A stretch of DNA of 64,000 nt from Streptomyces pluripotens (lineage in GTDB: Bacteria; Actinomycetota; Actinomycetes; Streptomycetales; Streptomycetaceae): NCBI RefSeq assembly GCF_000802245.2, contig NZ_CP021080.1:5332001-5396000 (forward strand), read 5' to 3'. The translations under genes and the position numbers were made by a program. Every line of letters begins with the position of its first letter. Position 1 is the stretch's first letter. The notes under the pieces were generated by a model that worked only from the letters and a program-made list of their open reading frames with translations, was not told where the DNA came from and did not search any database. Of this stretch, positions 1 to 64,000 are shown piece after piece.

Positions 1-12
1 TCACCGGCCGGA

Positions 13-627
13 TCAGGGTGCCCGCCAGATGTTGTCGAACGCCACGTTCTCGATGCGGCGCCGCTCGCGTACGGCCTCCAGTTCGGTCACCGCATCGCCG
101 ACCGCCACCAGCACGGTGACGACCGCCTCGTCGTCGGGCTCCTCCTCGGGCGGCCGCTCGTGCTCGATGCCCAGGGTGGCGGCGAGGTCGGCGAGGACGG
201 GCTCGTGGGCCCACCAGCGATCGGCCGCGTGCCGGCGGGCGGGGGTGTCGGCCGGGGTGTCGTCCCGGCTCGGGCGGGACAGCCAGTGCCGGCGCCTCCC
301 GGTGAGCTGCCCTTCGGCGTACAGGACGTCGTGGTAGACCGTGGCCAGTCCGTGCCCGCGACGCCACAACCAGTCCTCGACCGTCTCGTAGGGTTCCTGC
401 CGGACGAGCTCCGCCCCCGCCTCGTCCAGCAGCCGGTCACCCGTGGTCAGCGGCGGCCCAGGCACAACGCGCCCGTCCGCCAGGGTGAGGGCCCGGGCAC
501 GGAGGAGGTCGATCAGCTCGGCCCCGGCGAGCGCCAACGCCAGGTCGCCCTGCTCGACGGGACGGCCGCCGGGATGGCTGCGGGGGACGTCCAGGCTGAC
601 CAGGTACAGATCCTGTGGTGTGGTCAT
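13..627 (-). CDS. GPP34 (GOLPH3-like) family protein
   Basis: The 204-residue protein begins DLYLVSLD after a short N-terminus and continues with an acidic, leucine-rich helical segment (LALALAGAELIDLL). This is the usual opening of bacterial GPP34 proteins, relatives of the phosphoinositide-binding Golgi protein GOLPH3. Their role in Streptomyces is not established; many genomes carry several copies. The open frame runs on upstream to about 1293, but that part is arginine/proline-rich and reads like antisense composition, so I start at the ATG ending at 627, where recognisable family sequence begins. There is no signal peptide. The C-terminus is rich in Glu and Arg. The gene faces away from the carboxylase operon, with a 763-bp gap between them. 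The family call is from pattern recognition and is fairly secure; a biochemical function is not proposed. Confidence 0.8.
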   Translation of the reverse strand: MTTPQDLYLVSLDVPRSHPGGRPVEQGDLALALAGAELIDLLRARALTLADGRVVPGPPLTTGDRLLDEAGAELVRQEPYETVEDWLWRRGHGLATVYHDVLYAEGQLTGRRRHWLSRPSRDDTPADTPARRHAADRWWAHEPVLADLAATLGIEHERPPEEEPDDEAVVTVLVAVGDAVTELEAVRERRRIENVAFDNIWRAP

Positions 628-1390
628 ACCGGTCTCCAGGGCCGCCGGGCCGGGGCCGGCCCGGCCCGTTCGCGTCGGATACCGGCCGCGCGGCACAGGG
701 CACCCCCCTGCCCGCCGGCACCGCAGGGGGAGGCAGTGGTCCGGACCAGGAACTCGCGCATGATCCGCTCCCTCGGTGAGCAGTCCGGCGGAGCCGCCGG
801 GTGCCTTCATCGTCGCGCAGCCAGCCGGCTGCCGCCGCTCAGCAGGATCCCTCGGGGGAGGACGGCTGGGCCGTGCGCCCGGCGCCCGGGCGGGCCGGTG
901 AACCCCGTGCCGCGGTTGCCGAGGCTGCCCCGGTTCAGTGGCTGGCCGGGCGGAACACGGTGTCGTCCACAACGCCCACCGGCGGTGTGCCGTCGGACGG
1001 GCGGGACGGGGCCGCCGACGGCCGAGGCCAGCCGCTGAACCGGGGTGGACGCCGTGCCGCGGGCGTGTCGGTGTTGATGCGGCACACCCACCGTGCCCGT
1101 GCCCGTGGCCGTCCGCTGGTCCCTCTGTGTCATCCTGACAGGGCCCAGGCCCAACCGGCGGACCGCCGTCCGAGGCCTTCATGTCACTCCGGGGGTGGGA
1201 TGTTCGGCCCGCGAAAGTGAGGGGGCTCTCGGGTGACGACTTTGTGGCACACCTACAACGCGGGAGCCTTCTGAGCAGTCGGAACGGCTGCACGCCGCCG
1301 TGGTTCTGTTCACTGGTACCAGGAAAACGGGCCGGAGACTGTACAGAGTCGACGGCTCGCTTTCGTCGGTGTCCTTCGTAAGGTCACTAC
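628..1390. other. 763-bp intergenic region with no recognised gene
   Basis: This stretch separates the divergent GPP34 gene from accB. Several open frames cross it on both strands, but all are proline/arginine-rich with no recognisable domain and no good start. A very GC-rich self-complementary run lies near 643-668. The last 100 bp before accB (about 1290-1390) are less GC-rich and probably hold the accB promoter, but I cannot assign -35 and -10 boxes with confidence. Confidence 0.5.
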
Positions 1391-2986
1391 ATGACCGTTG
1401 TGGAAGAGAAGACGGGTGAGCCGGCAGGCGAGCCGACGGACGCACGCGGACGGGTCGCCGAGCTGCACGAGATTCGCACGCAGGTCGTGGCGGGTCCGAG
1501 CGAGAAGGCGACCGAGGCGCAGCACGCCAAGGGCAAGCTCACGGCGCGGGAGCGGATCGAGCTGCTCCTGGACCCGGGGTCCTTCCAGGAGGTCGAGCAG
1601 CTCCGCCGGCACCGGGCGACCGGGTTCGGGCTGGAAGCGAAGAAGCCGTACACCGACGGTGTGATCACCGGCTGGGGCACGGTCGAGGGGCGTACGGTCT
1701 TCGTCTACGCCCATGACTTCCGGATCTTCGGCGGTGCGCTGGGCGAGGCCCACGCCACCAAGATCCACAAGATCATGGACATGGCCATTGCGGCCGGAGC
1801 GCCCCTGGTCTCCCTCAACGACGGCGCAGGGGCCCGTATCCAGGAGGGCGTCTCCGCCCTCGCGGGCTACGGCGGCATCTTCCAGCGCAACACCAAGGCG
1901 AGCGGCGTCATCCCGCAGATCTCGGTGATGCTCGGCCCGTGCGCCGGCGGCGCGGCCTACAGCCCCGCCCTGACCGACTTCGTCTTCATGGTCCGCGAGA
2001 CCTCGCAGATGTTCATCACCGGCCCGGACGTGGTCAAGGCCGTCACCGGCGAGGAGATCACCCAGAACGGGCTCGGCGGCGCCGACGTCCACGCCGAGAC
2101 CTCCGGCGTGTGCCACTTCGCCTACGACGACGAGGAGACCTGCATCGCCGAGGTGCGGTACCTGTTGTCGCTGCTACCGCAGAACAACCGCGAGAACCCG
2201 CCCCGGGCGGAGTCCGCGGATCCGGTGGACCGCCGCAGCGACGTGCTCCTTGATCTGGTCCCGGCCGACGGCAACCGGCCCTACGACATGGCGAAGGTCA
2301 TCGAGGAGATCGTCGACGACGGCGAGTACCTGGAGGTCCACGAGCGCTGGGCCCGCAACATCATCTGCGCCCTGGGGCGTCTCGACGGCCAGGTCGTCGG
2401 CATCATCGCCAACCAGCCGCAGGTGCTGGCGGGCGTCCTGGACATCGAGGCCAGCGAAAAAGCTGCGCGTTTCGTTCAGATGTGTGACGCTTTTAACATT
2501 CCGATCATCACCTTCCTGGACGTCCCCGGGTTCCTCCCGGGCGTCGATCAGGAGCACGGCGGAATCATCCGCCACGGCGCGAAGCTGCTGTACGCCTACT
2601 GCAACGCGACCGTGCCGAGGATTTCGCTGATCCTGCGCAAGGCGTACGGAGGTGCCTACATCGTCATGGACTCCCAGTCGATCGGCGCCGACCTGACCTA
2701 CGCCTGGCCGACCAACGAGATCGCCGTGATGGGTGCTGAGGGCGCCGCCAACGTGATCTTCCGCCGTCAGATCGCCGGCGCGGAGGACCCCGAGGCCATG
2801 CGCCAGAAGATGGTCAAGGAGTACAAGGCCGAGCTGATGCACCCCTACTACGCCGCCGAGCGCGGCCTGGTGGACGACGTCATCGACCCGGCCGAGACGC
2901 GCGAGGTGCTGGTGAAGTCCCTGGCGATGCTGCACACCAAGCACGCTGACCTCCCCTCCCGCAAGCACGGCAATCCCCCGCAGTAA
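1391..2986 (+). CDS. accB: Acyl-CoA carboxylase beta (carboxyltransferase) subunit
   Basis: This 531-residue protein transfers carboxyl from biotin to acetyl- or propionyl-CoA, supplying malonyl- and methylmalonyl-CoA for fatty acid and polyketide synthesis. It has the two-lobed crotonase-like fold of the AccD5/PccB family. The N-lobe carries GARIQEG and the oxyanion glycines GPCAGGAAY. The C-lobe carries DVPGFLPG and RKAYGGAYIVM. Length matches the family (about 530). It needs a separate biotinylated alpha subunit, which is not in the window, and the epsilon subunit encoded 57 bp downstream. In S. coelicolor the syntenic pair is named accB-accE. Whether it prefers acetyl- or propionyl-CoA cannot be told from what I see. 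A short run of unusual AT-rich codons lies near 2452-2510. Confidence 0.95.
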   Translation: MTVVEEKTGEPAGEPTDARGRVAELHEIRTQVVAGPSEKATEAQHAKGKLTARERIELLLDPGSFQEVEQLRRHRATGFGLEAKKPYTDGVITGWGTVEGRTVFVYAHDFRIFGGALGEAHATKIHKIMDMAIAAGAPLVSLNDGAGARIQEGVSALAGYGGIFQRNTKASGVIPQISVMLGPCAGGAAYSPALTDFVFMVRETSQMFITGPDVVKAVTGEEITQNGLGGADVHAETSGVCHFAYDDEETCIAEVRYLLSLLPQNNRENPPRAESADPVDRRSDVLLDLVPADGNRPYDMAKVIEEIVDDGEYLEVHERWARNIICALGRLDGQVVGIIANQPQVLAGVLDIEASEKAARFVQMCDAFNIPIITFLDVPGFLPGVDQEHGGIIRHGAKLLYAYCNATVPRISLILRKAYGGAYIVMDSQSIGADLTYAWPTNEIAVMGAEGAANVIFRRQIAGAEDPEAMRQKMVKEYKAELMHPYYAAERGLVDDVIDPAETREVLVKSLAMLHTKHADLPSRKHGNPPQ

Positions 2987-3043
2987 CCGAGCGGACCCGT
3001 CGCGGCAACCCCGCGGACCTCTCTCTCCCGGAGACTGACACTC

Positions 3044-3241
3044 ATGAGCACTCCTGACATCCGCGTCGAGAAGGGCCATGCCGAGCCCGAGGAAGTCGCT
3101 GCCATCACGGCGGTCCTCCTGGCCCGTGCGGCCGCCCGGCCGACGGCTTCGGCCCACACCCACCGTGGTCGCCCCAAGGCCGGCTGGCGCCGCCTGGAGC
3201 GCGAGCCCGGGTTCCGGGCGCCGCACAGCTGGCACGGCTAG
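3044..3241 (+). CDS. accE: Acyl-CoA carboxylase epsilon subunit
   Basis: A 65-residue basic protein directly downstream of accB, with a GGAG site about 11 bases before its ATG. It opens with a short acidic helix (IRVEKGHAEPEEVAAITAVLLARAAAR) and ends in a W-R-L-E-R ... F-R-A-P-H-S-W-H-G tail, the pattern of actinobacterial AccE/PccE subunits. These bind the beta hexamer and raise carboxylase activity in characterised Streptomyces enzymes. Its position as second gene of the operon, followed at once by a strong terminator, supports the call. Proteins this small diverge quickly, so context carries much of the weight. Confidence 0.88.
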   Translation: MSTPDIRVEKGHAEPEEVAAITAVLLARAAARPTASAHTHRGRPKAGWRRLEREPGFRAPHSWHG

Positions 3242-3265
3242 GCCACAGCGCCCGCCGGTTCCCGA

Positions 3266-3294
3266 AAGGGCCCCTCCTTCGTGGAGGGGCCCTT
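3266..3294 (+). terminator. Terminator of the accB-accE operon
   Basis: A perfect 12-bp stem (AAGGGCCCCTCC paired with GGAGGGGCCCTT) closes a 5-nt TTCGT loop, 24 bp after the accE stop codon. There is no strong U tract, as is usual in Streptomyces. Confidence 0.85.
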
Positions 3295-3401
3295 CGTGCT
3301 GCAGTGCTGCACAGGTGCACACAGGTTCCGGCGGGGCCGGAGAAGTCGGGTACCCGCCCGGGGGCGCTGGCCGGCGAGGTCGGGGCGCGGTCGAAAGGAA
3401 A

Positions 3402-3432
3402 TCCCCCGTGCCCCACGAAGGGGCACGGGGGA
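3402..3432 (-). terminator. Terminator downstream of the first conservon
   Basis: A 13-bp perfect inverted repeat (TCCCCCGTGCCCC with its complement) and a 5-nt loop lie 74 bp beyond the stop of the minus-strand cvnD. It would also stop leftover rightward transcription from accE. Confidence 0.8.
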
Positions 3433-3506
3433 CCGCACGGGAAGTCACGGGCCACCCCCGCGGGCGGTGTACGACCGCAGGGGCAGCCCGATGGCCGCTG
3501 GCCCGG

Positions 3507-4088
3507 TCAGCGGAGACGCGCCATCAGGGCGTGCTCCACCAGCGTGATCAGCGCACTCTTGGCATCGGCGCGGTGCCGGGCGTCGGTCGTGATGATCGGG
3601 GTATCGGGGCCGATCTGGAGGGCCTCGCGTACTTCGTCGGGGTTGTAGGGCTGCTGGCCGTCGAAGCCGTTGAGGGCGATGACGAAGGGCAGACCGCTGT
3701 TCTCGAAGTAGTCGACCGCGGGGAAGCAGTCGGCGAGACGTCGGGTGTCCACGAGCACCACGGCGCCGATGGCGCCGCGCACCAGGTCGTCCCACATGAA
3801 CCAGAAGCGGTCCTGTCCCGGGGTACCGAAGAGGTACAGGATCAGGTCCTGGTCCAGGGTGATGCGGCCGAAGTCCATGGCCACCGTGGTGGTGGTCTTG
3901 TCCCCGGTGTGGGTCAGGTCGTCGATGCCGGCCGAAGCGGACGTCATGACGGCCTCTGTGCGCAGCGGGTTGATCTCCGAGACGGCGCCGACGAACGTGG
4001 TTTTGCCCACGCCGAAGCCGCCCGCCACCACGATCTTCGCGGAGGTGGTGGAGCGGGAAGGACCGCCGCTAGAGCTTGCGAAGTCCAC
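3507..4088 (-). CDS. cvnD: Conservon GTPase CvnD (first copy)
   Basis: A 193-residue Ras-like small GTPase of the bacterial conservon (MglA-related) class. Visible motifs are the P-loop GGFGVGKTT near residue 20, the switch-II motif FGTPGQDRF, and ALNGFDG where eukaryotic GTPases have NKxD. It is thought to act as the output GTPase of a membrane complex with CvnA, B and C. It starts at a GTG that overlaps the end of cvnC by 20 bp, so the two are translationally coupled. Over 536 bp it is almost identical at DNA level to the second cvnD (8861-9436). The two proteins differ only at the extreme ends and at one internal Thr/Ala. By remembered synteny this conservon is cvn2 of S. coelicolor. Confidence 0.95.
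   Translation of the reverse strand: MDFASSSGGPSRSTTSAKIVVAGGFGVGKTTFVGAVSEINPLRTEAVMTSASAGIDDLTHTGDKTTTTVAMDFGRITLDQDLILYLFGTPGQDRFWFMWDDLVRGAIGAVVLVDTRRLADCFPAVDYFENSGLPFVIALNGFDGQQPYNPDEVREALQIGPDTPIITTDARHRADAKSALITLVEHALMARLR
3514..4049. repeat. 536-bp near-identical repeat, copy 1 (within cvnD)
   Basis: Aligned by eye with 8868-9403 at a constant offset of 5354 bp. I find two adjacent mismatches (TA versus CG, in the Asp-Thr/Asp-Ala codons near 3601-3603) in 536 bp. Identity stops sharply at both ends, inside the coding region. Confidence 0.9.
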
Positions 4089-4638
4089 TGAGCACCCTTT
4101 CGAGCAGTGTCACGTCTGGCTGGCCACCGGCGTTCTCGTCGCCGCCGGGCTGATGGATGGCGACCAGGCCCGCCTCCGCCAAGTCGGCGACGAGGATCCT
4201 GGCCACGCCGAGGGGGATCGTCAGCAGGGCCGAAATCTCGGCCACCGATTTGATTTCCCGGCACAGATTGCAGATCCGCTGATGCTCGGGCAGCTGGCCC
4301 TGCATCTGGTGCGGAGCAGCGGTGGTGTGCACCAGCGCCTCGATGGCGAGCTGGTAGCGCGGGCGGGTCCGGCCGCCGGTCATGGCGTACGGACGCACCA
4401 AGGGGTTGTTCGACGCCGTCGCCGGCGCCGGTTCGGGCCGGCGCTGTGGTTGCACCGGCTGGATGCGCGGGGCCGAGGGCTGAGCGTACGGCGAAGGGCC
4501 GGGGCCCTGCGGGGCGTACGGCTGCCGGTGGCTGGGGGCGGAGGGGAAGTTGTACCGGTTCGCCGAGCCGTCGTCCTGGCCCTGGGCAGGGCCGTAGGAC
4601 CAGTTGCCCGAGGTCGAACCTCCTGGGGGTGTTGCCAC
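4069..4638 (-). CDS. cvnC: Conservon DUF742 protein CvnC (first copy)
   Basis: A 189-residue soluble protein. Its roughly 75-residue N-terminal extension is rich in Gln, Pro, Gly and Tyr. The conserved DUF742 winged-helix-like domain follows: LVRPYAMTGGRTRPRYQLAIEALV, then HQRICNLCREIKSVAEISALL and VARILVADLAEAGLV. The final segment, including DVTLLERVLSGLRKL, is typical. The GTG start has a GGAGGAG site 5 bp upstream. DUF742 proteins pair with the Roadblock protein and GTPase in every conservon. The extension is absent from the second CvnC (132 residues), which starts just before the conserved part. Confidence 0.93.
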   Translation of the reverse strand: MATPPGGSTSGNWSYGPAQGQDDGSANRYNFPSAPSHRQPYAPQGPGPSPYAQPSAPRIQPVQPQRRPEPAPATASNNPLVRPYAMTGGRTRPRYQLAIEALVHTTAAPHQMQGQLPEHQRICNLCREIKSVAEISALLTIPLGVARILVADLAEAGLVAIHQPGGDENAGGQPDVTLLERVLSGLRKL

Positions 4639-4732
4639 TTTCTCCTCCTCCGACTGTGCCGGGCACCCATCCCTGTGGAGCCGCGTCCCGAAACCTTACG
4701 GCCCCGGGACACGAATCCGCACGGTCCGCTTG

Positions 4733-5146
4733 CTAGTTGAGAAGGCTTCCCTGGAGCTCCGCACGGAGATCAGGGGTCAGGACCGAGCCCGCGCGGTCCA
4801 CCAGAAGGGCCATCTCGTACCCGATGAGGCCGATGTCCGCCTCCGGGTGGGCCAGGACAGCGAGCGACGAACCGTCGGAGATGGACATGATGAAGAGGAA
4901 TCCCCGCTCCATCTCCACGACCGTCTGGTTCACGCTGCCGCCCTCGAAGATGCGCGAGGCACCGGCGGTCAGCGAAGTCAGACCGGAGGCGACGGCCGCG
5001 AGCTGGTCGGCGCGGTCGCGGGGGAAGCCTTCGGACATCGCCAGAAGGAGTCCGTCGGCGGAGACCACCACCGTGTGGGACACCCCCGGGGTGTTGTCCA
5101 CGAAGTTGGTGATCAACCAGTTCAGGTTCTGTGCCGCCTGGCTCAT
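4733..5146 (-). CDS. cvnB: Conservon Roadblock/LC7 protein CvnB (first copy)
   Basis: A 137-residue Roadblock/LC7-domain protein beginning MSQAAQNLNWLITNFVDN. Proteins of this fold regulate small GTPases, acting as activators or scaffolds for MglA-like partners. It lies between the ATPase gene and cvnC; the ATPase stop codon is only 10 bp upstream. I chose the ATG ending at 5146 because it aligns exactly with the paralogue at 10339; the longer frame upstream has no support. Its DNA differs from the paralogue at many synonymous sites, unlike cvnD. Confidence 0.94.
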   Translation of the reverse strand: MSQAAQNLNWLITNFVDNTPGVSHTVVVSADGLLLAMSEGFPRDRADQLAAVASGLTSLTAGASRIFEGGSVNQTVVEMERGFLFIMSISDGSSLAVLAHPEADIGLIGYEMALLVDRAGSVLTPDLRAELQGSLLN

Positions 5147-5156
5147 CGGGCTCACA

Positions 5157-8100
5157 CTAACGCTCCTGGTTGTAGGTGCTATCAGGACCGAAGCCCTGGC
5201 CGTTCGTTTCACTGCCTGCGCTGCGTCCGCGCTGGACGCCCCGACGCAGGTTGCTCAGCCTGCCCCGGACGTCCTCCGGGGCGCGGGAGACCTGTGGGCC
5301 TCCCTGGGGAGTGGTTTCGGCGGAACCCTCGACCAGATTGGCCTTGGGCACCCGCCGTGGCAGGCCGGAGGCGGTGACCCCGCCTGCCTTGGGCTTCCGC
5401 AGCTGGGAGGCCTGCTGCCACCGCTCGTCGTTCGCCGAACGCCAGCCGCTGTCGCCGCTGTCGTCCAGCGCGTTGTCCGGTCCGGGAGCCGGCGCCTCCC
5501 GCTGCGCGCGCGCCGTTCCGTTCGCCCCACCCGCGCCGTTGGAACCACTCGCGGCGGATCCGCGACGGGGCAGCCCGGCGTCGGTCAGCTCGTGGGCGGC
5601 GGGAGAGTCCGGTTCCGGACTGTCGAAGCCTACGCGGTTCCGGTCACTTGCGTCAGCGGCCTGGGCCGATTCCGTTTCCGGAGCGTACTGGCCCGGATAG
5701 CCGTTCTGGTAGGCGTTCTGCTGCGGCCAGTCGTCCTGGTAGGACTGGGCGTCGTAGGAGCCGAAGCCGTCGGAGGCCTGGGTGTGGGCAGGAGCCTGCT
5801 CCCCCTGGCCGTGCTCCGAGTACGCCGGATCCGGGTAACCGCCTTCCGCGGGGAAGCCGTTGTTCTGCAGCAGGCCGCTGTCCGTGGCGTAGAACCGCTC
5901 GTCGTACGACTGCTCGCTCTGCTGCTCGTACGACTGCTCGTGCGACTCCTGGTACGCGGAGTGCTGTTGCTCCTCGTACGCGGGCTGCTGTTCCTGGTAC
6001 GGCTGCTCGGAGTAGCCCGTGCCGCTTCCGTCGTAGCCCTGTTGCGTCTCGAACTCGTCCGGGTAACCGGCCGGAGCCTCGGTACCGTCCTGCTGCGGTT
6101 GTTCGGACTGCTCGCCCTGGACCTGGGACTCGAGAGTGGCGCGACGTTCCTCGCGCATCAGGGAACGGCCGACGGGGTCCAGGTCGCGGATGTCGTCGGG
6201 GACCTCCACGTACTGGCTGTCGTCGAAGCCGAATTCGGCGGCGGTGCGCATCGGATGCGGATGGGCGAAGTCCTCACCCTGGAACTGCTGCTCCGGGATG
6301 ATCTGCGAGACGGTGAACTCCTCGCCGTCCAGTGGTGTCTCGCCGCCACCGCCGTGCGTGATCGCGTCCGGCAGCATCACCAGGGAGGTGGTGCCGGCCT
6401 GCTCACCCGAGGGACGCAACTGGACCCGGACGCCGTGCCGGTCGGACAGTCGGCCGACCACGAACAGGCCCATGCGCTGCGAGATCGCGGCGTCCACGGT
6501 CGGCGGGTTGGCCAGTTTGTGGTTGATGTCCGCGAAGTCCTCGGCCGTCAGACCGATGCCCTTGTCATGGATCTCGATCATGATGCGGCCGTCGGGGAGC
6601 CGGGTCGCGGTCACCCGGACCTTGGTCTGCGGGGAGGAGAACGTGGTGGCGTTCTCCAGCAGCTCGGCCAGCAGGTGCACGAGGTCGGTGACCGCACGGC
6701 CGTGGATCTCGGCCTCCGGCACGCCGGACAGCTCGATGCGCTCGTACTGCTCCACCTCGGAGGAAGCGGCTCGCAGGACGTCGACGAGGGGGACCGGCTG
6801 GTCCCAGCGGCGTCCGGGCTCCTCGCCGGCGAGGACCAGGAGGTTCTCACCGTTGCGGCGCATACGGGTGGCCAGGTGGTCCAGCCTGAAGAGGTTCTCC
6901 AACTGGTCCGGGTCGGCCTCGTTGTTCTCCAGGTCGGTGATCAGGGTCAGCTGTCCCTCGATCAGCGACTGGTTGCGGCGGGAGAGGTTGGTGAAGATCG
7001 CGTTGATGTTGCCCCGCAGCAGGGCCTGCTCGGAGGCGAGCCGGACCGCCTCGCGGTGAACCTGGTCGAAGGCGCGGGCGACCTCGCCGATCTCGTCCTT
7101 GGTGTGGATCGGGATCGGGGCGACCCGGGTGTCGACCCGGCCGGGGTCGGTGCGCGAGAGCTGGTCGACCAGCATCGGCAGACGCTGCTCGGCGATGCCG
7201 AAGGCGGCGTTGCGTAGCTGGCGCATCGAGCGGCTCATCTGGCGAGCCACGGCACCGGCCAGGATGAACGCGAACAGCAGGGCGATCACGACTACTGCAC
7301 CGGTGGTGATCGCAGAAGTCTTGGCGTCGTCGGCGATGGCCGAGGCCTCGTTCACCGCCCTGTCGGCGAGATCCGACTCGATCTGGCGGTAAGCCTTGTA
7401 CTTGAGCGTGTTGACCGCCCACCAGTTCTGGGCGGTGATGCCCTGGGCGGTGAGCGCGTCACGGGTGGTGGCGCTGGTGTCCTGCAGCATGGCCAGAGCC
7501 GCGACCATCTTGGACGGGTCGGACGGCGGGGCGACGTAGTTCGGGGTGTTCGCCGCGGCCTCCTCGGCCAACTTGGCGGCGTCCTGCTTGATCTTCTTCT
7601 GCGCGTCGGTGAGGTTCTGCGCGTCGGCTTCGGTGCCACCGCCGAGGTACTCCTCCAGGGCGATGCGCTCCAAGTAGGCGTACGAGGACAGCGACACCCG
7701 CTGGGTCGCCAGGTTGGGAGCGTCCGGGCCGGGGTTGACCAGCAGATGTGTGCCGATCGACCGTTCCAACGACAGCGCGGCCTTGGTCAGCGAGATGGCG
7801 TAGACGGTACGGCCGTAGGAGGTGATGTTGCCGGTGCCCAGACCGAGCTCGTTGGCGAACTCCATCAGGGGGTGGGCGATCTCTACGTACCCCTCTTCGG
7901 TCTCCACACCGTGGACCTTGGAGGTGTAGGCGTTCTGCCGCAGCTGTGCCAGCTTGGGCTCGGCCTCGCGGAACAGCTTCAGTCGCCGCTTCAGGCCGGC
8001 CTTGTCCGGCATCTTCTGCGCGGCCTGGTCGAACGCGTCGGCGGCCTGGTCTGTGGCTTTGCGGGCGTTGTCGACGACTGCCCTGCTCTTGCTGTCCTTC

Positions 8101-8456
8101 TTGTTCAGCAGCAGCGGCGCCGCAGTGACGTCACGCTCGTTCTCCACGGCGTCGGCGTAGGTGAGGGCGGCGCGCACCAGGCGGGCGGTGTTCTCGGCGT
8201 CGCGGGCCTGCTGCCAGGTGTCGATCGAGTTCTTGACCTGGAAGCCGCCCATGACGAGGCCGACTACCACGGGTATGAGGAGGATCGCGTTCAGCCGGGT
8301 GGGCACCCGCCAGTTGCGAGGGGAGAAACGGCCGCCGCTCGACGCGGGAGTGACCTCCGGCTCCACGTCGGAGACAGGGGCAGGCGCCGCAGCGCGCGGC
8401 GGCGGGGTGAAGTTGCCCCGTGCCGACGGCTCGGGACCGTTCTTGCTTCGCCTCAC
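5157..8456 (-). CDS. cvnA: Conservon sensor kinase-like ATPase CvnA (first copy)
   Basis: A membrane protein of about 1099 residues. A cytoplasmic Pro/Ala-rich N-terminus leads to a first membrane segment near residues 55-73. A roughly 300-residue extracytoplasmic NIT-like sensor domain follows, then a second membrane segment near 380-403 and a HAMP-like linker. The HATPase_c domain (about 535-685) has the N-box ELLENATTFSSP and DKGIGL. The C-terminal 400 residues are disordered and rich in Gln, Tyr, Glu and Ser. No canonical phospho-acceptor H-box is visible, as in other CvnA proteins. I prefer the GTG ending at 8456, preceded by GAGAGG with the same spacing as in the second cvnA. The frame could extend to 8531. 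It heads the operon A-B-C-D. Confidence 0.92.
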   Translation of the reverse strand: MRRSKNGPEPSARGNFTPPPRAAAPAPVSDVEPEVTPASSGGRFSPRNWRVPTRLNAILLIPVVVGLVMGGFQVKNSIDTWQQARDAENTARLVRAALTYADAVENERDVTAAPLLLNKKDSKSRAVVDNARKATDQAADAFDQAAQKMPDKAGLKRRLKLFREAEPKLAQLRQNAYTSKVHGVETEEGYVEIAHPLMEFANELGLGTGNITSYGRTVYAISLTKAALSLERSIGTHLLVNPGPDAPNLATQRVSLSSYAYLERIALEEYLGGGTEADAQNLTDAQKKIKQDAAKLAEEAAANTPNYVAPPSDPSKMVAALAMLQDTSATTRDALTAQGITAQNWWAVNTLKYKAYRQIESDLADRAVNEASAIADDAKTSAITTGAVVVIALLFAFILAGAVARQMSRSMRQLRNAAFGIAEQRLPMLVDQLSRTDPGRVDTRVAPIPIHTKDEIGEVARAFDQVHREAVRLASEQALLRGNINAIFTNLSRRNQSLIEGQLTLITDLENNEADPDQLENLFRLDHLATRMRRNGENLLVLAGEEPGRRWDQPVPLVDVLRAASSEVEQYERIELSGVPEAEIHGRAVTDLVHLLAELLENATTFSSPQTKVRVTATRLPDGRIMIEIHDKGIGLTAEDFADINHKLANPPTVDAAISQRMGLFVVGRLSDRHGVRVQLRPSGEQAGTTSLVMLPDAITHGGGGETPLDGEEFTVSQIIPEQQFQGEDFAHPHPMRTAAEFGFDDSQYVEVPDDIRDLDPVGRSLMREERRATLESQVQGEQSEQPQQDGTEAPAGYPDEFETQQGYDGSGTGYSEQPYQEQQPAYEEQQHSAYQESHEQSYEQQSEQSYDERFYATDSGLLQNNGFPAEGGYPDPAYSEHGQGEQAPAHTQASDGFGSYDAQSYQDDWPQQNAYQNGYPGQYAPETESAQAADASDRNRVGFDSPEPDSPAAHELTDAGLPRRGSAASGSNGAGGANGTARAQREAPAPGPDNALDDSGDSGWRSANDERWQQASQLRKPKAGGVTASGLPRRVPKANLVEGSAETTPQGGPQVSRAPEDVRGRLSNLRRGVQRGRSAGSETNGQGFGPDSTYNQER

Positions 8457-8860
8457 TCGACCAACAACCTCTCGGCGGTCGGCACCTACGTCGTGCCGCA
8501 GTCCTTCAGAGCCCGGTTCGTTATCGACCACTCAGTACGCACTCGGTACGTGGCGCGCTCAGTACATCCTTGACCACTGGGCAGTTCAGGCATTCCAGCA
8601 CGTGGACCAGTGCACTTCCAAACAGTGGAAACCTCTGAACAGCAGCGATGTAGGTCCCAGATAAAACGGTCATAAAGAGCGAGCCACGGCAAATGGCGGG
8701 GTGTTTGTGAGCACAGCGGCACCGCCCGACCGCGTCGCGTGGTGACGCCGGGCGATTCCTCTGCCGAACTGTTATGAACACCGGAGCCGACCGTGTCAAA
8801 GGCCACAGCCGGCTCCGTTCCATTTACGACAACTGCCCTACGGCTCGTCGTCCTTGTGTG
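8457..8860. other. 404-bp gap between the two conservons
   Basis: It holds the promoter and leader of the first conservon, transcribed leftward, and the terminator of the second. The part near 8510-8700 is less GC-rich and contains repeated CAGTAC words (near 8531 and 8566). I see no gene. Confidence 0.5.
8782..8817 (-). terminator. Putative terminator of the second conservon
   Basis: An 8-bp perfect inverted repeat (CGGAGCCG with CGGCTCCG) with a 20-nt loop lies 44 bp past the cvnD stop at 8861. It is weaker than the other terminators in the window. Confidence 0.5.
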
Positions 8861-9436
8861 CTACTTCAGACGCGCCATCAGGGCGTGCTCCACCAGCGTG
8901 ATCAGCGCACTCTTGGCATCGGCGCGGTGCCGGGCGTCGGTCGTGATGATCGGGGCGTCGGGGCCGATCTGGAGGGCCTCGCGTACTTCGTCGGGGTTGT
9001 AGGGCTGCTGGCCGTCGAAGCCGTTGAGGGCGATGACGAAGGGCAGACCGCTGTTCTCGAAGTAGTCGACCGCGGGGAAGCAGTCGGCGAGACGTCGGGT
9101 GTCCACGAGCACCACGGCGCCGATGGCGCCGCGCACCAGGTCGTCCCACATGAACCAGAAGCGGTCCTGTCCCGGGGTACCGAAGAGGTACAGGATCAGG
9201 TCCTGGTCCAGGGTGATGCGGCCGAAGTCCATGGCCACCGTGGTGGTGGTCTTGTCCCCGGTGTGGGTCAGGTCGTCGATGCCGGCCGAAGCGGACGTCA
9301 TGACGGCCTCTGTGCGCAGCGGGTTGATCTCCGAGACGGCGCCGACGAACGTGGTTTTGCCCACGCCGAAGCCGCCCGCCACCACGATCTTCGCGGAGGT
9401 GGTAGCCCGGCCCGCGTCAGAGCTTGCGAAGTCCAC
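8861..9436 (-). CDS. cvnD: Conservon GTPase CvnD (second copy)
   Basis: A 191-residue small GTPase with the same motifs as the first copy (P-loop GGFGVGKTT, FGTPGQDRF, ALNGFDG). I start at the GTG ending at 9436, which overlaps cvnC by 20 bp exactly as in the first conservon; a frame five codons longer exists. The final residue is Lys instead of Arg, and the N-terminal linker (DAGRAT) differs from the other copy (GGPSRST). Between these ends the two genes are nearly identical at DNA level. Because both GTPases should look the same to partners over the whole GTPase core, specificity of each conservon must come from the other subunits or the termini. Confidence 0.95.
   Translation of the reverse strand: MDFASSDAGRATTSAKIVVAGGFGVGKTTFVGAVSEINPLRTEAVMTSASAGIDDLTHTGDKTTTTVAMDFGRITLDQDLILYLFGTPGQDRFWFMWDDLVRGAIGAVVLVDTRRLADCFPAVDYFENSGLPFVIALNGFDGQQPYNPDEVREALQIGPDAPIITTDARHRADAKSALITLVEHALMARLK
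8868..9403. repeat. 536-bp near-identical repeat, copy 2 (within cvnD)
   Basis: Counterpart of 3514-4049, with two mismatches by eye. Neighbouring cvnC, cvnB and cvnA sequences do not share this level of identity. Confidence 0.9.
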
Positions 9437-9815
9437 TGAGCACCCTTTCAAGCAGCGTCACGTCCGGAGCGCCGCCGTTGTTCTCGTCGCCCCCCGGCTG
9501 GTGGACGGCAACCAGGCCGGCCTCGGCGAGGTCGGCGACCAGGATCCGGGCCACACCGAGTGGCATGGCTAGCAGTGCGGAAACCTCCGCGACCGACTTG
9601 ACCTCACGGCACAGGTGACAGATGCGCTGGTGCTCCGGGAGCAGCCCCATGAGCGCTGCCGGGTCGGCCGTGGTGCTGATCAGCGCCTCTATCGCGAGCT
9701 GGTAGCGCGGCCGGGTCCGGCCACCGGTCATCGCGTACGGCCTCACCAGAGGCTGGTCGCCCTCATCCCCGTACGACTCGGCGTACGGATCAGGGTGGGC
9801 GGTGGGCGGTGTCAT
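9417..9815 (-). CDS. cvnC: Conservon DUF742 protein CvnC (second copy)
   Basis: A 132-residue DUF742 protein containing LVRPYAMTGGRTRPRYQLAIEALI, RICHLCREVKSVAEVSALL and the C-terminal DVTLLERVLSGLRKL. Its ATG has GGAGG 4 bp upstream. Unlike the first copy it has only about 20 residues before the conserved domain. It overlaps cvnD by 20 bp and follows cvnB after a 110-bp spacer. As in other conservons it probably bridges the Roadblock protein or GTPase to downstream targets; this is inferred from the family, not shown here. Confidence 0.93.
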   Translation of the reverse strand: MTPPTAHPDPYAESYGDEGDQPLVRPYAMTGGRTRPRYQLAIEALISTTADPAALMGLLPEHQRICHLCREVKSVAEVSALLAMPLGVARILVADLAEAGLVAVHQPGGDENNGGAPDVTLLERVLSGLRKL

Positions 9816-9925
9816 GAATCCTCCGGGCGGGACAGCAAGTCGGTCGGGCTGGCCGTCTGACGGGGCCGGTGGGGGGACTATGGCGGCCGGACGGTGGGGT
9901 GTGAGGCGGTTGGTGCCGGGGGCGG

Positions 9926-10339
9926 TCAGTGGAGCAGACTGCCCTGGAGTTCGGCGCGCAGGTCCGGGGTGAGTACCGCACCCGCACGGTCGACGAGCAA
10001 CGCCATCTCGTAGCCGACGAGGCCGATGTCTGCCTCTGGGTGGGCCAGGACCGCGAGCGACGACCCGTCCGAGACCGACATCAGGAAGAGGAACCCGCGC
10101 TCCATCTCGACGACCGTCTGCGCCACGTTGCCGCCCTCGAAGATCCGGGACGCCCCGGCCGTGAGCGAGGTCAGCCCGGAGGCGACCGCCGCCAGCTGGT
10201 CGGCACGGTCCCGTGGGAAGCCTTCGGACATCGCCAGCAGAAGGCCGTCGGCGGAGACCACCACGGTGTGGGACACCCCGGGGGTGTTGTCCACAAAGTT
10301 GGTGATCAACCAGTTCAGGTTCTGTGCCGCCTGGCTCAT
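9926..10339 (-). CDS. cvnB: Conservon Roadblock/LC7 protein CvnB (second copy)
   Basis: A 137-residue Roadblock/LC7 protein, very similar in sequence to the first CvnB (for example TPGVSHTVVVSADGLLLAM in both). I chose the ATG ending at 10339 because it aligns with the paralogue; the open frame could begin three codons earlier at a TTG. The cvnA stop codon is 9 bp upstream, so the two are likely coupled. Many synonymous differences from the first copy show that this pair has diverged normally. Confidence 0.94.
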   Translation of the reverse strand: MSQAAQNLNWLITNFVDNTPGVSHTVVVSADGLLLAMSEGFPRDRADQLAAVASGLTSLTAGASRIFEGGNVAQTVVEMERGFLFLMSVSDGSSLAVLAHPEADIGLVGYEMALLVDRAGAVLTPDLRAELQGSLLH

Positions 10340-10348
10340 CGAACTCAA

Positions 10349-13300
10349 CTAACGCTCCTGCTGGTGAGTGGGGCTCGGGAAGCTGCCGGTCTGGCCGTTG
10401 CCGGCCTGACGGCCCTGAGCGATGCCCCGACGGAGATTGGTCAGCCGTCCACGTACGTCGTCAGGCGCACGCGAGACCTGCGGACCGGCTTGGTGCTGTT
10501 GCTGCTGTGCCGTGCCCGGGACGAGGTTCGCCCGGGGCACGCGGCGCGGCAGACCCGAGGTGGTGACGCCACCCGCGGAGGGCTGCCGGACGCGTTCTGC
10601 CTGCCGGACGAGATCGTCGTTCGGCGAGGTACGCCAGGAACCGGTGTTCGAGGCGGAGGGCTGTGGAGCCGGGGCAGGCGCCTGCGGCTGCTGCGCCGCG
10701 GGCGCGCTCTCCTGCTGCGCACCGCCGTGGAACCAGTTGGTTTCCAGGGTGTCGTACAGCGGGGTACGGCCGTCGCTCGGGCCGCGCCCTTCACCGGGCC
10801 GACGTGCGACGCTCCGGCCGCCGGGTTCCTGGCCGGCCGTGCGCTGCTGCGGGGCCGGCTGCCGCGGGGCACCGAAGTCGTTGCGGCCGGCCGGCTGCGG
10901 GCGCTCGAACTGGCCCGTCTGCGCGGGTTCCTGGCGGCCGGGCAAGGCGTGCCGGCCGGTGGAGCTGCCGTCGAAGCCGCCATTGAAGGAGTCGCGGTAC
11001 GCCTGCTGAGCCTCGAACTGCCCCGTCTGCTGGGGGTCGTTCTGCTGCTCGGGTACCGACTGGCCGAAGACGTCGGAGCGGACGAACGGACCGGAGCCCT
11101 GGCGGTCGTCGGGCCGGGGCCCGAACCGGTCATCCTGGTGGGCGGCGTCGGGCTGTGCGAACTGACCCGTCTGCTGCCCGGCATCCGGCTGTGCGAACTG
11201 CCCGGTGTGCTGGGAGCCGTCGGGCCGCGCGAACTCACCCGACTGGGAGTTGTCCGGGTGGGCGAACTGGCCCGTGTTCTGCGAGTCGTTGAAGCCATTG
11301 AAGTCGGCATGCGGGAATTCGCCCGTGGCGGCCGGAACGTCGTCGATCCGGGGTATGTCCGCGGTCGAACCCGGACCCTGCCGGTCGTCCACGCGCGGCA
11401 TGGGCGCGGTGTGCGCCGGATCCTGCTCTTCGTGGCCGCGCGGAGCGTCCTGCGCAGCCCGTGGCAGCGGCGCCTGGCTGCCGCCCCAGTCCGCGGTGCG
11501 CGACTGCGCCTCACCGCCGGGCAGTTCGGCCCGCGCGCCGCCGCGCGGCGGGAGCTGGGGCTGGCGGCCCAGCTCCGCGGGGCCACCGGTCCGCTGCGAC
11601 CCACGGCCGCCGAAGAAGTCCTGCTGTCCGCCCGGATGCGTGGTGGGTAGACCTTGCTGGGCATTCGGCGCGGGGGAGCCGAAGCCACCCGCACCCGTAC
11701 CGGCCGGCGGCCGGTTCTGCTGGGAGGACCCGGGACCGCCCTGGGGACCACGCGCTCCGCCCGGCGCACCCGGACGGCCGCCCTGGCCCGCGCCAGGCAG
11801 CGCCGCCCGGGGCCCCTGTCCGGCGCCGACCTGACCGCGCGGGCCGCTACCGGCACCGAGCGGACCGCCTCCCTGGCCGTTTCCGGTGCTCGCGCGCCGG
11901 GCTGCGGCGGCACCGGCCGCAGCTTGTGCGGCAGCGGGGCCACCTGTGGGGGCGGGTGCGCCCGGCTTGCCCTGACCGGGCTTCTTGCCGCCCTGGGCGA
12001 CGTCCACGGGCAGCATGACCAGCGCGGTCGTACCACCGGAGTCGGACGGGCGCAGCTGGATGCGGATGCCGTGTCGCTGGGAGAGCCGGCCGACCACGAA
12101 GAGGCCCATGCGGCGGGAGACGGAGACGTCCACGGTGGGCGGCGAGGCCAGCCGCTCGTTGATCGCGGCCAGGTCCTCCGGCGACAGTCCGATACCGGTG
12201 TCGTGGATCTCGATCAGCACGCGGCCGTCGGGCAGCGCGTGACCAGTGACCTTGACCTTGGTCTGCGGCGAGGAGAACGAGGTGGCGTTCTCCAGTAGCT
12301 CGGCGAGCAGGTGCACGAGGTCGTTGACGACTCGGCCAGCGACCTCGGTGGTGGGTACCGAGGCCAGTTCGATGCGCTCGTACTGCTCCACCTCGGACGC
12401 GGCGGCGCGGAGCACGTCGACCAGCGGGACCGGGCGGGTCCAGCGGCGGCCGGGCTCTTCACCCGCGAGGACGAGGAGGTTCTCGCCGTTACGACGCATA
12501 CGCGTGGCGAGGTGGTCCAGCTTGAACAGCGAGGACAGCTGGTCCGGGTCGGCCTCGCGGGACTCCAACTCGGAGATCAGCGACAGCTGGCGCTGGATCA
12601 GACCCTGGGAGCGGCGGGAGAGGTTGGTGAACATCGCGTTGACGTTGCCCCGCAGCAGCGCCTGCTCGGCGGCGAGGCGGACCGCCTCGCGGTGCACGTC
12701 GTCGAAGGCCGCGGCCACCTGACCGATCTCGTCCCGGGAGTGCACACCGACCGACTCGACGGAGGTGTCGACGTCCTGGGGGTCGGACTCGGACAGCTGC
12801 TTGACCAGCTCGGGCAGGCGGTCCTGGGCGACCTTGGTCGCCGTCTCCTGCAGCCGGCGCAGCGAGCGGATCATGGATCGGGCCACGACGAACGCGCCGA
12901 CCAGCGAGATACCGAGGACGATGAGGATCAGCGCACCGGAGATGATCGCGTCCTGCTCGGAGGAGGCCTTCAGCTCACGGGCCTTCTGCTCCATGTCCTC
13001 CAGCAGCGAGTGCTCGATGTTCTTCATCTGCTGGATCTTGGTCACGCTGGTGTCCAGCCAGTCGCGGTACGAACGCGCCGGCAGCGACTCGATGCCGTCC
13101 GGCGATGCGAAGGCACGCTTGGCGTAGGTGTTGGCGGCCTTGATCGTGGGGTTGCCCTCCTCGATCGGCTTGAGGAGCGCCTCCGCGTTCTGGTCGGCGT
13201 AGATCTTCCGGAAGATCGCGAGTTCGGAGGCCTCGCTCTCGTACGCCGCCTCGCCGTAGAGCTGGTCGTTCTTTGAGAGGTGCCCCTTGGAGGAGGTGGT

Positions 13301-14167
13301 CGCCGGCAGCGCGGCGGCGATCATGGCGCGCTGCACGGAGGCGTACTCCTTGGCGGTGGAGAAGGCCGCCAGGGCGCGGGTGCGCGAGATCATCTCCGGG
13401 TTGCTGGACGCCTCGGCCATGTCCTGGGACAGGCCGATGAGCTGAGTGATGAGCCGGTGGTAGGACTCGACCGTCTGGGTCGCGTTGTTCTTCGACTGGT
13501 ACGCGTTCTTGCGGATCTTGGCCAGGTCGTCCAGCTGGTGGACGATGCCGACGAGGGCGTCACGGACACCCTGCAGGTTGCCGTTCTTGCTGGCCGTGTC
13601 GATCTGTTCGGAGGCGGTGAGGAAGTTGTCGCGGGCGTGGTCGGTCTTCTCCTGGTAGCCCTTGACCGTGTAGTCGGTCGACTTCAGTCCGCCGTGAGCC
13701 AGCGGGCCCGCGGACTGGTCGCGCTCCTCCTGGAGGGCGGCGGCCAGCTCGGTGGCCTGCTTGGTCATCTGGGTCAGCAGCTTCATGTTGTCGAGCTGCT
13801 GGATGTCGTCCATGGACTCGTTGATGCGTAGCGCGCCCAGCGTGGTGGCCGCGACCACGGGCAGCGCGAGCAGCGACACCAGGCGCGTGGAGATGCGCCA
13901 GTTGCGCAGGGCAAGGCGCGAACCGGTACCGGTCGGGCCCTTGCCGGGCTCCACTGTCGGTGTGGGGGTGTCGGGCTTCACGGTTCCCGGCGGGACCGGC
14001 GAGTTCGGCGGGGCGGACGCACCGGTGCGTCCGCCCCGCTCACCGCCGTCTCCGGACGGGGCCGGGCCCTGGCTCTGGGCGTGCTGGGGCGAGGAACCGC
14101 GGTCGGTTCCGCCGTGCGACTCCGGCTCTGCCGAAGCGCTGCCATCCCTCTTGAAACGTCCCTGCAC
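10349..14167 (-). CDS. cvnA: Conservon sensor kinase-like ATPase CvnA (second copy)
   Basis: A membrane protein of about 1272 residues built like the first CvnA: membrane segment near 89-110, NIT-like extracytoplasmic domain, second membrane segment near 404-428, HAMP-like linker, HATPase_c (about 562-712) with ELLENATSFSSP and DTGIGL, then a disordered tail of more than 500 residues. The tail is rich in Gly, Gln and Pro and holds tandem units like TGQFAQPDAGQQ. I start at the GTG ending at 14167 (VQGRFKRDG), preceded by AGAGG 11 bp upstream as in the other copy; the open frame could extend to 14620, but that part has antisense-like composition. By remembered synteny this is the cvn1 conservon of S. 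coelicolor. Confidence 0.92.
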   Translation of the reverse strand: MQGRFKRDGSASAEPESHGGTDRGSSPQHAQSQGPAPSGDGGERGGRTGASAPPNSPVPPGTVKPDTPTPTVEPGKGPTGTGSRLALRNWRISTRLVSLLALPVVAATTLGALRINESMDDIQQLDNMKLLTQMTKQATELAAALQEERDQSAGPLAHGGLKSTDYTVKGYQEKTDHARDNFLTASEQIDTASKNGNLQGVRDALVGIVHQLDDLAKIRKNAYQSKNNATQTVESYHRLITQLIGLSQDMAEASSNPEMISRTRALAAFSTAKEYASVQRAMIAAALPATTSSKGHLSKNDQLYGEAAYESEASELAIFRKIYADQNAEALLKPIEEGNPTIKAANTYAKRAFASPDGIESLPARSYRDWLDTSVTKIQQMKNIEHSLLEDMEQKARELKASSEQDAIISGALILIVLGISLVGAFVVARSMIRSLRRLQETATKVAQDRLPELVKQLSESDPQDVDTSVESVGVHSRDEIGQVAAAFDDVHREAVRLAAEQALLRGNVNAMFTNLSRRSQGLIQRQLSLISELESREADPDQLSSLFKLDHLATRMRRNGENLLVLAGEEPGRRWTRPVPLVDVLRAAASEVEQYERIELASVPTTEVAGRVVNDLVHLLAELLENATSFSSPQTKVKVTGHALPDGRVLIEIHDTGIGLSPEDLAAINERLASPPTVDVSVSRRMGLFVVGRLSQRHGIRIQLRPSDSGGTTALVMLPVDVAQGGKKPGQGKPGAPAPTGGPAAAQAAAGAAAARRASTGNGQGGGPLGAGSGPRGQVGAGQGPRAALPGAGQGGRPGAPGGARGPQGGPGSSQQNRPPAGTGAGGFGSPAPNAQQGLPTTHPGGQQDFFGGRGSQRTGGPAELGRQPQLPPRGGARAELPGGEAQSRTADWGGSQAPLPRAAQDAPRGHEEQDPAHTAPMPRVDDRQGPGSTADIPRIDDVPAATGEFPHADFNGFNDSQNTGQFAHPDNSQSGEFARPDGSQHTGQFAQPDAGQQTGQFAQPDAAHQDDRFGPRPDDRQGSGPFVRSDVFGQSVPEQQNDPQQTGQFEAQQAYRDSFNGGFDGSSTGRHALPGRQEPAQTGQFERPQPAGRNDFGAPRQPAPQQRTAGQEPGGRSVARRPGEGRGPSDGRTPLYDTLETNWFHGGAQQESAPAAQQPQAPAPAPQPSASNTGSWRTSPNDDLVRQAERVRQPSAGGVTTSGLPRRVPRANLVPGTAQQQQHQAGPQVSRAPDDVRGRLTNLRRGIAQGRQAGNGQTGSFPSPTHQQER
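11140..11300. repeat. Degenerate tandem repeat in the CvnA tail
   Basis: The minus-strand reading encodes four to five imperfect 11-13 residue units with the core GQFA(Q/H)PD or GEFARPD separated by polar residues. The repeat lies in the disordered C-terminal tail of the second CvnA and is absent from the first, whose tail is Tyr/Gln-rich instead. Confidence 0.7.
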
Positions 14168-14734
14168 TAGCGTCGCAACCTCTGGACCAGGCGCCCCTCC
14201 GCGTGAACGAAGGGACACGGTGTTGGCGTCGTGGAGAGCGCCCTGAATACGCCCCCCGATGGTCTTGAGTACCGGCGCTGGATCCCCCTGTCTCGCCGCC
14301 ACTCGGCGCTGTAGCGCCCCCTGTGCGCCGGCTCGATCCTGCGGCGGTCCGTGGAATTCCAGCACAGTGCTGGATCTCCAACAAGAGCAGTGAACCGAGC
14401 TGTGACCTCCGTGACGCAATGTGCGTGCCACATCACCAGACGTAGAAGGCGATCTGGTGCATAACGGGTGGATCAGCCCCAGTCGCCCCTCGGTGGCACG
14501 TGTCCCAGTCGCCATGATCAGGAGCGGAATGATGGCTTCAGGGGGCCAATGTCCTTTTCGTCGAGGTGTGTTGGCGGCCGGAATTGACCGGTTTGCCTGC
14601 GGGATCGTGAGGAAACTCACACGCCGATCGTGAACGGTTGGCGCTTGCGGTGGGGAATCGGATGTTTAGCCTGACGCTTTACAGCAGTGGCGACTCTGCC
14701 AACCCGCTCGACTAGAGGGCACAGGACGACAACG
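14168..14734. other. 567-bp regulatory gap between divergent genes
   Basis: It lies upstream of both the second conservon (leftward) and the small protein gene (rightward). It contains a short hairpin GTGAG-GAAA-CTCAC near 14606-14619, flanked by two GATCGTGA words. Composition becomes less GC-rich around 14640-14690. No convincing gene is seen; open frames here look like shadows. Confidence 0.5.
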
Positions 14735-14923
14735 GTGAAGACGACGACGATGTTCCGCAACATAGCCAACCCGCGGCGCACGACCCTGGCGCATCTTGAG
14801 GACGCCGGAGCACTGGGCACGCCCGAGCTTCCGGAGCACTCCGTCGACCTCCCCGCTCAGACGGCCAACCCCAGGCGCACCGTTCTGATGGAGATCCCGG
14901 TCGGTGCCGCGGTCGGCGCATAG
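14735..14923 (+). CDS. Small protein with two ANPRRT motifs
   Basis: A 62-residue protein starting at a GTG with AGGA about 9 bp upstream. The hexamer ANPRRT occurs twice: early (FRNIANPRRTTLAHL) and late (TANPRRTVLMEIPVG), separated by about 37 residues containing a Pro-rich acidic linker (GTPELPEHSVDLP). There is no signal peptide, membrane segment or Cys. I do not recognise a named family. Codon use is typical of real genes here, and a strong hairpin follows 105 bp downstream. The frame could start 16 codons earlier, but the GTG has the better ribosome site. A cytoplasmic regulatory or modified peptide is conceivable, but nothing in the sequence proves a function. Confidence 0.65.
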   Translation: MKTTTMFRNIANPRRTTLAHLEDAGALGTPELPEHSVDLPAQTANPRRTVLMEIPVGAAVGA

Positions 14924-15027
14924 CCGGCCGGACGGCGCGCCGTCACAGACACGGGCAGACCCGTCGAGGCGGGCCGTCGGATCCCGGTGCAGGGGGACAG
15001 GACCGCCCCGGCAAGACGGTGGCACCA

Positions 15028-15082
15028 GGGGAACGCGCCCGGAGGACCAGCCGCTCATGGCGGTCCCCCGGGCGCGTTCCCC
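15028..15082 (+). terminator. Long 21-bp inverted repeat, likely terminator
   Basis: Arms 15028-15048 and 15062-15082 are complementary over 21 bp with a single mismatch and a 13-nt loop. It is the first strong structure after the small protein gene. Confidence 0.6.
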
Positions 15083-15155
15083 ATGGGCGTGCGGTCTCCG
15101 TGCGGGGCGGCACCCCGAGTAACCGGGGCGCCCTGGCGCGGCGAGTGAAGGAAGG

Positions 15156-15190
15156 GGGGCCCGCGCGACAGCACCACGGGCGCGGGCCCC
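15156..15190 (+). terminator. Second hairpin, 11-bp perfect stem
   Basis: GGGGCCCGCGC pairs perfectly with GCGCGGGCCCC around a 13-nt loop. It may back up the preceding hairpin. Confidence 0.5.
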
Positions 15191-15345
15191 GCTCCGGTCG
15201 GTGCCGGATTGCCGGGTCTCCCGCACGCCGGTTCCGGGCACGGAAAGCACCTGACCGGCGGCCGTACCAGCCGAACGCGGGGCCGTCCGACCGGTTAACC
15301 TGGGGCGTCAGTACGCCGGTTCTCAGTGAGGGGCGCAAGGATCCC

Positions 15346-16131
15346 GTGCGCATCGCCAGGTTCTCCATCGACGGGAACGTTGCCTTCGGCGCGGTCGAGG
15401 GCGAGAAGCAGGACGAACTCGTCCTCGACATCATCAAGGGCATCCCGTTCGCGGAACACGAGTTGTCCGGGACGAAGGTGCCGCTGAGCAAGGTCAGGCT
15501 GCTCCCGCCGGTCCTCCCCAGCAAGGTCGTGGCCTTCGGTCGCAACTACGCCGAGCACACGCGCGAGCTGGGCCACGAGGTGCCCGAGGCCCCGTTCGCC
15601 TTCCTCAAGCCCTCCACCTCCGTGGTCGGAACCGGCGATGACATCCAGTACCCGCCGTTCTCCCGGGAACTGCACCACGAGGGCGAGCTGGCGATCGTCA
15701 TCGGCCGCATGTGTCGCGAGGTGCCGCGCGAGCGCGTCAGGGACGTGATCTTCGGTTACACCTGCGCCAACGACGTCACCGCCCGTGACGTCCAGCGTCG
15801 CGAGAAGCAGTGGGCCCGCGCCAAGGGCTTCGACACCGCCTGCCCGCTCGGCCCCTGGGTGGAGACGGACCTGGACCTGGCCCGTGCGAACGACCTCACC
15901 CTCCAGCTCACGGTCAACGGTGAACAACGTCAGCTGGGCCGTACGAGCGAGATGATCCACCCCATCGAGGACCTGGTCGTCACCATCTCCGAGGCCATGA
16001 CCCTGCTCCCCGGCGACGTCATCCTCACCGGCACCCCGGCAGGGGTCGGCCCCCTCAACGTCGGCGACGAGGTCGCCGTCACCATCGAAGGCATCGGCAC
16101 TCTCACCAACAAGGTTGTCAAGCGTGGCTAG
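15346..16131 (+). CDS. Fumarylacetoacetate hydrolase-family protein
   Basis: A 261-residue member of the FAH/HpcE superfamily, metal-dependent enzymes that hydrolyse, decarboxylate or isomerise beta-diketo acids. Visible are the Glu-containing metal motif HHEGELAIVIG near residues 104-114, the segment YTCANDVTARD, the lysine of RAKGFDTACPLGPW, and LTGTPAGVGPL near the end. I start at the GTG ending VRIARFSIDG; the open frame continues upstream without support. Its TAG overlaps the GTG of gltX, so the two are coupled. The exact substrate is unknown. Close relatives include oxaloacetate decarboxylase/acylpyruvase (FAHD1-like) enzymes. Conserved linkage to gltX hints at housekeeping. Confidence 0.9.
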   Translation: MRIARFSIDGNVAFGAVEGEKQDELVLDIIKGIPFAEHELSGTKVPLSKVRLLPPVLPSKVVAFGRNYAEHTRELGHEVPEAPFAFLKPSTSVVGTGDDIQYPPFSRELHHEGELAIVIGRMCREVPRERVRDVIFGYTCANDVTARDVQRREKQWARAKGFDTACPLGPWVETDLDLARANDLTLQLTVNGEQRQLGRTSEMIHPIEDLVVTISEAMTLLPGDVILTGTPAGVGPLNVGDEVAVTIEGIGTLTNKVVKRG

Positions 16132-17608
16132 CGCACCCGGCTCACCCGTTCGCGTCCGTTTCTGCCCCTCGCCCACCGGTAACCCCCACGTGGGCCTGGT
16201 CCGCACCGCCCTGTTCAACTGGGCGTTCGCCCGGCACCACCAGGGCACCCTGGTCTTCCGCATCGAGGACACCGACGCGGCCCGCGACTCGGAGGAGTCG
16301 TACAACCAGCTGCTCGACGCGATGCGCTGGCTCGGCTTCGACTGGGACGAGGGGCCCGAGGTCGGCGGCCCGCACGCACCGTACCGCCAGTCGCAGCGCA
16401 TGGACCTGTATGCCGACATCGCGCGGAAGCTCCTCGACGGCGGCCACGCCTACCACTGCTACTGCTCGCAGGAAGAGCTGGACACCCGTCGTGAAGCCGC
16501 CCGTGCGGCCGGCAAGCCGTCCGGCTACGACGGCCACTGTCGTGACCTCACCGCCGAGCAGGTCGAGCAGTACGAGGCCGAGGGTCGGGCTCCGATCGTC
16601 CGGTTCCGCATGCCGGACGAGACGATCACCTTCACCGACCTGGTCCGGGGCGAGCTGGCCTTCACCCCGGAGAACGTCCCGGACTACGGCATCGTCCGCG
16701 CGAACGGCGCTCCGCTGTACACCCTGGTGAACCCTGTCGACGACGCTCTGATGGAGATCACCCACGTCCTGCGCGGCGAGGACCTGCTCTCCTCCACGCC
16801 CCGCCAGATCGCCCTCTACCGGGCGCTGATCGAGCTGGGCATCGCCAAGCAGATCCCCGCCTTCGGTCACCTGCCGTACGTGATGGGTGAGGGCAACAAG
16901 AAGCTCTCCAAGCGCGACCCGCAGTCCTCGCTCAACCTCTACCGCGAGCGGGGGTTCTTGCCCGAGGGCCTGCTCAACTACCTCTCGCTGTTGGGCTGGT
17001 CGCTCTCGGCGGACAAGGACATCTTCACGATCGACGACATGGTCGCCGCCTTCGACATCGCGGACGTGAACCCCAACCCGGCGCGCTTCGACCTGAAGAA
17101 GTGCGAGGCGATCAACGCCGACCACATCCGGATGCTGGATGCGAAGGAGTTCACCGAGCGCTGCCGTCCCTGGCTCAAGGCCCCGTTCGCCCCCTGGGCG
17201 CCGGAGGCCTTCGACGAGGCCAAGTGGCAGGCCATCGCCCCGCACGCCCAGACCCGCCTGAAGGTCCTCTCCGAGATCACCGACAACGTCGACTTCCTGT
17301 TCCTACCGGAGCCGGTTCTCGACGAGGCCTCGTGGACCAAGGCGATGAAGGAGGGCTCCGACGCCTTGCTCCGCACGGCCCGCGAGAAGCTGGAGTCGGC
17401 CGACTGGACCTCCGCCGAGTCCCTCAAGGAGGCCGTCCTGGCAGCCGGTGAGGCCCACAGCCTCAAGCTCGGCAAGGCGCAGGCCCCGGTCCGTGTAGCC
17501 GTCACCGGTCGCACCGTCGGCCTGCCGCTCTTCGAGTCCCTGGAGGTCCTGGGCAAGGAGCGCACGCTGAGCCGCATCGACGCGGCACTGGCGAAGCTGG
17601 CCGCGTAA
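16124..17608 (+). CDS. gltX: Glutamyl-tRNA synthetase
   Basis: A 494-residue class I aminoacyl-tRNA synthetase charging tRNA-Glu. In Streptomyces, which lack glutaminyl-tRNA synthetase, it is expected also to mischarge tRNA-Gln for later amidation. The class I signature is CPSPTGNPHVG (HIGH-like) near residue 16, and GNKKLSKRDP is the KMSKS-equivalent. The C-terminal helical domain recognises the anticodon. I use the GTG at 16124, giving the family length; a TTG three codons earlier is less likely. Its start overlaps the upstream stop (GTGGCTAG). Three tRNA-Glu and two tRNA-Gln genes lie 1 kb downstream, a fitting neighbourhood. Confidence 0.98.
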   Translation: MASAPGSPVRVRFCPSPTGNPHVGLVRTALFNWAFARHHQGTLVFRIEDTDAARDSEESYNQLLDAMRWLGFDWDEGPEVGGPHAPYRQSQRMDLYADIARKLLDGGHAYHCYCSQEELDTRREAARAAGKPSGYDGHCRDLTAEQVEQYEAEGRAPIVRFRMPDETITFTDLVRGELAFTPENVPDYGIVRANGAPLYTLVNPVDDALMEITHVLRGEDLLSSTPRQIALYRALIELGIAKQIPAFGHLPYVMGEGNKKLSKRDPQSSLNLYRERGFLPEGLLNYLSLLGWSLSADKDIFTIDDMVAAFDIADVNPNPARFDLKKCEAINADHIRMLDAKEFTERCRPWLKAPFAPWAPEAFDEAKWQAIAPHAQTRLKVLSEITDNVDFLFLPEPVLDEASWTKAMKEGSDALLRTAREKLESADWTSAESLKEAVLAAGEAHSLKLGKAQAPVRVAVTGRTVGLPLFESLEVLGKERTLSRIDAALAKLAA

Positions 17609-17621
17609 CCGAGCGGTTTCC

Positions 17622-17660
17622 GACGGGGGCGGCACCCGGGTTCCGGGTGCCGCCCCCGTC
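17622..17660 (+). terminator. Terminator of gltX
   Basis: A perfect 18-bp inverted repeat (arms 17622-17639 and 17643-17660) with a 3-nt loop, 14 bp after the gltX stop codon. Confidence 0.88.
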
Positions 17661-17753
17661 GGGTGGGCCGACCGGCGCCTCCCCCAGGCCCGGATCGCGG
17701 CGCCGTCCGGCGTTCCCCGGACGCACTGCGCATCTCCGGGTTACGTTCGGATC

Positions 17754-18485
17754 ATGAAGATCCAGGCCGTGGTATGGGACGTCGACGACACTCTCTTTGA
17801 CTACACGACCGCCGATCGGCAGGGCATGGGGGCGCACCTGGCGGCCGAGGGGCTCCTGGCCGCGTACGGTGGTGCGGAGGCGGCCCTGGTGCGGTGGCGG
17901 GAGGTCACCGACCAGCAGTGGGCGCGGTACGCAGCCGGAGAGGCCACCTTCCCGGAGCAGCGTCGTGACCGGGTCCGTGTGTTCCTGGACGAGCAACTGG
18001 GTGACGCCGAGGCCGATGCGTGGTTCCAGCGGTACATCGCGCACTACGAGGCCGCCTGGAGCCTGTTCCCGGACGTCCTGCCGGCTCTGGAGGCCCTCGC
18101 CACCAGCCACCGGCATGCGGTGCTGTCCAACTCCAGCCTCACCGTCCAGGAGCCCAAGCTGCGCACGCTCGGCGTCCGCGACCGTTTCGAGGTCGTGCTG
18201 TGCGCGGCCGAGCTGGGTGTGTCCAAGCCGGAGGCCGGGGCCTTCCTGGCGGCCTGCGAGGCGCTGGGCCTGCCTCCGCAGGAGGTGGCGTACGTCGGCG
18301 ACCATCCGGAGATCGACGGCAGGGGTGCCGTCGAGGCCGGGTTGCTGTCGGTGTGGATCGACCGCGGGGCAGCCTACGCCCGAGCCGTCGGGGAGGTCGT
18401 GGCACACCGGATCTCGACCCTCGCCGAACTCCCCGCGCTCGTCCGCTCAGATACCCGTTTTGGAGCCCCGTCCACCTTCAGGTAA
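17754..18485 (+). CDS. HAD-superfamily hydrolase
   Basis: A 243-residue haloacid dehalogenase-type phosphatase. Motif I is DVDDTLFD at residues 9-16 with the nucleophile and acid/base Asp; motif II is LSNSS; the motif III Lys is in GVSKPEAG; motif IV is YVGDHPEIDGRG. A helical cap of about 90 residues sits between motifs I and II, as in subfamily I (YjjG/GS1-like nucleotide or sugar phosphatases). Substrate is not predictable. The ATG is the first in frame with family-like sequence. It is an independent unit after the gltX terminator and before the tRNA cluster. Confidence 0.93.
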   Translation: MKIQAVVWDVDDTLFDYTTADRQGMGAHLAAEGLLAAYGGAEAALVRWREVTDQQWARYAAGEATFPEQRRDRVRVFLDEQLGDAEADAWFQRYIAHYEAAWSLFPDVLPALEALATSHRHAVLSNSSLTVQEPKLRTLGVRDRFEVVLCAAELGVSKPEAGAFLAACEALGLPPQEVAYVGDHPEIDGRGAVEAGLLSVWIDRGAAYARAVGEVVAHRISTLAELPALVRSDTRFGAPSTFR

Positions 18486-18575
18486 TGTTCTTCCTGCGCC
18501 GAGGGGAGCGGGCCGGAAGGCCGGAGCCCCGAGGAGCAAGCTAGAACGAGAACCCCGCAGGGGCTTGAGTTCCAG

Positions 18576-18647
18576 TGGCCTATGGTGTAATTGGCAGCAC
18601 GACTGATTCTGGTTCAGTTAGTCTTGGTTCGAGTCCAGGTAGGCCAG
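18576..18647 (+). tRNA. tRNA-Gln (CTG)
   Basis: A 72-nt cloverleaf with acceptor TGGCCTA/TAGGCCA and discriminator G. The anticodon stem ACTGA/TCAGT encloses TTCTGGT, giving anticodon CTG. The T loop is TTCGAGT. No CCA is encoded. First of five tRNA genes. Confidence 0.96.
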
Positions 18648-18668
18648 CTCGCAGAGCTTATCTGCAAA

Positions 18669-18741
18669 GCCCCCGTTGTGTAGCGGCCTAGCACGCCGCC
18701 CTCTCAAGGCGGTAGCGCCGGTTCGAATCCGGTCGGGGGTA
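18669..18741 (+). tRNA. tRNA-Glu (CTC), copy 1
   Basis: A 73-nt cloverleaf with acceptor GCCCCCG/CGGGGGT and discriminator A. The anticodon stem CCGCC/GGCGG holds CTCTCAA, giving anticodon CTC. The T loop is TTCGAAT. Confidence 0.96.
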
Positions 18742-18770
18742 CTGGTCCCGGTCTTGTCGGGATCGCTAGG

Positions 18771-18843
18771 GCCCCCGTTGTGTAGCGGCCTAGCACGCCG
18801 CCCTCTCAAGGCGGTAGCGCCGGTTCGAATCCGGTCGGGGGTA
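18771..18843 (+). tRNA. tRNA-Glu (CTC), copy 2
   Basis: Identical to the copy at 18669. It begins 29 bp after that copy ends. Confidence 0.96.
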
Positions 18844-18864
18844 CTGACTGGTCTAAACCATCAT

Positions 18865-18936
18865 TGGTCTATGGTGTAATTGGCAGCACGACTGATTCTG
18901 GTTCAGTTAGTCTTGGTTCGAGTCCAGGTAGACCAG
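18865..18936 (+). tRNA. tRNA-Gln (CTG), copy 2
   Basis: Same as the first tRNA-Gln except for a compensatory acceptor-stem change: TGGTCTA/TAGACCA in place of TGGCCTA/TAGGCCA. Anticodon CTG. Confidence 0.96.
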
Positions 18937-18964
18937 CTCGGACCTGCGGAAACGCAGTGTCCAC

Positions 18965-19037
18965 GCCCCCGTTGTGTAGCGGCCTAGCACGCCGCCCTCT
19001 CAAGGCGGTAGCGCCGGTTCGAATCCGGTCGGGGGTA
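18965..19037 (+). tRNA. tRNA-Glu (CTC), copy 3
   Basis: Identical to the other two tRNA-Glu genes; last of the cluster, followed 9 bp later by a terminator. Confidence 0.96.
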
Positions 19038-19046
19038 CGTATATGG

Positions 19047-19074
19047 AAGGCCTCCCACTCCGGTGGGAGGCCTT
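19047..19074 (+). terminator. Terminator of the tRNA cluster
   Basis: A perfect 12-bp stem (AAGGCCTCCCAC) with a 4-nt TCCG loop, followed by TCGTGTGT. It also lies 24 bp beyond the stop of the convergent MerR gene and may serve both. Confidence 0.9.
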
Positions 19075-19097
19075 TCGTGTGTCTCCGCTCCCGCGGT

Positions 19098-19742
19098 TCA
19101 CTCGAAGCCGTAGCGCCGCGCCGACTCCTCCTCCTGGGCCAGTCGGTGCAGGGCCTGCAGCATTGGCTCCACCAGGACCGCGCTGAGCACCGCGGTCTCC
19201 ACCTTCTCCGCCTCCGAGGGGTAAGTCTCCACGTTGTCCAGGTCGAGTCTGGCTGCCTCGTGCATCAACTTGGCGTATGACACCAGAAGTTCGGCATCCC
19301 AGTCGTAGCCGAGCCGGCGGAACGCGGCCACCGCCACTACCAGGGAGCGGTACGCGGGGGACACGGTCGTCAGCAGCTTGGCGTTGGACCAGCCGAGGGT
19401 CTCCAGCAACGCGCCCGCCTCCTGGTGTGCCGCCCGCACGAACGCGTCGTCCTCGTCCGGCTCCGGCACCTGCGGCAGTGCCCACAAAGCCGCACCCATC
19501 CGCAGGGTCCGGCCCAGGGAATCGTCGTCGACGTGCCCCAGTACCTCCCGGACCGTGGCCACCGGCAGTCCGCCGACCTGGATCATCGCGCGCACCAGTT
19601 GCAGCCGGCGCAGGTGCTCCGCGTCGTACTCCGCGGTCGTGGTGTTGAGCTGGCGGCCCGGCGGGAGCAGCCCCTCACGCAGGTAGTACTTGATCGTCGC
19701 GGTGGACACACCACTGCGTCTGCTCAGCTCGGCAAGCCGCAT
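19098..19742 (-). CDS. MerR-family transcriptional regulator
   Basis: A 214-residue regulator. The N-terminal winged helix-turn-helix (MRLAELSRRSGVSTATIKYYLREGLL) is classic MerR, followed by YDAEHLRRLQLVRAMI and a 140-residue helical ligand or dimer domain rich in Ala and Leu. I start at the ATG ending at 19742, which has GGAG 8 bp upstream; an upstream ATG adds 12 residues with no site. No Cys-rich metal-binding C-terminus is present, so it is more likely a small-molecule or drug-type MerR. It is divergent from the DUF4188 gene, and a dyad in the shared 83-bp spacer is a probable operator. The obvious target is its neighbour. Confidence 0.9.
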   Translation of the reverse strand: MRLAELSRRSGVSTATIKYYLREGLLPPGRQLNTTTAEYDAEHLRRLQLVRAMIQVGGLPVATVREVLGHVDDDSLGRTLRMGAALWALPQVPEPDEDDAFVRAAHQEAGALLETLGWSNAKLLTTVSPAYRSLVVAVAAFRRLGYDWDAELLVSYAKLMHEAARLDLDNVETYPSEAEKVETAVLSAVLVEPMLQALHRLAQEEESARRYGFE

Positions 19743-19767
19743 CCCTTGCGCTCCTTCTTGGATAACG

Positions 19768-19800
19768 GCACTGTCCAAGCATCCATGGCTTGGATAGTGC
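19768..19800. promoter_or_regulatory. Putative MerR operator between divergent genes
   Basis: A 13-bp inverted repeat (GCACTGTCCAAGC and GCTTGGATAGTGC, one mismatch) with a 7-bp spacer. It sits between the MerR gene and the DUF4188 gene, where a MerR protein would be expected to bind a stretched promoter. Confidence 0.6.
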
Positions 19801-19825
19801 CGCTCGCCGATGAGGGGGAGTCCCG

Positions 19826-20350
19826 ATGTCGAACCGGATCGTCTCAGGTCGTACCACCGCGAATGCCGAAGGTGAGGTGGCGGTCCTGCTGATCGGCATG
19901 CGCATCAACCGCTTCCGGGCCGTACACCTGTGGCTGCCCGTGATGCTGGCGATGTTCCGCATGCTGCGGGAACTGGAGCGGGAACCCGCGCGAGGCCTGC
20001 GCAACCGGGTCCTGCTGACTGCGTCTCCCCGCACGTACTACGTCGTGCAGTACTGGGAGTCCAAGGAGAAGCTCTACGCCTACGCCACCGCGCCGGACGC
20101 CTTCCACCACAAGGCCTGGGCGCTGTTCAACCGCAAGGAGCGCAGCGGCAGGCTGCGTGGAGGGGTGGGCATCTGGCACGAGGCGTACGTGGTGCCGGAA
20201 GGGTCCTACGAGGCGATCTACGGGGACATGCCGGCGTTCGGACTGGCCGCCGCGTACGGGCAGGTGCCGCTGGACAAGCGGGGCCGGTACGCGAAGGACC
20301 GGTTCGCCTACCGGTCGAAGGAGGCCGAGGCGACCGGGAAGACCGCCTGA
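19826..20350 (+). CDS. DUF4188 domain-containing protein
   Basis: A 174-residue protein with the DUF4188 pattern: VAVLLIGMRINRFRAVHLWLP at the start, then YYVVQYWESKEKLYAYA and a conserved H-x-x-A-W in FHHKAWALFNR, ending with GIWHEAYVV and ETIYG-like YEAIYGDMP. The fold resembles dimeric alpha/beta-barrel monooxygenase-like proteins, and some relatives are annotated as phenylacetaldoxime dehydratase-like. The enzymatic role is unknown. It has no signal peptide. Divergent control by the adjacent MerR protein is likely, which would make it an inducible function. Confidence 0.85.
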   Translation: MSNRIVSGRTTANAEGEVAVLLIGMRINRFRAVHLWLPVMLAMFRMLRELEREPARGLRNRVLLTASPRTYYVVQYWESKEKLYAYATAPDAFHHKAWALFNRKERSGRLRGGVGIWHEAYVVPEGSYEAIYGDMPAFGLAAAYGQVPLDKRGRYAKDRFAYRSKEAEATGKTA

Positions 20351-20423
20351 CGGGGACGGGAGACCGTCTGACGCGGAAGAGGGGAGGAGCGTGAGTGGGG
20401 GGAACCGGGAAGCGGGGAAGCGA

Positions 20424-20459
20424 GGGAGGGCCTGCCGCGGCGTTGAGGCCGGCCCTCCC
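20424..20459. terminator. Bidirectional terminator between DUF4188 gene and ndgR
   Basis: GGGAGGGCC and GGCCCTCCC pair perfectly over 9 bp around an 18-nt loop. It lies between convergent stop codons at 20350 and 20476. Confidence 0.75.
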
Positions 20460-20475
20460 GGTTTCCGGGGGCGGC

Positions 20476-21192
20476 TCAGCCCGAGCGGCGCAGCGCTTCC
20501 GACAGGCGGGCCGCGGCGTCGATGACCGCCTGGGCGTGCATGCGACCCGGGTGGCGCGTCAGGCGCTCGATGGGCCCCGAGACGGAGACGGCGGCCACCA
20601 CGCGGTTGGAGGGGCCGCGCACGGGAGCCGAGACGGACGCGACGCCCGGTTCCCGCTCACCGATGGACTGGGCCCAGCCGCGCCGTCGTACACCCGACAG
20701 GGCCGTCGCCGTGAAGCGGGCCCCCTGCAGGCCGCGGTGCAGGCGCTCGGGCTCCTCCCAGGCGAGCAGGATCTGTGCTGAGGACCCGGCCTTCATGGTG
20801 AGTGTGGAGCCGACCGGGACGGTGTCCCGCAGGCCGGACAGGCGCTCCGCCGCGGCCACGCAGATCCGCATGTCACCCTGGCGCCGGTAGAGCTGTGCAC
20901 TCTCACCGGTGATGTCGCGGAGGTGGGTGAGTACGGGGCCCGCCGTCGCGAGCAGGCGGTCTTCGCCGGCCGCAGCCGCGAGCTCCGCGAGGCGCGGGCC
21001 GAGGATGAACCGGCCTTGCATGTCGCGTGCCACCATGCGGTGGTGTTCCAGGGCCACGGCCAGGCGGTGGGCCGTGGGTCGTGCCAGTCCGGTGGCGCCG
21101 ACCAGACCCGCGAGGGTGGCCGGACCGGACTCCAGAGCGCTCAGGACGAGGGCCGCCTTGTCCAGAACGCCGACGCCGCTACTGTTGTCCAT
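20476..21192 (-). CDS. ndgR: IclR-family regulator NdgR
   Basis: A 238-residue IclR protein with an N-terminal winged helix ([22 protein letters not shown]) and a C-terminal effector domain (residues about 75-238). The match to NdgR (AreB/LtbR type) is strong, both by sequence feel and by divergent placement next to leuCD. In characterised Streptomyces and Corynebacterium it controls leucine and other branched-chain or sulfur amino-acid genes and influences antibiotic production. The ATG ending at 21192 gives the family length. The open frame runs far upstream, antisense to leuC; I reject that part. An inverted repeat 9 bp upstream of its start is the probable shared operator. Confidence 0.93.
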
Positions 21193-21200
21193 GCAACGAT

Positions 21201-21229
21201 ACTTGCGTCTCACTCTGTGAAACGCAAGT
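21201..21229. promoter_or_regulatory. Putative NdgR operator upstream of ndgR and leuCD
   Basis: A perfect 8-bp inverted repeat, ACTTGCGT and ACGCAAGT, separated by 13 bp of less GC-rich sequence. It overlaps where the divergent promoters should lie. NdgR/AreB homologues are known to bind this intergenic region; the exact site here is my inference. Confidence 0.6.
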
Positions 21230-21396
21230 TCAATTTTCCGTGGAACGCGCCACCCTGGGACCACAAGCGGCCCGCACCCCAAGGGGCCCGGCGGTGGATG
21301 CCCAAAACCACGACTCCAGGGGACGGAAAGGGCGGCCGCCGCTTCCTCAAGATCTCTAGTTGGGCCGGTGGACGTTCGCCGGCCGGAGGGAAAGCG

Positions 21397-22833
21397 ATGG
21401 GTAGGACACTCGCGGAGAAGGTCTGGGACGACCACGTCGTCCGGCGCGCCGAGGGCGAGCCCGACCTCCTCTACATCGATCTGCACCTGCTGCACGAGGT
21501 GACCAGCCCGCAGGCTTTCGACGGGCTGCGCAAGAACGGCCGGAAGGTGCGCCGCCTCGACCTCACCATCGCGACCGAAGATCACAACACCCCCACCCTC
21601 GACATCGACAAGCCCATCGCCGACCCGGTCTCCCGCGCCCAGCTGGAGACGCTGCGCAAGAACTGCGCCGAGTTCGGGGTACGCCTGCATCCGCTCGGCG
21701 ACGTCGAGCAGGGCGTCGTGCACGTCGTCGGCCCTCAGCTGGGTCTGACCCAGCCGGGCGCCACCGTGGTCTGCGGCGACTCGCACACCTCCACGCACGG
21801 CGCGTTCGGCGCGCTGGCGTTCGGCATCGGCACCTCGCAGGTCGAGCATGTGCTGGCCACCCAGACGCTGCCGATGGCCCGTCCGAAGACCATGGCCATC
21901 ACCGTCGAGGGGGAGCTGCCCGAGGGCGTCACCGCTAAGGACCTGATCCTGGCGATCATCGCGAGGATCGGCACCGGAGGAGGCCAGGGCTACATCCTGG
22001 AGTACCGTGGCTCCGCCATCGAGAAGCTCTCGATGGAGGCCCGCATGACCATCTGCAACATGTCGATCGAGGCCGGCGCCCGCGCGGGCATGATCGCCCC
22101 CGACGAAACCACCTTCGCCTACCTCAAGGGCCGCGCACACGCCCCCGAGGGCGCCGACTGGGGCGCCGCGGTGGAGTACTGGAAGACCCTACGCACCGAC
22201 GACGACGCGGTCTTCGACGCCGAGGTCGTCATCGACGCCGCCGAACTGTCCCCGTTCGTCACCTGGGGCACCAATCCCGGCCAGGGCGCACCCCTTTCGG
22301 CATCCGTCCCCGACCCGGCTTCGTACGACGACGCATCGGAGCGCTTCGCCGCCGAAAAGGCCCTGGAATACATGGGGTTGGAGGCCGGTCAGGCGCTGCG
22401 CTCCATCAGGGTGGACACCGTCTTCGTAGGCTCCTGCACCAACGGCCGCATCGAGGACTTGCGCGCCGCCGCCGCGATCCTGCGGAGCCGCAAAGTCGCC
22501 GACGGCGTACGGATGCTGGTCGTCCCGGGCTCGGCGCGAGTCGGACTCCAGGCCGTTTCCGAGGGCCTGGACGTGGTCTTCAAGGAGGCCGGCGCCGAAT
22601 GGCGGCACGCGGGCTGCTCGATGTGCCTGGGCATGAATCCCGACCAGCTGGCCCCGGGCGAGCGCTCCGCCTCCACCTCCAACCGCAACTTCGAGGGCCG
22701 GCAGGGCAAGGGCGGTCGTACCCACCTGGTGTCGCCGCAGGTGGCAGCCGCCACCGCCGTCCTGGGCCGCCTGGCCTCCCCGGCCGACCTGACCGACGAC
22801 AACGCCGCCCGCACGCCTGCTGGAGTCCGATAA
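21397..22833 (+). CDS. leuC: 3-isopropylmalate dehydratase large subunit
   Basis: A 478-residue aconitase-family enzyme that isomerises 2-isopropylmalate to 3-isopropylmalate in leucine synthesis, with LeuD as small subunit. Cluster-binding cysteines appear in [13 protein letters not shown] and [10 protein letters not shown]; the active-site segments [15 protein letters not shown] and GTSQVEHVL are intact. The ATG has GGAGGG 7 bp upstream. The frame is open upstream, with another ATG at 21298, but the chosen start matches LeuC length. It is followed after 2 bp by leuD. The whole operon faces ndgR. Confidence 0.98.
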
Positions 22834-22835
22834 CC

Positions 22836-23429
22836 ATGGAAGCCTTCACCACCCACACCGGCCGGGCCGTTCCGCTGCGCCGCAGCAACGTCGACACCGA
22901 CCAGATCATCCCTGCTCACTGGCTCAAGAAGGTAACCCGGGACGGCTTTGAGGACGGCCTGTTCGAGGCCTGGCGCAAGGACCCGGAGTTCGTGCTCAAC
23001 CGCCCCGAGCGGCAGGGAGCCACGGTCCTGGTAGCAGGCCCCGACTTCGGCACCGGCTCCTCCCGTGAGCACGCCGTCTGGGCGCTGCAGAACTTCGGTT
23101 TCAAGGCCGTGATCTCCTCCCGCTTCGCGGACATCTTCCGGGGCAACTCGCTGAAGAACGGCCTGCTCACGGTGGTCCTGGAGCAGAAGGTCGTGGACGC
23201 CCTGTGGGAGCTGACCGAACAGGACCCCGCCGCCGGAATCACCGTCGACCTTCAGGCCCGGGAGGTGCGCACGACCGGTATCACCGCCTCCTTCGAGCTG
23301 GACGAGAACTCCCGCTGGCGGCTGCTCAACGGCCTCGACGACATCTCCATCACGCTCCGGAACGAGGCCGACGTCGCCGCCTTCGAAGCCGGACGCCCCC
23401 TCCACAAGCCGCGGACGCTTCAGGCGTGA
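22836..23429 (+). CDS. leuD: 3-isopropylmalate dehydratase small subunit
   Basis: A 197-residue swivel-domain partner of LeuC. Typical landmarks are [14 protein letters not shown] near the start, [16 protein letters not shown] and [19 protein letters not shown]. Its ATG begins 2 bp after the leuC TAA, so translation is coupled. Length is normal. Confidence 0.98.
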
Positions 23430-23509
23430 TCGCGCTCTGATACCGCTCTGAATCCGCTCTGACCGGCGCACGCCGAACGGGTCGGGTTTCGGCCACCTCA
23501 ACACTCCGT

Positions 23510-23542
23510 CCGTACCCCCGATCGCCACGATCGGGGGTACGG
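23510..23542 (+). terminator. Terminator of leuCD
   Basis: A perfect 15-bp stem (CCGTACCCCCGATCG with its complement) and a 3-nt loop, followed by ACGTTTCT, 80 bp after leuD. Confidence 0.88.
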
Positions 23543-23727
23543 ACGTTTCTGCACCCGAACGGCCCCGCGTGCGCCACTCCTTCCACTCAACTATCCATGT
23601 CGGGAAGGAGATTGGCGATGTTCGTGACCGTCGTCGGTAAACCCTGTGGATGGCCCGGGAGGGTTGTTGGGGGCGGCAGTTGCACCCTGCGCAGGCGACA
23701 ACTCGCCCCAGATGGCACAATCTGTGC

Positions 23728-23958
23728 ATGGAACACGACGGCCAACTCCAGCTCTATGCGGCGGTCGCGAACCAGCTCAAGGAAGCGCACACAAGGGTGC
23801 GCGCACTGCAAGTCCCGGAGGGCGTACGGATGGCGCTGACCCGGAAGCTGCTGGTCATTACGGCCGCGGCCAAGCACGATCTCGCCGACGCGGCAAGGCG
23901 GCTCGAACGGTTCACCGCGGACCTTGACGAGGGACGGATCCCCGACGGGGGCCGCTGA
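23728..23958 (+). CDS. Small helical hypothetical protein
   Basis: A 76-residue, mostly alpha-helical protein: MEHDGQLQLYAAVANQLKE followed by a basic middle (VRMALTRKLLVITAAAKHDL) and an acidic end. No signal peptide, membrane span or cysteine. It is conserved in this position next to hupS in Streptomyces as far as I recall, but I know no function. I chose the ATG at 23728 because the upstream frame has shadow composition. No clear Shine-Dalgarno is visible, and a CACAAT hexamer 7 bp before the ATG leaves open a very short or absent leader. Confidence 0.7.
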   Translation: MEHDGQLQLYAAVANQLKEAHTRVRALQVPEGVRMALTRKLLVITAAAKHDLADAARRLERFTADLDEGRIPDGGR

Positions 23959-24014
23959 ACAGTCCGGGGTAGCCGAGTCCGTTGCGGCACAAGGGTGATA
24001 AGCCCGTTTCGTGT

Positions 24015-24043
24015 TTGATTTGCGGTATATATCTGCCTAACGT
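24015..24043 (+). promoter_or_regulatory. hupS: Likely hupS promoter
   Basis: TTGATT, a 17-bp spacer and TAACGT match a HrdB-type -35/-10 pair, in a locally AT-rich segment. The -10 ends about 50 bp upstream of the hupS GTG. Confidence 0.55.
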
Positions 24044-24094
24044 GCGAAAAAGCTTGAACACTTTCGTTCCGGCGATGTCTCCGAAGGGGAAGAC

Positions 24095-24766
24095 GTGAAC
24101 AAGGCGCAGCTCGTAGAAGCGATTGCCGACAAGATGGGCGGTCGCCAGCAGGCCGCCGATGCTGTCGACGCGGTCCTGGACGCCATCGTCCGCGCGGTCG
24201 TCGCGGGCGACCGGGTCTCGGTCACCGGCTTCGGGTCCTTCGAGAAGGTCGACCGCCCCGCTCGCTACGCCCGCAACCCCCAGACGGGCGAGCGGGTTCG
24301 GGTCAGGAAGACCTCGGTGCCCCGCTTCCGCGCGGGACAGGGTTTCAAGGACCTGGTGAGCGGCTCGAAGAAGCTGCCGCGCAGCGGCGAGGTCGCCGTC
24401 AAGAAGGCCCCCAAGGGCAGCCTGACTGGTGGTGCTTCCGCGACGGTCAAGAAGGCAGCCGCGAAGAAGACCGCCAAGGCCGCCGCCGCGAAGAAGGCAG
24501 CGGCCAAGAAGGCAGCGGCGAAGAAGACCACGGCGAAGAAGGTCACCGCGAAGAAGGCCGCGGCCAAGAAGGCCCCCGCGAAGAAGACCACGGCGACCGC
24601 CAAGGCCGCCGCCGCGAAGAAGGCCACGGCCAAGAAGACCACGGCGAAGAAGGCCGCGGCCAAGAAGGCCCCCGCGAAGAAGGTCACCGCCAAGAAGGCC
24701 CCGGCCAAGAAGTCGACGGCCCGCAAGACCACCGCCAAGAAGGCCAGCGCCCGCAAGGCCTCGTAA
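24095..24766 (+). CDS. hupS: HU-family protein with histone H1-like tail (HupS)
   Basis: A 223-residue nucleoid protein. Residues 1 to about 95 form an HU domain ([14 protein letters not shown], the DNA-binding arm [21 protein letters not shown], and [14 protein letters not shown]). Residues from about 115 on are a tail of repeated A/K motifs ([24 protein letters not shown]) like eukaryotic H1 and mycobacterial HupB. In S. coelicolor HupS is a sporulation-associated HU that compacts spore nucleoids. The tail length (about 105 residues) varies between strains and is encoded by repetitive DNA prone to slippage. GTG start with GAAGGGGA upstream; the promoter is at 24015-24043. Confidence 0.96.
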
Positions 24767-24789
24767 GGCCACTGAGGCACTCACGCGCC

Positions 24790-24818
24790 GGGCCGGACTC
24801 CTTCGGGGAGCCCGGCCC
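24790..24818. terminator. Terminator between hupS and the convergent small gene
   Basis: GGGCCGGACTCC and GGGGAGCCCGGCCC pair over about 12 bp with one mismatch around a TTC loop. Confidence 0.7.
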
Positions 24819-24836
24819 GCGGCGTGTGCGAGGGCG

Positions 24837-25040
24837 TTACAGGGTGTGGAGCGTGATCAGGGTGATCCGCAGGCCGTCCCCCGCGCCCTCGGTCTCGATC
24901 CGCACCCGCTGTCCGGGCCGCAGCAGCCGCAGCCCGCCCTTGTCGAACGCCGCCGTACCGAAGGGCACCGGCGTGCCGTCGTCGAGCAGCACCTGCCCGC
25001 TGTGGGTGTCCGGATCAAAGGTGTACGCGGTCGCCTGCAT
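24837..25040 (-). CDS. Small beta-rich hypothetical protein
   Basis: A 67-residue protein: MQATAYTFDPDTHSGQVLLDDGTPVPFG followed by GLRLLRPGQRVRIETEG. The pattern of short strands with a G-x-V-L-L-D-D-G turn and R-V-R-I-E recalls an OB-fold or cold-shock-like barrel, but the RNP motifs of cold-shock proteins are missing, so I leave function open. It converges with hupS across a terminator and has a proper ATG. The next upstream minus-strand gene is cofC, 136 bp away. Confidence 0.75.
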   Translation of the reverse strand: MQATAYTFDPDTHSGQVLLDDGTPVPFGTAAFDKGGLRLLRPGQRVRIETEGAGDGLRITLITLHTL

Positions 25041-25175
25041 GACGTCCAGCCTAGTACCGCGGCACCAGTCTTCCGCGGTTGCCTGCCCCGCCTCGGGATC
25101 CGTGCGCCGCCGGTGGACGGGCGGAGTCGGCCGCGACGTCCCGGCGTTCCCCGAGAAGCCGTTCCAGCGTCGGCC

Positions 25176-25823
25176 TCAGCGACTTTCGGGCCCCGGCATC
25201 AGCAGGCCCGCCGACACCACCGCCGTGTACGGGCCCACTCCGAGAGCCAGCGCGACACGCAGATCGTCCCCGGTGTCCACGTCCTGCCGCACCGAATCGA
25301 CGTCCGCCAGGAGGAGTTCCGTCGCGCCCGACACCCGGTGCCGGGCCCGGGAACCGGCACCGAAGGCGGGCCGCAGGTCCCGGCCGGGCATTGCGGCCAG
25401 CAGTGTGGTGCCGACCTCGGCCGCATCCGGCACGAAGGCTCGGGGGAATTCCGTCGCCGCGGTGAGCACCCGGGACAGTTCCGGTGGGCGCAGCGCGGGC
25501 AGATCGGCGTTCAGAGCGGCGACCGCAGCACCCGGGCGGTCCTGCCGGACGACGGTGGCGCCGTGCGCCAGCGCGGCGTTCAGGCCGCCCGCACGCGTGT
25601 CCGGGACGATTCGCGCGCCCAGCGCCGATAGCTCGTGTGCGGCCAACTCGTCGTCCGTGACGACTGCCACATCCATCACCACCGGACAGGCCAGCGCCGC
25701 GGCCACCGTGTCCTGTGCGAACGCGAGCGCCAGGCTCGGCCGCAGCCCGTTCGCGGCGGTGTCCGCCAGCCTGCTCTTGGCCCGTGCCAGGGGCTTGAGC
25801 GGAATGACCAAGGTCCACTGCAC
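25176..25823 (-). CDS. cofC: Phosphoenolpyruvate / 2-phospholactate guanylyltransferase
   Basis: A 215-residue nucleotidyltransferase of the CofC/FbiD family. It makes the guanylated C3 acid (EPPG or LPPG) that FbiA/CofD joins to the deazaflavin Fo during coenzyme F420 synthesis. Markers are VIPLKPLARAKSRL at the N-terminus, LNADLPALRP (metal-binding Asp pair region) and ATELLLADVDSVRQDVDTGDDL near the end. In actinobacteria PEP is the usual substrate. It starts at GTG and is divergent from the plsC-like gene. Partner genes are not in this window. The flavin-dependent-monooxygenase-like gene at 56.7 kb could be an F420 user, but that is only a guess. Confidence 0.9.
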   Translation of the reverse strand: MQWTLVIPLKPLARAKSRLADTAANGLRPSLALAFAQDTVAAALACPVVMDVAVVTDDELAAHELSALGARIVPDTRAGGLNAALAHGATVVRQDRPGAAVAALNADLPALRPPELSRVLTAATEFPRAFVPDAAEVGTTLLAAMPGRDLRPAFGAGSRARHRVSGATELLLADVDSVRQDVDTGDDLRVALALGVGPYTAVVSAGLLMPGPESR

Positions 25824-25976
25824 CCGTGTACCGTCCCTCCCTCGTCGCGCCCATTGTCACCTGGGGCAGCCTGCGGCTCGGGGGGCGGGGCGTACGGTGT
25901 TCTCGACAGACCGGCGGCCCCGGGTGACACTTGTGCGGCCCCAGCCGGGGTGGCAGTCCTAGAGGAAGGTGTCCCT

Positions 25977-26741
25977 GTGCCCCGCCGCAGAATCGGCTTC
26001 TGGTACCGCTTCGCCGCGGTGATCTGCAAACCACCGCTGGTGGTTCTGATCAAGCGGGACTGGCGCGGAATGGAGCACATTCCGGCCAAGGGCGGATTTA
26101 TCACTGTGGTGAACCACAATTCCCACGCGGATCCCTTCGCATATGCGCACTACCAGTACAACACCGGGCGGGTTCCGCGTTTCCTGGCGAAGAGCGGACT
26201 TTTCAAGAAGGGATTCATCGGCGCCGCCATGCGGGGTACCGGGCAGATTCCCGTCTACCGCGAGAGCGCGGACGCGCTGAGCGCCTTCCGGGCCGCGATC
26301 GACGCCGTGGAACGCGGCGAGTGCGTCGCCTTCTACCCCGAGGGCACCCTCACCCGCGACCCGGACGGCTGGCCCATGACCGGCAAGACCGGCGCCGCCC
26401 GTGTGGCGCTGCAGACGAAATGCCCGGTCATTCCGATCGCCCAGTGGGGCGCCAACGAACTGCTACCGCCGTACGCCAGGAGACCGGACCTCTTCCCGCG
26501 CAAGACCCACCACGTGCTGGCGGGCCCACCCGTGGACCTGACGCGTTTCTACGGCAAGGAGATGACCCCGGAACTGCTCAAGGAGGCGACCGAGGCCATC
26601 ATGGCCGCCATCACCCGCCTGCTGGAGGAGATCCGCGGAGAGAAGGCACCCGAGACGCCCTACGACCCCCGTCGCGAGCGGATCGAACAGCGGCGCCGTA
26701 CCCAGGCGCAGGCCGGCGGGGAACAGGAGAGCGGCAAGTGA
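25977..26741 (+). CDS. plsC: 1-acylglycerol-3-phosphate acyltransferase-like protein
   Basis: A 254-residue PlsC-family acyltransferase. Block I NHNSHADP (H-x4-D) near residues 45-52, block II GTGQIPVYR and block III FYPEGTLTRD are all present. One hydrophobic N-terminal stretch (FAAVICKPPLVVLI) may associate with the membrane. It would acylate lysophosphatidate in phospholipid synthesis. The GTG start has AGAGGA 8 bp upstream. Its TGA overlaps the gpsA GTG, linking it to the enzyme that makes glycerol-3-phosphate, a sensible phospholipid operon. Substrate specificity within the family is uncertain. Confidence 0.9.
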   Translation: MPRRRIGFWYRFAAVICKPPLVVLIKRDWRGMEHIPAKGGFITVVNHNSHADPFAYAHYQYNTGRVPRFLAKSGLFKKGFIGAAMRGTGQIPVYRESADALSAFRAAIDAVERGECVAFYPEGTLTRDPDGWPMTGKTGAARVALQTKCPVIPIAQWGANELLPPYARRPDLFPRKTHHVLAGPPVDLTRFYGKEMTPELLKEATEAIMAAITRLLEEIRGEKAPETPYDPRRERIEQRRRTQAQAGGEQESGK

Positions 26742-27748
26742 GCAAGCCTGTCCAGGCAGCCGTCATGGGCACCGGCTCGTGGGGCACCGCGTTCGGCATG
26801 GTCCTCGCCGACGCGGGTTGTGACGTCACCCTGTGGGCCCGCCGTCCCCAACTGGCCGAGGCGGTCAACTCCACCCGGACCAACCCCGACTACTTGCCGG
26901 GTGTCGAGCTCCCGGAGAACCTGCGCGCCACCTGTGACGCGGCCGAGGCCCTCAAGGAAGCCGACTTCACCGTTCTCGCGGTCCCCTCCCAGACCCTGCG
27001 CGCCAACCTCACCGAGTGGACCCCGCTGCTCGCGCCGGGCACTGTGCTCGTCTCCCTGATGAAGGGCGTCGAACTCGGTTCCACTATGCGCATGAGCGAG
27101 GTCGTCGAAGACGTCGCCAAGACCGGCGCCGACCGCATCGCCGTTGTCACCGGGCCCAACCTGGCCCGCGAAATCGCCGCCCGCATGCCCGCTGCGGCCG
27201 TGGTCGCCTGCACCGACGAGGCGGTCGCCCAGCGCCTGCAGGTCGCCTGCCACACCCCGTACTTCCGGCCGTACACCAACACCGACGTGGTGGGCTGCGA
27301 ACTCGGCGGCGCGGTCAAGAACGTCATCGGTCTCGCGGTCGGCATCGCCGACGGCATGGGGCTCGGCGACAACGCCAAGGGCTCGCTCATCACCCGGGGT
27401 CTGGCCGAGACCACCCGGCTCGGCATGGCGCTCGGTGCCGACCCGCTCACCTTCTCCGGACTCGCCGGACTCGGCGATCTGGTGGCCACCTGCTCCTCGC
27501 CGTTGTCCCGCAACCACACCTTCGGCACCAACCTCGGCAAGGGGATGACGCTTCAGGAGACGATCGCGGTCACCAGGCAGACCGCCGAGGGCGTCAAGTC
27601 CTGCGAGTCGGTGCTGGATCTGGCCCGCCGGCACGGCGTCGACATGCCCATCACCGAGACGGTCGTCGCCATCGTCCACGAGGGCAAGTCGCCGGTGGCC
27701 GCCGTCAAGGAGCTGATGGCGCGCAGCGCCAAGCCGGAGCGGCACTGA
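26738..27748 (+). CDS. gpsA: Glycerol-3-phosphate dehydrogenase [NAD(P)+]
   Basis: A 336-residue enzyme reducing dihydroxyacetone phosphate to sn-glycerol-3-phosphate for phospholipid synthesis. Rossmann motif GTGSWGTAFG near residue 12, substrate/catalytic segment GGAVKNVIGLAVGIADG with the active lysine, and RNHTFGTNLGKG are intact. GTG start overlapping the previous stop by GTGA. An open frame of about 600 codons running in from upstream is an accident of composition, not a fusion. Confidence 0.97.
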   Translation: MSKPVQAAVMGTGSWGTAFGMVLADAGCDVTLWARRPQLAEAVNSTRTNPDYLPGVELPENLRATCDAAEALKEADFTVLAVPSQTLRANLTEWTPLLAPGTVLVSLMKGVELGSTMRMSEVVEDVAKTGADRIAVVTGPNLAREIAARMPAAAVVACTDEAVAQRLQVACHTPYFRPYTNTDVVGCELGGAVKNVIGLAVGIADGMGLGDNAKGSLITRGLAETTRLGMALGADPLTFSGLAGLGDLVATCSSPLSRNHTFGTNLGKGMTLQETIAVTRQTAEGVKSCESVLDLARRHGVDMPITETVVAIVHEGKSPVAAVKELMARSAKPERH

Positions 27749-27781
27749 GCCTCCTCACACCGCTACCGCAGCGCCGCCGGT

Positions 27782-27806
27782 GTGGTGCCGCCCCGTACGG
27801 CACCAC
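27782..27806 (+). terminator. Terminator of plsC-gpsA
   Basis: GTGGTGCCG and CGGCACCAC form a perfect 9-bp stem with a 7-nt loop, 33 bp after the gpsA stop. Confidence 0.8.
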
Positions 27807-27818
27807 GCCCGCGTCCGG

Positions 27819-27884
27819 GTGACGCAGCGCGACCGCGGACGCGACGTTGCGCGACCGTCCGTGCGACGTTGCGCGACCGGCCCG
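27819..27884. repeat. Three 22-bp tandem repeats upstream of ddlA
   Basis: Units begin at 27819, 27841 and 27863. Units 2 and 3 share 17 identical bases (GCGACGTTGCGCGACCG); unit 1 matches that core at 14 of 17. The array ends 47 bp before the ddlA ATG. Confidence 0.85.
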
Positions 27885-27931
27885 GAGCGGGCGCTGACTT
27901 GGGGGGTACCAACGGGTACTCTCAACGCGAT

Positions 27932-29089
27932 ATGAGCACCGAGAACCTCCCCCAGAACCCCGAGCAGCCGCCGCGCAAGCCGCGTGTGGCCGTCGTGTTC
28001 GGCGGGCGCAGCTCCGAACACGGGATCTCCACGGTCACGGCCGGCGCCGTCCTCAAAGCCATCGACCGGACGAAGTACGACGTCCTGCCGATCGGCATCA
28101 CCCGGGAAGGGCGTTGGGTGCTGACGGCCGACGAGCCGGAGCGGATGGCGATCAGCGACCGCCGGGTACCCGCCGTCGAGCAACTGGCGGAGTCACTCGA
28201 AGGCGGTGTGGTGCTCCCCGTCGACCCGGCCAGCCGGGAGGTCGTCTACACCGAGCCGGGCTCCGTGCCCAAGGCACTCGGCGAGGTCGACGTGGTGTTC
28301 CCGGTGCTCCACGGCCCCTACGGTGAGGACGGTACCCTCCAGGGCCTGCTGGAGCTGTCCGGTGTGCCGTACGTGGGCTCCGGTGTGCTCGCCTCGGCCG
28401 TCGGCCAGGACAAGGAGTACATGAAGCGGGTGTTCACCTCCTTCGGGCTCAAGGTCGGCCCGTACCTGGTGATCCGGCCCCGCGAATGGGCCCGGGAGGA
28501 GTCCGCCGCACGCAAGAAGATCATCGACTTCGCCGGCGAGCACGGCTGGCCGTTGTTCGTGAAGCCCGCGCGTGCGGGCTCCTCCATCGGCATCACCAAG
28601 GTCGACGACCTCTCCGGCCTGGACGAGGCGATCGCCGAGGCCCAGTCGCACGACCCGAAGATCCTCATCGAGGCCGCGCTGCGGGGCCGTGAGATCGAGT
28701 GCGGCGTCCTGGAATTCGAGGACGGGCCGCGGGCCTCCGTCCCCGCCGAGATCCCTCCGCCGGACGCGCACGCGTACTACGACTTCGAGGCCAAGTACAT
28801 CGACTCCACGCCCGGACTCGTCCCGGCGCCGCTGACCGACGAGGAGACCGCCGAGGTCCGGAGTCTGGCGGTCGACGCGTTCGAGGCAGCCTCCTGCGAG
28901 GGCCTGGTGCGCGCGGACTTCTTCCTCACCGAGGACGGCGAGTTCGTGATCAATGAGATCAACACACTGCCTGGCTTCACACCGATCTCGATGTACCCGC
29001 AGATGTGGCAGGCCACCGGCGTCAGCTACCCGGAGCTGATCGACCGCCTGGTGCAGGCCGCGCTGCGCCGCCCGACCGGGCTGCGCTGA
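27932..29089 (+). CDS. ddlA: D-alanine--D-alanine ligase
   Basis: A 385-residue ATP-grasp ligase forming D-Ala-D-Ala for peptidoglycan. Landmarks: VVFGGRSSEHGIS near residue 22, HGPYGEDGTLQGLLE, FVKPARAGSSIGITK, and INEINTLPGFTPISMYP. The omega-loop reads YYDFEAKYIDS, the Tyr-Lys-Tyr type of D-Ala-D-Ala ligases and not the VanA-type D-lactate ligases. The ATG gives the family length. Three 22-bp repeats precede the gene and may carry its control sites. Confidence 0.97.
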   Translation: MSTENLPQNPEQPPRKPRVAVVFGGRSSEHGISTVTAGAVLKAIDRTKYDVLPIGITREGRWVLTADEPERMAISDRRVPAVEQLAESLEGGVVLPVDPASREVVYTEPGSVPKALGEVDVVFPVLHGPYGEDGTLQGLLELSGVPYVGSGVLASAVGQDKEYMKRVFTSFGLKVGPYLVIRPREWAREESAARKKIIDFAGEHGWPLFVKPARAGSSIGITKVDDLSGLDEAIAEAQSHDPKILIEAALRGREIECGVLEFEDGPRASVPAEIPPPDAHAYYDFEAKYIDSTPGLVPAPLTDEETAEVRSLAVDAFEAASCEGLVRADFFLTEDGEFVINEINTLPGFTPISMYPQMWQATGVSYPELIDRLVQAALRRPTGLR

Positions 29090-29094
29090 CCTCG

Positions 29095-29115
29095 CCCGGG
29101 CCCCGCCGGCCCGGG
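29095..29115. terminator. Terminator between ddlA and the convergent lipoprotein gene
   Basis: CCCGGGCC and GGCCCGGG pair perfectly around a 5-nt loop, 6 bp after the ddlA stop. Confidence 0.65.
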
Positions 29116-29140
29116 TGCGCGGGCCCGGCCGTGCGTGCCG

Positions 29141-29659
29141 TCACCGCATGGAGGCGATCCCCTGGGGGATCGCCTTCCTGACGGAGGCGGCGAGGCCGGT
29201 GAGTACCGAGGTTCCCTCCTGCTGCGCGGACATGCCCACGGGCAGGCTCACCTGCACATAAGCCACCCGGTTCGCCGTGGTGAACCGCCAGGTGCCGTCG
29301 CCCTGTTTCTCCATCAGCCAGTCCACGCCGTTCACCGCACCGGGGACGGCGTCCGGGTCGTTCCCCTCGGACACCTTGGGATCGATCATCTTCGGCGGCC
29401 GAACGACACCACAGCGCAGTATGATCGCCGGGTTTCCCCAGCCCGCCGTGTAGGCGGACCGGGGCGCGGGGTCGTTGCGGCTCCGTCCGTCGAGCTTCTG
29501 CGGCAGTACCCGGTGCAGATCCCGGCACACCTTCGCCGTCTTCGCGTCGGGGCTGGGAACCGCCACCGTGGTGCTGTCGTCTGCTGTGGAGCAGCCCGCT
29601 GCCGCGATCAACAGCGCGGGCGCGAGCAGGCCGAGAGGCCGGTGACGGAAGATGTTCAC
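29141..29659 (-). CDS. DUF3515 lipoprotein
   Basis: A 172-residue exported lipoprotein. The signal peptide has a basic start (MNIFRHRP), a hydrophobic core (LGLLAPALLIAAAG) and the lipobox Cys at about residue 23. The mature part matches DUF3515: CRDLHRVLPQKLDGRSR, then GNPAIILRCGVVRPP and the C-terminal VAYVQVSLP. This actinobacterial family is conserved near ddlA and thiL but has no assigned role; a cell-envelope function is a reasonable inference. GTG start. Confidence 0.88.
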   Translation of the reverse strand: MNIFRHRPLGLLAPALLIAAAGCSTADDSTTVAVPSPDAKTAKVCRDLHRVLPQKLDGRSRNDPAPRSAYTAGWGNPAIILRCGVVRPPKMIDPKVSEGNDPDAVPGAVNGVDWLMEKQGDGTWRFTTANRVAYVQVSLPVGMSAQQEGTSVLTGLAASVRKAIPQGIASMR

Positions 29660-29679
29660 CGGCCAAGGGTAGACGGGGG

Positions 29680-29913
29680 CTACAGATGCACGACCGGACA
29701 GGTCAGGGTGCGGGTGATGCCGTCCACTTGCTGGACTTTGGCGACCACCATGCGACCGAGGTCGTCGACCGTGTCGGCCCGGGCGCGCACGATGACGTCG
29801 TACGGTCCCGTTACGTCCTCGGCCTGGATCACTCCAGGGATCTTGCTGATCGTCTCGGCGACGGTCGACGCCTTGCCGACCTCCGTCTGGATCAGAATGT
29901 ACGCCTGTACCAC
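29680..29913 (-). CDS. Stand-alone Lrp/AsnC ligand-binding (RAM) domain protein
   Basis: A 77-residue protein made only of the RAM domain of Lrp/AsnC regulators, with no DNA-binding domain. It begins VVQAYILIQTEVGKAS and has the GPYDVIVRARADTVDDLGRMV core with the beta-alpha-beta-beta-alpha-beta pattern. Such single-domain proteins form oligomers and bind amino acids. They may modulate other regulators. The GTG has GGAGG 4 bp upstream, just 20 bp before the lipoprotein gene, with which it is likely cotranscribed. Confidence 0.88.
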   Translation of the reverse strand: MVQAYILIQTEVGKASTVAETISKIPGVIQAEDVTGPYDVIVRARADTVDDLGRMVVAKVQQVDGITRTLTCPVVHL

Positions 29914-30166
29914 GGAACCTCCAGGGCGGCCACGAGGATCATGTGGGGAAAAGGAACGCCACGGTATCGCGTTGCCGACCCCCTGGGGGAGACCCGTGGA
30001 GGCCGAGCTCGCGCGCCAGGCTGCGGGCACGACGGAAGTTGACGGTCATCTGGACCGTATCGGCGGTCATCTCGACCGTATCGGGGACACTGATGATGCG
30101 CGAGTGGGCCGTGACGGGGGCGGCGCACGACGGACACGGCATGGGAGAGAAGGGGAGCCAAGGGAA

Positions 30167-31132
30167 ATGAAGGGCACTGTTGGTGAGCTCGGGGAGTTCG
30201 GGCTCATCAGGGAGCTCACCTCCCGTCTCACCACCACCCCGGCGGTCCGGATCGGCCCCGGCGACGACGCCGCGGTGGTCGCCGCGCCAGACCGCCGGGT
30301 GGTGGCGAGTACCGACATCCTGTTGGAGGGCCGGCACTTCCGTCGTGACTGGTCCACCGCCTACGACGTCGGCCGCAAGGCGGCGGCGCAGAACCTCGCG
30401 GACATCGCCGCCATGGGCGCAGTCCCGACTGCGCTGCTGCTCGGCCTGGTCGTCCCGGCCGAACTCCCGGTCAGCTGGCCCAGCGAGCTCATGGACGGGC
30501 TGCGCGACGAGTGCCAGGTGGCCGGGGCCTGTGTGGTCGGCGGGGACGTCGTACGCGGTGACACGATCATGGTGTCGATCACCGCGCTCGGTGACCTGCG
30601 CAACCAGGAGCCGGTGACCCGGGCCGGAGCCCAGCCCGGCGACATCGTGGCCGTCACGGGTTGGCTGGGCTGGTCCGCGGCCGGTTACGCGGTGCTCTCC
30701 CGGGGCTTCCGCTCGCCCCGCGCCTTCGTCGAGGCCCACCGGCGTCCCGAACCGCCCTACCACGCGGGTCCGGCCGCCGCCGGGCTCGGCGCCACCGCGA
30801 TGTGCGACGTGAGCGACGGGCTGATCGCCGACCTCGGGCATATCGCCGAGGCCAGCAAGGTCCGCATTGACATCCGGTCCGGTGCGATCGATATTCCGAC
30901 GCAGATGAACGACATCGGGCAGGCCGTCGGCGTGGATCCGCTGCAGTGGGTGCTGACCGGCGGAGAGGACCACGCGATCGTGGCGACCTTCCCGCCGGAC
31001 GCCAAGCTGCCGGCCCGTTGGAAGGTCATCGGCGAGGTCCTCAACCCGTCCGCGCTGCCCCAGGTGACGGTCGACGGGGCCCCCTGGACGAGCAAGGGCG
31101 GCTGGGATCACTTCGGGGACATCGAGTCGTGA
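30167..31132 (+). CDS. thiL: Thiamine-monophosphate kinase
   Basis: A 321-residue AIR-synthase-like kinase phosphorylating thiamine monophosphate to the active diphosphate cofactor. Metal and nucleotide motifs [10 protein letters not shown] (near residue 25), [19 protein letters not shown] and [13 protein letters not shown] are intact, as is [13 protein letters not shown]. The ATG with AGGGAA upstream gives the usual length; the frame is open further upstream but unsupported. It overlaps thiD by the GTGA motif. Confidence 0.97.
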
Positions 31133-31914
31133 TCCCGAGGGTGCTCACCGTGGCGGGTTCGGACTCCGGCGGCGGAGCCGGGATCCAGGCCGACCTGAAG
31201 ACGATGCTGGCGCTCGGCGTACACGGGATGAGCGTGATCACGGCGGTGACCGCGCAGAACTCCGTGGGCGTGCAAGGCGCCTGGGAACTGCCGGTGGAGG
31301 CGGTACGGGCCCAGTACCGCAGTGTCGTGGACGACATCGGCGTGCAGGCCGTGAAGACGGGGATGCTGGCCTCGGCCGAACTGGTCGAGGCGGTTGCCGC
31401 ATTGATCTCCGGAACCCGCGCGCCGGCCGTGGTGGACCCGGTGGGCGTCTCGAAGCACGGCGACGCGCTGCTGGCGACCGCCGCGCTGGACTCGGTCCGC
31501 ACCACGTTGCTGCCGGTGGCGACCGTGGCGACTCCGAACCTCGACGAGGTGGCCCAACTGACGGGGGTGCGGGTCGAGTCGGAAGATGATCTGAGCCGGG
31601 CGGCGGCGGCCGTGCTGTCTCATGGGCCGCGCTGGGTGCTGATCAAGGGCGGACACTTGCCCGGAGACGCCGTGGACCTGTTGACGGACGGCTCGGAGGA
31701 GCACCGGCTGAGGGCCCCGCGCCACGGCAACCGGCACACGCACGGCACGGGCTGCACACTGGCCTCCGCGATCGCGGCGGGGCTGGCGAAGGGGCTGACC
31801 GTGCCGGAGGCCGTCATACGGGCCAAGGAGTACGTCACCGGGGCGATCGCGGGCGGGTTCGCGCTGGGCGCGGGGATCGGGCCGGTGGACCACGGGTGGC
31901 GGCTGCGTGGCTGA
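31129..31914 (+). CDS. thiD: Hydroxymethylpyrimidine (phosphate) kinase
   Basis: A 261-residue ribokinase-family enzyme phosphorylating HMP and HMP-P for thiamine synthesis. Markers are [17 protein letters not shown] at the N-terminus, [18 protein letters not shown] and the anion-hole sequence [15 protein letters not shown]. It is translationally coupled to thiL and closes the operon with a terminator. The second phosphorylation step (HMP-P to HMP-PP) is characteristic of ThiD. Confidence 0.97.
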
Positions 31915-31936
31915 GGTCGTGCCGAGCACGGCAGAA

Positions 31937-31964
31937 AGCCGGTCCACCAGGAGGTGGACCGGCT
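31937..31964. terminator. Terminator between thiD and rpmB
   Basis: AGCCGGTCCACC and GGTGGACCGGCT form a perfect 12-bp stem with an AGGA loop, then CTTG. It lies between convergent genes. Confidence 0.88.
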
Positions 31965-32039
31965 CTTGCAGCGAACCGGTAGTGGCCGCGCGCGATGGGG
32001 TCCCCCGCCCCGAACGGAACTATGGGGCGGGGTTGTGCG

Positions 32040-32225
32040 TCAGCGCGAGACCTTGCCGGCCTTGATGCACGAGGTGCAGGCGTTCACGCGCTTCGGCGTC
32101 CCGCCGACCACGGTACGCACACGCTGGATGTTCGGGTTCCAGCGGCGAGACGTACGGCGGTGCGAGTGCGAGATGTTGTTGCCGAAGCCCGGCCCCTTGC
32201 CGCAGACGTCGCAGTTGGCAGCCAC
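32040..32225 (-). CDS. rpmB: 50S ribosomal protein L28
   Basis: A 61-residue L28 beginning [25 protein letters not shown]. It retains C-x2-C (CDVC) and a second pair (CTSC), the zinc-binding C+ form. Streptomyces often carry extra zinc-free L28 copies under Zur control elsewhere; this is the normal copy. GTG start. An 18-bp perfect palindrome lies 37 bp upstream. Confidence 0.97.
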
Positions 32226-32261
32226 GGGTCACTCCAAAGACTTCAGATGCACTTACGGATA

Positions 32262-32279
32262 ATCCCGGCATGCCGGGAT
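32262..32279. promoter_or_regulatory. Perfect 18-bp palindrome upstream of rpmB
   Basis: ATCCCGGCATGCCGGGAT is fully self-complementary with no spacer. It lies in the 258-bp region between divergent rpmB and the FakA-like gene. A second short dyad, GCCCGATC-AG-GATCGGGC, sits at 32325-32342. Either could be an operator; neither matches a motif I know. Confidence 0.4.
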
Positions 32280-32483
32280 CGAGGTCTTGAGACCTGAGAT
32301 CTGAGTGGCGCTGCCAGGGGAACGGCCCGATCAGGATCGGGCAACCGGAGCAGCATACAACGCCTGCTCCCGTTCAACGAAACTACCATGGCAGCTCAGG
32401 GGCCCGCTCCCGGCCCTCTTCCGGTGGACACCACTTCGGGGTCTACGCTGCGTCCCACGTCCAGCCAGCTCAGGGAGGCGCAG

Positions 32484-34166
32484 GTGGCGCAGGTGCCGCA
32501 GACATTCTTCGATGCTCTCGCGGTGCGCACCTGGTGCGGTCTGGCCCTGCGGGCACTGGGCCGGGCCCGCGCCGAGATCGACGCGATCAACGTCTACCCG
32601 GTCGCGGACGGTGACACCGGAACGAACCTCTACATGACGTGGGAGTCGGCGGTGACGGCCGTGGAGGCCGTGTTCGAAGGGTACGAGACGGGCTGCGGGG
32701 AGCCGTCCCTCGCGGACGCGGTGCACGCCATGGCCCACGGGGCACTCATCGGGGCCCGGGGCAACTCCGGGACGATCCTCGCGCAGCTGCTGCGTGGGAT
32801 GGCGCAGGTGCTCGCCGCCGACGACGCCGGGCGCGAGCCGCCGCACCTGGAAGGCGGGCGGCTGAGGCTGGCCCTGCGCCGGGCCGCCGACTCCGCCCGG
32901 CAGGCCGTGGCCCACCCCGTCGAGGGCACGGTGCTCACTGTCGCCTCGGCCGCCGCCAACGCAGCGGAGCGGGCCGAGGGCGACTGTGCGGCAGTCGCGC
33001 GGGCGGCCTACGAGGGTGCGCGAGCGGCTCTGGCGGCCACACCGGGTCAGCTGGCCGTGCTGCAACAGGCCGGGGTGGTCGACGCCGGCGGACGGGGGCT
33101 GGTGGCGGTGCTGGGGTCCCTGGTGGAGGCGTTCACGGGGGAAGCGGTGCGTGAGGTCCCGAAGGTCCCGGAGCCCGTTGCAGGTGGTCACGCGCCCGTG
33201 ACCGTCCCCGGCGCCGGGCTGTGCGTCGCCGCCGCCGAGGCCGGCGGGCCCGCCTTCGAGGTGATCTATCTCCTGGAGGCAGGCGACACGGCAGTGGCCC
33301 GGCTCCGTGAGCGACTCGACGCCCTCGGGGAGTCCCTCGTCGTGGTCGGCGGCGACGGACTGTGGAACGTGCACGTGCACGTTGACGACGCAGGCGCCGC
33401 CGTGGAAGCGGGTGTGGAGGCCGGGCGGCCGTACCGGATCAAGATCACCCACTTCGGCCTTGGCGATGTGCACACTGGGGCTGAGCGACCGACGCGCGAG
33501 CGCGCCCAGCGTGCGGTCGTCGCCGTCGTGCCAGGTGAGGGGCTGGCCGGCCTGTACACCGAAGCGGGCGCCACCACCGTCCTCGCGCGCCCCGGGGAGC
33601 CGCCCGCCAGCGGCGAACTGGTGCAGGCGGTACGGCGTGCCCACGCACGCGAGGTCGTGCTGCTGCCCAACGACGCCGAGCTGCGTCACACAGCCGCCGC
33701 CGCGGCCGAGCAGGCCCGCGCCGAGGGCATCCGCGTGGCCCTGATCCCGACCCGGTCGGCCGTCCAGGGCATCGCCGCGCTCGCCGTGCACGAGGCCGCG
33801 CGCCGGTTCGACGAGGACGTCGTCCAGATGACCTCGGCGGCGGGCGCCACCCGGTACGCCGAGGTCGTCGTCGCCGAACACCAGTCCTGGACGACGGCTG
33901 GCATCTGCCAGGCCGGGGACGTCCTGGGCCTGATCGACGGCGATGTGGCGGTGATCGGCCCGGACGTCACCGCAACCGCCGAGACCGTCCTGGACCGCAT
34001 GCTCCAGGCCGGCGGCGAGCTGGTCACCCTCGTCATCGGCGACGATGCGCCCGAGACGATCGCCAGACACCTCCAGGCACGCGTGCGCGAGTCCTACCTG
34101 GCCGTGGACACGGTGGTGTACCAGGGTGGCCGGCAGGGAGCACTGCTGCTCATCGGCGTGGAATAG
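32484..34166 (+). CDS. DhaL/DegV-type protein, fatty acid kinase FakA-like
   Basis: A protein of about 560 residues. The N-terminal DhaL kinase-type domain (to about residue 200) has the Mg-ATP motif YPVADGDTGTNLYMTW and GARGNSGTILAQLL. The C-terminal region includes HVHVDDAGAAVEAG. This layout matches Gram-positive FakA, which phosphorylates fatty acids bound by a separate FakB (DegV) protein; no FakB gene is in the window. I prefer the GTG at 32484, with GGGAGG 5 bp upstream. An ATG at 32388 in the same frame has no visible ribosome site. It sits between rpmB and recG in related genomes, as I recall; here another operon intervenes. Confidence 0.88.
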   Translation: MAQVPQTFFDALAVRTWCGLALRALGRARAEIDAINVYPVADGDTGTNLYMTWESAVTAVEAVFEGYETGCGEPSLADAVHAMAHGALIGARGNSGTILAQLLRGMAQVLAADDAGREPPHLEGGRLRLALRRAADSARQAVAHPVEGTVLTVASAAANAAERAEGDCAAVARAAYEGARAALAATPGQLAVLQQAGVVDAGGRGLVAVLGSLVEAFTGEAVREVPKVPEPVAGGHAPVTVPGAGLCVAAAEAGGPAFEVIYLLEAGDTAVARLRERLDALGESLVVVGGDGLWNVHVHVDDAGAAVEAGVEAGRPYRIKITHFGLGDVHTGAERPTRERAQRAVVAVVPGEGLAGLYTEAGATTVLARPGEPPASGELVQAVRRAHAREVVLLPNDAELRHTAAAAAEQARAEGIRVALIPTRSAVQGIAALAVHEAARRFDEDVVQMTSAAGATRYAEVVVAEHQSWTTAGICQAGDVLGLIDGDVAVIGPDVTATAETVLDRMLQAGGELVTLVIGDDAPETIARHLQARVRESYLAVDTVVYQGGRQGALLLIGVE

Positions 34167-34177
34167 CGCGCCGAACA

Positions 34178-34207
34178 GACGGCGGGACGGGTCACCCGCC
34201 CGCCGTC
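34178..34207. terminator. Bidirectional terminator between convergent genes
   Basis: A 14-bp stem with one bulged A (arms 34178-34192 and 34194-34207) begins 11 bp after the FakA-like stop and overlaps the last codons of the minus-strand gene. Confidence 0.75.
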
Positions 34208-37137
34208 CGCAGCAACTGGGACGCCTCCGCCCGCCGCGCCCGGACGGTCTCATCGCCGTCGTCACCCTCCGCGCCGGCGCCTGCGCAGGCCGCGAGCACG
34301 CCGCGCGCGCGTGCCACCGCCTCCGCGTGTCTCCCCAGGTCGGACGCCAGCCATCCGGCGGCGAGTTCGGCACCGGTACGGCCATGCCGCCCATCGGCGC
34401 CGAGCGCTGCGAACAGCGTGGCCGCCCGGTCCATGTGGACCAGCGCCGCTTCGAGCGAGGCCTGGATCGCGCCCTCTTCGCCCTCTTCGCCCGCTTCGGC
34501 CTGCCCGGCCGCCGAACGGGCCAGCAGGTCGCCGAACTGACGGTGGGTGTTGGCCAGTTCGGCCGTGAGCTGGTTGCCCCGGGCCGCTTCCGTGGCGGCC
34601 TGCAACGCGCGCTCGCACTCGCGCACCGCCTCCGCCATCAGCTCCCGTGCGCGCTCCGCCCCGGACTTCCCGCGCAACGCCAGCCAGCCGCGGGCGCGCA
34701 GGGAACGGACGAGGAAGCGCGGGTTGTCCAGAGCGCGCCACAACTCGCCCGCGCGTGCATACGCCTGGTCCGCCTCCTCCGGCAGGCCAGCGTTGCCCAG
34801 AGACTCGGCGGCGAGGTGCGCGAGTGTGGCGTGGTCCTGCTGCTCCGGCCAGTGCCGGGCGATCTCCGCAGCCCGCAGCCGGCGCTCGGCAGCCGCCCGG
34901 TGGTCGCCCAACTGGCTCAGGCAGTCGCCGAGCCACCACAGTGCCTGCACCACGGCGCCGTCGCCGTGCGTCCCCGCGGACAGATCGCACAGTGCCGACT
35001 CCAGTACCTCGGCCGCCTCCGCGCAGCGTTGCTGCCGCAGCAGGAATCCGCCGAGCAGCTGCCGCGCCCAGGCACCCAGTGTGGCGCCCTCACCGGCCTC
35101 GTCGGCCCAGTGCGCGGCCTCAAGCGCGTGCTCCGCCGCCTCCCCGGTCGCACCCCGGCCGCCGATCACCTCCGCGAGCTGAAGGTGCAGCTGTGCGCGC
35201 CCGACCGGCTCCACGCAGGGCCCGCCGTGCTCCAGGGCAGCCCGTAGTGCCTGCTCGGCCCCGGCCAGGTCACCGGCCTCGTGGGCCAGAGCGGCGACCT
35301 GCGCCTCGTATTCGACCGCGAACCACGGAATCCCGGCGTCCACGCACTCACGGGCGGCCCGCCTGAACAGCTCCGCGGCCCGTGGGGCGTCTCCGCCGTG
35401 CGCGGCCAGTTCGGCGAGCATCGCCCGGGCCTCCGCGGCCCGGGCGGCCATCCGGACGTCGCCGCCGGTCCGCCCGTCGACCAGTGCCAGTACCTCGCGC
35501 GCTGCCCGATCGGCCTCCGCGCGCGCCGCCTGGGCGGAGCCGCCCGCGGAACACCCGTGTACCCGTCGCAGCAGTATCCGTGCCCGGCTCATCACCACCG
35601 ACGCCGTCTGCCGTACTCCGGTGGTGCCGTCGGCGTACAGCGCGAGCGCCTCGTCGTGCAGGCCCGTGACCGTGGCCAGGGCCGCGTCCACCTCGCCCCG
35701 CAGCGCGCGGACGTAAGCCCCCCGGGCGCGTGCCGCCAGCGCCTCTCCGGGGTCGCCTGCCGCGGCGTACAGCGCCGAGGCCCGCTCGAACAGCTCGACG
35801 CCCTCGGCGCCGCGGGCCATGGCCTCGTGGTCGGCGATCTCAGCACGGTCGCGCGGCTCCAGCTCGTCGTCCCGCGCGGCGCGCGCGACTGCCGCCCACG
35901 CCTCGACAGCGTTCGGTCGCAGGGCGTCCGACAGCCGCCGGGCCTCGGCGAGCAGACCGGCCAGGTCGGGGCCGCCGGACACCTCGGGTGCCGGGGGCGC
36001 GACCACCGGGGCCGGCCCGGTGCGCACCGCGCGCACCCCCAGCGGCAGGCGTTCCACCAGCGGGCGCTGCGCCATACGTGCGCGTATCCGGTCACCGATG
36101 TACGTGGTTCCGTTGCGACGGTCGAACTGCTCGGCCAGTTCTGTCGCCTCCGCGCGCGCGTGTGCGCCGAGTTCCCGTGCCGTCCAGGTCCGCCCGGGCG
36201 GTCCCGGCACCCGCTGGTCACCGAGGCCCAGCCCGGTCAGCCGGTCCGCGAGCAGTGTCACGACGGCCATGAAGTCGAGCCGGCTGCGGGGGTGCCCGGT
36301 GTCCGTGAAGTACGCCGGCCGCTCGGCGAGCAGTTCCAGGCCGCGGGCCTCGTTGCCGGTCAGCGCGCAGAACTCCACGTGGTCGGCGTAGGCGCCGCGC
36401 ATGCTCTCCATCGGGCGCACCAGCCGAAAGCCGCGCAGGTGGTGTGCCCGGGCCTCCGCCACCCGGCCGAGGCGCAGTAGCGGGACCAGCGAGGAGGCGA
36501 GGACGGTGTGTGGCTCGTGCGCGCAGCTGTACTCGCCCTCCAGCACCGGCCGCCACAGTTCCAGCGCCTGCGCGTCCCGGCCGCACGTCACCTGCCAGGT
36601 GCCCTGCCCGTGCAGCTCGCAGGCGTGGCAGTCGGCCATCCGGTCCCGGTCGGCAGCCAGCCACGCGGTAGAGGCCCGCTCCGCCCGAGCCAGGTCGCCG
36701 ATGTGCGCTGCCACACTGAACTCGGCGCAGCGCACGGCGCGTTCGGAGTGCCCGGCGAGCCGGTAACGGTGCTCCATCTCGCCGAGCCACTTCTCCACGG
36801 AGGCGAGCGGGATGTGCGGCTGGTCCAGCATGCCGGCTGACATCCACTTGAACACCCAGTGCAGTGAGTGCGTCTCGTACGCGTCGAAGTCCTCGGGCCG
36901 TTCGTCCCACAAGCGCAGCAGCCGCGCGAAGGGGACGAACATCTTGTCCTTCTCGGAGCTGTAGTTGTAGACCTTCAGTTGGTGCCCGAGTGCCTCGATC
37001 ACGGCGAGTGGGGCGTCCAGCCGCTCGGCTGCGGCGAGTAGCTGCTCCGCGCGTGCGTTGCGGGCCGGGCCCTCCGGCTGCTCGGAGTTGTCCGCTATCG
37101 CCCGGCGGAGCGCATCGAAGTCGGTGATCTCGTTCAC
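34192..37137 (-). CDS. Large helical-repeat (TPR-like) protein, partner of Hsp90 homologue
   Basis: A 981-residue cytoplasmic protein, nearly all alpha-helical and Ala/Glu/Arg-rich. Degenerate tetratricopeptide-like units recur through the second half, for example GDLAGAEQALRAALEHGG, QRCAEAAEVLESAL and GLPEEADQAYARAGELWRAL. The N-terminal 350 residues are less repetitive and carry Trp and His residues (THSLHWVFKWMSAGM, CHACELHGQGTW). No signal peptide, kinase or DNA-binding domain is visible. Its GTG overlaps the TGA of the upstream Hsp90 gene (GTGA), so the two are translationally coupled and likely act together. TPR proteins are well-known Hsp90 co-chaperones in eukaryotes, which suggests, but does not prove, a client- or adaptor-type role here. 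Confidence 0.85.
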   Translation of the reverse strand: MNEITDFDALRRAIADNSEQPEGPARNARAEQLLAAAERLDAPLAVIEALGHQLKVYNYSSEKDKMFVPFARLLRLWDERPEDFDAYETHSLHWVFKWMSAGMLDQPHIPLASVEKWLGEMEHRYRLAGHSERAVRCAEFSVAAHIGDLARAERASTAWLAADRDRMADCHACELHGQGTWQVTCGRDAQALELWRPVLEGEYSCAHEPHTVLASSLVPLLRLGRVAEARAHHLRGFRLVRPMESMRGAYADHVEFCALTGNEARGLELLAERPAYFTDTGHPRSRLDFMAVVTLLADRLTGLGLGDQRVPGPPGRTWTARELGAHARAEATELAEQFDRRNGTTYIGDRIRARMAQRPLVERLPLGVRAVRTGPAPVVAPPAPEVSGGPDLAGLLAEARRLSDALRPNAVEAWAAVARAARDDELEPRDRAEIADHEAMARGAEGVELFERASALYAAAGDPGEALAARARGAYVRALRGEVDAALATVTGLHDEALALYADGTTGVRQTASVVMSRARILLRRVHGCSAGGSAQAARAEADRAAREVLALVDGRTGGDVRMAARAAEARAMLAELAAHGGDAPRAAELFRRAARECVDAGIPWFAVEYEAQVAALAHEAGDLAGAEQALRAALEHGGPCVEPVGRAQLHLQLAEVIGGRGATGEAAEHALEAAHWADEAGEGATLGAWARQLLGGFLLRQQRCAEAAEVLESALCDLSAGTHGDGAVVQALWWLGDCLSQLGDHRAAAERRLRAAEIARHWPEQQDHATLAHLAAESLGNAGLPEEADQAYARAGELWRALDNPRFLVRSLRARGWLALRGKSGAERARELMAEAVRECERALQAATEAARGNQLTAELANTHRQFGDLLARSAAGQAEAGEEGEEGAIQASLEAALVHMDRAATLFAALGADGRHGRTGAELAAGWLASDLGRHAEAVARARGVLAACAGAGAEGDDGDETVRARRAEASQLLRTAGG

Positions 37138-38972
37138 CGTCCGTCCTCCTCCCCGTGGGTCGCCCATTCGAGCAGCCCGATGAACGCCCGGTTGAGCAGC
37201 GCCGAGTCGGCCGGCCGGAGCGGGCGCTGCGCCATCAGCAGCGCCTGCCCGTACAGCGACTCGGTGGCGGTGCCGATCAGTTCCGGGTCCCTGAGTGAAC
37301 CAATCCGCCGGACCAGCGGGTTGAGATGGTTGAGCACCAGGCGGGCGCGGGGGGCGCTGCCGCGCAGCGAGCCCAGGATGCCCGCCCACAGGTCGTCGGC
37401 TTCCTCCTCGGCCGTCGCACGGGCCTGCTCGTGCCGGGCCGCCCGGTCGTCCAGGTGCAGCGCGGGCACGGACAGTGGGTGGAAAGCACGCAGGACGACG
37501 TCGCAACCGAGGGGGTCGAGCTTCGCCCGGGCCGCCGCCAGGAAGCCGGACAGGGCCAGTTCCTCGCCCGGGTCGACCGCGTCCAGGTGTGCGGTCACGG
37601 TGTCCGCGTCAAGCTCGGCGACGACCGTTGTGGGCCGTACCCGCGGCAGCGCCTCCACCAGTTCGCTGTCGTACGTGTAACCGCCGTTGACGACCCCGAC
37701 GCCCTGTGCGGAGGCGATCGGCGCGACCTGCCGGTACTCCTCGACGGTCCGTGTGAAGTGCACCACGGGGTGCCGCTGGGCGAACTCTTCCAGGGACAGC
37801 TGCCCGTCGGTGGTCTCGAAGGGCAGCCACGGCAGCATCGTGCGCAACATGTCGCCGTCGTGCCGGGCGAGGGACTTCACCCCCAGGTGGTGGACCGCCA
37901 GGAAGGCTGCCAGCCGTTCCGGATCGCCGGCGGCGAGTCCGGTCAGCCAAGACCGGATCCTTTCGCCGAGCGCCTCCCGCACGGCTGCGAGCGTCTCGTC
38001 CTCGTACAGCGACTCGCGCGAGGCCGTGGGCCGCAGGCTGTCGGTGTCCAGCACACAGCGCACGAAGAATGCCCAGTCGGGGAGCAGCTGTTCGGCCCGT
38101 TCGGTCAGCAGCATGCCCTTCAGGTGCACCCGGTGGGTGGCCCGCTGGGCCGGGCTGACCGCGGACGGCAGCACATAGGCCACCCCGCGGACACCGGCCA
38201 GCGGCACGTCCAGGTCGATCGAGTCCAATGGTGTGAACCCGAACAGCTCGTGGCAGTGCCGAGCCAGTGCCACCCGTCTCGTGGCGGGACTCGGATACGC
38301 GCGGTCCCAGGGCGCGGGCAGGTCCGTGATCCGCTCCCCGCCCAACCGGACGTCGTACGGAAGCAGGGAACCGAAGTCCCGGGCCAGGGTGCGGACCCGC
38401 TCGGGTGCCAGCCACTCGGCCGCCCCGGCCCGCGCGGACAGGTACACGGTCGTGCCCGGCTCGGGCCGCTCCGCACTGGGCAAGGTGCGCACGGTGTACG
38501 ACCCGTCGTCGAGGGCCGTCCATTCCACCGGTCGGGCGTCGGGTGTACGGGCGCTGCGGCTGACCACTCTGATCCGCTCGGCGACCACGAAGCAGGCGAG
38601 CAGTCCGATGCCGAACTGGCCGAGGAAGTCCGACCGCGCCTCCTGCAGGCCTTCGGCCCGTTTGGAGCTGCGGCCGATGGTTGCCAGCAGGTTGTGCACG
38701 TCCGACTCGGTGAGCCCGATGCCGCTGTCCTCCACCCGTAGGCCGCCGTCGACCGCGTGGAGCCGGACCAGGGCCGGGGCGTCCGGCTCCACCGCCCGTC
38801 GGGCGGTGATGGCGTCCACGGCGTTCTGCAGCAGTTCGCGCAGATAGACCCTGGGGCTGGAGTAGAGGTGGTGGGACAGCAGGTCCACCAGACCGCGCAG
38901 GTCGACCTGGAATGTATGAGGTGTATGAGGTGTATGAGATGACTGGGATGACTGTGAGGTCTGGGAGTCCAT
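37134..38972 (-). CDS. Hsp90 (HtpG) family protein, divergent
   Basis: A 612-residue Hsp90 homologue, close to E. coli HtpG length (624) but divergent. The N-terminal ATPase has VYLRELLQNAVDAI (where HtpG has ELISNASDA), VEDSGIGLT and GQFGIGLLACF. The middle domain contains RVHLKGMLLTE, LLPDWAFFVRCVLDT and TASRESLYEDE. The C-terminal part is poorly conserved and ends in GEEDGR, not MEEVD. The first 20 residues are low-complexity (SQTSQSSQSSHTPHTPHT) and partly encoded by 9-bp tandem repeats. The next gene, for the helical-repeat protein, overlaps its stop. I withhold htpG as a name, since this looks like the separate 'HSP90 family protein' group. Confidence 0.9.
   Translation of the reverse strand: MDSQTSQSSQSSHTPHTPHTFQVDLRGLVDLLSHHLYSSPRVYLRELLQNAVDAITARRAVEPDAPALVRLHAVDGGLRVEDSGIGLTESDVHNLLATIGRSSKRAEGLQEARSDFLGQFGIGLLACFVVAERIRVVSRSARTPDARPVEWTALDDGSYTVRTLPSAERPEPGTTVYLSARAGAAEWLAPERVRTLARDFGSLLPYDVRLGGERITDLPAPWDRAYPSPATRRVALARHCHELFGFTPLDSIDLDVPLAGVRGVAYVLPSAVSPAQRATHRVHLKGMLLTERAEQLLPDWAFFVRCVLDTDSLRPTASRESLYEDETLAAVREALGERIRSWLTGLAAGDPERLAAFLAVHHLGVKSLARHDGDMLRTMLPWLPFETTDGQLSLEEFAQRHPVVHFTRTVEEYRQVAPIASAQGVGVVNGGYTYDSELVEALPRVRPTTVVAELDADTVTAHLDAVDPGEELALSGFLAAARAKLDPLGCDVVLRAFHPLSVPALHLDDRAARHEQARATAEEEADDLWAGILGSLRGSAPRARLVLNHLNPLVRRIGSLRDPELIGTATESLYGQALLMAQRPLRPADSALLNRAFIGLLEWATHGEEDGR
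38914..38940. repeat. Three 9-bp tandem repeats in the Hsp90 gene start
   Basis: GTATGAGGT, GTATGAGGT and GTATGAGAT follow one another. On the minus strand they encode Thr-Pro-His repeats within the first 25 codons. Confidence 0.85.
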
Positions 38973-39170
38973 CGTCACTGCGCCGGAGGGGGGAGTGCGC
39001 GGCGCGGGGTCGGGCGGTCCCGGGTGGGGCGGTGACCGCAGGGGATGGCCGGAGCGCGCCATCTTAGGGTCGGAACTGCCCACCTGACCAGGGGTTTCCA
39101 AGACCTCTGCAGTCGCTTGGGGCGAATTTCTCCAGCGGCGTCTACGGGATTGTCGGTGGTGTGGTGTGCA

Positions 39171-41402
39171 ATGGATCTCGTGCCCGCACTGGAAGAACCA
39201 CCGAAGCAACCCCTGCGACAACCGCTGAAGTCGGTGCTCGGCCCCGCCACTGCGAAGGTGATGGCCGAGCACCTCGGCCTGCACACCGTCGGCGACCTCC
39301 TGCATCACTATCCGCGCAGGTACGAGGAGCGCGGTCAGCTCACCCACCTCGCCGACCTGCCCATGGACGAGCACGTCACGGTGGTGGCCCAGGTCGCCGA
39401 CGCCCGGCTGCACGCCTTCGCCTCGGCCAAGGCGCCGCGCGGCAAGGGCCAGCGCCTCGAAGTCACGATCACCGACGGCAGCGGCCGGCTTCAGCTGGTG
39501 TTCTTCGGCAACGGCGTGCATAAGCCCCACAAGGAACTGCTGCCGGGGACCCGCGCGATGTTCGCCGGAAAGGTCTCGGTCTTCAACCGCCGACTCCAAC
39601 TCGCTCACCCTGCCTATGCGTTGCTCCGCGGCGACGGCGAGGAGGCGGTCGAGACATGGGCCGGTGCCCTGATCCCCATCTATCCGGCCACTGCCAAACT
39701 GGAGTCCTGGAAGATCGCCAAGGCGGTCCAGACGGTACTGCCCAGCGCGCAAGACGCGCTGGACCCCCTCCCCGGCAACCTCCGTGAGGGCCGCGGCCTG
39801 CTGCCCCTGCCCGAGGCCCTACTGAAGATCCACCAACCGCACACCAAGGCGGACATCGCCGACGCCCGCACCCGCCTCAAGTGGGACGAGGCCTTCGTCC
39901 TCCAGGTCGCCCTGGCTCGCCGTCGCTACGCCGACACCCAGCTCCCCGCCGTACCCCGCGTCCCGAAGCCGGACGGTATCCTCGCCGCCTTCGACGACCG
40001 TCTGCCCTTCAGCCTCACCGAGGGCCAGCGGAAGGTCTCCGGGGAGATCTTCGCCGACCTCGCCACCGACCACCCCATGCACCGGCTGCTACAGGGCGAG
40101 GTCGGCTCCGGCAAGACGCTCGTCGCCCTGCGCGCCATGCTCGCCGTGGTGGACGCGGGCGGCCAGGCGGTCATGCTGGCGCCCACTGAGGTTCTCGCTC
40201 AGCAACACCACCGCTCGATCACCGAGATGATGGGGGAACTGGCCGAGGGAGGCATGCTGGGCGGCGCCGAGCACGCCACGAAGGTGGTCCTGCTCACCGG
40301 CTCGATGGGCACCGCGGCCCGCCGCCAGGCCCTGCTGGACCTGGTCACCGGCGAGGCCGGCCTCGTCATCGGCACCCACGCGTTGATCGAGGACAAGGTG
40401 CAGTTCCACGATCTGGGCCTGGTGGTCGTGGACGAGCAGCACCGCTTCGGCGTGGAGCAGCGCGACGCCCTGCGCGGCAAGGGCAGACAACCGCCGCACC
40501 TCCTCGTCATGACCGCGACCCCCATCCCGCGCACCGTCGCCATGACGGTCTTCGGTGACCTGGAGACCTCGGTCCTCGACCAGCTCCCGGCCGGCCGCTC
40601 CCCGATCGCCAGCCATGTCGTCCCGGCCGCCGACAAGCCCCACTTCCTGTCCCGCGCCTGGGAACGGGTGCGCGAGGAAGTGGCGGACGGTCACCAGGCG
40701 TACGTCGTCTGCCCCCGCATCGGCGACGAGGAGGACGACCCGAAGAAGGCGAGCCGGAAGAAGTCCCCGGAGGACGAGGCGGAGAAGCGTCCCCCGCTGG
40801 CCGTCCTCGACGTGGCCGACGACCTGGGCAAGGGACCGCTGCAGGGCCTGCGGGTGGAGGTCCTGCACGGCAGGATGCACCCTGACGACAAGGACGCGGT
40901 GATGCGCCGCTTCGCGGCGGGCGAGACCGACGTCCTGGTTGCCACCACGGTCATCGAGGTCGGTGTCAACGTCCCCAACGCCACGGTCATGGTGATCATG
41001 GATGCCGACCGCTTCGGGGTGTCCCAGCTCCACCAGCTGCGTGGCCGGGTCGGCCGTGGTTCGGCCCCGGGGCTGTGCCTCCTGGTCACCGAGGTGCCCG
41101 AGGCCACCGCGGCCCGTCAGCGCCTGGGCGCCGTGGCCTCCACCCTCGACGGTTTCGAACTCTCCCGCATCGACCTGGAGCAGCGCCGGGAGGGAGACGT
41201 CCTGGGCCAGGCCCAGTCCGGCGCCCGGTCCAGCCTGCGGGTGCTGGCAGTCATCGAGGACGAGGAGGTCATCGCGGAGGCGCGACAGGAAGCGACGACA
41301 GTCGTGGCGGCCGATCCGGGGCTGCAGCGGCTGCCCGGCCTGCGCACGGCCCTGGACGCCCTCCTCGACGAAGAGAGGGAGCAGTACCTGGAGAAGGGCT
41401 AG
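39171..41402 (+). CDS. recG: ATP-dependent DNA helicase RecG
   Basis: A 743-residue helicase that reverses stalled replication forks and processes recombination junctions. The N-terminal wedge/OB domain covers about residues 60-160. Helicase motif I is QGEVGSGKT, motif II DEQH, motif III TATPIPRT, and the C-terminal lobe has ATTVIEVGVNVPNA and QLRGRVGRG. A lysine/glutamate-rich insert (DDPKKASRKKSPEDEAEK) sits in the second lobe. I start at the ATG giving MDLVPALEEP; the ribosome site is weak, so a slightly upstream GTG is possible. It is divergent from the Hsp90 gene and 58 bp upstream of rsmD. Confidence 0.97.
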   Translation: MDLVPALEEPPKQPLRQPLKSVLGPATAKVMAEHLGLHTVGDLLHHYPRRYEERGQLTHLADLPMDEHVTVVAQVADARLHAFASAKAPRGKGQRLEVTITDGSGRLQLVFFGNGVHKPHKELLPGTRAMFAGKVSVFNRRLQLAHPAYALLRGDGEEAVETWAGALIPIYPATAKLESWKIAKAVQTVLPSAQDALDPLPGNLREGRGLLPLPEALLKIHQPHTKADIADARTRLKWDEAFVLQVALARRRYADTQLPAVPRVPKPDGILAAFDDRLPFSLTEGQRKVSGEIFADLATDHPMHRLLQGEVGSGKTLVALRAMLAVVDAGGQAVMLAPTEVLAQQHHRSITEMMGELAEGGMLGGAEHATKVVLLTGSMGTAARRQALLDLVTGEAGLVIGTHALIEDKVQFHDLGLVVVDEQHRFGVEQRDALRGKGRQPPHLLVMTATPIPRTVAMTVFGDLETSVLDQLPAGRSPIASHVVPAADKPHFLSRAWERVREEVADGHQAYVVCPRIGDEEDDPKKASRKKSPEDEAEKRPPLAVLDVADDLGKGPLQGLRVEVLHGRMHPDDKDAVMRRFAAGETDVLVATTVIEVGVNVPNATVMVIMDADRFGVSQLHQLRGRVGRGSAPGLCLLVTEVPEATAARQRLGAVASTLDGFELSRIDLEQRREGDVLGQAQSGARSSLRVLAVIEDEEVIAEARQEATTVVAADPGLQRLPGLRTALDALLDEEREQYLEKG

Positions 41403-41460
41403 AACCGCCGCCGCCTGCCAGACTGATTCCGTAAAGCTGCCCAGGAGAAGGATTCGCGAA

Positions 41461-42551
<1,091 letters not shown>

Positions 42552-42608
42552 TGGGGCTACAGTCGTCCCGTCCGTCTCCAACCCGGCTGTAGAGAGTGGC
42601 GAGCACAG

Positions 42609-43673
42609 GTGGACGTGCAGAAGAAGCTCGACGAGATCGTCTCCGCGGTCGCCGGCGCCCGGGCCATGCCCATGTCGGCGTCCTGTGTGATCAACCGTGC
42701 CGAGCTGCTCGCGATGCTGGAAGAGGTGCGCCAGGCACTGCCCGGATCCCTCGCGCAGGCGCAGGAGCTGATCGGTGGCCGCGAGCAGATGGTCGAGCGG
42801 GCTCGGCTGGAGGCCGAGCGGATCATCGGCGACGCGCACGCCGAGCGCGGCTCGCTGATCTCGGACACCGAGATCGCCCGCCGCTCCCAGGCCGAGGCCG
42901 ATCGGATCCTCGCCGAGGCCCGCAAGGAGGCCGAGGAGGTCCGTGCCGAGGCCGACGACTACGTCGACTCCAAGCTCGCCAACTTCGAGGTCGTCCTCAC
43001 CAAGACCCTCGGTTCGGTCGGCCGGGGCAGGGAGAAGCTGCTTGGTACCGGCCCCGGCCTGGACGAGGAGGGCTACGAGGACGAAGACGCACCCGAGCGC
43101 AGCCACGACCCGGAGACCCTGCGCCGTGACGCCGACGCCTACGTCGACACCAAGCTCGGCGCCTTCGAGGCGGTCCTCGCCAAGACCCTGGAAGCCGTCG
43201 GACGCGGGCGGCAGAAGCTGCACGGCCGGATCGCCACCGACGACCTCGGTGCCCTCGCCGACGACACCACGACCTTCCAGCACTCCAGCGACGCCGACTA
43301 CCTCGCCGACCTCGCCGGGCTCACGGACACCTCGTCCGGGCAGCCGGTCCAGCGGGAGCCGGAGCCGTCAGCGGAGCCGTCGTACGAGCCGCAGCCAGCC
43401 TATGGTTATCAGCAGCAGCCGGACCCCTACGCGGGCTTCCCGCAGCAGTCCGCCTACGACACCCAGCAGGACCCGTACGGCTACCAGCAGGCCGATCCCT
43501 ACGCCTACCAGGGCTACGACCAGCAGCCCGGCTACGATCCCCAGCAGGTCCATCAGCAGCAGGCCCCGCAGCAGCCCCAGCAGGGTTACGCTCTCGACGA
43601 GACCAGCCTCTTCGACACCGGCATGATCAGTGCGGAGCAGTTGAGGGCGTACGAACAGGGCCGGGGCCTGTAG
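42609..43673 (+). CDS. DivIVA-like coiled-coil protein, SepIVA-type
   Basis: A 354-residue cytoplasmic protein. Residues 1 to about 60 hold the DVQKKLDEIVSAVAGARAMP start. A long Ala/Glu/Arg coiled coil (about 60-135) leads into YVDSKLANFEVVLTKTLGSVGRGREKL, and after an acidic linker the unit recurs as YVDTKLGAFEAVLAKTLEAVGRGRQKL. The C-terminal 110 residues are Gln/Tyr/Pro-rich and disordered. By gene order (coaD, this gene, DUF177, rpmF, rnc, mutM, smc) it is the counterpart of mycobacterial SepIVA, a DivIVA-domain septation factor; in Streptomyces it may act in cell-wall or division control. GTG start. Function is inferred from synteny and architecture. Confidence 0.82.
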   Translation: MDVQKKLDEIVSAVAGARAMPMSASCVINRAELLAMLEEVRQALPGSLAQAQELIGGREQMVERARLEAERIIGDAHAERGSLISDTEIARRSQAEADRILAEARKEAEEVRAEADDYVDSKLANFEVVLTKTLGSVGRGREKLLGTGPGLDEEGYEDEDAPERSHDPETLRRDADAYVDTKLGAFEAVLAKTLEAVGRGRQKLHGRIATDDLGALADDTTTFQHSSDADYLADLAGLTDTSSGQPVQREPEPSAEPSYEPQPAYGYQQQPDPYAGFPQQSAYDTQQDPYGYQQADPYAYQGYDQQPGYDPQQVHQQQAPQQPQQGYALDETSLFDTGMISAEQLRAYEQGRGL

Positions 43674-43804
43674 CCGTGTACCGGATTGGGCCCTGAGCGA
43701 AAGGTCCAGTATCCTGGCCCTTCGGTCGCGTGTATGTCCGCGATCACCGCTGCCCGGAACACCGACGGACAGCGTCCCTCCGAGTTCGTAGATCGAAAGC
43801 AGGA

Positions 43805-44458
43805 ATGGCTTCCAACGCCCGCCTCGACCACCGCAATCCCCTCGTGATCGATACTCACGAGCTGGGACGGCGTCCTGGTGCGCTGCAGCGCCTGACCCGC
43901 GAGATCGACGCTCCCCGAGATCTCGGTATCCAGGGAGTCATCGGAGTGCCGGAAGGTGCCCCGGTGGAGCTCGAACTCCGGCTTGAGTCGGTCATGGAAG
44001 GGGTGCTCGTCACAGGCACCGCCCGTGCACAGGCCGAAGGGGAGTGCGTAAGGTGTCTGGAGCCGGTCGGGCTGGAGCTCGAAGCGGACTTCCAGGAGAT
44101 GTTCTCGTACCCTGACGCCGACGACCGGGGCCGTGTGATTGCGGAGCCGGGCGACGACGCCGAGGACGACGAGGGCAGGCTCTTCATCGAGGACGGTCTG
44201 ATCGACCTCGAACCTCTGCTGCGCGATGCGGTGGTGCTCGCACTGCCGATGCAGCCGGTGTGCCGGGAAGACTGCCCGGGTCTGTGCTCCGAGTGCGGAG
44301 CGCGGCTCGCGGACGACCCGGACCACCACCACGACGCCGTCGACATCCGTTGGGCGGCTTTGCAGGGACTCGCCGATTCGACGACGGACGGCGAGAAGGA
44401 CGAGATGAGCGGCGACGCGCCCCGATCAGCACGCGCCGCCGAGAAGCAGGAGAAGTAG
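43805..44458 (+). CDS. DUF177 (YceD) family protein
   Basis: A 217-residue YceD-family protein, linked almost everywhere to rpmF and thought to aid 23S rRNA or ribosome assembly. It has [18 protein letters not shown] at the start, the CVRCLEPV motif in the middle and a C-terminal Cys cluster ([13 protein letters not shown]), which may bind metal. Two bases separate its stop from rpmF. The disordered tail (about 30 residues) ends in EKQEK. The ATG at 43805 fits conserved sequence, though spacing to the AGGA is tight. Confidence 0.92.
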
Positions 44459-44460
44459 CC

Positions 44461-44634
44461 GTGGCTGTTCCGAAGCGGAAGATGTCGCGCAGCAACACGC
44501 GCCACCGCCGGTCGCAGTGGAAGGCTGCGGTCCCCACCCTGGTTGCGTGCGAGCGCTGCCACGAGCCCAAGCAGCAGCACATTGCGTGCCCGTCTTGCGG
44601 CACCTACAACAAGCGCCAGGTCCTCGAAGTCTGA
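44461..44634 (+). CDS. rpmF: 50S ribosomal protein L32
   Basis: A 57-residue L32: [20 protein letters not shown] and a zinc ribbon with CERC and CPSC pairs, so the zinc-binding form. GTG start 2 bp after the DUF177 stop. Confidence 0.98.
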
Positions 44635-44642
44635 GCGGGCTG

Positions 44643-45467
44643 GTGAGAGGCACTGTGTCCAGTCCCAAGAAGGCGGAAGACGCCAACGTGAGCGCACCCG
44701 CCAAGAAGAAATTGGGCAACCAGGCCTCGTCCCACACGCTTCTGGAAGGGCGGCTCGGCTACCGCGTCGAGTCCGCCCTTCTGGTGCGTGCGCTGACCCA
44801 CCGTTCCTACGCATACGAGAACGGCGGTCTGCCGACGAACGAGCGGCTGGAGTTCCTCGGGGACTCCGTCCTCGGCCTCGTCGTCACGGACACGCTGTAC
44901 CGCACCCACCCCGACCTGCCCGAGGGCCAGCTGGCCAAGCTGCGGGCCGCGGTGGTCAACTCGCGTGCGTTGGCACAGGTCGGCCGTGGCCTCGACCTGG
45001 GCTCCTTCATCCGGCTGGGCCGTGGTGAAGAGGGCACGGGCGGCCGGGACAAGGCGTCCATCCTCGCCGACACCCTGGAAGCGGTGATCGGCGCGGTCTA
45101 TCTCGACCAGGGCCTCGACGCGGCGTCCGAGCTGGTGCACCGGCTCTTCGACCCGCTGATCGAGAAGTCCTCCAGCCTCGGCGCGGGCCTGGACTGGAAG
45201 ACGTCCCTGCAGGAGCTGACCGCGATCGAGGGGCTCGGCGTACCCGAGTACCTGGTCACGGAGACCGGCCCCGACCACGAGAAGACCTTCACTGCTGCCG
45301 CCCGCGTCGGAGGCGTCTCGTACGGCACCGGCACCGGCCGCAGCAAGAAGGAGGCGGAGCAGCAGGCCGCCGAGTCCGCCTGGCGGTCCATCCGGGCGGC
45401 GGCGGACGAGCGTGCCAAGGCGGCCGAGGCCGTCAAGCAAGGTGAGTCTTCGTCCACCACCACCTGA
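44643..45467 (+). CDS. rnc: Ribonuclease III (AbsB)
   Basis: A 274-residue double-strand-specific RNase. The RNase III signature [16 protein letters not shown] and the catalytic acidic cluster with [18 protein letters not shown] are present, followed by a dsRNA-binding domain (WKTSLQEL to [13 protein letters not shown]). In S. coelicolor the same gene (absB) globally controls antibiotic production by mRNA processing. Start choice is between GTG at 44643 and GTG at 44655. The latter has AGAGG upstream, but with short spacing; I use the longer by memory of the orthologue. It begins 8 bp after rpmF. Confidence 0.96.
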
Positions 45468-45480
45468 CCTGCAGCAGTAC

Positions 45481-45525
45481 CCGAGCGCCCGCTCCGAGCC
45501 CGAGAAGCCCGGAGCGGGCGCTCGG
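45481..45525 (+). terminator. Terminator-like hairpin after rnc
   Basis: A perfect 16-bp inverted repeat (45481-45496 with 45510-45525) begins 13 bp past the rnc stop and ends 35 bp before mutM. It may separate or attenuate mutM expression. Confidence 0.75.
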
Positions 45526-45560
45526 ATCGTCCACCCAGCGCTGTGTGTACGGGGGTCCCG

Positions 45561-46445
45561 ATGCCCGAGTTGCCCGAGGTCGAGGTCGTCCGGCGCGGTC
45601 TGGAGCGGTGGGTCGCTCATCGCGCCGTCGCCGAGGTCGAGGTGCTGCACCCGCGTGCCGTACGACGGCATGTCGCGGGCGCCGACGACTTCGCGCACCG
45701 GCTCAAGGGCCGGCACATCGGGACGCCCCACCGGCGCGGCAAGTATCTGTGGTTGCCGCTGGAGGAGACGGATCAGTCCGTCCTGGCGCACCTGGGGATG
45801 AGCGGCCAGCTGCTGGTACAGCCGCACGAGGCACCGGACGAGCGGCATCTGCGCATCAGGATCCGGTTCGCCGACGGGCTCGGCACGGAACTCCGCTTCG
45901 TCGACCAGCGGACCTTCGGCGGGCTGTCGTTGCACGACAACACCCCTGACGGCCTGCCCGACGTCATCGCGCACATCGCGCGTGATCCGCTCGACCCGCT
46001 GTTCGACGAGGAGGCCTTCCACCAGGCCCTGCGCCGCAAGCGCACGACCATCAAACGGGCTCTGCTGGACCAGTCGTTGATCAGCGGAGTGGGCAACATC
46101 TACGCGGACGAGGCGCTGTGGCGCGCCCGCATCCACTACGAGCGTCCGACGGCGAGCTTCACCCGCCCGGTCACGGCTGAACTCCTGGGTCAGGTACGGG
46201 ATGTGATGAACGAGGCCCTCGCCGTCGGAGGCACCAGTTTCGACAGCCTGTATGTCAACGTCAACGGTGAGTCCGGCTACTTCGACCGTTCCCTGGACGC
46301 GTACGGCCGCGAGGGTCTGCCCTGCAAACGGTGCGGTACGTCCGTGCGCCGCCGCCCCTGGATGAACCGCTCCAGCTACTTCTGCCCGAAGTGCCAGCGA
46401 CCGCCGCGAGCCCGGACGGCGGCCGGACCGACCGGACCGCGCTGA
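45561..46445 (+). CDS. mutM: Formamidopyrimidine-DNA glycosylase
   Basis: A 294-residue base-excision repair enzyme removing 8-oxoguanine. It starts MPELPEVE, which gives the N-terminal Pro nucleophile and Glu after Met removal. The helix-two-turn-helix [15 protein letters not shown] and the C-terminal zinc finger (CKRCG ... CPKCQ) are intact. The ATG at 45561 is fixed by the catalytic Pro. Highly similar length to the family. Confidence 0.97.
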
Positions 46446-46521
46446 GCCCGTCCGCCGTGTTCTTCTCGTGGTGGCCACCGCAGCCGGTGTCAGGCTCCGG
46501 TTCTGCCGTCGGCGTCCGCGC

Positions 46522-46914
46522 CTACGGCAACGGCCTGGCGTCGTACGCCTCGCGGGCGGCCAGCACCTGGTCCATCGAACCTTCCACGCAGTGGATGAGT
46601 GCCAGCAGACGCTCCGTGACCTGGTGGCCCAGGGGAGTGAGCCGGTAGTCCACGCGGGGCGGGTTCGTCGGCTGAGCTTCGCGGTGCACCAGCCCGTCGC
46701 GCTCCAGGGCGTGCAGTGTCTGCGACAACATCTTCTCGCTCACCCCGTCGACGTGGCGGCGCAGTTCGTTGAAGCGCAGCGAACCCTCGTACAGTGCGCC
46801 GAGTGTCAGTCCGCCCCAGCGGCCCGTGACGTGCTCCAGCGTGCCGCGCGAAGGGCAGGCCTTGGCGAAGACGCTGTACGGAAGGTCGTCGTGGTCCTGG
46901 GTGGTGACGGTCAT
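46522..46914 (-). CDS. HxlR-family transcriptional regulator
   Basis: A 130-residue winged-helix regulator. A conserved Cys lies in FAKACPSRGTLEHVTGRW, followed by LRFNELRRHVDGVSEKMLSQTLHALERDGLV and YRLTPLGH. HxlR proteins often sense electrophiles or oxidants and control a neighbouring gene. The next gene upstream is the divergent SHOCT-cupredoxin pair 378 bp away, a possible but unproven target. It converges with mutM. Confidence 0.92.
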   Translation of the reverse strand: MTVTTQDHDDLPYSVFAKACPSRGTLEHVTGRWGGLTLGALYEGSLRFNELRRHVDGVSEKMLSQTLHALERDGLVHREAQPTNPPRVDYRLTPLGHQVTERLLALIHCVEGSMDQVLAAREAYDARPLP

Positions 46915-47292
46915 AACGCCAAGGGTACGCGTGCACAGCGCTAACCACTAGGTTGCACTATCTCATGGATGGCGCCGGAGCGCCTCGGGCGCCGGGTGAC
47001 GGAGACCGCGAAGGTGGTCGCGCGCGGGTGGGTCGCCGCGTGGGGACCGGGGTCGGCCGGAGCCCTAGGCGGCCAGGTGACCGCGCGTGCAGGTGGCCTG
47101 CGACCTGTGGTCACGTGGTGGAACACGGTGAACTGCGGCTGAGTCGGCTTCGCCGGCCGGCACGGGCGCGGTCCAGCGTACCGGGCGTTGGGCCCACCGG
47201 CCCCTCTACGGGGAACTACGGCCCAGGTCGGCCGAAGGTGCAGCGTTCCATCCTGGGATCGGCACAGCCGCCGGCCCAGGGGAGTGAGCGAC
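46915..47292. other. 378-bp divergent regulatory gap
   Basis: It lies between the HxlR gene and the SHOCT-cupredoxin genes. A short dyad, AACC-ACTA-GGTT (46943-46954), sits 28 bp upstream of the HxlR start and could be its operator. No gene is seen in the GC-rich remainder. Confidence 0.45.
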
Positions 47293-47580
47293 ATGATGTG
47301 GTACAACGACGGATGGGGCTGGGGGGGCTGGTTCGTGATGACCGTGCTCATGGTCCTGTTCTGGGCCGTCCTGATCGGCGGCGGCGTCGCGCTGGTGCGC
47401 TACTTCAGTGGTACGCGGCACCACCAGCAGCCCGGGCCGCAATGGCCGTCCGGCGAATCCCGCGACGGCGGGGGGCAGGACAGGCGGGCCGAGAACCTGC
47501 TCGCTGAGCGGTTCGCACGTGGGGAGATCGACGAGGACGAGTACAAACGCCGGCTCACGACGCTGCGGGAACACCGGTGA
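47293..47580 (+). CDS. SHOCT-domain single-pass membrane protein
   Basis: A 95-residue protein beginning MMWYNDGWGWGGWF with one strong membrane helix (residues about 14-34), a polar linker, and a C-terminal SHOCT domain (ENLLAERFARGEIDEDEYKRRLTTL). SHOCT segments act as small oligomerisation modules in many bacterial membrane proteins. GGGGAG lies 8 bp before the ATG. Its stop overlaps the start of the cupredoxin gene, so the two products probably work at the same membrane. Confidence 0.88.
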   Translation: MMWYNDGWGWGGWFVMTVLMVLFWAVLIGGGVALVRYFSGTRHHQQPGPQWPSGESRDGGGQDRRAENLLAERFARGEIDEDEYKRRLTTLREHR

Positions 47581-48170
47581 AGCCGGGGCGTCACCGGGCG
47601 AGGTGGCTGGCGATCGCCGTGGTGGCGGCAGCCGTGGTCCTCGGCGTCGCCACCACGGGTCTGCTGGCCGCGTCCGATGCCTTCCATGGGTCGACACCGG
47701 ATTCCCAGAGGCGGAGCGCACGCTGCGCCCCTCCGGCTGCGGCAGGCAGCGTGGTGGACGTGACCGTCGGGGACATGGGGCACATGATGGGCCGCCCGGA
47801 TCACAGCCGACCCGGTTGGCACGGCATGGACGCGATGTATCTGGTGGCCCATCCCGCGAAGGTCCCGGCAGGAAGGGTGACCATCCGGGTGGTCAACACG
47901 GGAGCACTCGTGCACGAGGTGGTCGTGTTGCCGCTTCCGGCGGGCCAGGGTGCCGGAGAACGTGCCACCGGCCCGACCGGCCGCGTGTCGGAAGCGGGCA
48001 GCCTCGGAGAGGCGTCACGCACGTGCGGCGCGGGCGCCGGACACGGCATCGCCTCCGGTGCGGCGGCCTGGACCACGGTGACGCTCCGGCCGGGCCGCTA
48101 CGAGCTGCTCTGCAACTATCCGGACCACTACGCGGCCGGCATGTACGCGGAGCTGGATGTCACCGGTTGA
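47577..48170 (+). CDS. Exported cupredoxin-like copper protein
   Basis: A 197-residue exported or N-anchored protein. The signal or anchor is WLAIAVVAAAVVLGVATTGLLAA after a basic start. Next is a Met/His-rich stretch (DMGHMMGRPDHSRPGWHGM, about residues 66-84). A cupredoxin fold follows with the type-1 copper ligands: His in ALVHEVVVLP, then Cys, His and Met in CNYPDHYAAGM (C-x4-H-x4-M). It could carry electrons or bind periplasmic copper. The GTG overlaps the SHOCT stop (GTGA). A two-Cys segment (ARCAPP, TCGAG) outside the copper motif may form a disulfide. Confidence 0.85.
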   Translation: MKPGRHRARWLAIAVVAAAVVLGVATTGLLAASDAFHGSTPDSQRRSARCAPPAAAGSVVDVTVGDMGHMMGRPDHSRPGWHGMDAMYLVAHPAKVPAGRVTIRVVNTGALVHEVVVLPLPAGQGAGERATGPTGRVSEAGSLGEASRTCGAGAGHGIASGAAAWTTVTLRPGRYELLCNYPDHYAAGMYAELDVTG

Positions 48171-48287
48171 GCGGTGCAACCGGTGGATGCCGCCGGATGA
48201 GTGGGGTGGGCACCGAGCGCCCGCCCGAAGGAGCCGAGCGCCACTGAGCCGAAGCCTGACCGGGTGCGAGAGGGAGCGGCCGTCGTC

Positions 48288-49502
48288 TCAGTAGCCGAAG
48301 TCCTGGGTCCACCAGGGTCCGCCCGGGCCGAAGTGCACTCCGACGCCGAGCGTCTTGAAGTCGCAGTTCAGGATGTTCGCGCGGTGGCCTGGGCTGTTCA
48401 TCCAGGCCTCCATCACGGCCGCCGGGGTGGCCTGGCCGCGGGCGATGTTCTCACCGCCGAGGTCGGTGATGCCGGCCTTCGCGGCCCGGTCCCACGGCGT
48501 GGCGCCGTCCGGGTCGGTGTGGTCGAAGAAGCCCCTCGCCGCCATGTCGTCGCTGAATGCCTCGGCCAGGCCGGTCAGCGAGGAGTTCGCCGACAGCGCG
48601 CTGCATCCGACCTTGGCCCGCTCCTCGTTGACCAGCTTGAGCACCTCCGCCTCCGCGGCGGCCTCCTTCGATATCGTCACCGGTGCGGCGGCTGCTATCG
48701 GCGGTTTGGCTGCCGTACGTGAAGGGGTGATCTTCGGCGCCGGGGAGGGCGTGGCCGCCGGCGTCGGCGTCCGGGTGGCCGTCCGTGACGGGCTGGCCTC
48801 CTGCGGGGTGCTTGCCGTGTGTGACGGGCTGGCCTTCTGCGGGGTGCTCGCTTTGTGCGACGCAGTGGCCTTCCGCGAAGGGCTTGCTGTGGGTGACGCG
48901 GCGGCCTTGTGGGACGGACTGGGCTTGGCTGAGGCAGGCTTCGAGGGGGAGGGCGACGCGGAGGCCGAGGACCGGCTCGGAGACGGCGGGCGTTCGGTCC
49001 CCCGGCTGGTCGCGCCCCCGCCCTCGCGACTGTCCGCGCTGCCCGAGGTACCGCCCTGCTCGACGGCCGTGTTGCCGGGCGAGACCGCGGCCTGTACCTG
49101 GTTGCCGCCGGTGGTGTTCGTGTCGCCGCCGAGCTTGTAGTCCTGTAGACCCGGCACCACGCCCGTGGCCACTGCTGCGGTGCCGAGGGCCACGGCTGCC
49201 GAGACCCCGAGCAGGCTCGTGCGCACCGGTCGCCCGGCCTTCTTCCTGCGCCGGTGGTGGCGGGAGGGGCCGCCGACCGGGGCGAAGCCGCCGTCCGCCG
49301 AATCGGCGGACGGCGAGGGGTTGTCCTCCGCGAACAGGTAGGCCTGGGCCCTGGCAGTGGCCTCGGCATAGGCCTCGGGGTTCAGATAGGGCGCGATGCC
49401 CCTGGGGACCTGCCGGTGCGGCCGGCCGCCGGATGGCCGTCCGCCCGCGGACGAGTGCTGCGGGTCGTCACTGCCGGCGGCGGGGCGTCGGTGGCGTCCC
49501 AT
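48288..49502 (-). CDS. Secreted or anchored CAP-domain protein
   Basis: A 404-residue protein. The N-terminal 85 residues are basic and disordered, followed by a membrane segment (LLGVSAAVALGTAAVATGVV, about 97-116). A long Ser/Pro/Ala/Lys linker (about 150-270) contains 12-residue repeats. The C-terminal CAP/SCP-like domain (about 280-404) has VLKLVNEERAKVGC, FFDHTDPDGATPWDRA, GENIARG and HRANIL. Similar bacterial CAP proteins resemble YkwD; function is unclear, with envelope or nuclease roles both suggested. The type-II orientation with a cytoplasmic N-terminus is inferred. ATG start ending at 49502. Confidence 0.9.
   Translation of the reverse strand: MGRHRRPAAGSDDPQHSSAGGRPSGGRPHRQVPRGIAPYLNPEAYAEATARAQAYLFAEDNPSPSADSADGGFAPVGGPSRHHRRRKKAGRPVRTSLLGVSAAVALGTAAVATGVVPGLQDYKLGGDTNTTGGNQVQAAVSPGNTAVEQGGTSGSADSREGGGATSRGTERPPSPSRSSASASPSPSKPASAKPSPSHKAAASPTASPSRKATASHKASTPQKASPSHTASTPQEASPSRTATRTPTPAATPSPAPKITPSRTAAKPPIAAAAPVTISKEAAAEAEVLKLVNEERAKVGCSALSANSSLTGLAEAFSDDMAARGFFDHTDPDGATPWDRAAKAGITDLGGENIARGQATPAAVMEAWMNSPGHRANILNCDFKTLGVGVHFGPGGPWWTQDFGY
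48784..48891. repeat. Three 36-bp imperfect tandem repeats in the CAP gene
   Basis: Units begin at 48784, 48820 and 48856. They encode 12-residue Ser/Pro/Lys units such as KASTPQKASPSH on the minus strand. Units 1 and 2 are nearly the same; unit 3 is more divergent. Confidence 0.8.
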
Positions 49503-49683
49503 GTTCTTGCCCTCTTCCTCGTGCTCGCGGTTGACCGGTGCCTGCGCGGGGACTGGCTCCCTGCGGTCAACTCAACTCACTCGATCGAGTGAGTTTCATT
49601 TGGGATTCATTGGGTGGGGACGGTACCGCATGCCAGTGAGGGGCAATGTGTCCCGAGCGACATCGGCCGGTTAGGTTGCATCC

Positions 49684-49965
49684 ATGAGCGAGGATGTACG
49701 ACTGGTCGCCTGGGTGCGTGGACGCGTGCAGGGTGTGGGTTTTCGCTGGTTCACGCGGGCCAAGGCACTGGAGATTGGCGGCCTGAGTGGTTTTGCTCTC
49801 AATTTGGCCGACGGCCGGGTCCAGGTGGTCGCGGAGGGGTCTCGGCGAGGCTGTGAGGGGCTGCTCGATTGGCTCCAGGGCGACGACACGCCCGGACGCG
49901 TGGATGGGGTCACCGAGATCTGGGACACACCTCGCGGCGGCTACGACGGCTTCGCCATCCGCTGA
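49684..49965 (+). CDS. acyP: Acylphosphatase
   Basis: A 93-residue acylphosphatase hydrolysing acyl-phosphate bonds. The signature [16 protein letters not shown] includes the catalytic Arg, and [12 protein letters not shown] includes the catalytic Asn. The rest matches the alpha/beta sandwich length. It is conserved upstream of smc. ATG with weak ribosome site. Confidence 0.96.
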
Positions 49966-50347
49966 GCCGCTTCCGTGGTGCCCCGCGCTTCGGGGTGCAG
50001 CGAGCTGCCGGTGACACATGCGGAGAGCAGGAACGACCTGGTGGTTGCCAACTACGGCCCGGCGTGGCAGGCTCCGCTGGTACAGCTGATCGCCACGCCC
50101 TGAGGGCCCCGGACGACGTGCAGCGCCGCCGATTTCCCGGCCGCGCGCCCCGGTTTGCCCGCCAACGCAGGGCGTGATCGTGTTGACCGTCAAACTTTTT
50201 GGTGAGACGCTGAAAGCCCCGCGCACCCTAGCTGTTTGGCATGGCGGAACAGCAGAGCAACACCCGGACGTGCCAGGCACCGCGGGTGCGAATCCCTCAC
50301 GACCCACACCGCATCGGTCGGTCACTCAGTGTGGAGGACCATCCATC
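49966..50347. other. 382-bp gap with structured leader
   Basis: The first 200 bp show nothing but GC-rich unassigned sequence. From about 50175 the composition becomes less GC-rich, then a compact structured element (50222-50290) precedes the 67-residue coiled-coil protein gene. Confidence 0.5.
50222..50290 (+). ncRNA. Candidate structured leader RNA
   Basis: An outer 7-bp stem (CGCACCC 50222-50228 with GGGTGCG 50284-50290) encloses a 6-bp hairpin GCTGTT/AACAGC (50231-50236 with 50248-50253) and a short self-complementary GTGCC-A-GGCAC (50270-50280). The 3' side resembles a tRNA T-arm. It could be a cis-regulatory leader or small RNA. I cannot match it to a known riboswitch. Confidence 0.35.
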
Positions 50348-50551
50348 ATGGCAAAGGCGCTTCTCGGTTACGTCGGCGGCTCCGACCCTCGACTCCTCGC
50401 CGAGATGCGACGGCTGCAGCAGCGCGTGCAGGACCTGGAGTCCGAGCTCGTACGGATCCAGGCGGAGAACGACGCGCTGACGGCTGCCGCCTCTCAGGAC
50501 AGGATCATGGAGAGCATCGACGCACACCAGGCGGAGCCTGCGCTCACCTGA
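50348..50551 (+). CDS. Small coiled-coil protein upstream of smc
   Basis: A 67-residue cytoplasmic protein: MAKALLGYVGGSDPRLLAEMRRLQQRVQDLESELVRIQ, then DALTAAASQDRIMES. The middle is a clear amphipathic coiled coil with regular Leu/Met spacing, so it likely dimerises. It appears conserved before smc in Streptomyces from memory; no function is known to me. The ATG has GGAGG about 11 bp upstream. Two terminator-like structures follow, so it is a separate unit from smc. Confidence 0.8.
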   Translation: MAKALLGYVGGSDPRLLAEMRRLQQRVQDLESELVRIQAENDALTAAASQDRIMESIDAHQAEPALT

Positions 50552-50586
50552 TCACTGCATTGCTCCACGACAGTAGTCGCAGTGAT
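50551..50586 (+). terminator. Hairpin just after the coiled-coil protein gene
   Basis: ATCACTGC pairs with GCAGTGAT (8 bp perfect) around a 20-nt loop, starting at the last base of the gene. Confidence 0.45.
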
Positions 50587-50646
50587 TGGGCTGCCGTATC
50601 AGCCGCTTAGTTGATCAAACGTCTGGAACCCAGTCATCAGAGTTGC

Positions 50647-50668
50647 AAGGGACGCTTCGGCGTCCCTT
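50647..50668 (+). terminator. Canonical rho-independent terminator
   Basis: AAGGGACGC-TTCG-GCGTCCCTT is a perfect 9-bp stem with UUCG tetraloop and a T-rich tail (CTTTCTTTT), the most textbook terminator in the window. Confidence 0.93.
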
Positions 50669-50795
50669 CTTTCTTTTCCCCGCGCATCCTTTCACTGTCT
50701 TTAACGTTTGGTCTGCCCTACATGTTCAATGGCGAAACCGCGCGGTTGTGAGGGTTCATGGAGTGAGATAGCGGCGGCCGGTAAAGTCCAGCGGC

Positions 50796-53700
50796 GTGCA
50801 CCTCAAGGCCCTGACCCTCCGCGGGTTCAAGTCGTTCGCCTCAGCGACCACACTCCGGTTCGAACCGGGCATCACATGCGTCGTCGGCCCGAACGGCTCG
50901 GGCAAGTCCAACGTCGTGGACGCACTCAGCTGGGTCATGGGCGAACAGGGCGCGAAGTCACTGCGCGGCGGCAAGATGGAGGACGTCATCTTCGCCGGCA
51001 CCACCGGCCGCCCCCCGCTCGGGCGGGCCGAGGTGTCCCTGACCATCGACAACTCCGACGGTGCCCTGCCCATCGAGTACGCCGAGGTCACCATCACGCG
51101 GATCATGTTCCGCAACGGTGGCAGCGAGTACCAGATCAACGGCGATACCTGCCGACTCTTGGACATCCAGGAACTTCTCTCCGACTCCGGCATCGGCCGT
51201 GAGATGCACGTCATCGTCGGCCAGGGGCAGCTCGACTCCGTGCTGCATGCCGATCCGATGGGCCGCCGCGCCTTCATCGAGGAGGCGGCGGGCGTTCTCA
51301 AGCACCGCAAGCGCAAGGAGAAGGCGCTGCGGAAGCTGGATGCGATGCAGGCCAACCTCGCCCGCGTGCAGGACCTCACCGACGAGCTGCGCCGCCAGCT
51401 CAAACCCCTGGGCCGCCAGGCGGCGGTCGCCCGCCGCGCCGCCGTCATCCAGGCCGACCTCCGCGACGTGCGTCTGCGTCTGCTCGCTGATGACCTGGTC
51501 AGCCTGCGGGAAGCCCTTCAGGTTGAGATCGCCGACGAGGCGGCCCTGAAGGAACGCAAGGAAACCGCCGAGCGGGAACTGAAGGCCGCACTCCAGCGCG
51601 AGGCCCTGCTGGAGGACGAGGTACGGCAGCTCACCCCACGTCTCCAGCGCGCCCAGCAGACCTGGTACGAGCTGTCCCAGTTGGCCGAACGCGTCCGGGG
51701 CACCGCCTCGCTGGCCGACGCCCGGGTGAAGAGCGCCACCTCCGCGCCCCCCGAGGAGCGGCGCGGCCGTGATCCCGAGGACCTGGAGCGCGAGGCCGCC
51801 CGTGTCCGTGAGCAGGAGGCCGAGTTGGAGGCGGCTCTGGAAGCGGCCCGCCACGCTCTGGACGACACCGTCGCCCACCGCGCCGAACTGGAACGGGAGC
51901 TGGCTGTCGAGGAGCGCCGGCTGAAGGACGTCGCCCGGGCCATCGCCGACCGCCGCGAGGGTCTGGCCCGGCTCTTCGGGCAGGTCAACGCGGCCCGCTC
52001 GCGTGCTGCCTCCGCCCAGGCCGAGATCGACCGGTTGGCCACGGCCCGCGACGAAGCCCAGGAGCGCGCGGTGCACGCCCAGAAGGAGTACGAGACGCTG
52101 AAGGTCGAGGTCGACGGCCTCGATGCCGATGACGCGAACCTGGCCGAACAGCACGATGCGGCCAAACGGCAGCTGGTGGAGGCGGAAGCCGCCCTGAGCG
52201 CCGCCCGTGAGGCGGTCACCGCGGCCGAACGCCGCCGCGCCGCCACCCAGGCCCGCCACGAGGCTCTGGCCCTCGGACTGCGCCGGAAGGACGGCACCGG
52301 AGCACTGCTCGGCGCTCGGGACCGCCTCACCGGTGTGCTCGGCTCGGCCGCGCAGCTGCTGACGGTCACCCCGGGCGACGAGGTCGCCCTGGCCGCTGCT
52401 TTCGGGGCGGCGGCGGACGCCGTCGCCGTGACGACACCGGCGTCGGCGGCGGAGGCGATCAGGCTCCTGCGCAAACAGGACGGCGGCCGGGCGACACTGC
52501 TGCTGGCGGGAGCCCTGGAGGCGCCGGAGGCGAACGGAAGCCCGGGCGCGGCGGACACCCGTGGTGCGGCTGGTGCGTCCGTGGGCGTGGGCGGGGGCGT
52601 CGGTGATTCCGCGGGCGCGCCCGCGCACAGGTCCGTGAGCGCGCCCGCGCAAAGGAACGCCCCCAGCACCGTGGCTGCGCAGGCAGAGGGCGATGGCGCC
52701 GCTTCGGGTGGTGTGCAGGTGCACGGCGATGGCGCCGCTCCGAACGGTGTGCTGGCCGCCCGTGGTGTCGTCGGCGCCGGCCGAGAGCCGTGCGGGTCCG
52801 GAGCAGCCGGAGCAGCGGCCGGTCTGCCCGGCGGCATGTGCGTCGACCGCGTCGGAAGCACGCCCGCCCCCTCCGGGACGGGCGCTCACCTGGACGGCGC
52901 CCGCTTCGCCGCAGGCCTCGTCCGCGGCCCCGCCGAGCTGATGCCCGCCGTACGCCGGCTGCTGCACGGGATCGTGGTCGTGGGCACGCTGGAGGACGCC
53001 GAGGACCTGGTCTACGCCCATCCGGAACTGACCGCGGTGACCGCCGAGGGCGATCTGCTCGGTGCACACTTCGCGCAGGGCGGCTCGGCTGGGGCGCCCA
53101 GTCTGCTGGAGGTGCAGGCGTCCGTGGACGAGGCTGTGGCCGAACTGGCCGAGCTGGAGGTGCACTGCGCCCAGCTGGTCGAGGAACAGCGGCTGGCGGC
53201 CGGGCGGCACACGGACGCGGTCGCCCTCCTGGAGGGGCTGGAGGAGCGGCGCAGGGCCGCCGACCGGGAGAAGTCGGCCGTGGCCCAGCGACTCGGACGG
53301 CTCGCCGGGCAGGCTCGTGGCGCCGCCGACGAGGCCGAACGTTCCGCCGCGGCGGCCGAGCGGGCGCAGGGGGCGTGGGAGCGGGCCGCACAGGAGGCCG
53401 AGGAACTGGCCGAACGGCTCGCTGTGGCGGAGGAGACGCCGGCCGACGAGGAACCGGACACCTCGGTGCGGGACCGGCTCGCCGCCGACGGGGCCAATGC
53501 GCGCCAGACTGAGATGGAGGCCCGGCTCCAGGTCCGTACGCATGAGGAGCGGGTCAAAGGCCTCGCCGGGAGGGCCGACTCGCTGGACCGTGCTGCCCGT
53601 GCCGAACGCGAGGCACGCGCGCGTGCCGAGCAGCGCCGGGTCCGGCTGCGGCACGAAGCGGCCGTGGCGGAGGCCGTGGGTTGCGGTGCCCGTCAGCTGC

Positions 53701-54722
53701 TCGCGCATGTCGAGGTTTCCCTCGTCCGGGCCGAGCGGGAACGCACCGCCGCCGAGGCCACCAAGGTCCGAAGCGAGCGGGAGCTGGCCGCCGCACGCAC
53801 GGCCGGCCGTGAGCTGAAGGCCGAACTCGACAAACTGACGGACTCGGTGCACCGGGGCGAGGTGCTCGGTGCCGAAAAACGGCTGCGGATCGAGCAACTG
53901 GAGACGAAGGCACTGGAGGAGCTGGGCGTCGAGCCGGCAGGGCTGGTGGCGGAGTACGGGCCCGACCAGCCCGTACCCCCCTCGCTCCGCGCCGACGACG
54001 GGCAGCAACCGGAGGCCGGTCTCGACGACGGCACCGTCGAGGGATCCCGCTCAGGGAACCAGCCCCGCCCGTTCGTGCGCGCCGAGCAGGAGAAGCGGCT
54101 CAAGGCCGCCGAGCGGGCGTACCAGCAGCTGGGCAAGGTCAACCCGCTGGCGCTGGAGGAGTTCGCGGCGCTGGAGGAACGCCACAAGTTCCTCAGCGAG
54201 CAGCTGGAAGACCTGAGGAAGACCCGTGCGGACCTGCTCCAGGTGGTCAAGGAGGTGGACGAACGCGTCGAACAGGTCTTCACCGAGGCCTACCGCGATA
54301 CCGCCCGTGAGTTCGAGGGCGTCTTCGGGCGCCTGTTTCCGGGGGGCGAGGGACGACTCGTCCTCACCGACCCCGACCACATGCTCACCACCGGCGTGGA
54401 CGTTGAGGCGCGTCCACCGGGCAAGAAGGTCAAGCGGCTTTCCCTCCTCTCGGGCGGTGAACGCTCGCTGACGGCCGTCGCGCTGCTGGTGTCGATCTTC
54501 AAGGCGCGGCCGAGTCCGTTCTACGTCATGGACGAGGTCGAGGCCGCGCTCGACGACACCAATCTCCAGCGACTGATCCGGATCATGCAGGAGCTGCAGG
54601 AGGCCTCGCAGCTGATCGTGATCACGCACCAGAAGCGCACCATGGAGGTTGCCGACGCCCTCTACGGCGTGTCCATGCAGGGTGATGGGGTGTCAAAGGT
54701 CATCTCTCAGCGGCTTCGCTAG
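50796..54722 (+). CDS. smc: Chromosome segregation ATPase SMC
   Basis: A 1308-residue SMC protein. Walker A GPNGSGKSNVVDAL lies near residue 30. Two long coiled-coil arms flank a hinge (about 500-760). The C-terminal head has the ABC signature LSGGERSLTAVALL and Walker B FYVMDEVEAALDD. With ScpA/ScpB it organises and segregates chromosomes. The family is normally near 1180-1190 residues; the extra length is a Gly/Ala/Pro-rich insertion of about 125 residues in the hinge (about 575-698), partly encoded by 36-bp repeats. All catalytic motifs are intact, so it should be functional. GTG start with weak ribosome site; a terminator separates it from the gene before. Confidence 0.96.
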   Translation: MHLKALTLRGFKSFASATTLRFEPGITCVVGPNGSGKSNVVDALSWVMGEQGAKSLRGGKMEDVIFAGTTGRPPLGRAEVSLTIDNSDGALPIEYAEVTITRIMFRNGGSEYQINGDTCRLLDIQELLSDSGIGREMHVIVGQGQLDSVLHADPMGRRAFIEEAAGVLKHRKRKEKALRKLDAMQANLARVQDLTDELRRQLKPLGRQAAVARRAAVIQADLRDVRLRLLADDLVSLREALQVEIADEAALKERKETAERELKAALQREALLEDEVRQLTPRLQRAQQTWYELSQLAERVRGTASLADARVKSATSAPPEERRGRDPEDLEREAARVREQEAELEAALEAARHALDDTVAHRAELERELAVEERRLKDVARAIADRREGLARLFGQVNAARSRAASAQAEIDRLATARDEAQERAVHAQKEYETLKVEVDGLDADDANLAEQHDAAKRQLVEAEAALSAAREAVTAAERRRAATQARHEALALGLRRKDGTGALLGARDRLTGVLGSAAQLLTVTPGDEVALAAAFGAAADAVAVTTPASAAEAIRLLRKQDGGRATLLLAGALEAPEANGSPGAADTRGAAGASVGVGGGVGDSAGAPAHRSVSAPAQRNAPSTVAAQAEGDGAASGGVQVHGDGAAPNGVLAARGVVGAGREPCGSGAAGAAAGLPGGMCVDRVGSTPAPSGTGAHLDGARFAAGLVRGPAELMPAVRRLLHGIVVVGTLEDAEDLVYAHPELTAVTAEGDLLGAHFAQGGSAGAPSLLEVQASVDEAVAELAELEVHCAQLVEEQRLAAGRHTDAVALLEGLEERRRAADREKSAVAQRLGRLAGQARGAADEAERSAAAAERAQGAWERAAQEAEELAERLAVAEETPADEEPDTSVRDRLAADGANARQTEMEARLQVRTHEERVKGLAGRADSLDRAARAEREARARAEQRRVRLRHEAAVAEAVGCGARQLLAHVEVSLVRAERERTAAEATKVRSERELAAARTAGRELKAELDKLTDSVHRGEVLGAEKRLRIEQLETKALEELGVEPAGLVAEYGPDQPVPPSLRADDGQQPEAGLDDGTVEGSRSGNQPRPFVRAEQEKRLKAAERAYQQLGKVNPLALEEFAALEERHKFLSEQLEDLRKTRADLLQVVKEVDERVEQVFTEAYRDTAREFEGVFGRLFPGGEGRLVLTDPDHMLTTGVDVEARPPGKKVKRLSLLSGGERSLTAVALLVSIFKARPSPFYVMDEVEAALDDTNLQRLIRIMQELQEASQLIVITHQKRTMEVADALYGVSMQGDGVSKVISQRLR
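52690..52761. repeat. Two 36-bp imperfect tandem repeats in the SMC hinge insertion
   Basis: GGCGATGGCGCCGCT recurs exactly at 52690-52704 and 52726-52740, giving a 36-bp period and a protein repeat of the type GDGAA(S/P)(G/N)GV. Confidence 0.8.
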
Positions 54723-54760
54723 CAACCCTTGGCGAGATCAACCTCATGACCTGCCCTTGG

Positions 54761-54779
54761 ATCTTCACTTCTTGAAGAT
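54761..54779 (+). terminator. Possible smc terminator
   Basis: ATCTTCA and TGAAGAT form a perfect 7-bp stem with a 5-nt loop, followed by TGTTAAGG, 39 bp after the smc stop, in an unusually AT-rich patch. Confidence 0.5.
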
Positions 54780-54818
54780 TGTTAAGGCTTCTATATCTGA
54801 AAGCTCACACAGATCATG

Positions 54819-54838
54819 GTCTTGACTTCGAGTCTTGA
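54819..54838. promoter_or_regulatory. Repeated GTCTTGA words upstream of glcP
   Basis: GTCTTGA occurs at 54819-54825 and again at 54832-54838, a 13-bp period, within an AT-rich region about 150 bp before glcP. GTCTT also pairs with AAGAC at 54838-54842. A regulator site or promoter region is plausible. Confidence 0.35.
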
Positions 54839-54985
54839 AGACATAGTCTCTGGAACGTTGCTTTGACCTTCAGGTGTGAGTGGCGCGCCTGTGTGTGCAC
54901 CACCGGGACCGGCGGAGAGCCGGTCATGCCGCGAAGGGCTCGCCCCCCACCCGCGGCAGCGTTGCCGTGGCCCCAGGAGACACAC

Positions 54986-56407
54986 GTGACCAGCACAGCG
55001 CAGGCGCCTCAGACAGGAGCCAGGACGACTCACCCCGAGCATCATCTCGGGCACGTCATCTTCATTGCGGCGGCTGCCGCCATGGGCGGCTTCCTCTTCG
55101 GCTACGACAGTTCCGTGATCAACGGCGCAGTCGAGGCCATCCGCGACCGCTATGACATCGGCTCCGCGGCCCTCGCCCAGGTCATCGCCATCGCTCTGGT
55201 CGGCTGTGCCGTCGGTGCCGCGACCGCCGGCCGGATAGCGGACCGGATCGGCCGAATCCGCTGCATGCAGATCGCCGCAGTCCTGTTCACGATCAGCGCT
55301 ATCGGCTCCGCACTGCCCTTCGCGCTCTGGGACCTCGCCCTCTGGCGCGTCGTCGGTGGCTTCGCCATCGGCATGGCCTCTGTCATCGGCCCCGCCTACA
55401 TCGCCGAGGTCGCCCCGCCCGCCTACCGCGGTCGGCTCGGTTCCTTCCAGCAAGCCGCGATCGTCGTCGGCATCGCCATCTCCCAGCTGGTCAACTGGGG
55501 TCTGCTGAACGCCGCGGGCGGCAAGCAGCGCGGCACCCTGATGGGCCTGGAGGTCTGGCAGGTCATGCTCGGCGTGATGGTCATCCCGGCCCTCCTCTAC
55601 GGCCTGCTCTCCTTCGTGATCCCCGAGTCCCCGCGCTTCCTGATCTCCGTCGGCAAGCGCGACCGCGCCCGCAGGATCCTCGCCGAGGTCGAGGGCGAGC
55701 AGGTCGACCTGGACGCCCGCGTCCAGGAGATCGAGTCCGCGATGAACCGCGAGGAGAGGTCCAGCTTCCGCGACCTGCTCGGCGGCTCCTTCTTCTTCAA
55801 GCCGATCGTCTGGGTCGGCATCGGCCTGTCGGTCTTCCAGCAGTTCGTCGGCATCAACGTCGCGTTCTACTACTCCTCGACGTTGTGGCAGTCGGTCGGC
55901 GTCGACCCGGCGGACTCGTTCTTCTACTCCTTCACGACGTCGATCATCAACATCGTCGGCACCGTGATCGCGATGATCTTCGTGGACCGCATCGGCCGCA
56001 GGCCGCTCGCCATCATCGGCTCGGTCGGCATGGCCGTGGGGCTCGCGCTGGAGGCCTGGGCGTTCAGCTACCACCTGGTCGACGGCAAGCTGCCGGCCGC
56101 CCAGGGCTGGATCGCCTTGGTCGCCGCGCACCTGTTCGTCCTCTTCTTCGCCCTGTCCTGGGGCGTGGTCGTCTGGGTCATGCTCGGTGAGATGTTCCCG
56201 AACCGGATCCGCGCCGCCGCGCTCGGCGTCGCCGCCTCCGCGCAGTGGATCGCCAACTGGGCCATCACCGCGAGCTTCCCGTCGCTGTCCGACTGGAACC
56301 TCTCCGCGACCTATGTGATCTACACGGTCTTCGCCGCCCTCTCCGTCCCGTTCGTCCTGAAGTTCGTCAAGGAGACGAAGGGCAAGACCCTGGAGGAGAT
56401 GGGCTGA
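54986..56407 (+). CDS. glcP: Major-facilitator glucose permease (GlcP type)
   Basis: A 473-residue sugar:proton symporter with twelve predicted membrane helices. Sugar-porter signatures are GGFLFGYDSSVINGA near helix 1, the loop GRIADRIGR, PESPRFLISVGKRD, QQFVGINVAFYYSS in helix 7, and DRIGRRPL. It ends in KGKTLEEMG. In S. coelicolor the syntenic SCO5578 is GlcP1, the main glucose permease; length and context match. Start is GTG with AGGAGA 6 bp upstream; an open frame 41 codons longer is not supported. The 263-bp AT-rich gap upstream likely carries its promoter. Confidence 0.93.
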   Translation: MTSTAQAPQTGARTTHPEHHLGHVIFIAAAAAMGGFLFGYDSSVINGAVEAIRDRYDIGSAALAQVIAIALVGCAVGAATAGRIADRIGRIRCMQIAAVLFTISAIGSALPFALWDLALWRVVGGFAIGMASVIGPAYIAEVAPPAYRGRLGSFQQAAIVVGIAISQLVNWGLLNAAGGKQRGTLMGLEVWQVMLGVMVIPALLYGLLSFVIPESPRFLISVGKRDRARRILAEVEGEQVDLDARVQEIESAMNREERSSFRDLLGGSFFFKPIVWVGIGLSVFQQFVGINVAFYYSSTLWQSVGVDPADSFFYSFTTSIINIVGTVIAMIFVDRIGRRPLAIIGSVGMAVGLALEAWAFSYHLVDGKLPAAQGWIALVAAHLFVLFFALSWGVVVWVMLGEMFPNRIRAAALGVAASAQWIANWAITASFPSLSDWNLSATYVIYTVFAALSVPFVLKFVKETKGKTLEEMG

Positions 56408-56475
56408 CCCTCATAGCGGGGTTTCCCGAGACCGGGGAGAAGGGCCAAGTCCCCGCTGCCCTCTCCTCGTACCGT

Positions 56476-56553
56476 CCGCCGCCCCCGGCCCGGGACCTGC
56501 CCGGACCCGGGGGCGGCGGTGCCGTACCGGCCCCGGGTCCGGGCAGGTCCCGG
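56476..56553. terminator. Overlapping alternative hairpins between convergent genes
   Basis: Hairpin A pairs 56476-56488 with 56507-56519 (13 bp perfect). Hairpin B pairs 56490-56511 with 56532-56553 (22 bp perfect). They overlap and cannot both form. They lie between the glcP stop (56407) and the stop of the minus-strand gene at 56660. Confidence 0.75.
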
Positions 56554-56659
56554 ATGCCGCCCCCGACGCCGGCGCCGTCAGGCACCTCCGCGCGCGGCCG
56601 GCCCTCCTGGGCGCGGCGCGCGGTACGGCGCACCGACCGGGACGGGCTACCGCAGCGGC

Positions 56660-57655
56660 TCAGTCGCGCTCTGGCCGAGCGGTTCGATGCCGCAGTGCCG
56701 GGAGTACCTGTTCCGCGAACAGCCTGAGGCTGCGCCACCCCTCCTCCACGGGCATCCCGCCCGCCAGAGGGTGCAGCACCATGCTCTCCAGGTCCTGTGC
56801 CACGCACTCCTGCGGAGTGAGAACGCGGTACACCCCCTCGGCGCGCAGCTCCGCGAGGGTTCCGGCGGTCGACCGCACCGCCGAGCGGGTCCGGGCCGGC
56901 TGCCAGGAGTCGTAGGTCCGGGCTTCGTGCAGGAAGTGCTCGCCGTAGCGGGCCCAGGCGCGGTCCGGTTCCTCGGACAGGTGGAGGAGCGGGGTCTCGG
57001 CGGCGGGCATCATGGTCCAGCCCTCCGTGCCGTACTCGGCGAGCCGCTCCTTGTAGTACGCCTCCAGCTCGGGCAGATGGGCGCTCGGGAAGAACGGCAG
57101 TCCCAGCCGGGCGGCCCGGCGGGCGGCTGCCTTCGAGGAGCCGCCGACCAACAGCGGGGGGTGCGGATGGGTGCACGGGCGGGGGGTGAGCCGTACCCTC
57201 CGGCCCCGGTACTCGAACTCCTCGCCCGTCCACGCCTTCAGAAGGGTTTCCAGCAGTTCGTCCTGGAGTCGGCCCCGTCGCGCGAAGTCGACGTCGAACA
57301 GGGCGTACTCCTCGGGCCGGTATCCGATTCCGGCCACGGTCACCAGTCGCCCGCCGCTGAGCAGGTCCAGGACGGCGATGTCCTCGGCCAGCCGCAGCGG
57401 ATCGTGCAGCGGACCGATCGCCGCGGACACCGTCACCGTGATGCGGCGGGTCGCGCCGAACACCGCCCCGGCGAAGGCGAACGGCGACGGCAACCAGTTG
57501 TCGTCCGCTCCGTGGTGTTCCTCGGTCTGCACGGTGCTGATCCCGTGCTCGTCCGCGTATGCGGCCATCTCCAGGGCGGTCCGGTAGCGGTCGGCGAGAG
57601 AGGCGGGAGTCGCGCCGGGCTCGGCGAGGTTGAAGCGTACGACCGTGACGGGCAT
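56660..57655 (-). CDS. LLM-class flavin-dependent oxidoreductase
   Basis: A 331-residue bacterial luciferase-like barrel protein using FMN or F420. Markers: TVQTEEHHGADDNW, IGPLHDPLRLAEDIAVLDLLSGGR, VAGIGYRPEEY and PPLLVGGSSKAAARRAARLG. The substrate is unknown. The ATG ends at 57655, with a GAGGGGA site 7 bp upstream. A much longer frame upstream is composed of Arg/Ser/Pro and is rejected. It converges with glcP across paired hairpins. The cofactor cannot be assigned from what I see. Confidence 0.92.
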   Translation of the reverse strand: MPVTVVRFNLAEPGATPASLADRYRTALEMAAYADEHGISTVQTEEHHGADDNWLPSPFAFAGAVFGATRRITVTVSAAIGPLHDPLRLAEDIAVLDLLSGGRLVTVAGIGYRPEEYALFDVDFARRGRLQDELLETLLKAWTGEEFEYRGRRVRLTPRPCTHPHPPLLVGGSSKAAARRAARLGLPFFPSAHLPELEAYYKERLAEYGTEGWTMMPAAETPLLHLSEEPDRAWARYGEHFLHEARTYDSWQPARTRSAVRSTAGTLAELRAEGVYRVLTPQECVAQDLESMVLHPLAGGMPVEEGWRSLRLFAEQVLPALRHRTARPERD

Positions 57656-58340
57656 GGGAAGTCCCCCTCCGGTGCGATGCGGTGCCGAGGGGACCGTAGC
57701 TGACGTTTCGTCAGATGGCCATGGTGGGACGGCGGGCTCGCGGGGTGACCGGGCCCGTGCCCGACACCGGCGGCCGGCCCCGCAGGGCGGCGGCCGCCTC
57801 AGACGTCCACGGAGCTCGGCCCCCGGCGGACTCGGCGGGCTGAACCAGGTCTGCCGAGCCCGTCGAGGGGGGCTTCGGAGCGCCGGATGCAGCGGGCCCG
57901 AGCTCGTGATCGCCGCGGCCCAGCCGAGGGCGTGCCCCCGACCATCTCGGCATGCCGACGGATACCGGTGTCGACGGGCCCGTGACCCGGGTGTGAGCGG
58001 CTCAGCGCACGAGGGCCGCCGTGGTTCGTCGAGGGCCCGTGCCGGTGACGGGACACGCGTCCACGTGGCCTCGGGCACCGGCCACCGGGGCGCGCCGTGC
58101 TCTCGCAGCCTCCGGTCAGCAGTGGGGTGCCTCGGAACACCCCACGGTGTGGAGTCGCAGCGCGAGCGCTGGCCACGGCCTCGGCTGACCTGCCGAAACA
58201 CTCCTGATGGAGGCAAGGGCGCAGATCAAGAGCGACTCCGGTCGAGACGCTCGGGTACGGCGTGATGGCCTGCACGCGTACCGTCACGGGGTCGCAGCTT
58301 CTTCGATTGGCCACCCTTCATGGCCGATACTGGTCGGGTT
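57656..58340. other. 685-bp gap with no recognised gene
   Basis: Between the oxidoreductase gene and ftsY. Open frames on both strands have random-looking Arg/Gly/Pro composition and no domain. The last 60 bp before ftsY are less GC-rich and likely hold its promoter. I see no RNA gene or clear hairpin array. Confidence 0.5.
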
Positions 58341-59546
58341 ATGGAAACCGTCATCCTTGCTGTAGTCATCGCCGTGGTCGTGCTCGGCGCGATCGGCGGG
58401 CTGATCGTGGGCAGCCGGCGCAAGAAGCCGCTGCCTCCGCCGCCGCCGAAGACGCCCGACATCACCGCGCCCCCGGCCGAGCCGCACGTCGGCGATGAGG
58501 CCGAGACGCCGCGCGACGAACCGCGCCGGACGATCGAGGAGGTGGATCTCCCAGGCGGCGGCCCCGCGTCGGTCGCCGTGGAGGAGCCCCCATCTGTCGA
58601 GGCTCCCGAGATCGAGATCCCGGAGCCCACCGCAGGGCGGCTGATCCGCCTGCGCGCCCGCCTGTCCCGCTCGCAGAACGCCCTGGGCAAGGGCCTGCTC
58701 ACGCTGCTCTCCCGCGAGCACCTCGACGAGGACACCTGGGAGGAGATCGAGGACACGCTCCTTACCGCCGACGTCGGCGTGCAGCCGACCCAGGAACTGG
58801 TCGAGCGGCTGCGCGAGCGCGTGAAGGTGCTCGGTACCCGTACGCCCGAGGAACTGCGTGGCCTGCTGCGCGAGGAGCTGCTCAAGCTGGTCGGCACCGA
58901 TGTCGACCGCATGGTGAAGACCGAGCCCGAGGATCGCAGGCCCGGCATCGTGATGGTTGTCGGCGTCAACGGCACCGGGAAGACCACCACCACCGGGAAG
59001 CTCGCGCGGGTCCTGGTCGCCGATGGCCGCAGTGTCGTGCTTGGCGCTGCCGACACCTTCCGGGCCGCCGCCGCCGACCAGTTGCAGACCTGGGGCGAGC
59101 GGGTGGGCGCCTACACCGTGCGCGGCCCCGAGCAGGGCGACCCCGCCTCCGTCGCCTTCGACGCGGTCAAGGAGGGCAAGGAGATGGGGGTCGACGTCGT
59201 CCTCATCGACACTGCCGGCCGTCTGCACACCAAGACCGGCCTCATGGACGAACTGGGCAAGGTCAAGCGCGTCGTGGAGAAGCACGCGCCGCTGGACGAG
59301 GTACTGCTCGTCCTCGATGCCACCACCGGTCAGAACGGCCTGGTGCAGGCCCGGGTGTTTGCCGAGGTCGTGGACATCTCCGGCATCGTGCTGACCAAGC
59401 TGGACGGTACGGCCAAGGGCGGCATCGTCGTCGCGGTCCAGCGCGAACTGGGGGTGCCGGTCAAACTGGTCGGGCTCGGCGAGGGCGCGGACGATCTGGC
59501 GCCGTTCGAGCCGGAGGCGTTCGTGGACGCGCTCATCGGCGACTGA
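58341..59546 (+). CDS. ftsY: Signal recognition particle receptor FtsY
   Basis: A 401-residue SRP receptor GTPase. An N-terminal membrane helix (METVILAVVIAVVVLGAIGGLIVG) replaces the acidic A domain of E. coli; a Pro/Glu linker follows. The NG domain starts near residue 105. G1 is GVNGTGKTTTTGKLA, with DTFRAAAADQL, DTAGRLHTK and TKLDGTAKGG. It docks ribosome-nascent chain complexes at the membrane. I start at the ATG giving METVIL, which matches relatives; the frame could start seven codons earlier. Confidence 0.97.
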   Translation: METVILAVVIAVVVLGAIGGLIVGSRRKKPLPPPPPKTPDITAPPAEPHVGDEAETPRDEPRRTIEEVDLPGGGPASVAVEEPPSVEAPEIEIPEPTAGRLIRLRARLSRSQNALGKGLLTLLSREHLDEDTWEEIEDTLLTADVGVQPTQELVERLRERVKVLGTRTPEELRGLLREELLKLVGTDVDRMVKTEPEDRRPGIVMVVGVNGTGKTTTTGKLARVLVADGRSVVLGAADTFRAAAADQLQTWGERVGAYTVRGPEQGDPASVAFDAVKEGKEMGVDVVLIDTAGRLHTKTGLMDELGKVKRVVEKHAPLDEVLLVLDATTGQNGLVQARVFAEVVDISGIVLTKLDGTAKGGIVVAVQRELGVPVKLVGLGEGADDLAPFEPEAFVDALIGD

Positions 59547-59570
59547 CCGGGCGCACTCCCGGCCGACGAG

Positions 59571-59608
59571 AAGCGCCCGCCCCACGGTGCAGTTGGGGTC
59601 GGGCGCTT
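59571..59608. terminator. Terminator between ftsY and the convergent prim-pol-like gene
   Basis: AAGCGCCCG with CGGGCGCTT (9 bp), extended by CCCCA/TGGGG, then CGCTTTG. It lies between stops at 59546 and 59626. Confidence 0.8.
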
Positions 59609-59625
59609 CGCTTTGTACGGTGCGG

Positions 59626-60288
59626 TCAGGCCCTGGCCCGCGACCGGTGTGCCACATACGCCAGTGTGCCCAGCAGCAACCGTGCCGCAGGAGGCCGTGT
59701 CGCCGAGTCCAGCGCGGGCGGGCGTAGCCAGCGCACCGGGCCGAGGCCGCCCCGGTCGGAGGGCGGCGCGGTGATGTACGTACCCGGGCCGAGGCCGTGC
59801 AGGTCCAGCGAGGAGGGATCGTCCCAGCCCATGCGGTACAGCAGCCGGGGGAGTTCGGCGGCTGCGCCGGCCGCGACGAAGAAGTGGGCCCGGCCGTCCG
59901 GTGTCGCGATCACCGGACCGAGGGGGAGGCCCATGCGCTCCAGGCGGACCAGGGCGCGACGGCCGGCGGACTCCGAGACCTCGATGACATCGAACGACCG
60001 GCCGACCGGCAGCATGACCGCCGCACCCGGGAACTCCGCCCAGGCCCGGCTCACCTCGTCCAGTGTGACCCCGCCTTGAACCTGGGGCGCGAAGTCCAGC
60101 GGATGCGCGCCCGGTGCCGGGCAGTCGGCGTGTCCGCAGGAGCAGGTGCCCGCCGCGGCCCGTGCGCCCGGCACCACGTCCCACCCCCACAGTCCGGTGA
60201 ATTCGGCGACGGCGGTGCACTCCGAGGCCCGGCCGCGCCGACGTGTGCCCGTGCGGATCTCGCGAATGCCGCCGATCGTGAAGCCCAT
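59626..60288 (-). CDS. Prim-pol (bifunctional DNA primase/polymerase) domain protein
   Basis: A 220-residue protein with a prim-pol-like domain. GWDVVPGARAAAGTCSCGHADCPAPGAHPL contains the Cys/His pattern typical of the family start. FDVIEVSESAGRRAL, GPVIATPDGRAHFFV and SSLDLHGLGPGTYITAPPSDRGG follow. The DxD-like catalytic acids of active prim-pols are not obvious in the usual place (FDVIEV), so this may be an inactive or regulatory member. It is common next to nsdA in Streptomyces as I recall. ATG start. It is divergent from nsdA. Confidence 0.85.
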   Translation of the reverse strand: MGFTIGGIREIRTGTRRRGRASECTAVAEFTGLWGWDVVPGARAAAGTCSCGHADCPAPGAHPLDFAPQVQGGVTLDEVSRAWAEFPGAAVMLPVGRSFDVIEVSESAGRRALVRLERMGLPLGPVIATPDGRAHFFVAAGAAAELPRLLYRMGWDDPSSLDLHGLGPGTYITAPPSDRGGLGPVRWLRPPALDSATRPPAARLLLGTLAYVAHRSRARA

Positions 60289-60744
60289 GCCCCCTCCAAC
60301 GGGTCCAGCGCGCCGGTGGTTACGACACGGAACGAGACGGAAGCGGAACGTAACGCTACGGCTCCGCTTGCCCTCGGCGACGCGAGGCCAGTGCAGCGCC
60401 TTGGGGTACGTCGGGTGGCACTTCGTGGGGCGTGCGCCCCCGTGTGCGCCACTCCGCTCACTTCCGGTCGCCCTCTGTCAAGTGAATCGCGTTGCGGCGA
60501 TCGTGAGTTCATTCGAAGGGGTGGCGAATGGTGGCGTTTCCGAGATTGCCGTGGCTGGGCGGGTGATCGTGGGATTACTGTGAGTGTCCAGTCCCGGAGG
60601 CGTGTGCACTCGTGGGTATGCCGGAGGCAAGTCGCCAGCTCGTTCGAAGGGTGAGAACTGGCGGACGGCCGGCCGTATTTACCGGCATTCTGATAGGGCT
60701 TGGCGCACTCGGCGACAAGTGGTTTCAGGGATGGGGGCGTTCCA
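60289..60744. other. 456-bp divergent promoter region of nsdA
   Basis: Between prim-pol-like and nsdA genes. The stretch 60475-60600 is less GC-rich and contains a short dyad CATTCG-N9-CGAATG (60510-60530). It probably holds the nsdA promoter. No gene is seen. Confidence 0.5.
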
Positions 60745-62223
60745 GTGAGCGGCAATGGCGGAAGCGGGACAAACGCTGCCAAGCGTTCCAACGAGCTGCT
60801 GGGCTCGTGGTTCGTGCGCAGCGGTTGGTCCAAGGGCGAGCTGGCCCGCCAAGTGAACCGCCGGGCACGTCAGCTGGGCGCCAACCACATCTCCACCGAC
60901 ACCTCGCGCGTACGGCGCTGGCTGGACGGGGAGAATCCGCGCGAACCGATTCCGCGCATCCTTTCGGAGCTGTTCTCCGAGCGTTTCGGCTGCGTGGTCT
61001 CCACCGAGGACCTCGGGCTGCGTGCCGCCCGCCAGTCACCCTCCGTGTCCGGGGTCGACCTCCCCTGGACCGGACCGCAGGCGATCGCCCTGCTCAGTGA
61101 GTTCTCGCGCAGCGACCTGATGCTTGCCCGGCGCGGTTTCCTCGGCACCTCGCTGGCACTGGCCGCCGGCCCGTCCCTCATCGAGCCCATGCAACGCTGG
61201 CTCGTCCCCGTCCCGACCGCCCGGGTTCCGGCTGGTCCCGAGTCCGCCCTTCACTCCCGCGGGCCGGGCCGGCTGTCCAAGCCCGAGCTGGACCTGCTGG
61301 AGTCCACCACGCGCATGTTCCGTCAGTGGGACGCCCAGTGCGGCGGCGGTCTGCGCCGCAAGGCGGTGGTCGGCCAGCTGCACGAGGTCACCGAACTTCT
61401 CCAGGAGTCCCAGCCCGCGGCCACCACCCGCACACTGTTCAAGGTTGCCGCCGAACTCGCGGAACTGGCGGGTTGGATGTCGTACGACGTGGGCCTCCAG
61501 CCCACTGCGCAGAAGTACTTCGTCCTCGCCCTGCACGCGGCGAAGGAAGCCGGTGACAAGCCGCTCGGCTCGTACGTCCTCTCCAGTATGAGCCGCCAGA
61601 TGATCCACCTCGGCAGGCCCGACGACGCCCTGGAACTGATCCACCTGGCCCAGTACGGCAGCCGCGACTGCGCGAGCCCGCGCACCCAGTCCATGCTGTA
61701 TGCGATGGAGGCTCGCGCCTACGCCAACATGGGGCAGCCAGGCAGGACCAAGCGTGCGGTCCGCATGGCCGAGGACACCTTTGCCGAGGTCGACGAGTGG
61801 GACGAGCCGGACCCGGACTGGATCCGCTTCTTCTCCGAGGCCGAACTGCACGGCGAGAACTCCCACTCCTTCCGCGATCTCGCCTATGTAGCCGGCCGCA
61901 GCCCGGCCTACGCGTCCCTCGCCGAGCCGCTCATGCAGCGGGCGGTGGAGCTTTTCGCCAAGGATCCCGAGCACCAGCGGTCGTACGCACTCAACCTGAT
62001 CGGCATGGCCACGGTGCACCTGCTGCAGCGTGAGCCCGAGCGCAGCACGGAGTACGCCTCGCAGGCCATGGAGACCGCCAGGAAGGTCCGCTCCGAGCGT
62101 GTGAACACTCGTATCCGAAAGACGGTCGACGCGGCCGTCCGTGACTACGGCGACCTCACCCAAGTGGTCGATCTCACCGATCAGCTCGCCGTCGACCTAC
62201 CCGAGACTGCCGAGGCGGTCTGA
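60745..62223 (+). CDS. nsdA: Developmental regulator NsdA
   Basis: A 492-residue protein recognised as NsdA, which represses sporulation and antibiotic production in S. coelicolor. The N-terminal 90 residues look helix-turn-helix-like (ELARQVNRRARQL, STDTSRVRRWLDG). LARRGFLGTSLALAAGPSLIEP follows near residue 125, resembling an internal twin-arginine motif. The rest (about 175-490) is helical and TPR-like (TAQKYFVLALHAAKEAGD, PDDALELIHLAQYG). I start at the GTG at 60745, with GGGG 8 bp upstream; a frame 15 codons longer is possible. It stands alone between its own promoter region and amtB. Confidence 0.93.
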   Translation: MSGNGGSGTNAAKRSNELLGSWFVRSGWSKGELARQVNRRARQLGANHISTDTSRVRRWLDGENPREPIPRILSELFSERFGCVVSTEDLGLRAARQSPSVSGVDLPWTGPQAIALLSEFSRSDLMLARRGFLGTSLALAAGPSLIEPMQRWLVPVPTARVPAGPESALHSRGPGRLSKPELDLLESTTRMFRQWDAQCGGGLRRKAVVGQLHEVTELLQESQPAATTRTLFKVAAELAELAGWMSYDVGLQPTAQKYFVLALHAAKEAGDKPLGSYVLSSMSRQMIHLGRPDDALELIHLAQYGSRDCASPRTQSMLYAMEARAYANMGQPGRTKRAVRMAEDTFAEVDEWDEPDPDWIRFFSEAELHGENSHSFRDLAYVAGRSPAYASLAEPLMQRAVELFAKDPEHQRSYALNLIGMATVHLLQREPERSTEYASQAMETARKVRSERVNTRIRKTVDAAVRDYGDLTQVVDLTDQLAVDLPETAEAV

Positions 62224-62630
62224 CGCGCCCCGGCGCCCCCGAACCCCGGCCGCGGCCGGTCCTCCCGAACTGCCCGACTCGGCTCCCCCATGCCAGGTCA
62301 TCGGAGAGGCCCGCCGCGGCCGGCCCGTTGTCCGCACCCAGGACGACGCCGCTCTCGCGGCTCCTTGCCCGCCGCCGTAGTCTCCGCTGCGCCCGGCCGC
62401 GGTGCCCTCACCGAAGGTTGCGCCACGATAACGATCGGCGCGCCCCGCATCTGGCAGTTCATGGACGTGTAACACGCCCGGCGTCTTCGTCACCCCGGTG
62501 AAACAACGAGGGGCCCCCACCGAAACCGCGCTGCGCCAATCTCGTGGCGCATAACCGGCCCACCCCTCACTGACCGGACCGCTCAGGCACCGACCCGCAC
62601 GGGGCCGCACCAACCGACGAGGAGACGCCG
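62224..62630. other. 407-bp gap upstream of amtB
   Basis: The first 200 bp are GC-rich with no recognised element. The remainder becomes less GC-rich and contains the GlnR-type box (listed separately) about 105 bp before amtB. No gene is seen. Confidence 0.5.
62489..62526 (+). promoter_or_regulatory. Putative GlnR box of the amtB-glnK operon
   Basis: GTCAC-N6-GAAAC matches the actinobacterial GlnR half-site pattern exactly (62489-62504), and a second GAAAC follows at the expected 22-bp period (62522-62526), with its partner half degenerate. GlnR activates amtB-glnK-glnD under nitrogen limitation in S. coelicolor. Confidence 0.8.
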
Positions 62631-63971
62631 ATGGCACCAGCCATCATGCTTGCGGCGGACGCACCCAAGTTGTCGTCCGCCGACACAGGTTTCATGCTCA
62701 TCTGTTCCGCCCTGGTGATGCTCATGACCCCGGGCCTGGCCTTCTTCTACGGAGGCATGGTCCGGGTCAAGAGCACCCTGAACATGCTGATGATGAGCTT
62801 CATCAGCCTGGGGATCGTCACGATCCTTTGGGTGCTCTACGGCTTCTCACTCGCCTTCGGCTCCGGCTCCAGCGTCATCGGCTGGAACTCCGACTGGCTC
62901 GGCCTCAGCAACATCGGGTTGACGGAGCTCTGGGACGGCACCACCATCCCGATCTTCGTCTTCATGGTCTTCCAGCTGATGTTCGCCATCATCACGCCGG
63001 CCCTGATAAGCGGTGCCCTGGCGGACCGGGTCAAGTTCTCGGCCTGGGCGCTCTTCATCGCCCTGTGGGTCACGATCGTCTACGTCCCGGTGGCCCACTG
63101 GGTCTGGGGCGCCGACGGCTGGGCCTACAAGCTCGGTGTGATCGACTTCGCCGGTGGTACGGCGGTGCACATCAACGCCGGTGCCGGTGCTCTGGGCGTG
63201 ATCCTCGTCATCGGCAAGCGCATCGGCTTCAAGAAGGACCCGATGCGCCCGCACAACCTCCCGTGGGTCATGCTCGGCGCCGGTCTGCTCTGGTTCGGCT
63301 GGTTCGGCTTCAACGCGGGTTCCTGGCTCGGCAACAGTGACGGCGTCGGCGCGCTGATGTTCGTCAACACACAGGTCGCCACCGCCGCCGCCATGTTGGC
63401 CTGGCTCGCCTACGAGAAGATCCGCCACGGCGCATTCACTACGCTGGGCGCCGCCTCCGGCGCGGTCGCCGGTCTGGTCGCCATCACCCCGTCCGGCGGT
63501 GCCGTCTCCCCGCTCGGCGCGATCGCCGTGGGTGCCATCGCCGGTGTCGCCTGTGCCGCGGCCGTGGGCCTGAAGTTCAAGTTCGGCTACGACGACTCCC
63601 TCGACGTCGTCGGTGTCCACATGGTCGGCGGCATCATCGGCTCGCTGCTCATCGGCTTCTTCGCCACCGGCAAGGGCCAGTCCGCTGCCACGGGCGTCTT
63701 CTACGGCGATCACTCCTTCACCCAGCTGTGGAAGCAGTGCGCCGGTGTCTTCGCGGTCCTCGCCTACTCCCTGATCGCCTCCGCGGTCCTGGCCTTCCTG
63801 CTCGACAAGACCATGGGTATGCGAGTCACCGAGGACGAGGAGATCTCCGGTATCGACCAGGCCGAACACGCCGAGACCGCATACGACTTCAGTGGCGCAG
63901 GCGGCGGGGTCGGCGGGACCGCCGCGGCTCCGGCCCTGGCTGCCGCACAGACCAGGAAGGTGGACGCATGA
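62631..63971 (+). CDS. amtB: Ammonium transporter AmtB
   Basis: A 446-residue Amt/Rh channel with eleven predicted membrane helices. Markers: CSALVMLMTPGLAFFYGGMVR, DFAGGTAVHINAGAGALG with the first pore His, GSWLGNSDG-type loop and DVVGVHMVGGIIGSLLIG with the second pore His. The N-terminus precedes helix 1 by about 18 residues. The cytoplasmic tail is Gly/Ala-rich. Its TGA overlaps the glnK ATG. A GlnR-type box lies upstream, so it should respond to nitrogen limitation. Confidence 0.97.
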   Translation: MAPAIMLAADAPKLSSADTGFMLICSALVMLMTPGLAFFYGGMVRVKSTLNMLMMSFISLGIVTILWVLYGFSLAFGSGSSVIGWNSDWLGLSNIGLTELWDGTTIPIFVFMVFQLMFAIITPALISGALADRVKFSAWALFIALWVTIVYVPVAHWVWGADGWAYKLGVIDFAGGTAVHINAGAGALGVILVIGKRIGFKKDPMRPHNLPWVMLGAGLLWFGWFGFNAGSWLGNSDGVGALMFVNTQVATAAAMLAWLAYEKIRHGAFTTLGAASGAVAGLVAITPSGGAVSPLGAIAVGAIAGVACAAAVGLKFKFGYDDSLDVVGVHMVGGIIGSLLIGFFATGKGQSAATGVFYGDHSFTQLWKQCAGVFAVLAYSLIASAVLAFLLDKTMGMRVTEDEEISGIDQAEHAETAYDFSGAGGGVGGTAAAPALAAAQTRKVDA

Positions 63972-64000
63972 AGCTCATCACCGCCGTCGTCAAGCCCCAC
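63968..64000 (+). CDS. glnK: Nitrogen regulatory protein P-II (partial, 5' end)
   Basis: Only the first 11 codons, MKLITAVVKPH, are in the window, matching the start of P-II proteins. The ATG overlaps the amtB stop (ATGA), as in amtB-glnK operons. GlnK blocks AmtB and signals nitrogen status. Confidence 0.9.
   Translation, partial: MKLITAVVKPH

Follow-up and report, generated by a model that had tools for sequence, protein, structure and literature searches.

Evidence for recurrent homogenisation of the cvnD GTPase genes between two tandem conservons in Streptomyces

The window analysed here, a stretch of 64,000 nucleotides from Streptomyces pluripotens, whose genome is a single contig of 7.35 Mb, contains two conservons, each with cvnA, cvnB, cvnC and cvnD in that order on the minus strand. 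Both units carry the Pfam domains NIT/HATPase_c, Robl_LC7, DUF742 and ATP_bind_1 and thus have the composition of a conservon; the CvnD and MglA names follow PMC4316618 and PMC13343842. The features of the two units are listed below.

3507..4088, minus strand: cvnD of the downstream conservon, a small Ras/MglA-like GTPase of 193 aa (PF03029 ATP_bind_1, E 3e-35)
3514..4049, minus strand: homogenised tract, downstream copy (2 differences in 536 bp against 8868-9403)
3602..3603, minus strand: the sole two differences in the tract, in codons 167-168 (GAT ACC downstream, GAC GCC upstream)
4050..4070, minus strand: variable N-terminal tail of the downstream cvnD, where the copies differ in length by 6 bp and the tract ends (offset 5354 becomes 5348)
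4069..4638, minus strand: cvnC of the downstream conservon, DUF742 (PF05331, E 5e-42)
4733..5155, minus strand: cvnB of the downstream conservon, roadblock/LC7, MglB-like (PF03259, E 2e-26; ORF 4733-5212)
5157..8531, minus strand: cvnA of the downstream conservon, NIT sensor and HATPase (PF08376, PF02518); approximate start
8861..9436, minus strand: cvnD of the upstream conservon, 191 aa (PF03029, E 8e-35; ORF 8861-9451)
8868..9403, minus strand: homogenised tract, upstream copy (ungapped comparison with 3514-4049)
9417..9815, minus strand: cvnC of the upstream conservon (PF05331, E 3e-39)
9926..10348, minus strand: cvnB of the upstream conservon (PF03259, E 2e-27)
10349..14620, minus strand: cvnA of the upstream conservon (PF08376, PF02518, PF00672); longest ORF, true start inside

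The downstream cvnB has a solved relative (3leq 'cvnB5', E 4e-26), and a sequence search of the PDB with cvnD gave no match at E 0.001. A carboxyltransferase-type gene adjoins the downstream unit; the flanks retrieved for 181 loci included a homologue of it in 110, although many of the flanks were too short to be informative. In S. coelicolor the neighbour of cvn2 is accB.

The initial annotation had reported two adjacent differences in 536 bp of cvnD, and this count is exact: in an ungapped comparison at offset 5354 the two copies differ only at 3602 and 3603, and differences resume immediately beyond the tract, from 3513 down and from 4050 up. One of the two is synonymous and the other encodes Thr in the downstream and Ala in the upstream copy, Ala at column 168 being commoner among the upstream than the downstream copies of relatives. 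Over the whole alignment the differing cvnD codons are columns 1 and 3, which precede the start codon, columns 14-18 in the N-terminal tail, and columns 167-168 and 197-198. The block had also been described as ending abruptly inside both coding regions; the boundaries are indeed sharp, inside the genes and set within a diverged repeat, but they lie close to the limits of the coding regions. One is at codon column 18, together with the 6-bp shift in offset, and the other at the last two codons; the tract thus takes in virtually the whole conserved GTPase domain. The claim that the cvnA and cvnB pairs differ at many synonymous sites was borne out by the gene-by-gene comparison that had been proposed, in which synonymous differences per site between the upstream and downstream copies are 0.39 for cvnA (kinase region), 0.43 for cvnB and 0.48 for cvnC, against 0.042 for cvnD. 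Similarly, when the codons of the two units in the window are aligned, uninterrupted identity extends over at most 446 bp in cvnD, 46 in cvnB, 30 in cvnC and 29 in the cvnA kinase region, and the two CvnB proteins differ at only 7 residues. The window's last cvnD exchange is recent. On its direction the relatives disagree: the tract has its closer match in the upstream copy for L034, L020, L014, L016 and, by a single site, L090, but in the downstream copy for L092, L091 and L096, and the two copies of L104, L017, L011 and L089 are equally close to it.

After removal of redundancy the comparison set contained 149 tandem pairs, of which 121 were counted as Streptomyces and 28 came from nine other genera. 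The loci examined numbered 181 with the window, 17 of them without a full unit and 5 with one unit only. Sixty were drawn from the best matches listed among 295 genus genomes and are biased towards cvnD genes like the window's; 80 named loci were chosen by their upstream cvnA and so lack that bias, drafts among them losing near-identical pairs; and 40 more came from the matches listed among 121 family genomes. Genes containing N were excluded, flank gaps being checked in L173 only, and L018 and L118, in which cvnD was split into two hits, were left out of the final counts and trees but were still in the sample for the scan of D-core residues and for the ortholog median given below. Streptomyces genomes numbered 121 for cvnD and cvnC, 120 for cvnB and 118 for cvnA.

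At third codon positions the Streptomyces cvnD copies are closer within a genome than upstream and downstream copies are across genomes in 108 of 121 cases (p 4e-20, median ratio 0.65; cross-genome median about 25%), the remaining 13 not being closer, and in the other genera this holds for 28/28 (ratio 0.49). Paralogues more alike within than across genomes are what concerted evolution predicts. The Streptomyces controls are closer within genomes in 57/121 for cvnC (ratio 1.00) and 78/118 for cvnA (ratio 0.98, p 3e-4), so the cvnA control is not quite flat, its shift being 2%; for cvnA, cvnB and cvnC, within-genome divergence is 94-100% of the cross-genome value. Among the unbiased named loci, 52 of them usable, the corresponding counts are 45 for cvnD, 26 for cvnC and 32 each for cvnA and cvnB. 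Outside Streptomyces cvnB is homogenised as well (ratio 0.18), and the controls there are also slightly closer within genomes (cvnA 22/26, ratio 0.92; cvnC 23/28, ratio 0.83). The nearest neighbour of a Streptomyces gene is the paralogue in its own genome for 84 of 242 cvnD and 16 of 240 cvnB, and for none of 242 cvnC or 236 cvnA. Within Streptomyces cvnB is unconverted, with a third-position distance of at least 0.2, in 113 of 120 genomes.

Phylogenies gave the same contrast between genes. FastTree phylogenies built from Streptomyces DNA show 35 changes of the upstream/downstream label for cvnD and 9 for cvnB, against one each for cvnA and cvnC; the pattern named beforehand as a refutation, in which every cvnD would fall with the conservon it belongs to in all species, is thus absent, and the cvnD tree conflicts with those of its flanking genes, as concerted evolution again predicts. 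When all genera are included and branches below 0.95 support are collapsed, label changes number 43 for cvnD (149 genomes), 18 for cvnB (148), 4 for cvnC (149) and 2 for cvnA (144); without collapsing weak branches, cvnD has 52 and cvnB 32-34. Weak tree signal inflates label counts for short conserved genes. Judged from these trees, the conservon duplication is older than the ten Streptomycetaceae genera sampled, because the cvnA genes of the nine other genera, one hybrid unit apart, fall with either the upstream or the downstream clade of Streptomyces (split support 100). Gene conversion or concerted evolution of cvnD, as the initial annotation had proposed, is therefore strongly supported, not as a recent local event only but as one that recurs across the genus and beyond.

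Identity profiles along the units show how exchange is distributed. In L177, L141, L173 and L174 the cvnB windows are 82-100% identical, cvnC mostly 60-90% and cvnD 100% until the last window, and in some genomes a diverged cvnC sits between two identical islands, cvnB and cvnD. The cvnD edges are sharp in five of nine profiles (these four and the window) and patchier in L167, L162 and L119. In L160 the homogenised stretch takes in cvnC, which is also near-identical between two units of L172; cvnC can therefore be exchanged. The D core contains no fixed copy-specific residue, the most copy-specific columns of cvnD being 14 and 18 in the tail, and codons 21-190 have no amino-acid difference between the copies in 14 of 149 genomes. 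We also considered selection guarding copy-specific cvnB residues, which is not supported: the converted Streptomyces cvnB genes (L177, L178, L141, L119) overwrote most such sites, so those differences are not essential, although three of these four genomes still differ at the first copy-specific column, and L141 and L119 at the last. Within-genome cvnB and cvnD distances correlate across the 120 Streptomyces (Spearman 0.50), and converted states of the two co-occur (6/7 against 45/113, p 0.02); this carries little weight as evidence for a protein pair, because cvnC and cvnD are correlated as well (0.24) and the genomes share ancestry.

Some loci also record exchanges of a different kind. In L172 the middle unit matches the downstream unit at 99-100% along cvnA and into cvnB and, from the end of cvnB onward, the upstream unit at 98-100%, a hybrid with one switch point, inside cvnB. 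L171 contains a similar hybrid; its first unit is cut by the contig end, and its reference is L170 of another genome (89-98% after the switch). From their structure, these two hybrid units with a switch in cvnB are read as the footprint of unequal crossing-over. L189 and L190, each a single unit in which one cvnD accompanies a cvnA and a cvnC of upstream type, could be its deletion products. An additional cvnB in L173 adjoins a run of N and was taken as an assembly artefact.

We consider it highly probable that recurrent homologous recombination homogenises cvnD, and in other genera also cvnB, as cvnA and cvnC diverge. One duplication gave the two tandem conservons before the ten sampled genera separated. 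Since then, as the sequences show, cvnD has been copied between the units again and again, and in other genera cvnB too, by recombination of the homologous direct repeats that is mostly conversion-like, with occasional crossing-over and presumably the work of recombination enzymes; cvnA and, with few exceptions, cvnC have diverged. A single recent duplication of the complete conservon, with rapid divergence of cvnA to cvnC afterwards, which the initial annotation had already disfavoured, would suit the tandem, syntenic units but is scarcely credible as the explanation of cvnD identity: in Streptomyces a single split separates upstream from downstream copies in both cvnA and cvnC, that of cvnA extending over ten genera apart from one hybrid, and the Streptomyces cvnA to cvnC have diverged within genomes nearly as far as across them. 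Codon selection could in principle hold synonymous sites identical, and the third positions of cvnD do show moderate conservation between species; yet Streptomyces cvnD orthologs differ at about 24% of them (median 0.237) and the window's tracts at one synonymous site, and such selection is unable to make copies alike solely within a genome, so we give it virtually no credence. That an assembler pasted one cvnD copy into both places is very improbable, though in L173 a duplicate of cvnB does lie at a gap: the window's genome is one contig, the flanks and N-terminal tails of its cvnD copies differ, and close pairs of varied age occur in many genomes, several on contigs that are millions of bases long (L141, L142, L174, L177). 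Short-read drafts instead break at cvnD, with 8 of 25 flank contig ends lying 41-145 bp past the cvnC hit.

What the homogenisation means for function is a separate matter. Recombination may simply track homology, the most constrained proteins giving the longest identical stretches in their genes and hence the most recombination, with identity then kept by feedback and no functional sharing; we hold this to be a serious contender, at slightly under an even chance. CvnD is the best and CvnB the second best conserved component across the 13 S. coelicolor conservons (PMC8510531), the longest identical run between Streptomyces copies is greater for cvnD (median 50 bp) than for cvnA, cvnB or cvnC (33-36), and tracts stop at loss of homology or at the N-tail length difference. 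Against it, though not decisively, cvnB is so seldom converted in Streptomyces despite the near-identity of the window's CvnB proteins, and cvnC, which adjoins cvnD, is seldom carried along. On the reading that the two units share parts, CvnB and CvnD of either unit would be interchangeable and CvnA and CvnC would supply each unit's input and adaptor/output. The pattern suggests two different sensors acting through one interchangeable switch, and a switch common to both units is a tentative proposal, a little less than evenly probable. More speculative is that the tandem conservons form one two-sensor device, in which selection throughout the family would keep CvnB-CvnD common as CvnA and CvnC specialise and crossing-over in cvnB or cvnD would shuffle sensor/adaptor combinations, as in the hybrids L171 and L172. 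The cross-talk that the initial annotation thought likely fits a D core free of fixed copy-specific residues, but DNA identity by itself is not enough to imply it, because homology-guided recombination would give the same pattern.

Streptomyces genomes contain several conservons (13 in S. coelicolor), and the assignment of GTPases to sensors is an open question. The exchange of CvnD, and of CvnB in other genera, is a natural experiment in which the exchanged parts are tolerated as interchangeable, leaving the unexchanged CvnA and CvnC as candidates for specificity. In practice, short-read assemblies and expression data may not separate the two cvnD copies, and the remaining cvnD may hide the effect of deleting its partner.

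Our literature searches found no earlier report of cvnD homogenisation in tandem conservons. The text available from PMC4316618, which describes CvnD and CvnB as an MglA- and MglB-like pair and equates group 2 MglA with CvnD, uses the term 'gene conversion' 0 times, and we found no description there of concerted evolution of the MglA/MglB pair. In Cvn9, CvnD is reported to hydrolyse GTP and to bind CvnB/CvnC, and the authors of the cvn8 study speculate on cross-talk between conservons (both PMC8510531). S. coelicolor cvn1 and cvn2 are likewise two neighbouring cvnA-D operons, CvnA2 being SCO5540 and CvnA1 SCO5544, four locus numbers apart, in a table of PMC9739842. The window's pair probably corresponds to cvn1/cvn2, and the portions available of the literature on S. 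coelicolor conservons contain no mention of cvnD1/cvnD2 homogenisation. Gene conversion between the Salmonella tuf genes is among the nearest known parallels. Their product EF-Tu is also a GTPase, but the tuf copies lie far apart and encode the same protein, whereas here the converted gene lies within tandem operons whose remaining genes diverge, and some genera convert a second, separate gene, cvnB, sparing the gene between. In rRNA operons, copies within a genome are more alike than orthologues, and the whole repeat is homogenised. Compared with this concerted evolution of bacterial rRNA operons (PMC6002687), only selected genes of the conservon repeat are homogenised here.

Two complete conservons lie in tandem on the minus strand of the window, whose genome is assembled as a single contig of 7,346,075 bases. 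Their genes, with Pfam assignments, are:

inside 10349-14620, minus strand, cvnA of the upstream unit (NIT/HATPase)
9926-10348, minus strand, cvnB of the upstream unit (Robl_LC7)
9417-9815, minus strand, cvnC of the upstream unit (DUF742)
8861-9436, minus strand, cvnD of the upstream unit (ATP_bind_1)
5157-8531, minus strand, cvnA of the downstream unit (NIT/HATPase)
4733-5155, minus strand, cvnB of the downstream unit (Robl_LC7)
4069-4638, minus strand, cvnC of the downstream unit (DUF742)
3507-4088, minus strand, cvnD of the downstream unit (ATP_bind_1)

The near-identical cvnD tract reported in the initial annotation (3514-4049 against 8868-9403) is exact, spanning 536 bp with two differences, at positions 3602 and 3603. 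The divergence claimed for the rest of the conservon was likewise confirmed, at 0.48 (cvnC) and 0.43 (cvnB) synonymous differences per site versus 0.042 for the whole of cvnD; over stretches of cvnC and cvnB the two units are 81-83% alike. The nearest relative of the window's cvnD core (8868-9403) is the upstream cvnD of L034, a tandem locus outside the window's six nearest genomes by cvnA-C, with 15 third-position differences in 168 codons. From these sequences, exchange of cvnD between species is possible.

Tandem loci were gathered as 80 named loci found via the upstream CvnA, 60 loci among the matches listed from 295 genomes of the genus, and 40 among those listed from 121 genomes of the family. 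Genes were located by tblastn and aligned as codons. The final set comprised 149 pairs, after removal of two loci with a split cvnD, three near-duplicates and every locus lacking one or both cvnD genes. Of these pairs, 121 were counted as Streptomyces (the window is among them, as is a record titled Kitasatospora aureofaciens) and the other 28 come from nine further genera. cvnD falls in two tblastn hits in both units of L018, at similar places (a shared frameshift or sequencing error), and in the downstream unit of L118. Had the copies evolved independently after the duplication, an upstream copy should be as distant from the downstream copy of its own genome as from that of another genome. 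The kinase region of cvnA, together with cvnC, provided the internal controls.

Within Streptomyces, the median third-position distance for cvnD was 0.167 within genomes versus 0.253 across them, as compared to 0.322 versus 0.330 for cvnA, 0.350 versus 0.371 for cvnB, and 0.378 in both cases for cvnC. The within-genome value was the smaller in 108 of 121 genomes for cvnD, 78/118 for cvnA, 75/120 for cvnB and 57/121 for cvnC. The cvnA and cvnB shifts are real by sign test (p 3e-4 and 4e-3) but small, with median ratios of 0.98 and 0.94 versus 0.65 for cvnD. The named loci, a set without bias to the window's cvnD, gave a concordant picture, the within-genome value being the smaller in 45 of 52 for cvnD and 26 of 52 for cvnC. 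The own-genome paralogue was the nearest gene for 84/242 cvnD and 16/240 cvnB copies, and for none of 236 cvnA or 242 cvnC copies. Identical runs of at least 100 bp joined the cvnD copies of 76/121 genomes, versus 13/396 random cross-genome pairs; such runs occurred in 8/120 genomes for cvnB, 1/121 for cvnC and 0/118 for cvnA. The gene conversion or concerted evolution of cvnD proposed initially is strongly supported by the Streptomyces gene trees, in which the upstream/downstream label changes 35 times for cvnD, nine for cvnB, and once each for cvnA and cvnC. Nearly identical cvnD pairs were found in the window and at L177, L104, L141, L061 and L079, and some other pairs have drifted up to the cross-genome level. 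These differing ages indicate that the event seen in the window is recent and belongs to a long series.

On the cvnA tree (144 genomes), upstream copies of all nine genera group with Streptomyces upstream copies and downstream with downstream (split support 100), which places a single duplication before the divergence of these genera; the sole exception, one row of genus g14, is consistent with the hybrid unit of L171 described below. In the other genera homogenisation is stronger still for cvnB than for cvnD, with within/cross median ratios of 0.18 (cvnB), 0.49 (cvnD), 0.83 (cvnC) and 0.92 (cvnA), and smaller within-genome distances in 28/28, 28/28, 23/28 and 22/26 genomes, respectively, so that the controls also shift slightly. 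Both cvnB and cvnD are homogenised in genera g14 (6 genomes) and g3 (5); in g7 (11 genomes) it is mainly cvnB, the cvnD ratio being 0.86. Differing cvnC and spacer sequences separate identical cvnB and cvnD stretches at L173, L174, L177 and L141, the last two from the window's own genus; the L173 cvnB rests on a gap-containing assembly (gaps were looked for in L173 alone of the four). At L173:3392-4998 a second cvnB adjoins a run of N; this duplicate is probably an artefact that the repeat produced during assembly. Exceptionally, cvnC is common to the first two units of L172, and at L160 it is nearly identical between units (third-position distance 0.071), unlike in nearly all other genomes.

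L172 comprises three units. From a point ahead of cvnA into cvnB, the middle one is a 99-100% match to the third, downstream-type unit; from the end of cvnB onwards, over cvnC, cvnD and the next spacer, it instead agrees at 98-100% with the first, upstream-type unit. Such a hybrid is what would be left by unequal crossing-over within identical cvnB. The first full unit of L171 is a hybrid of the same kind, with a downstream-type sensor gene, an upstream-type cvnC and the switch inside cvnB, as judged against a relative because the contig end truncates the locus's first unit. Two g14 loci, L189 and L190, have one upstream-type conservon in the stretch fetched, possibly as deletion products of the same recombination. 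Contigs end within the downstream flank at 25 of the 80 named loci, eight of them at the start of cvnD, 41-145 bp beyond the cvnC match, as expected if a near-identical repeat broke short-read assembly. Among named drafts ending before cvnC (for example L013, L032, L037 and L047), 11/12 end at most 200 bp after the upstream cvnA kinase match.

Columns that tend to separate the copies (overlap under 0.5; first set, 92-96 genomes) number 4/198 in cvnD, 8/140 in cvnB, 25/121 in cvnC and 114/339 in cvnA, of which 0, 3, 18 and 98 are near-fixed (overlap 0.1 or less). The four in cvnD comprise one before the start codon, two that lie beyond the tract in the N-terminal tail, and one Val/Ile site. The exchanged genes are thus those whose proteins look interchangeable, and both units might share one GTPase-roadblock switch that would serve two sensors, a reading we hold tentatively. 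Cross-talk is raised as a possibility in the cvn8 work, which also ranks CvnD as the best conserved conservon protein and CvnB second (PMC8510531). In a plainer explanation, genes under constraint recombine more often as a result of remaining similar; we give this close to an even chance. A shared switch and homology-driven recombination may both hold.

No description of homogenised cvnD or cvnB was found in the accessible portions of the conservon and Streptomyces gene-conversion literature searched, most subscription papers lying outside it, and the term 'gene conversion' occurs 0 times in two conservon/CvnD papers (PMC13343842 and PMC4316618). Gene conversion between bacterial duplicates is itself well known, as in the account of tuf in Salmonella in the abstract of PMC5485169.
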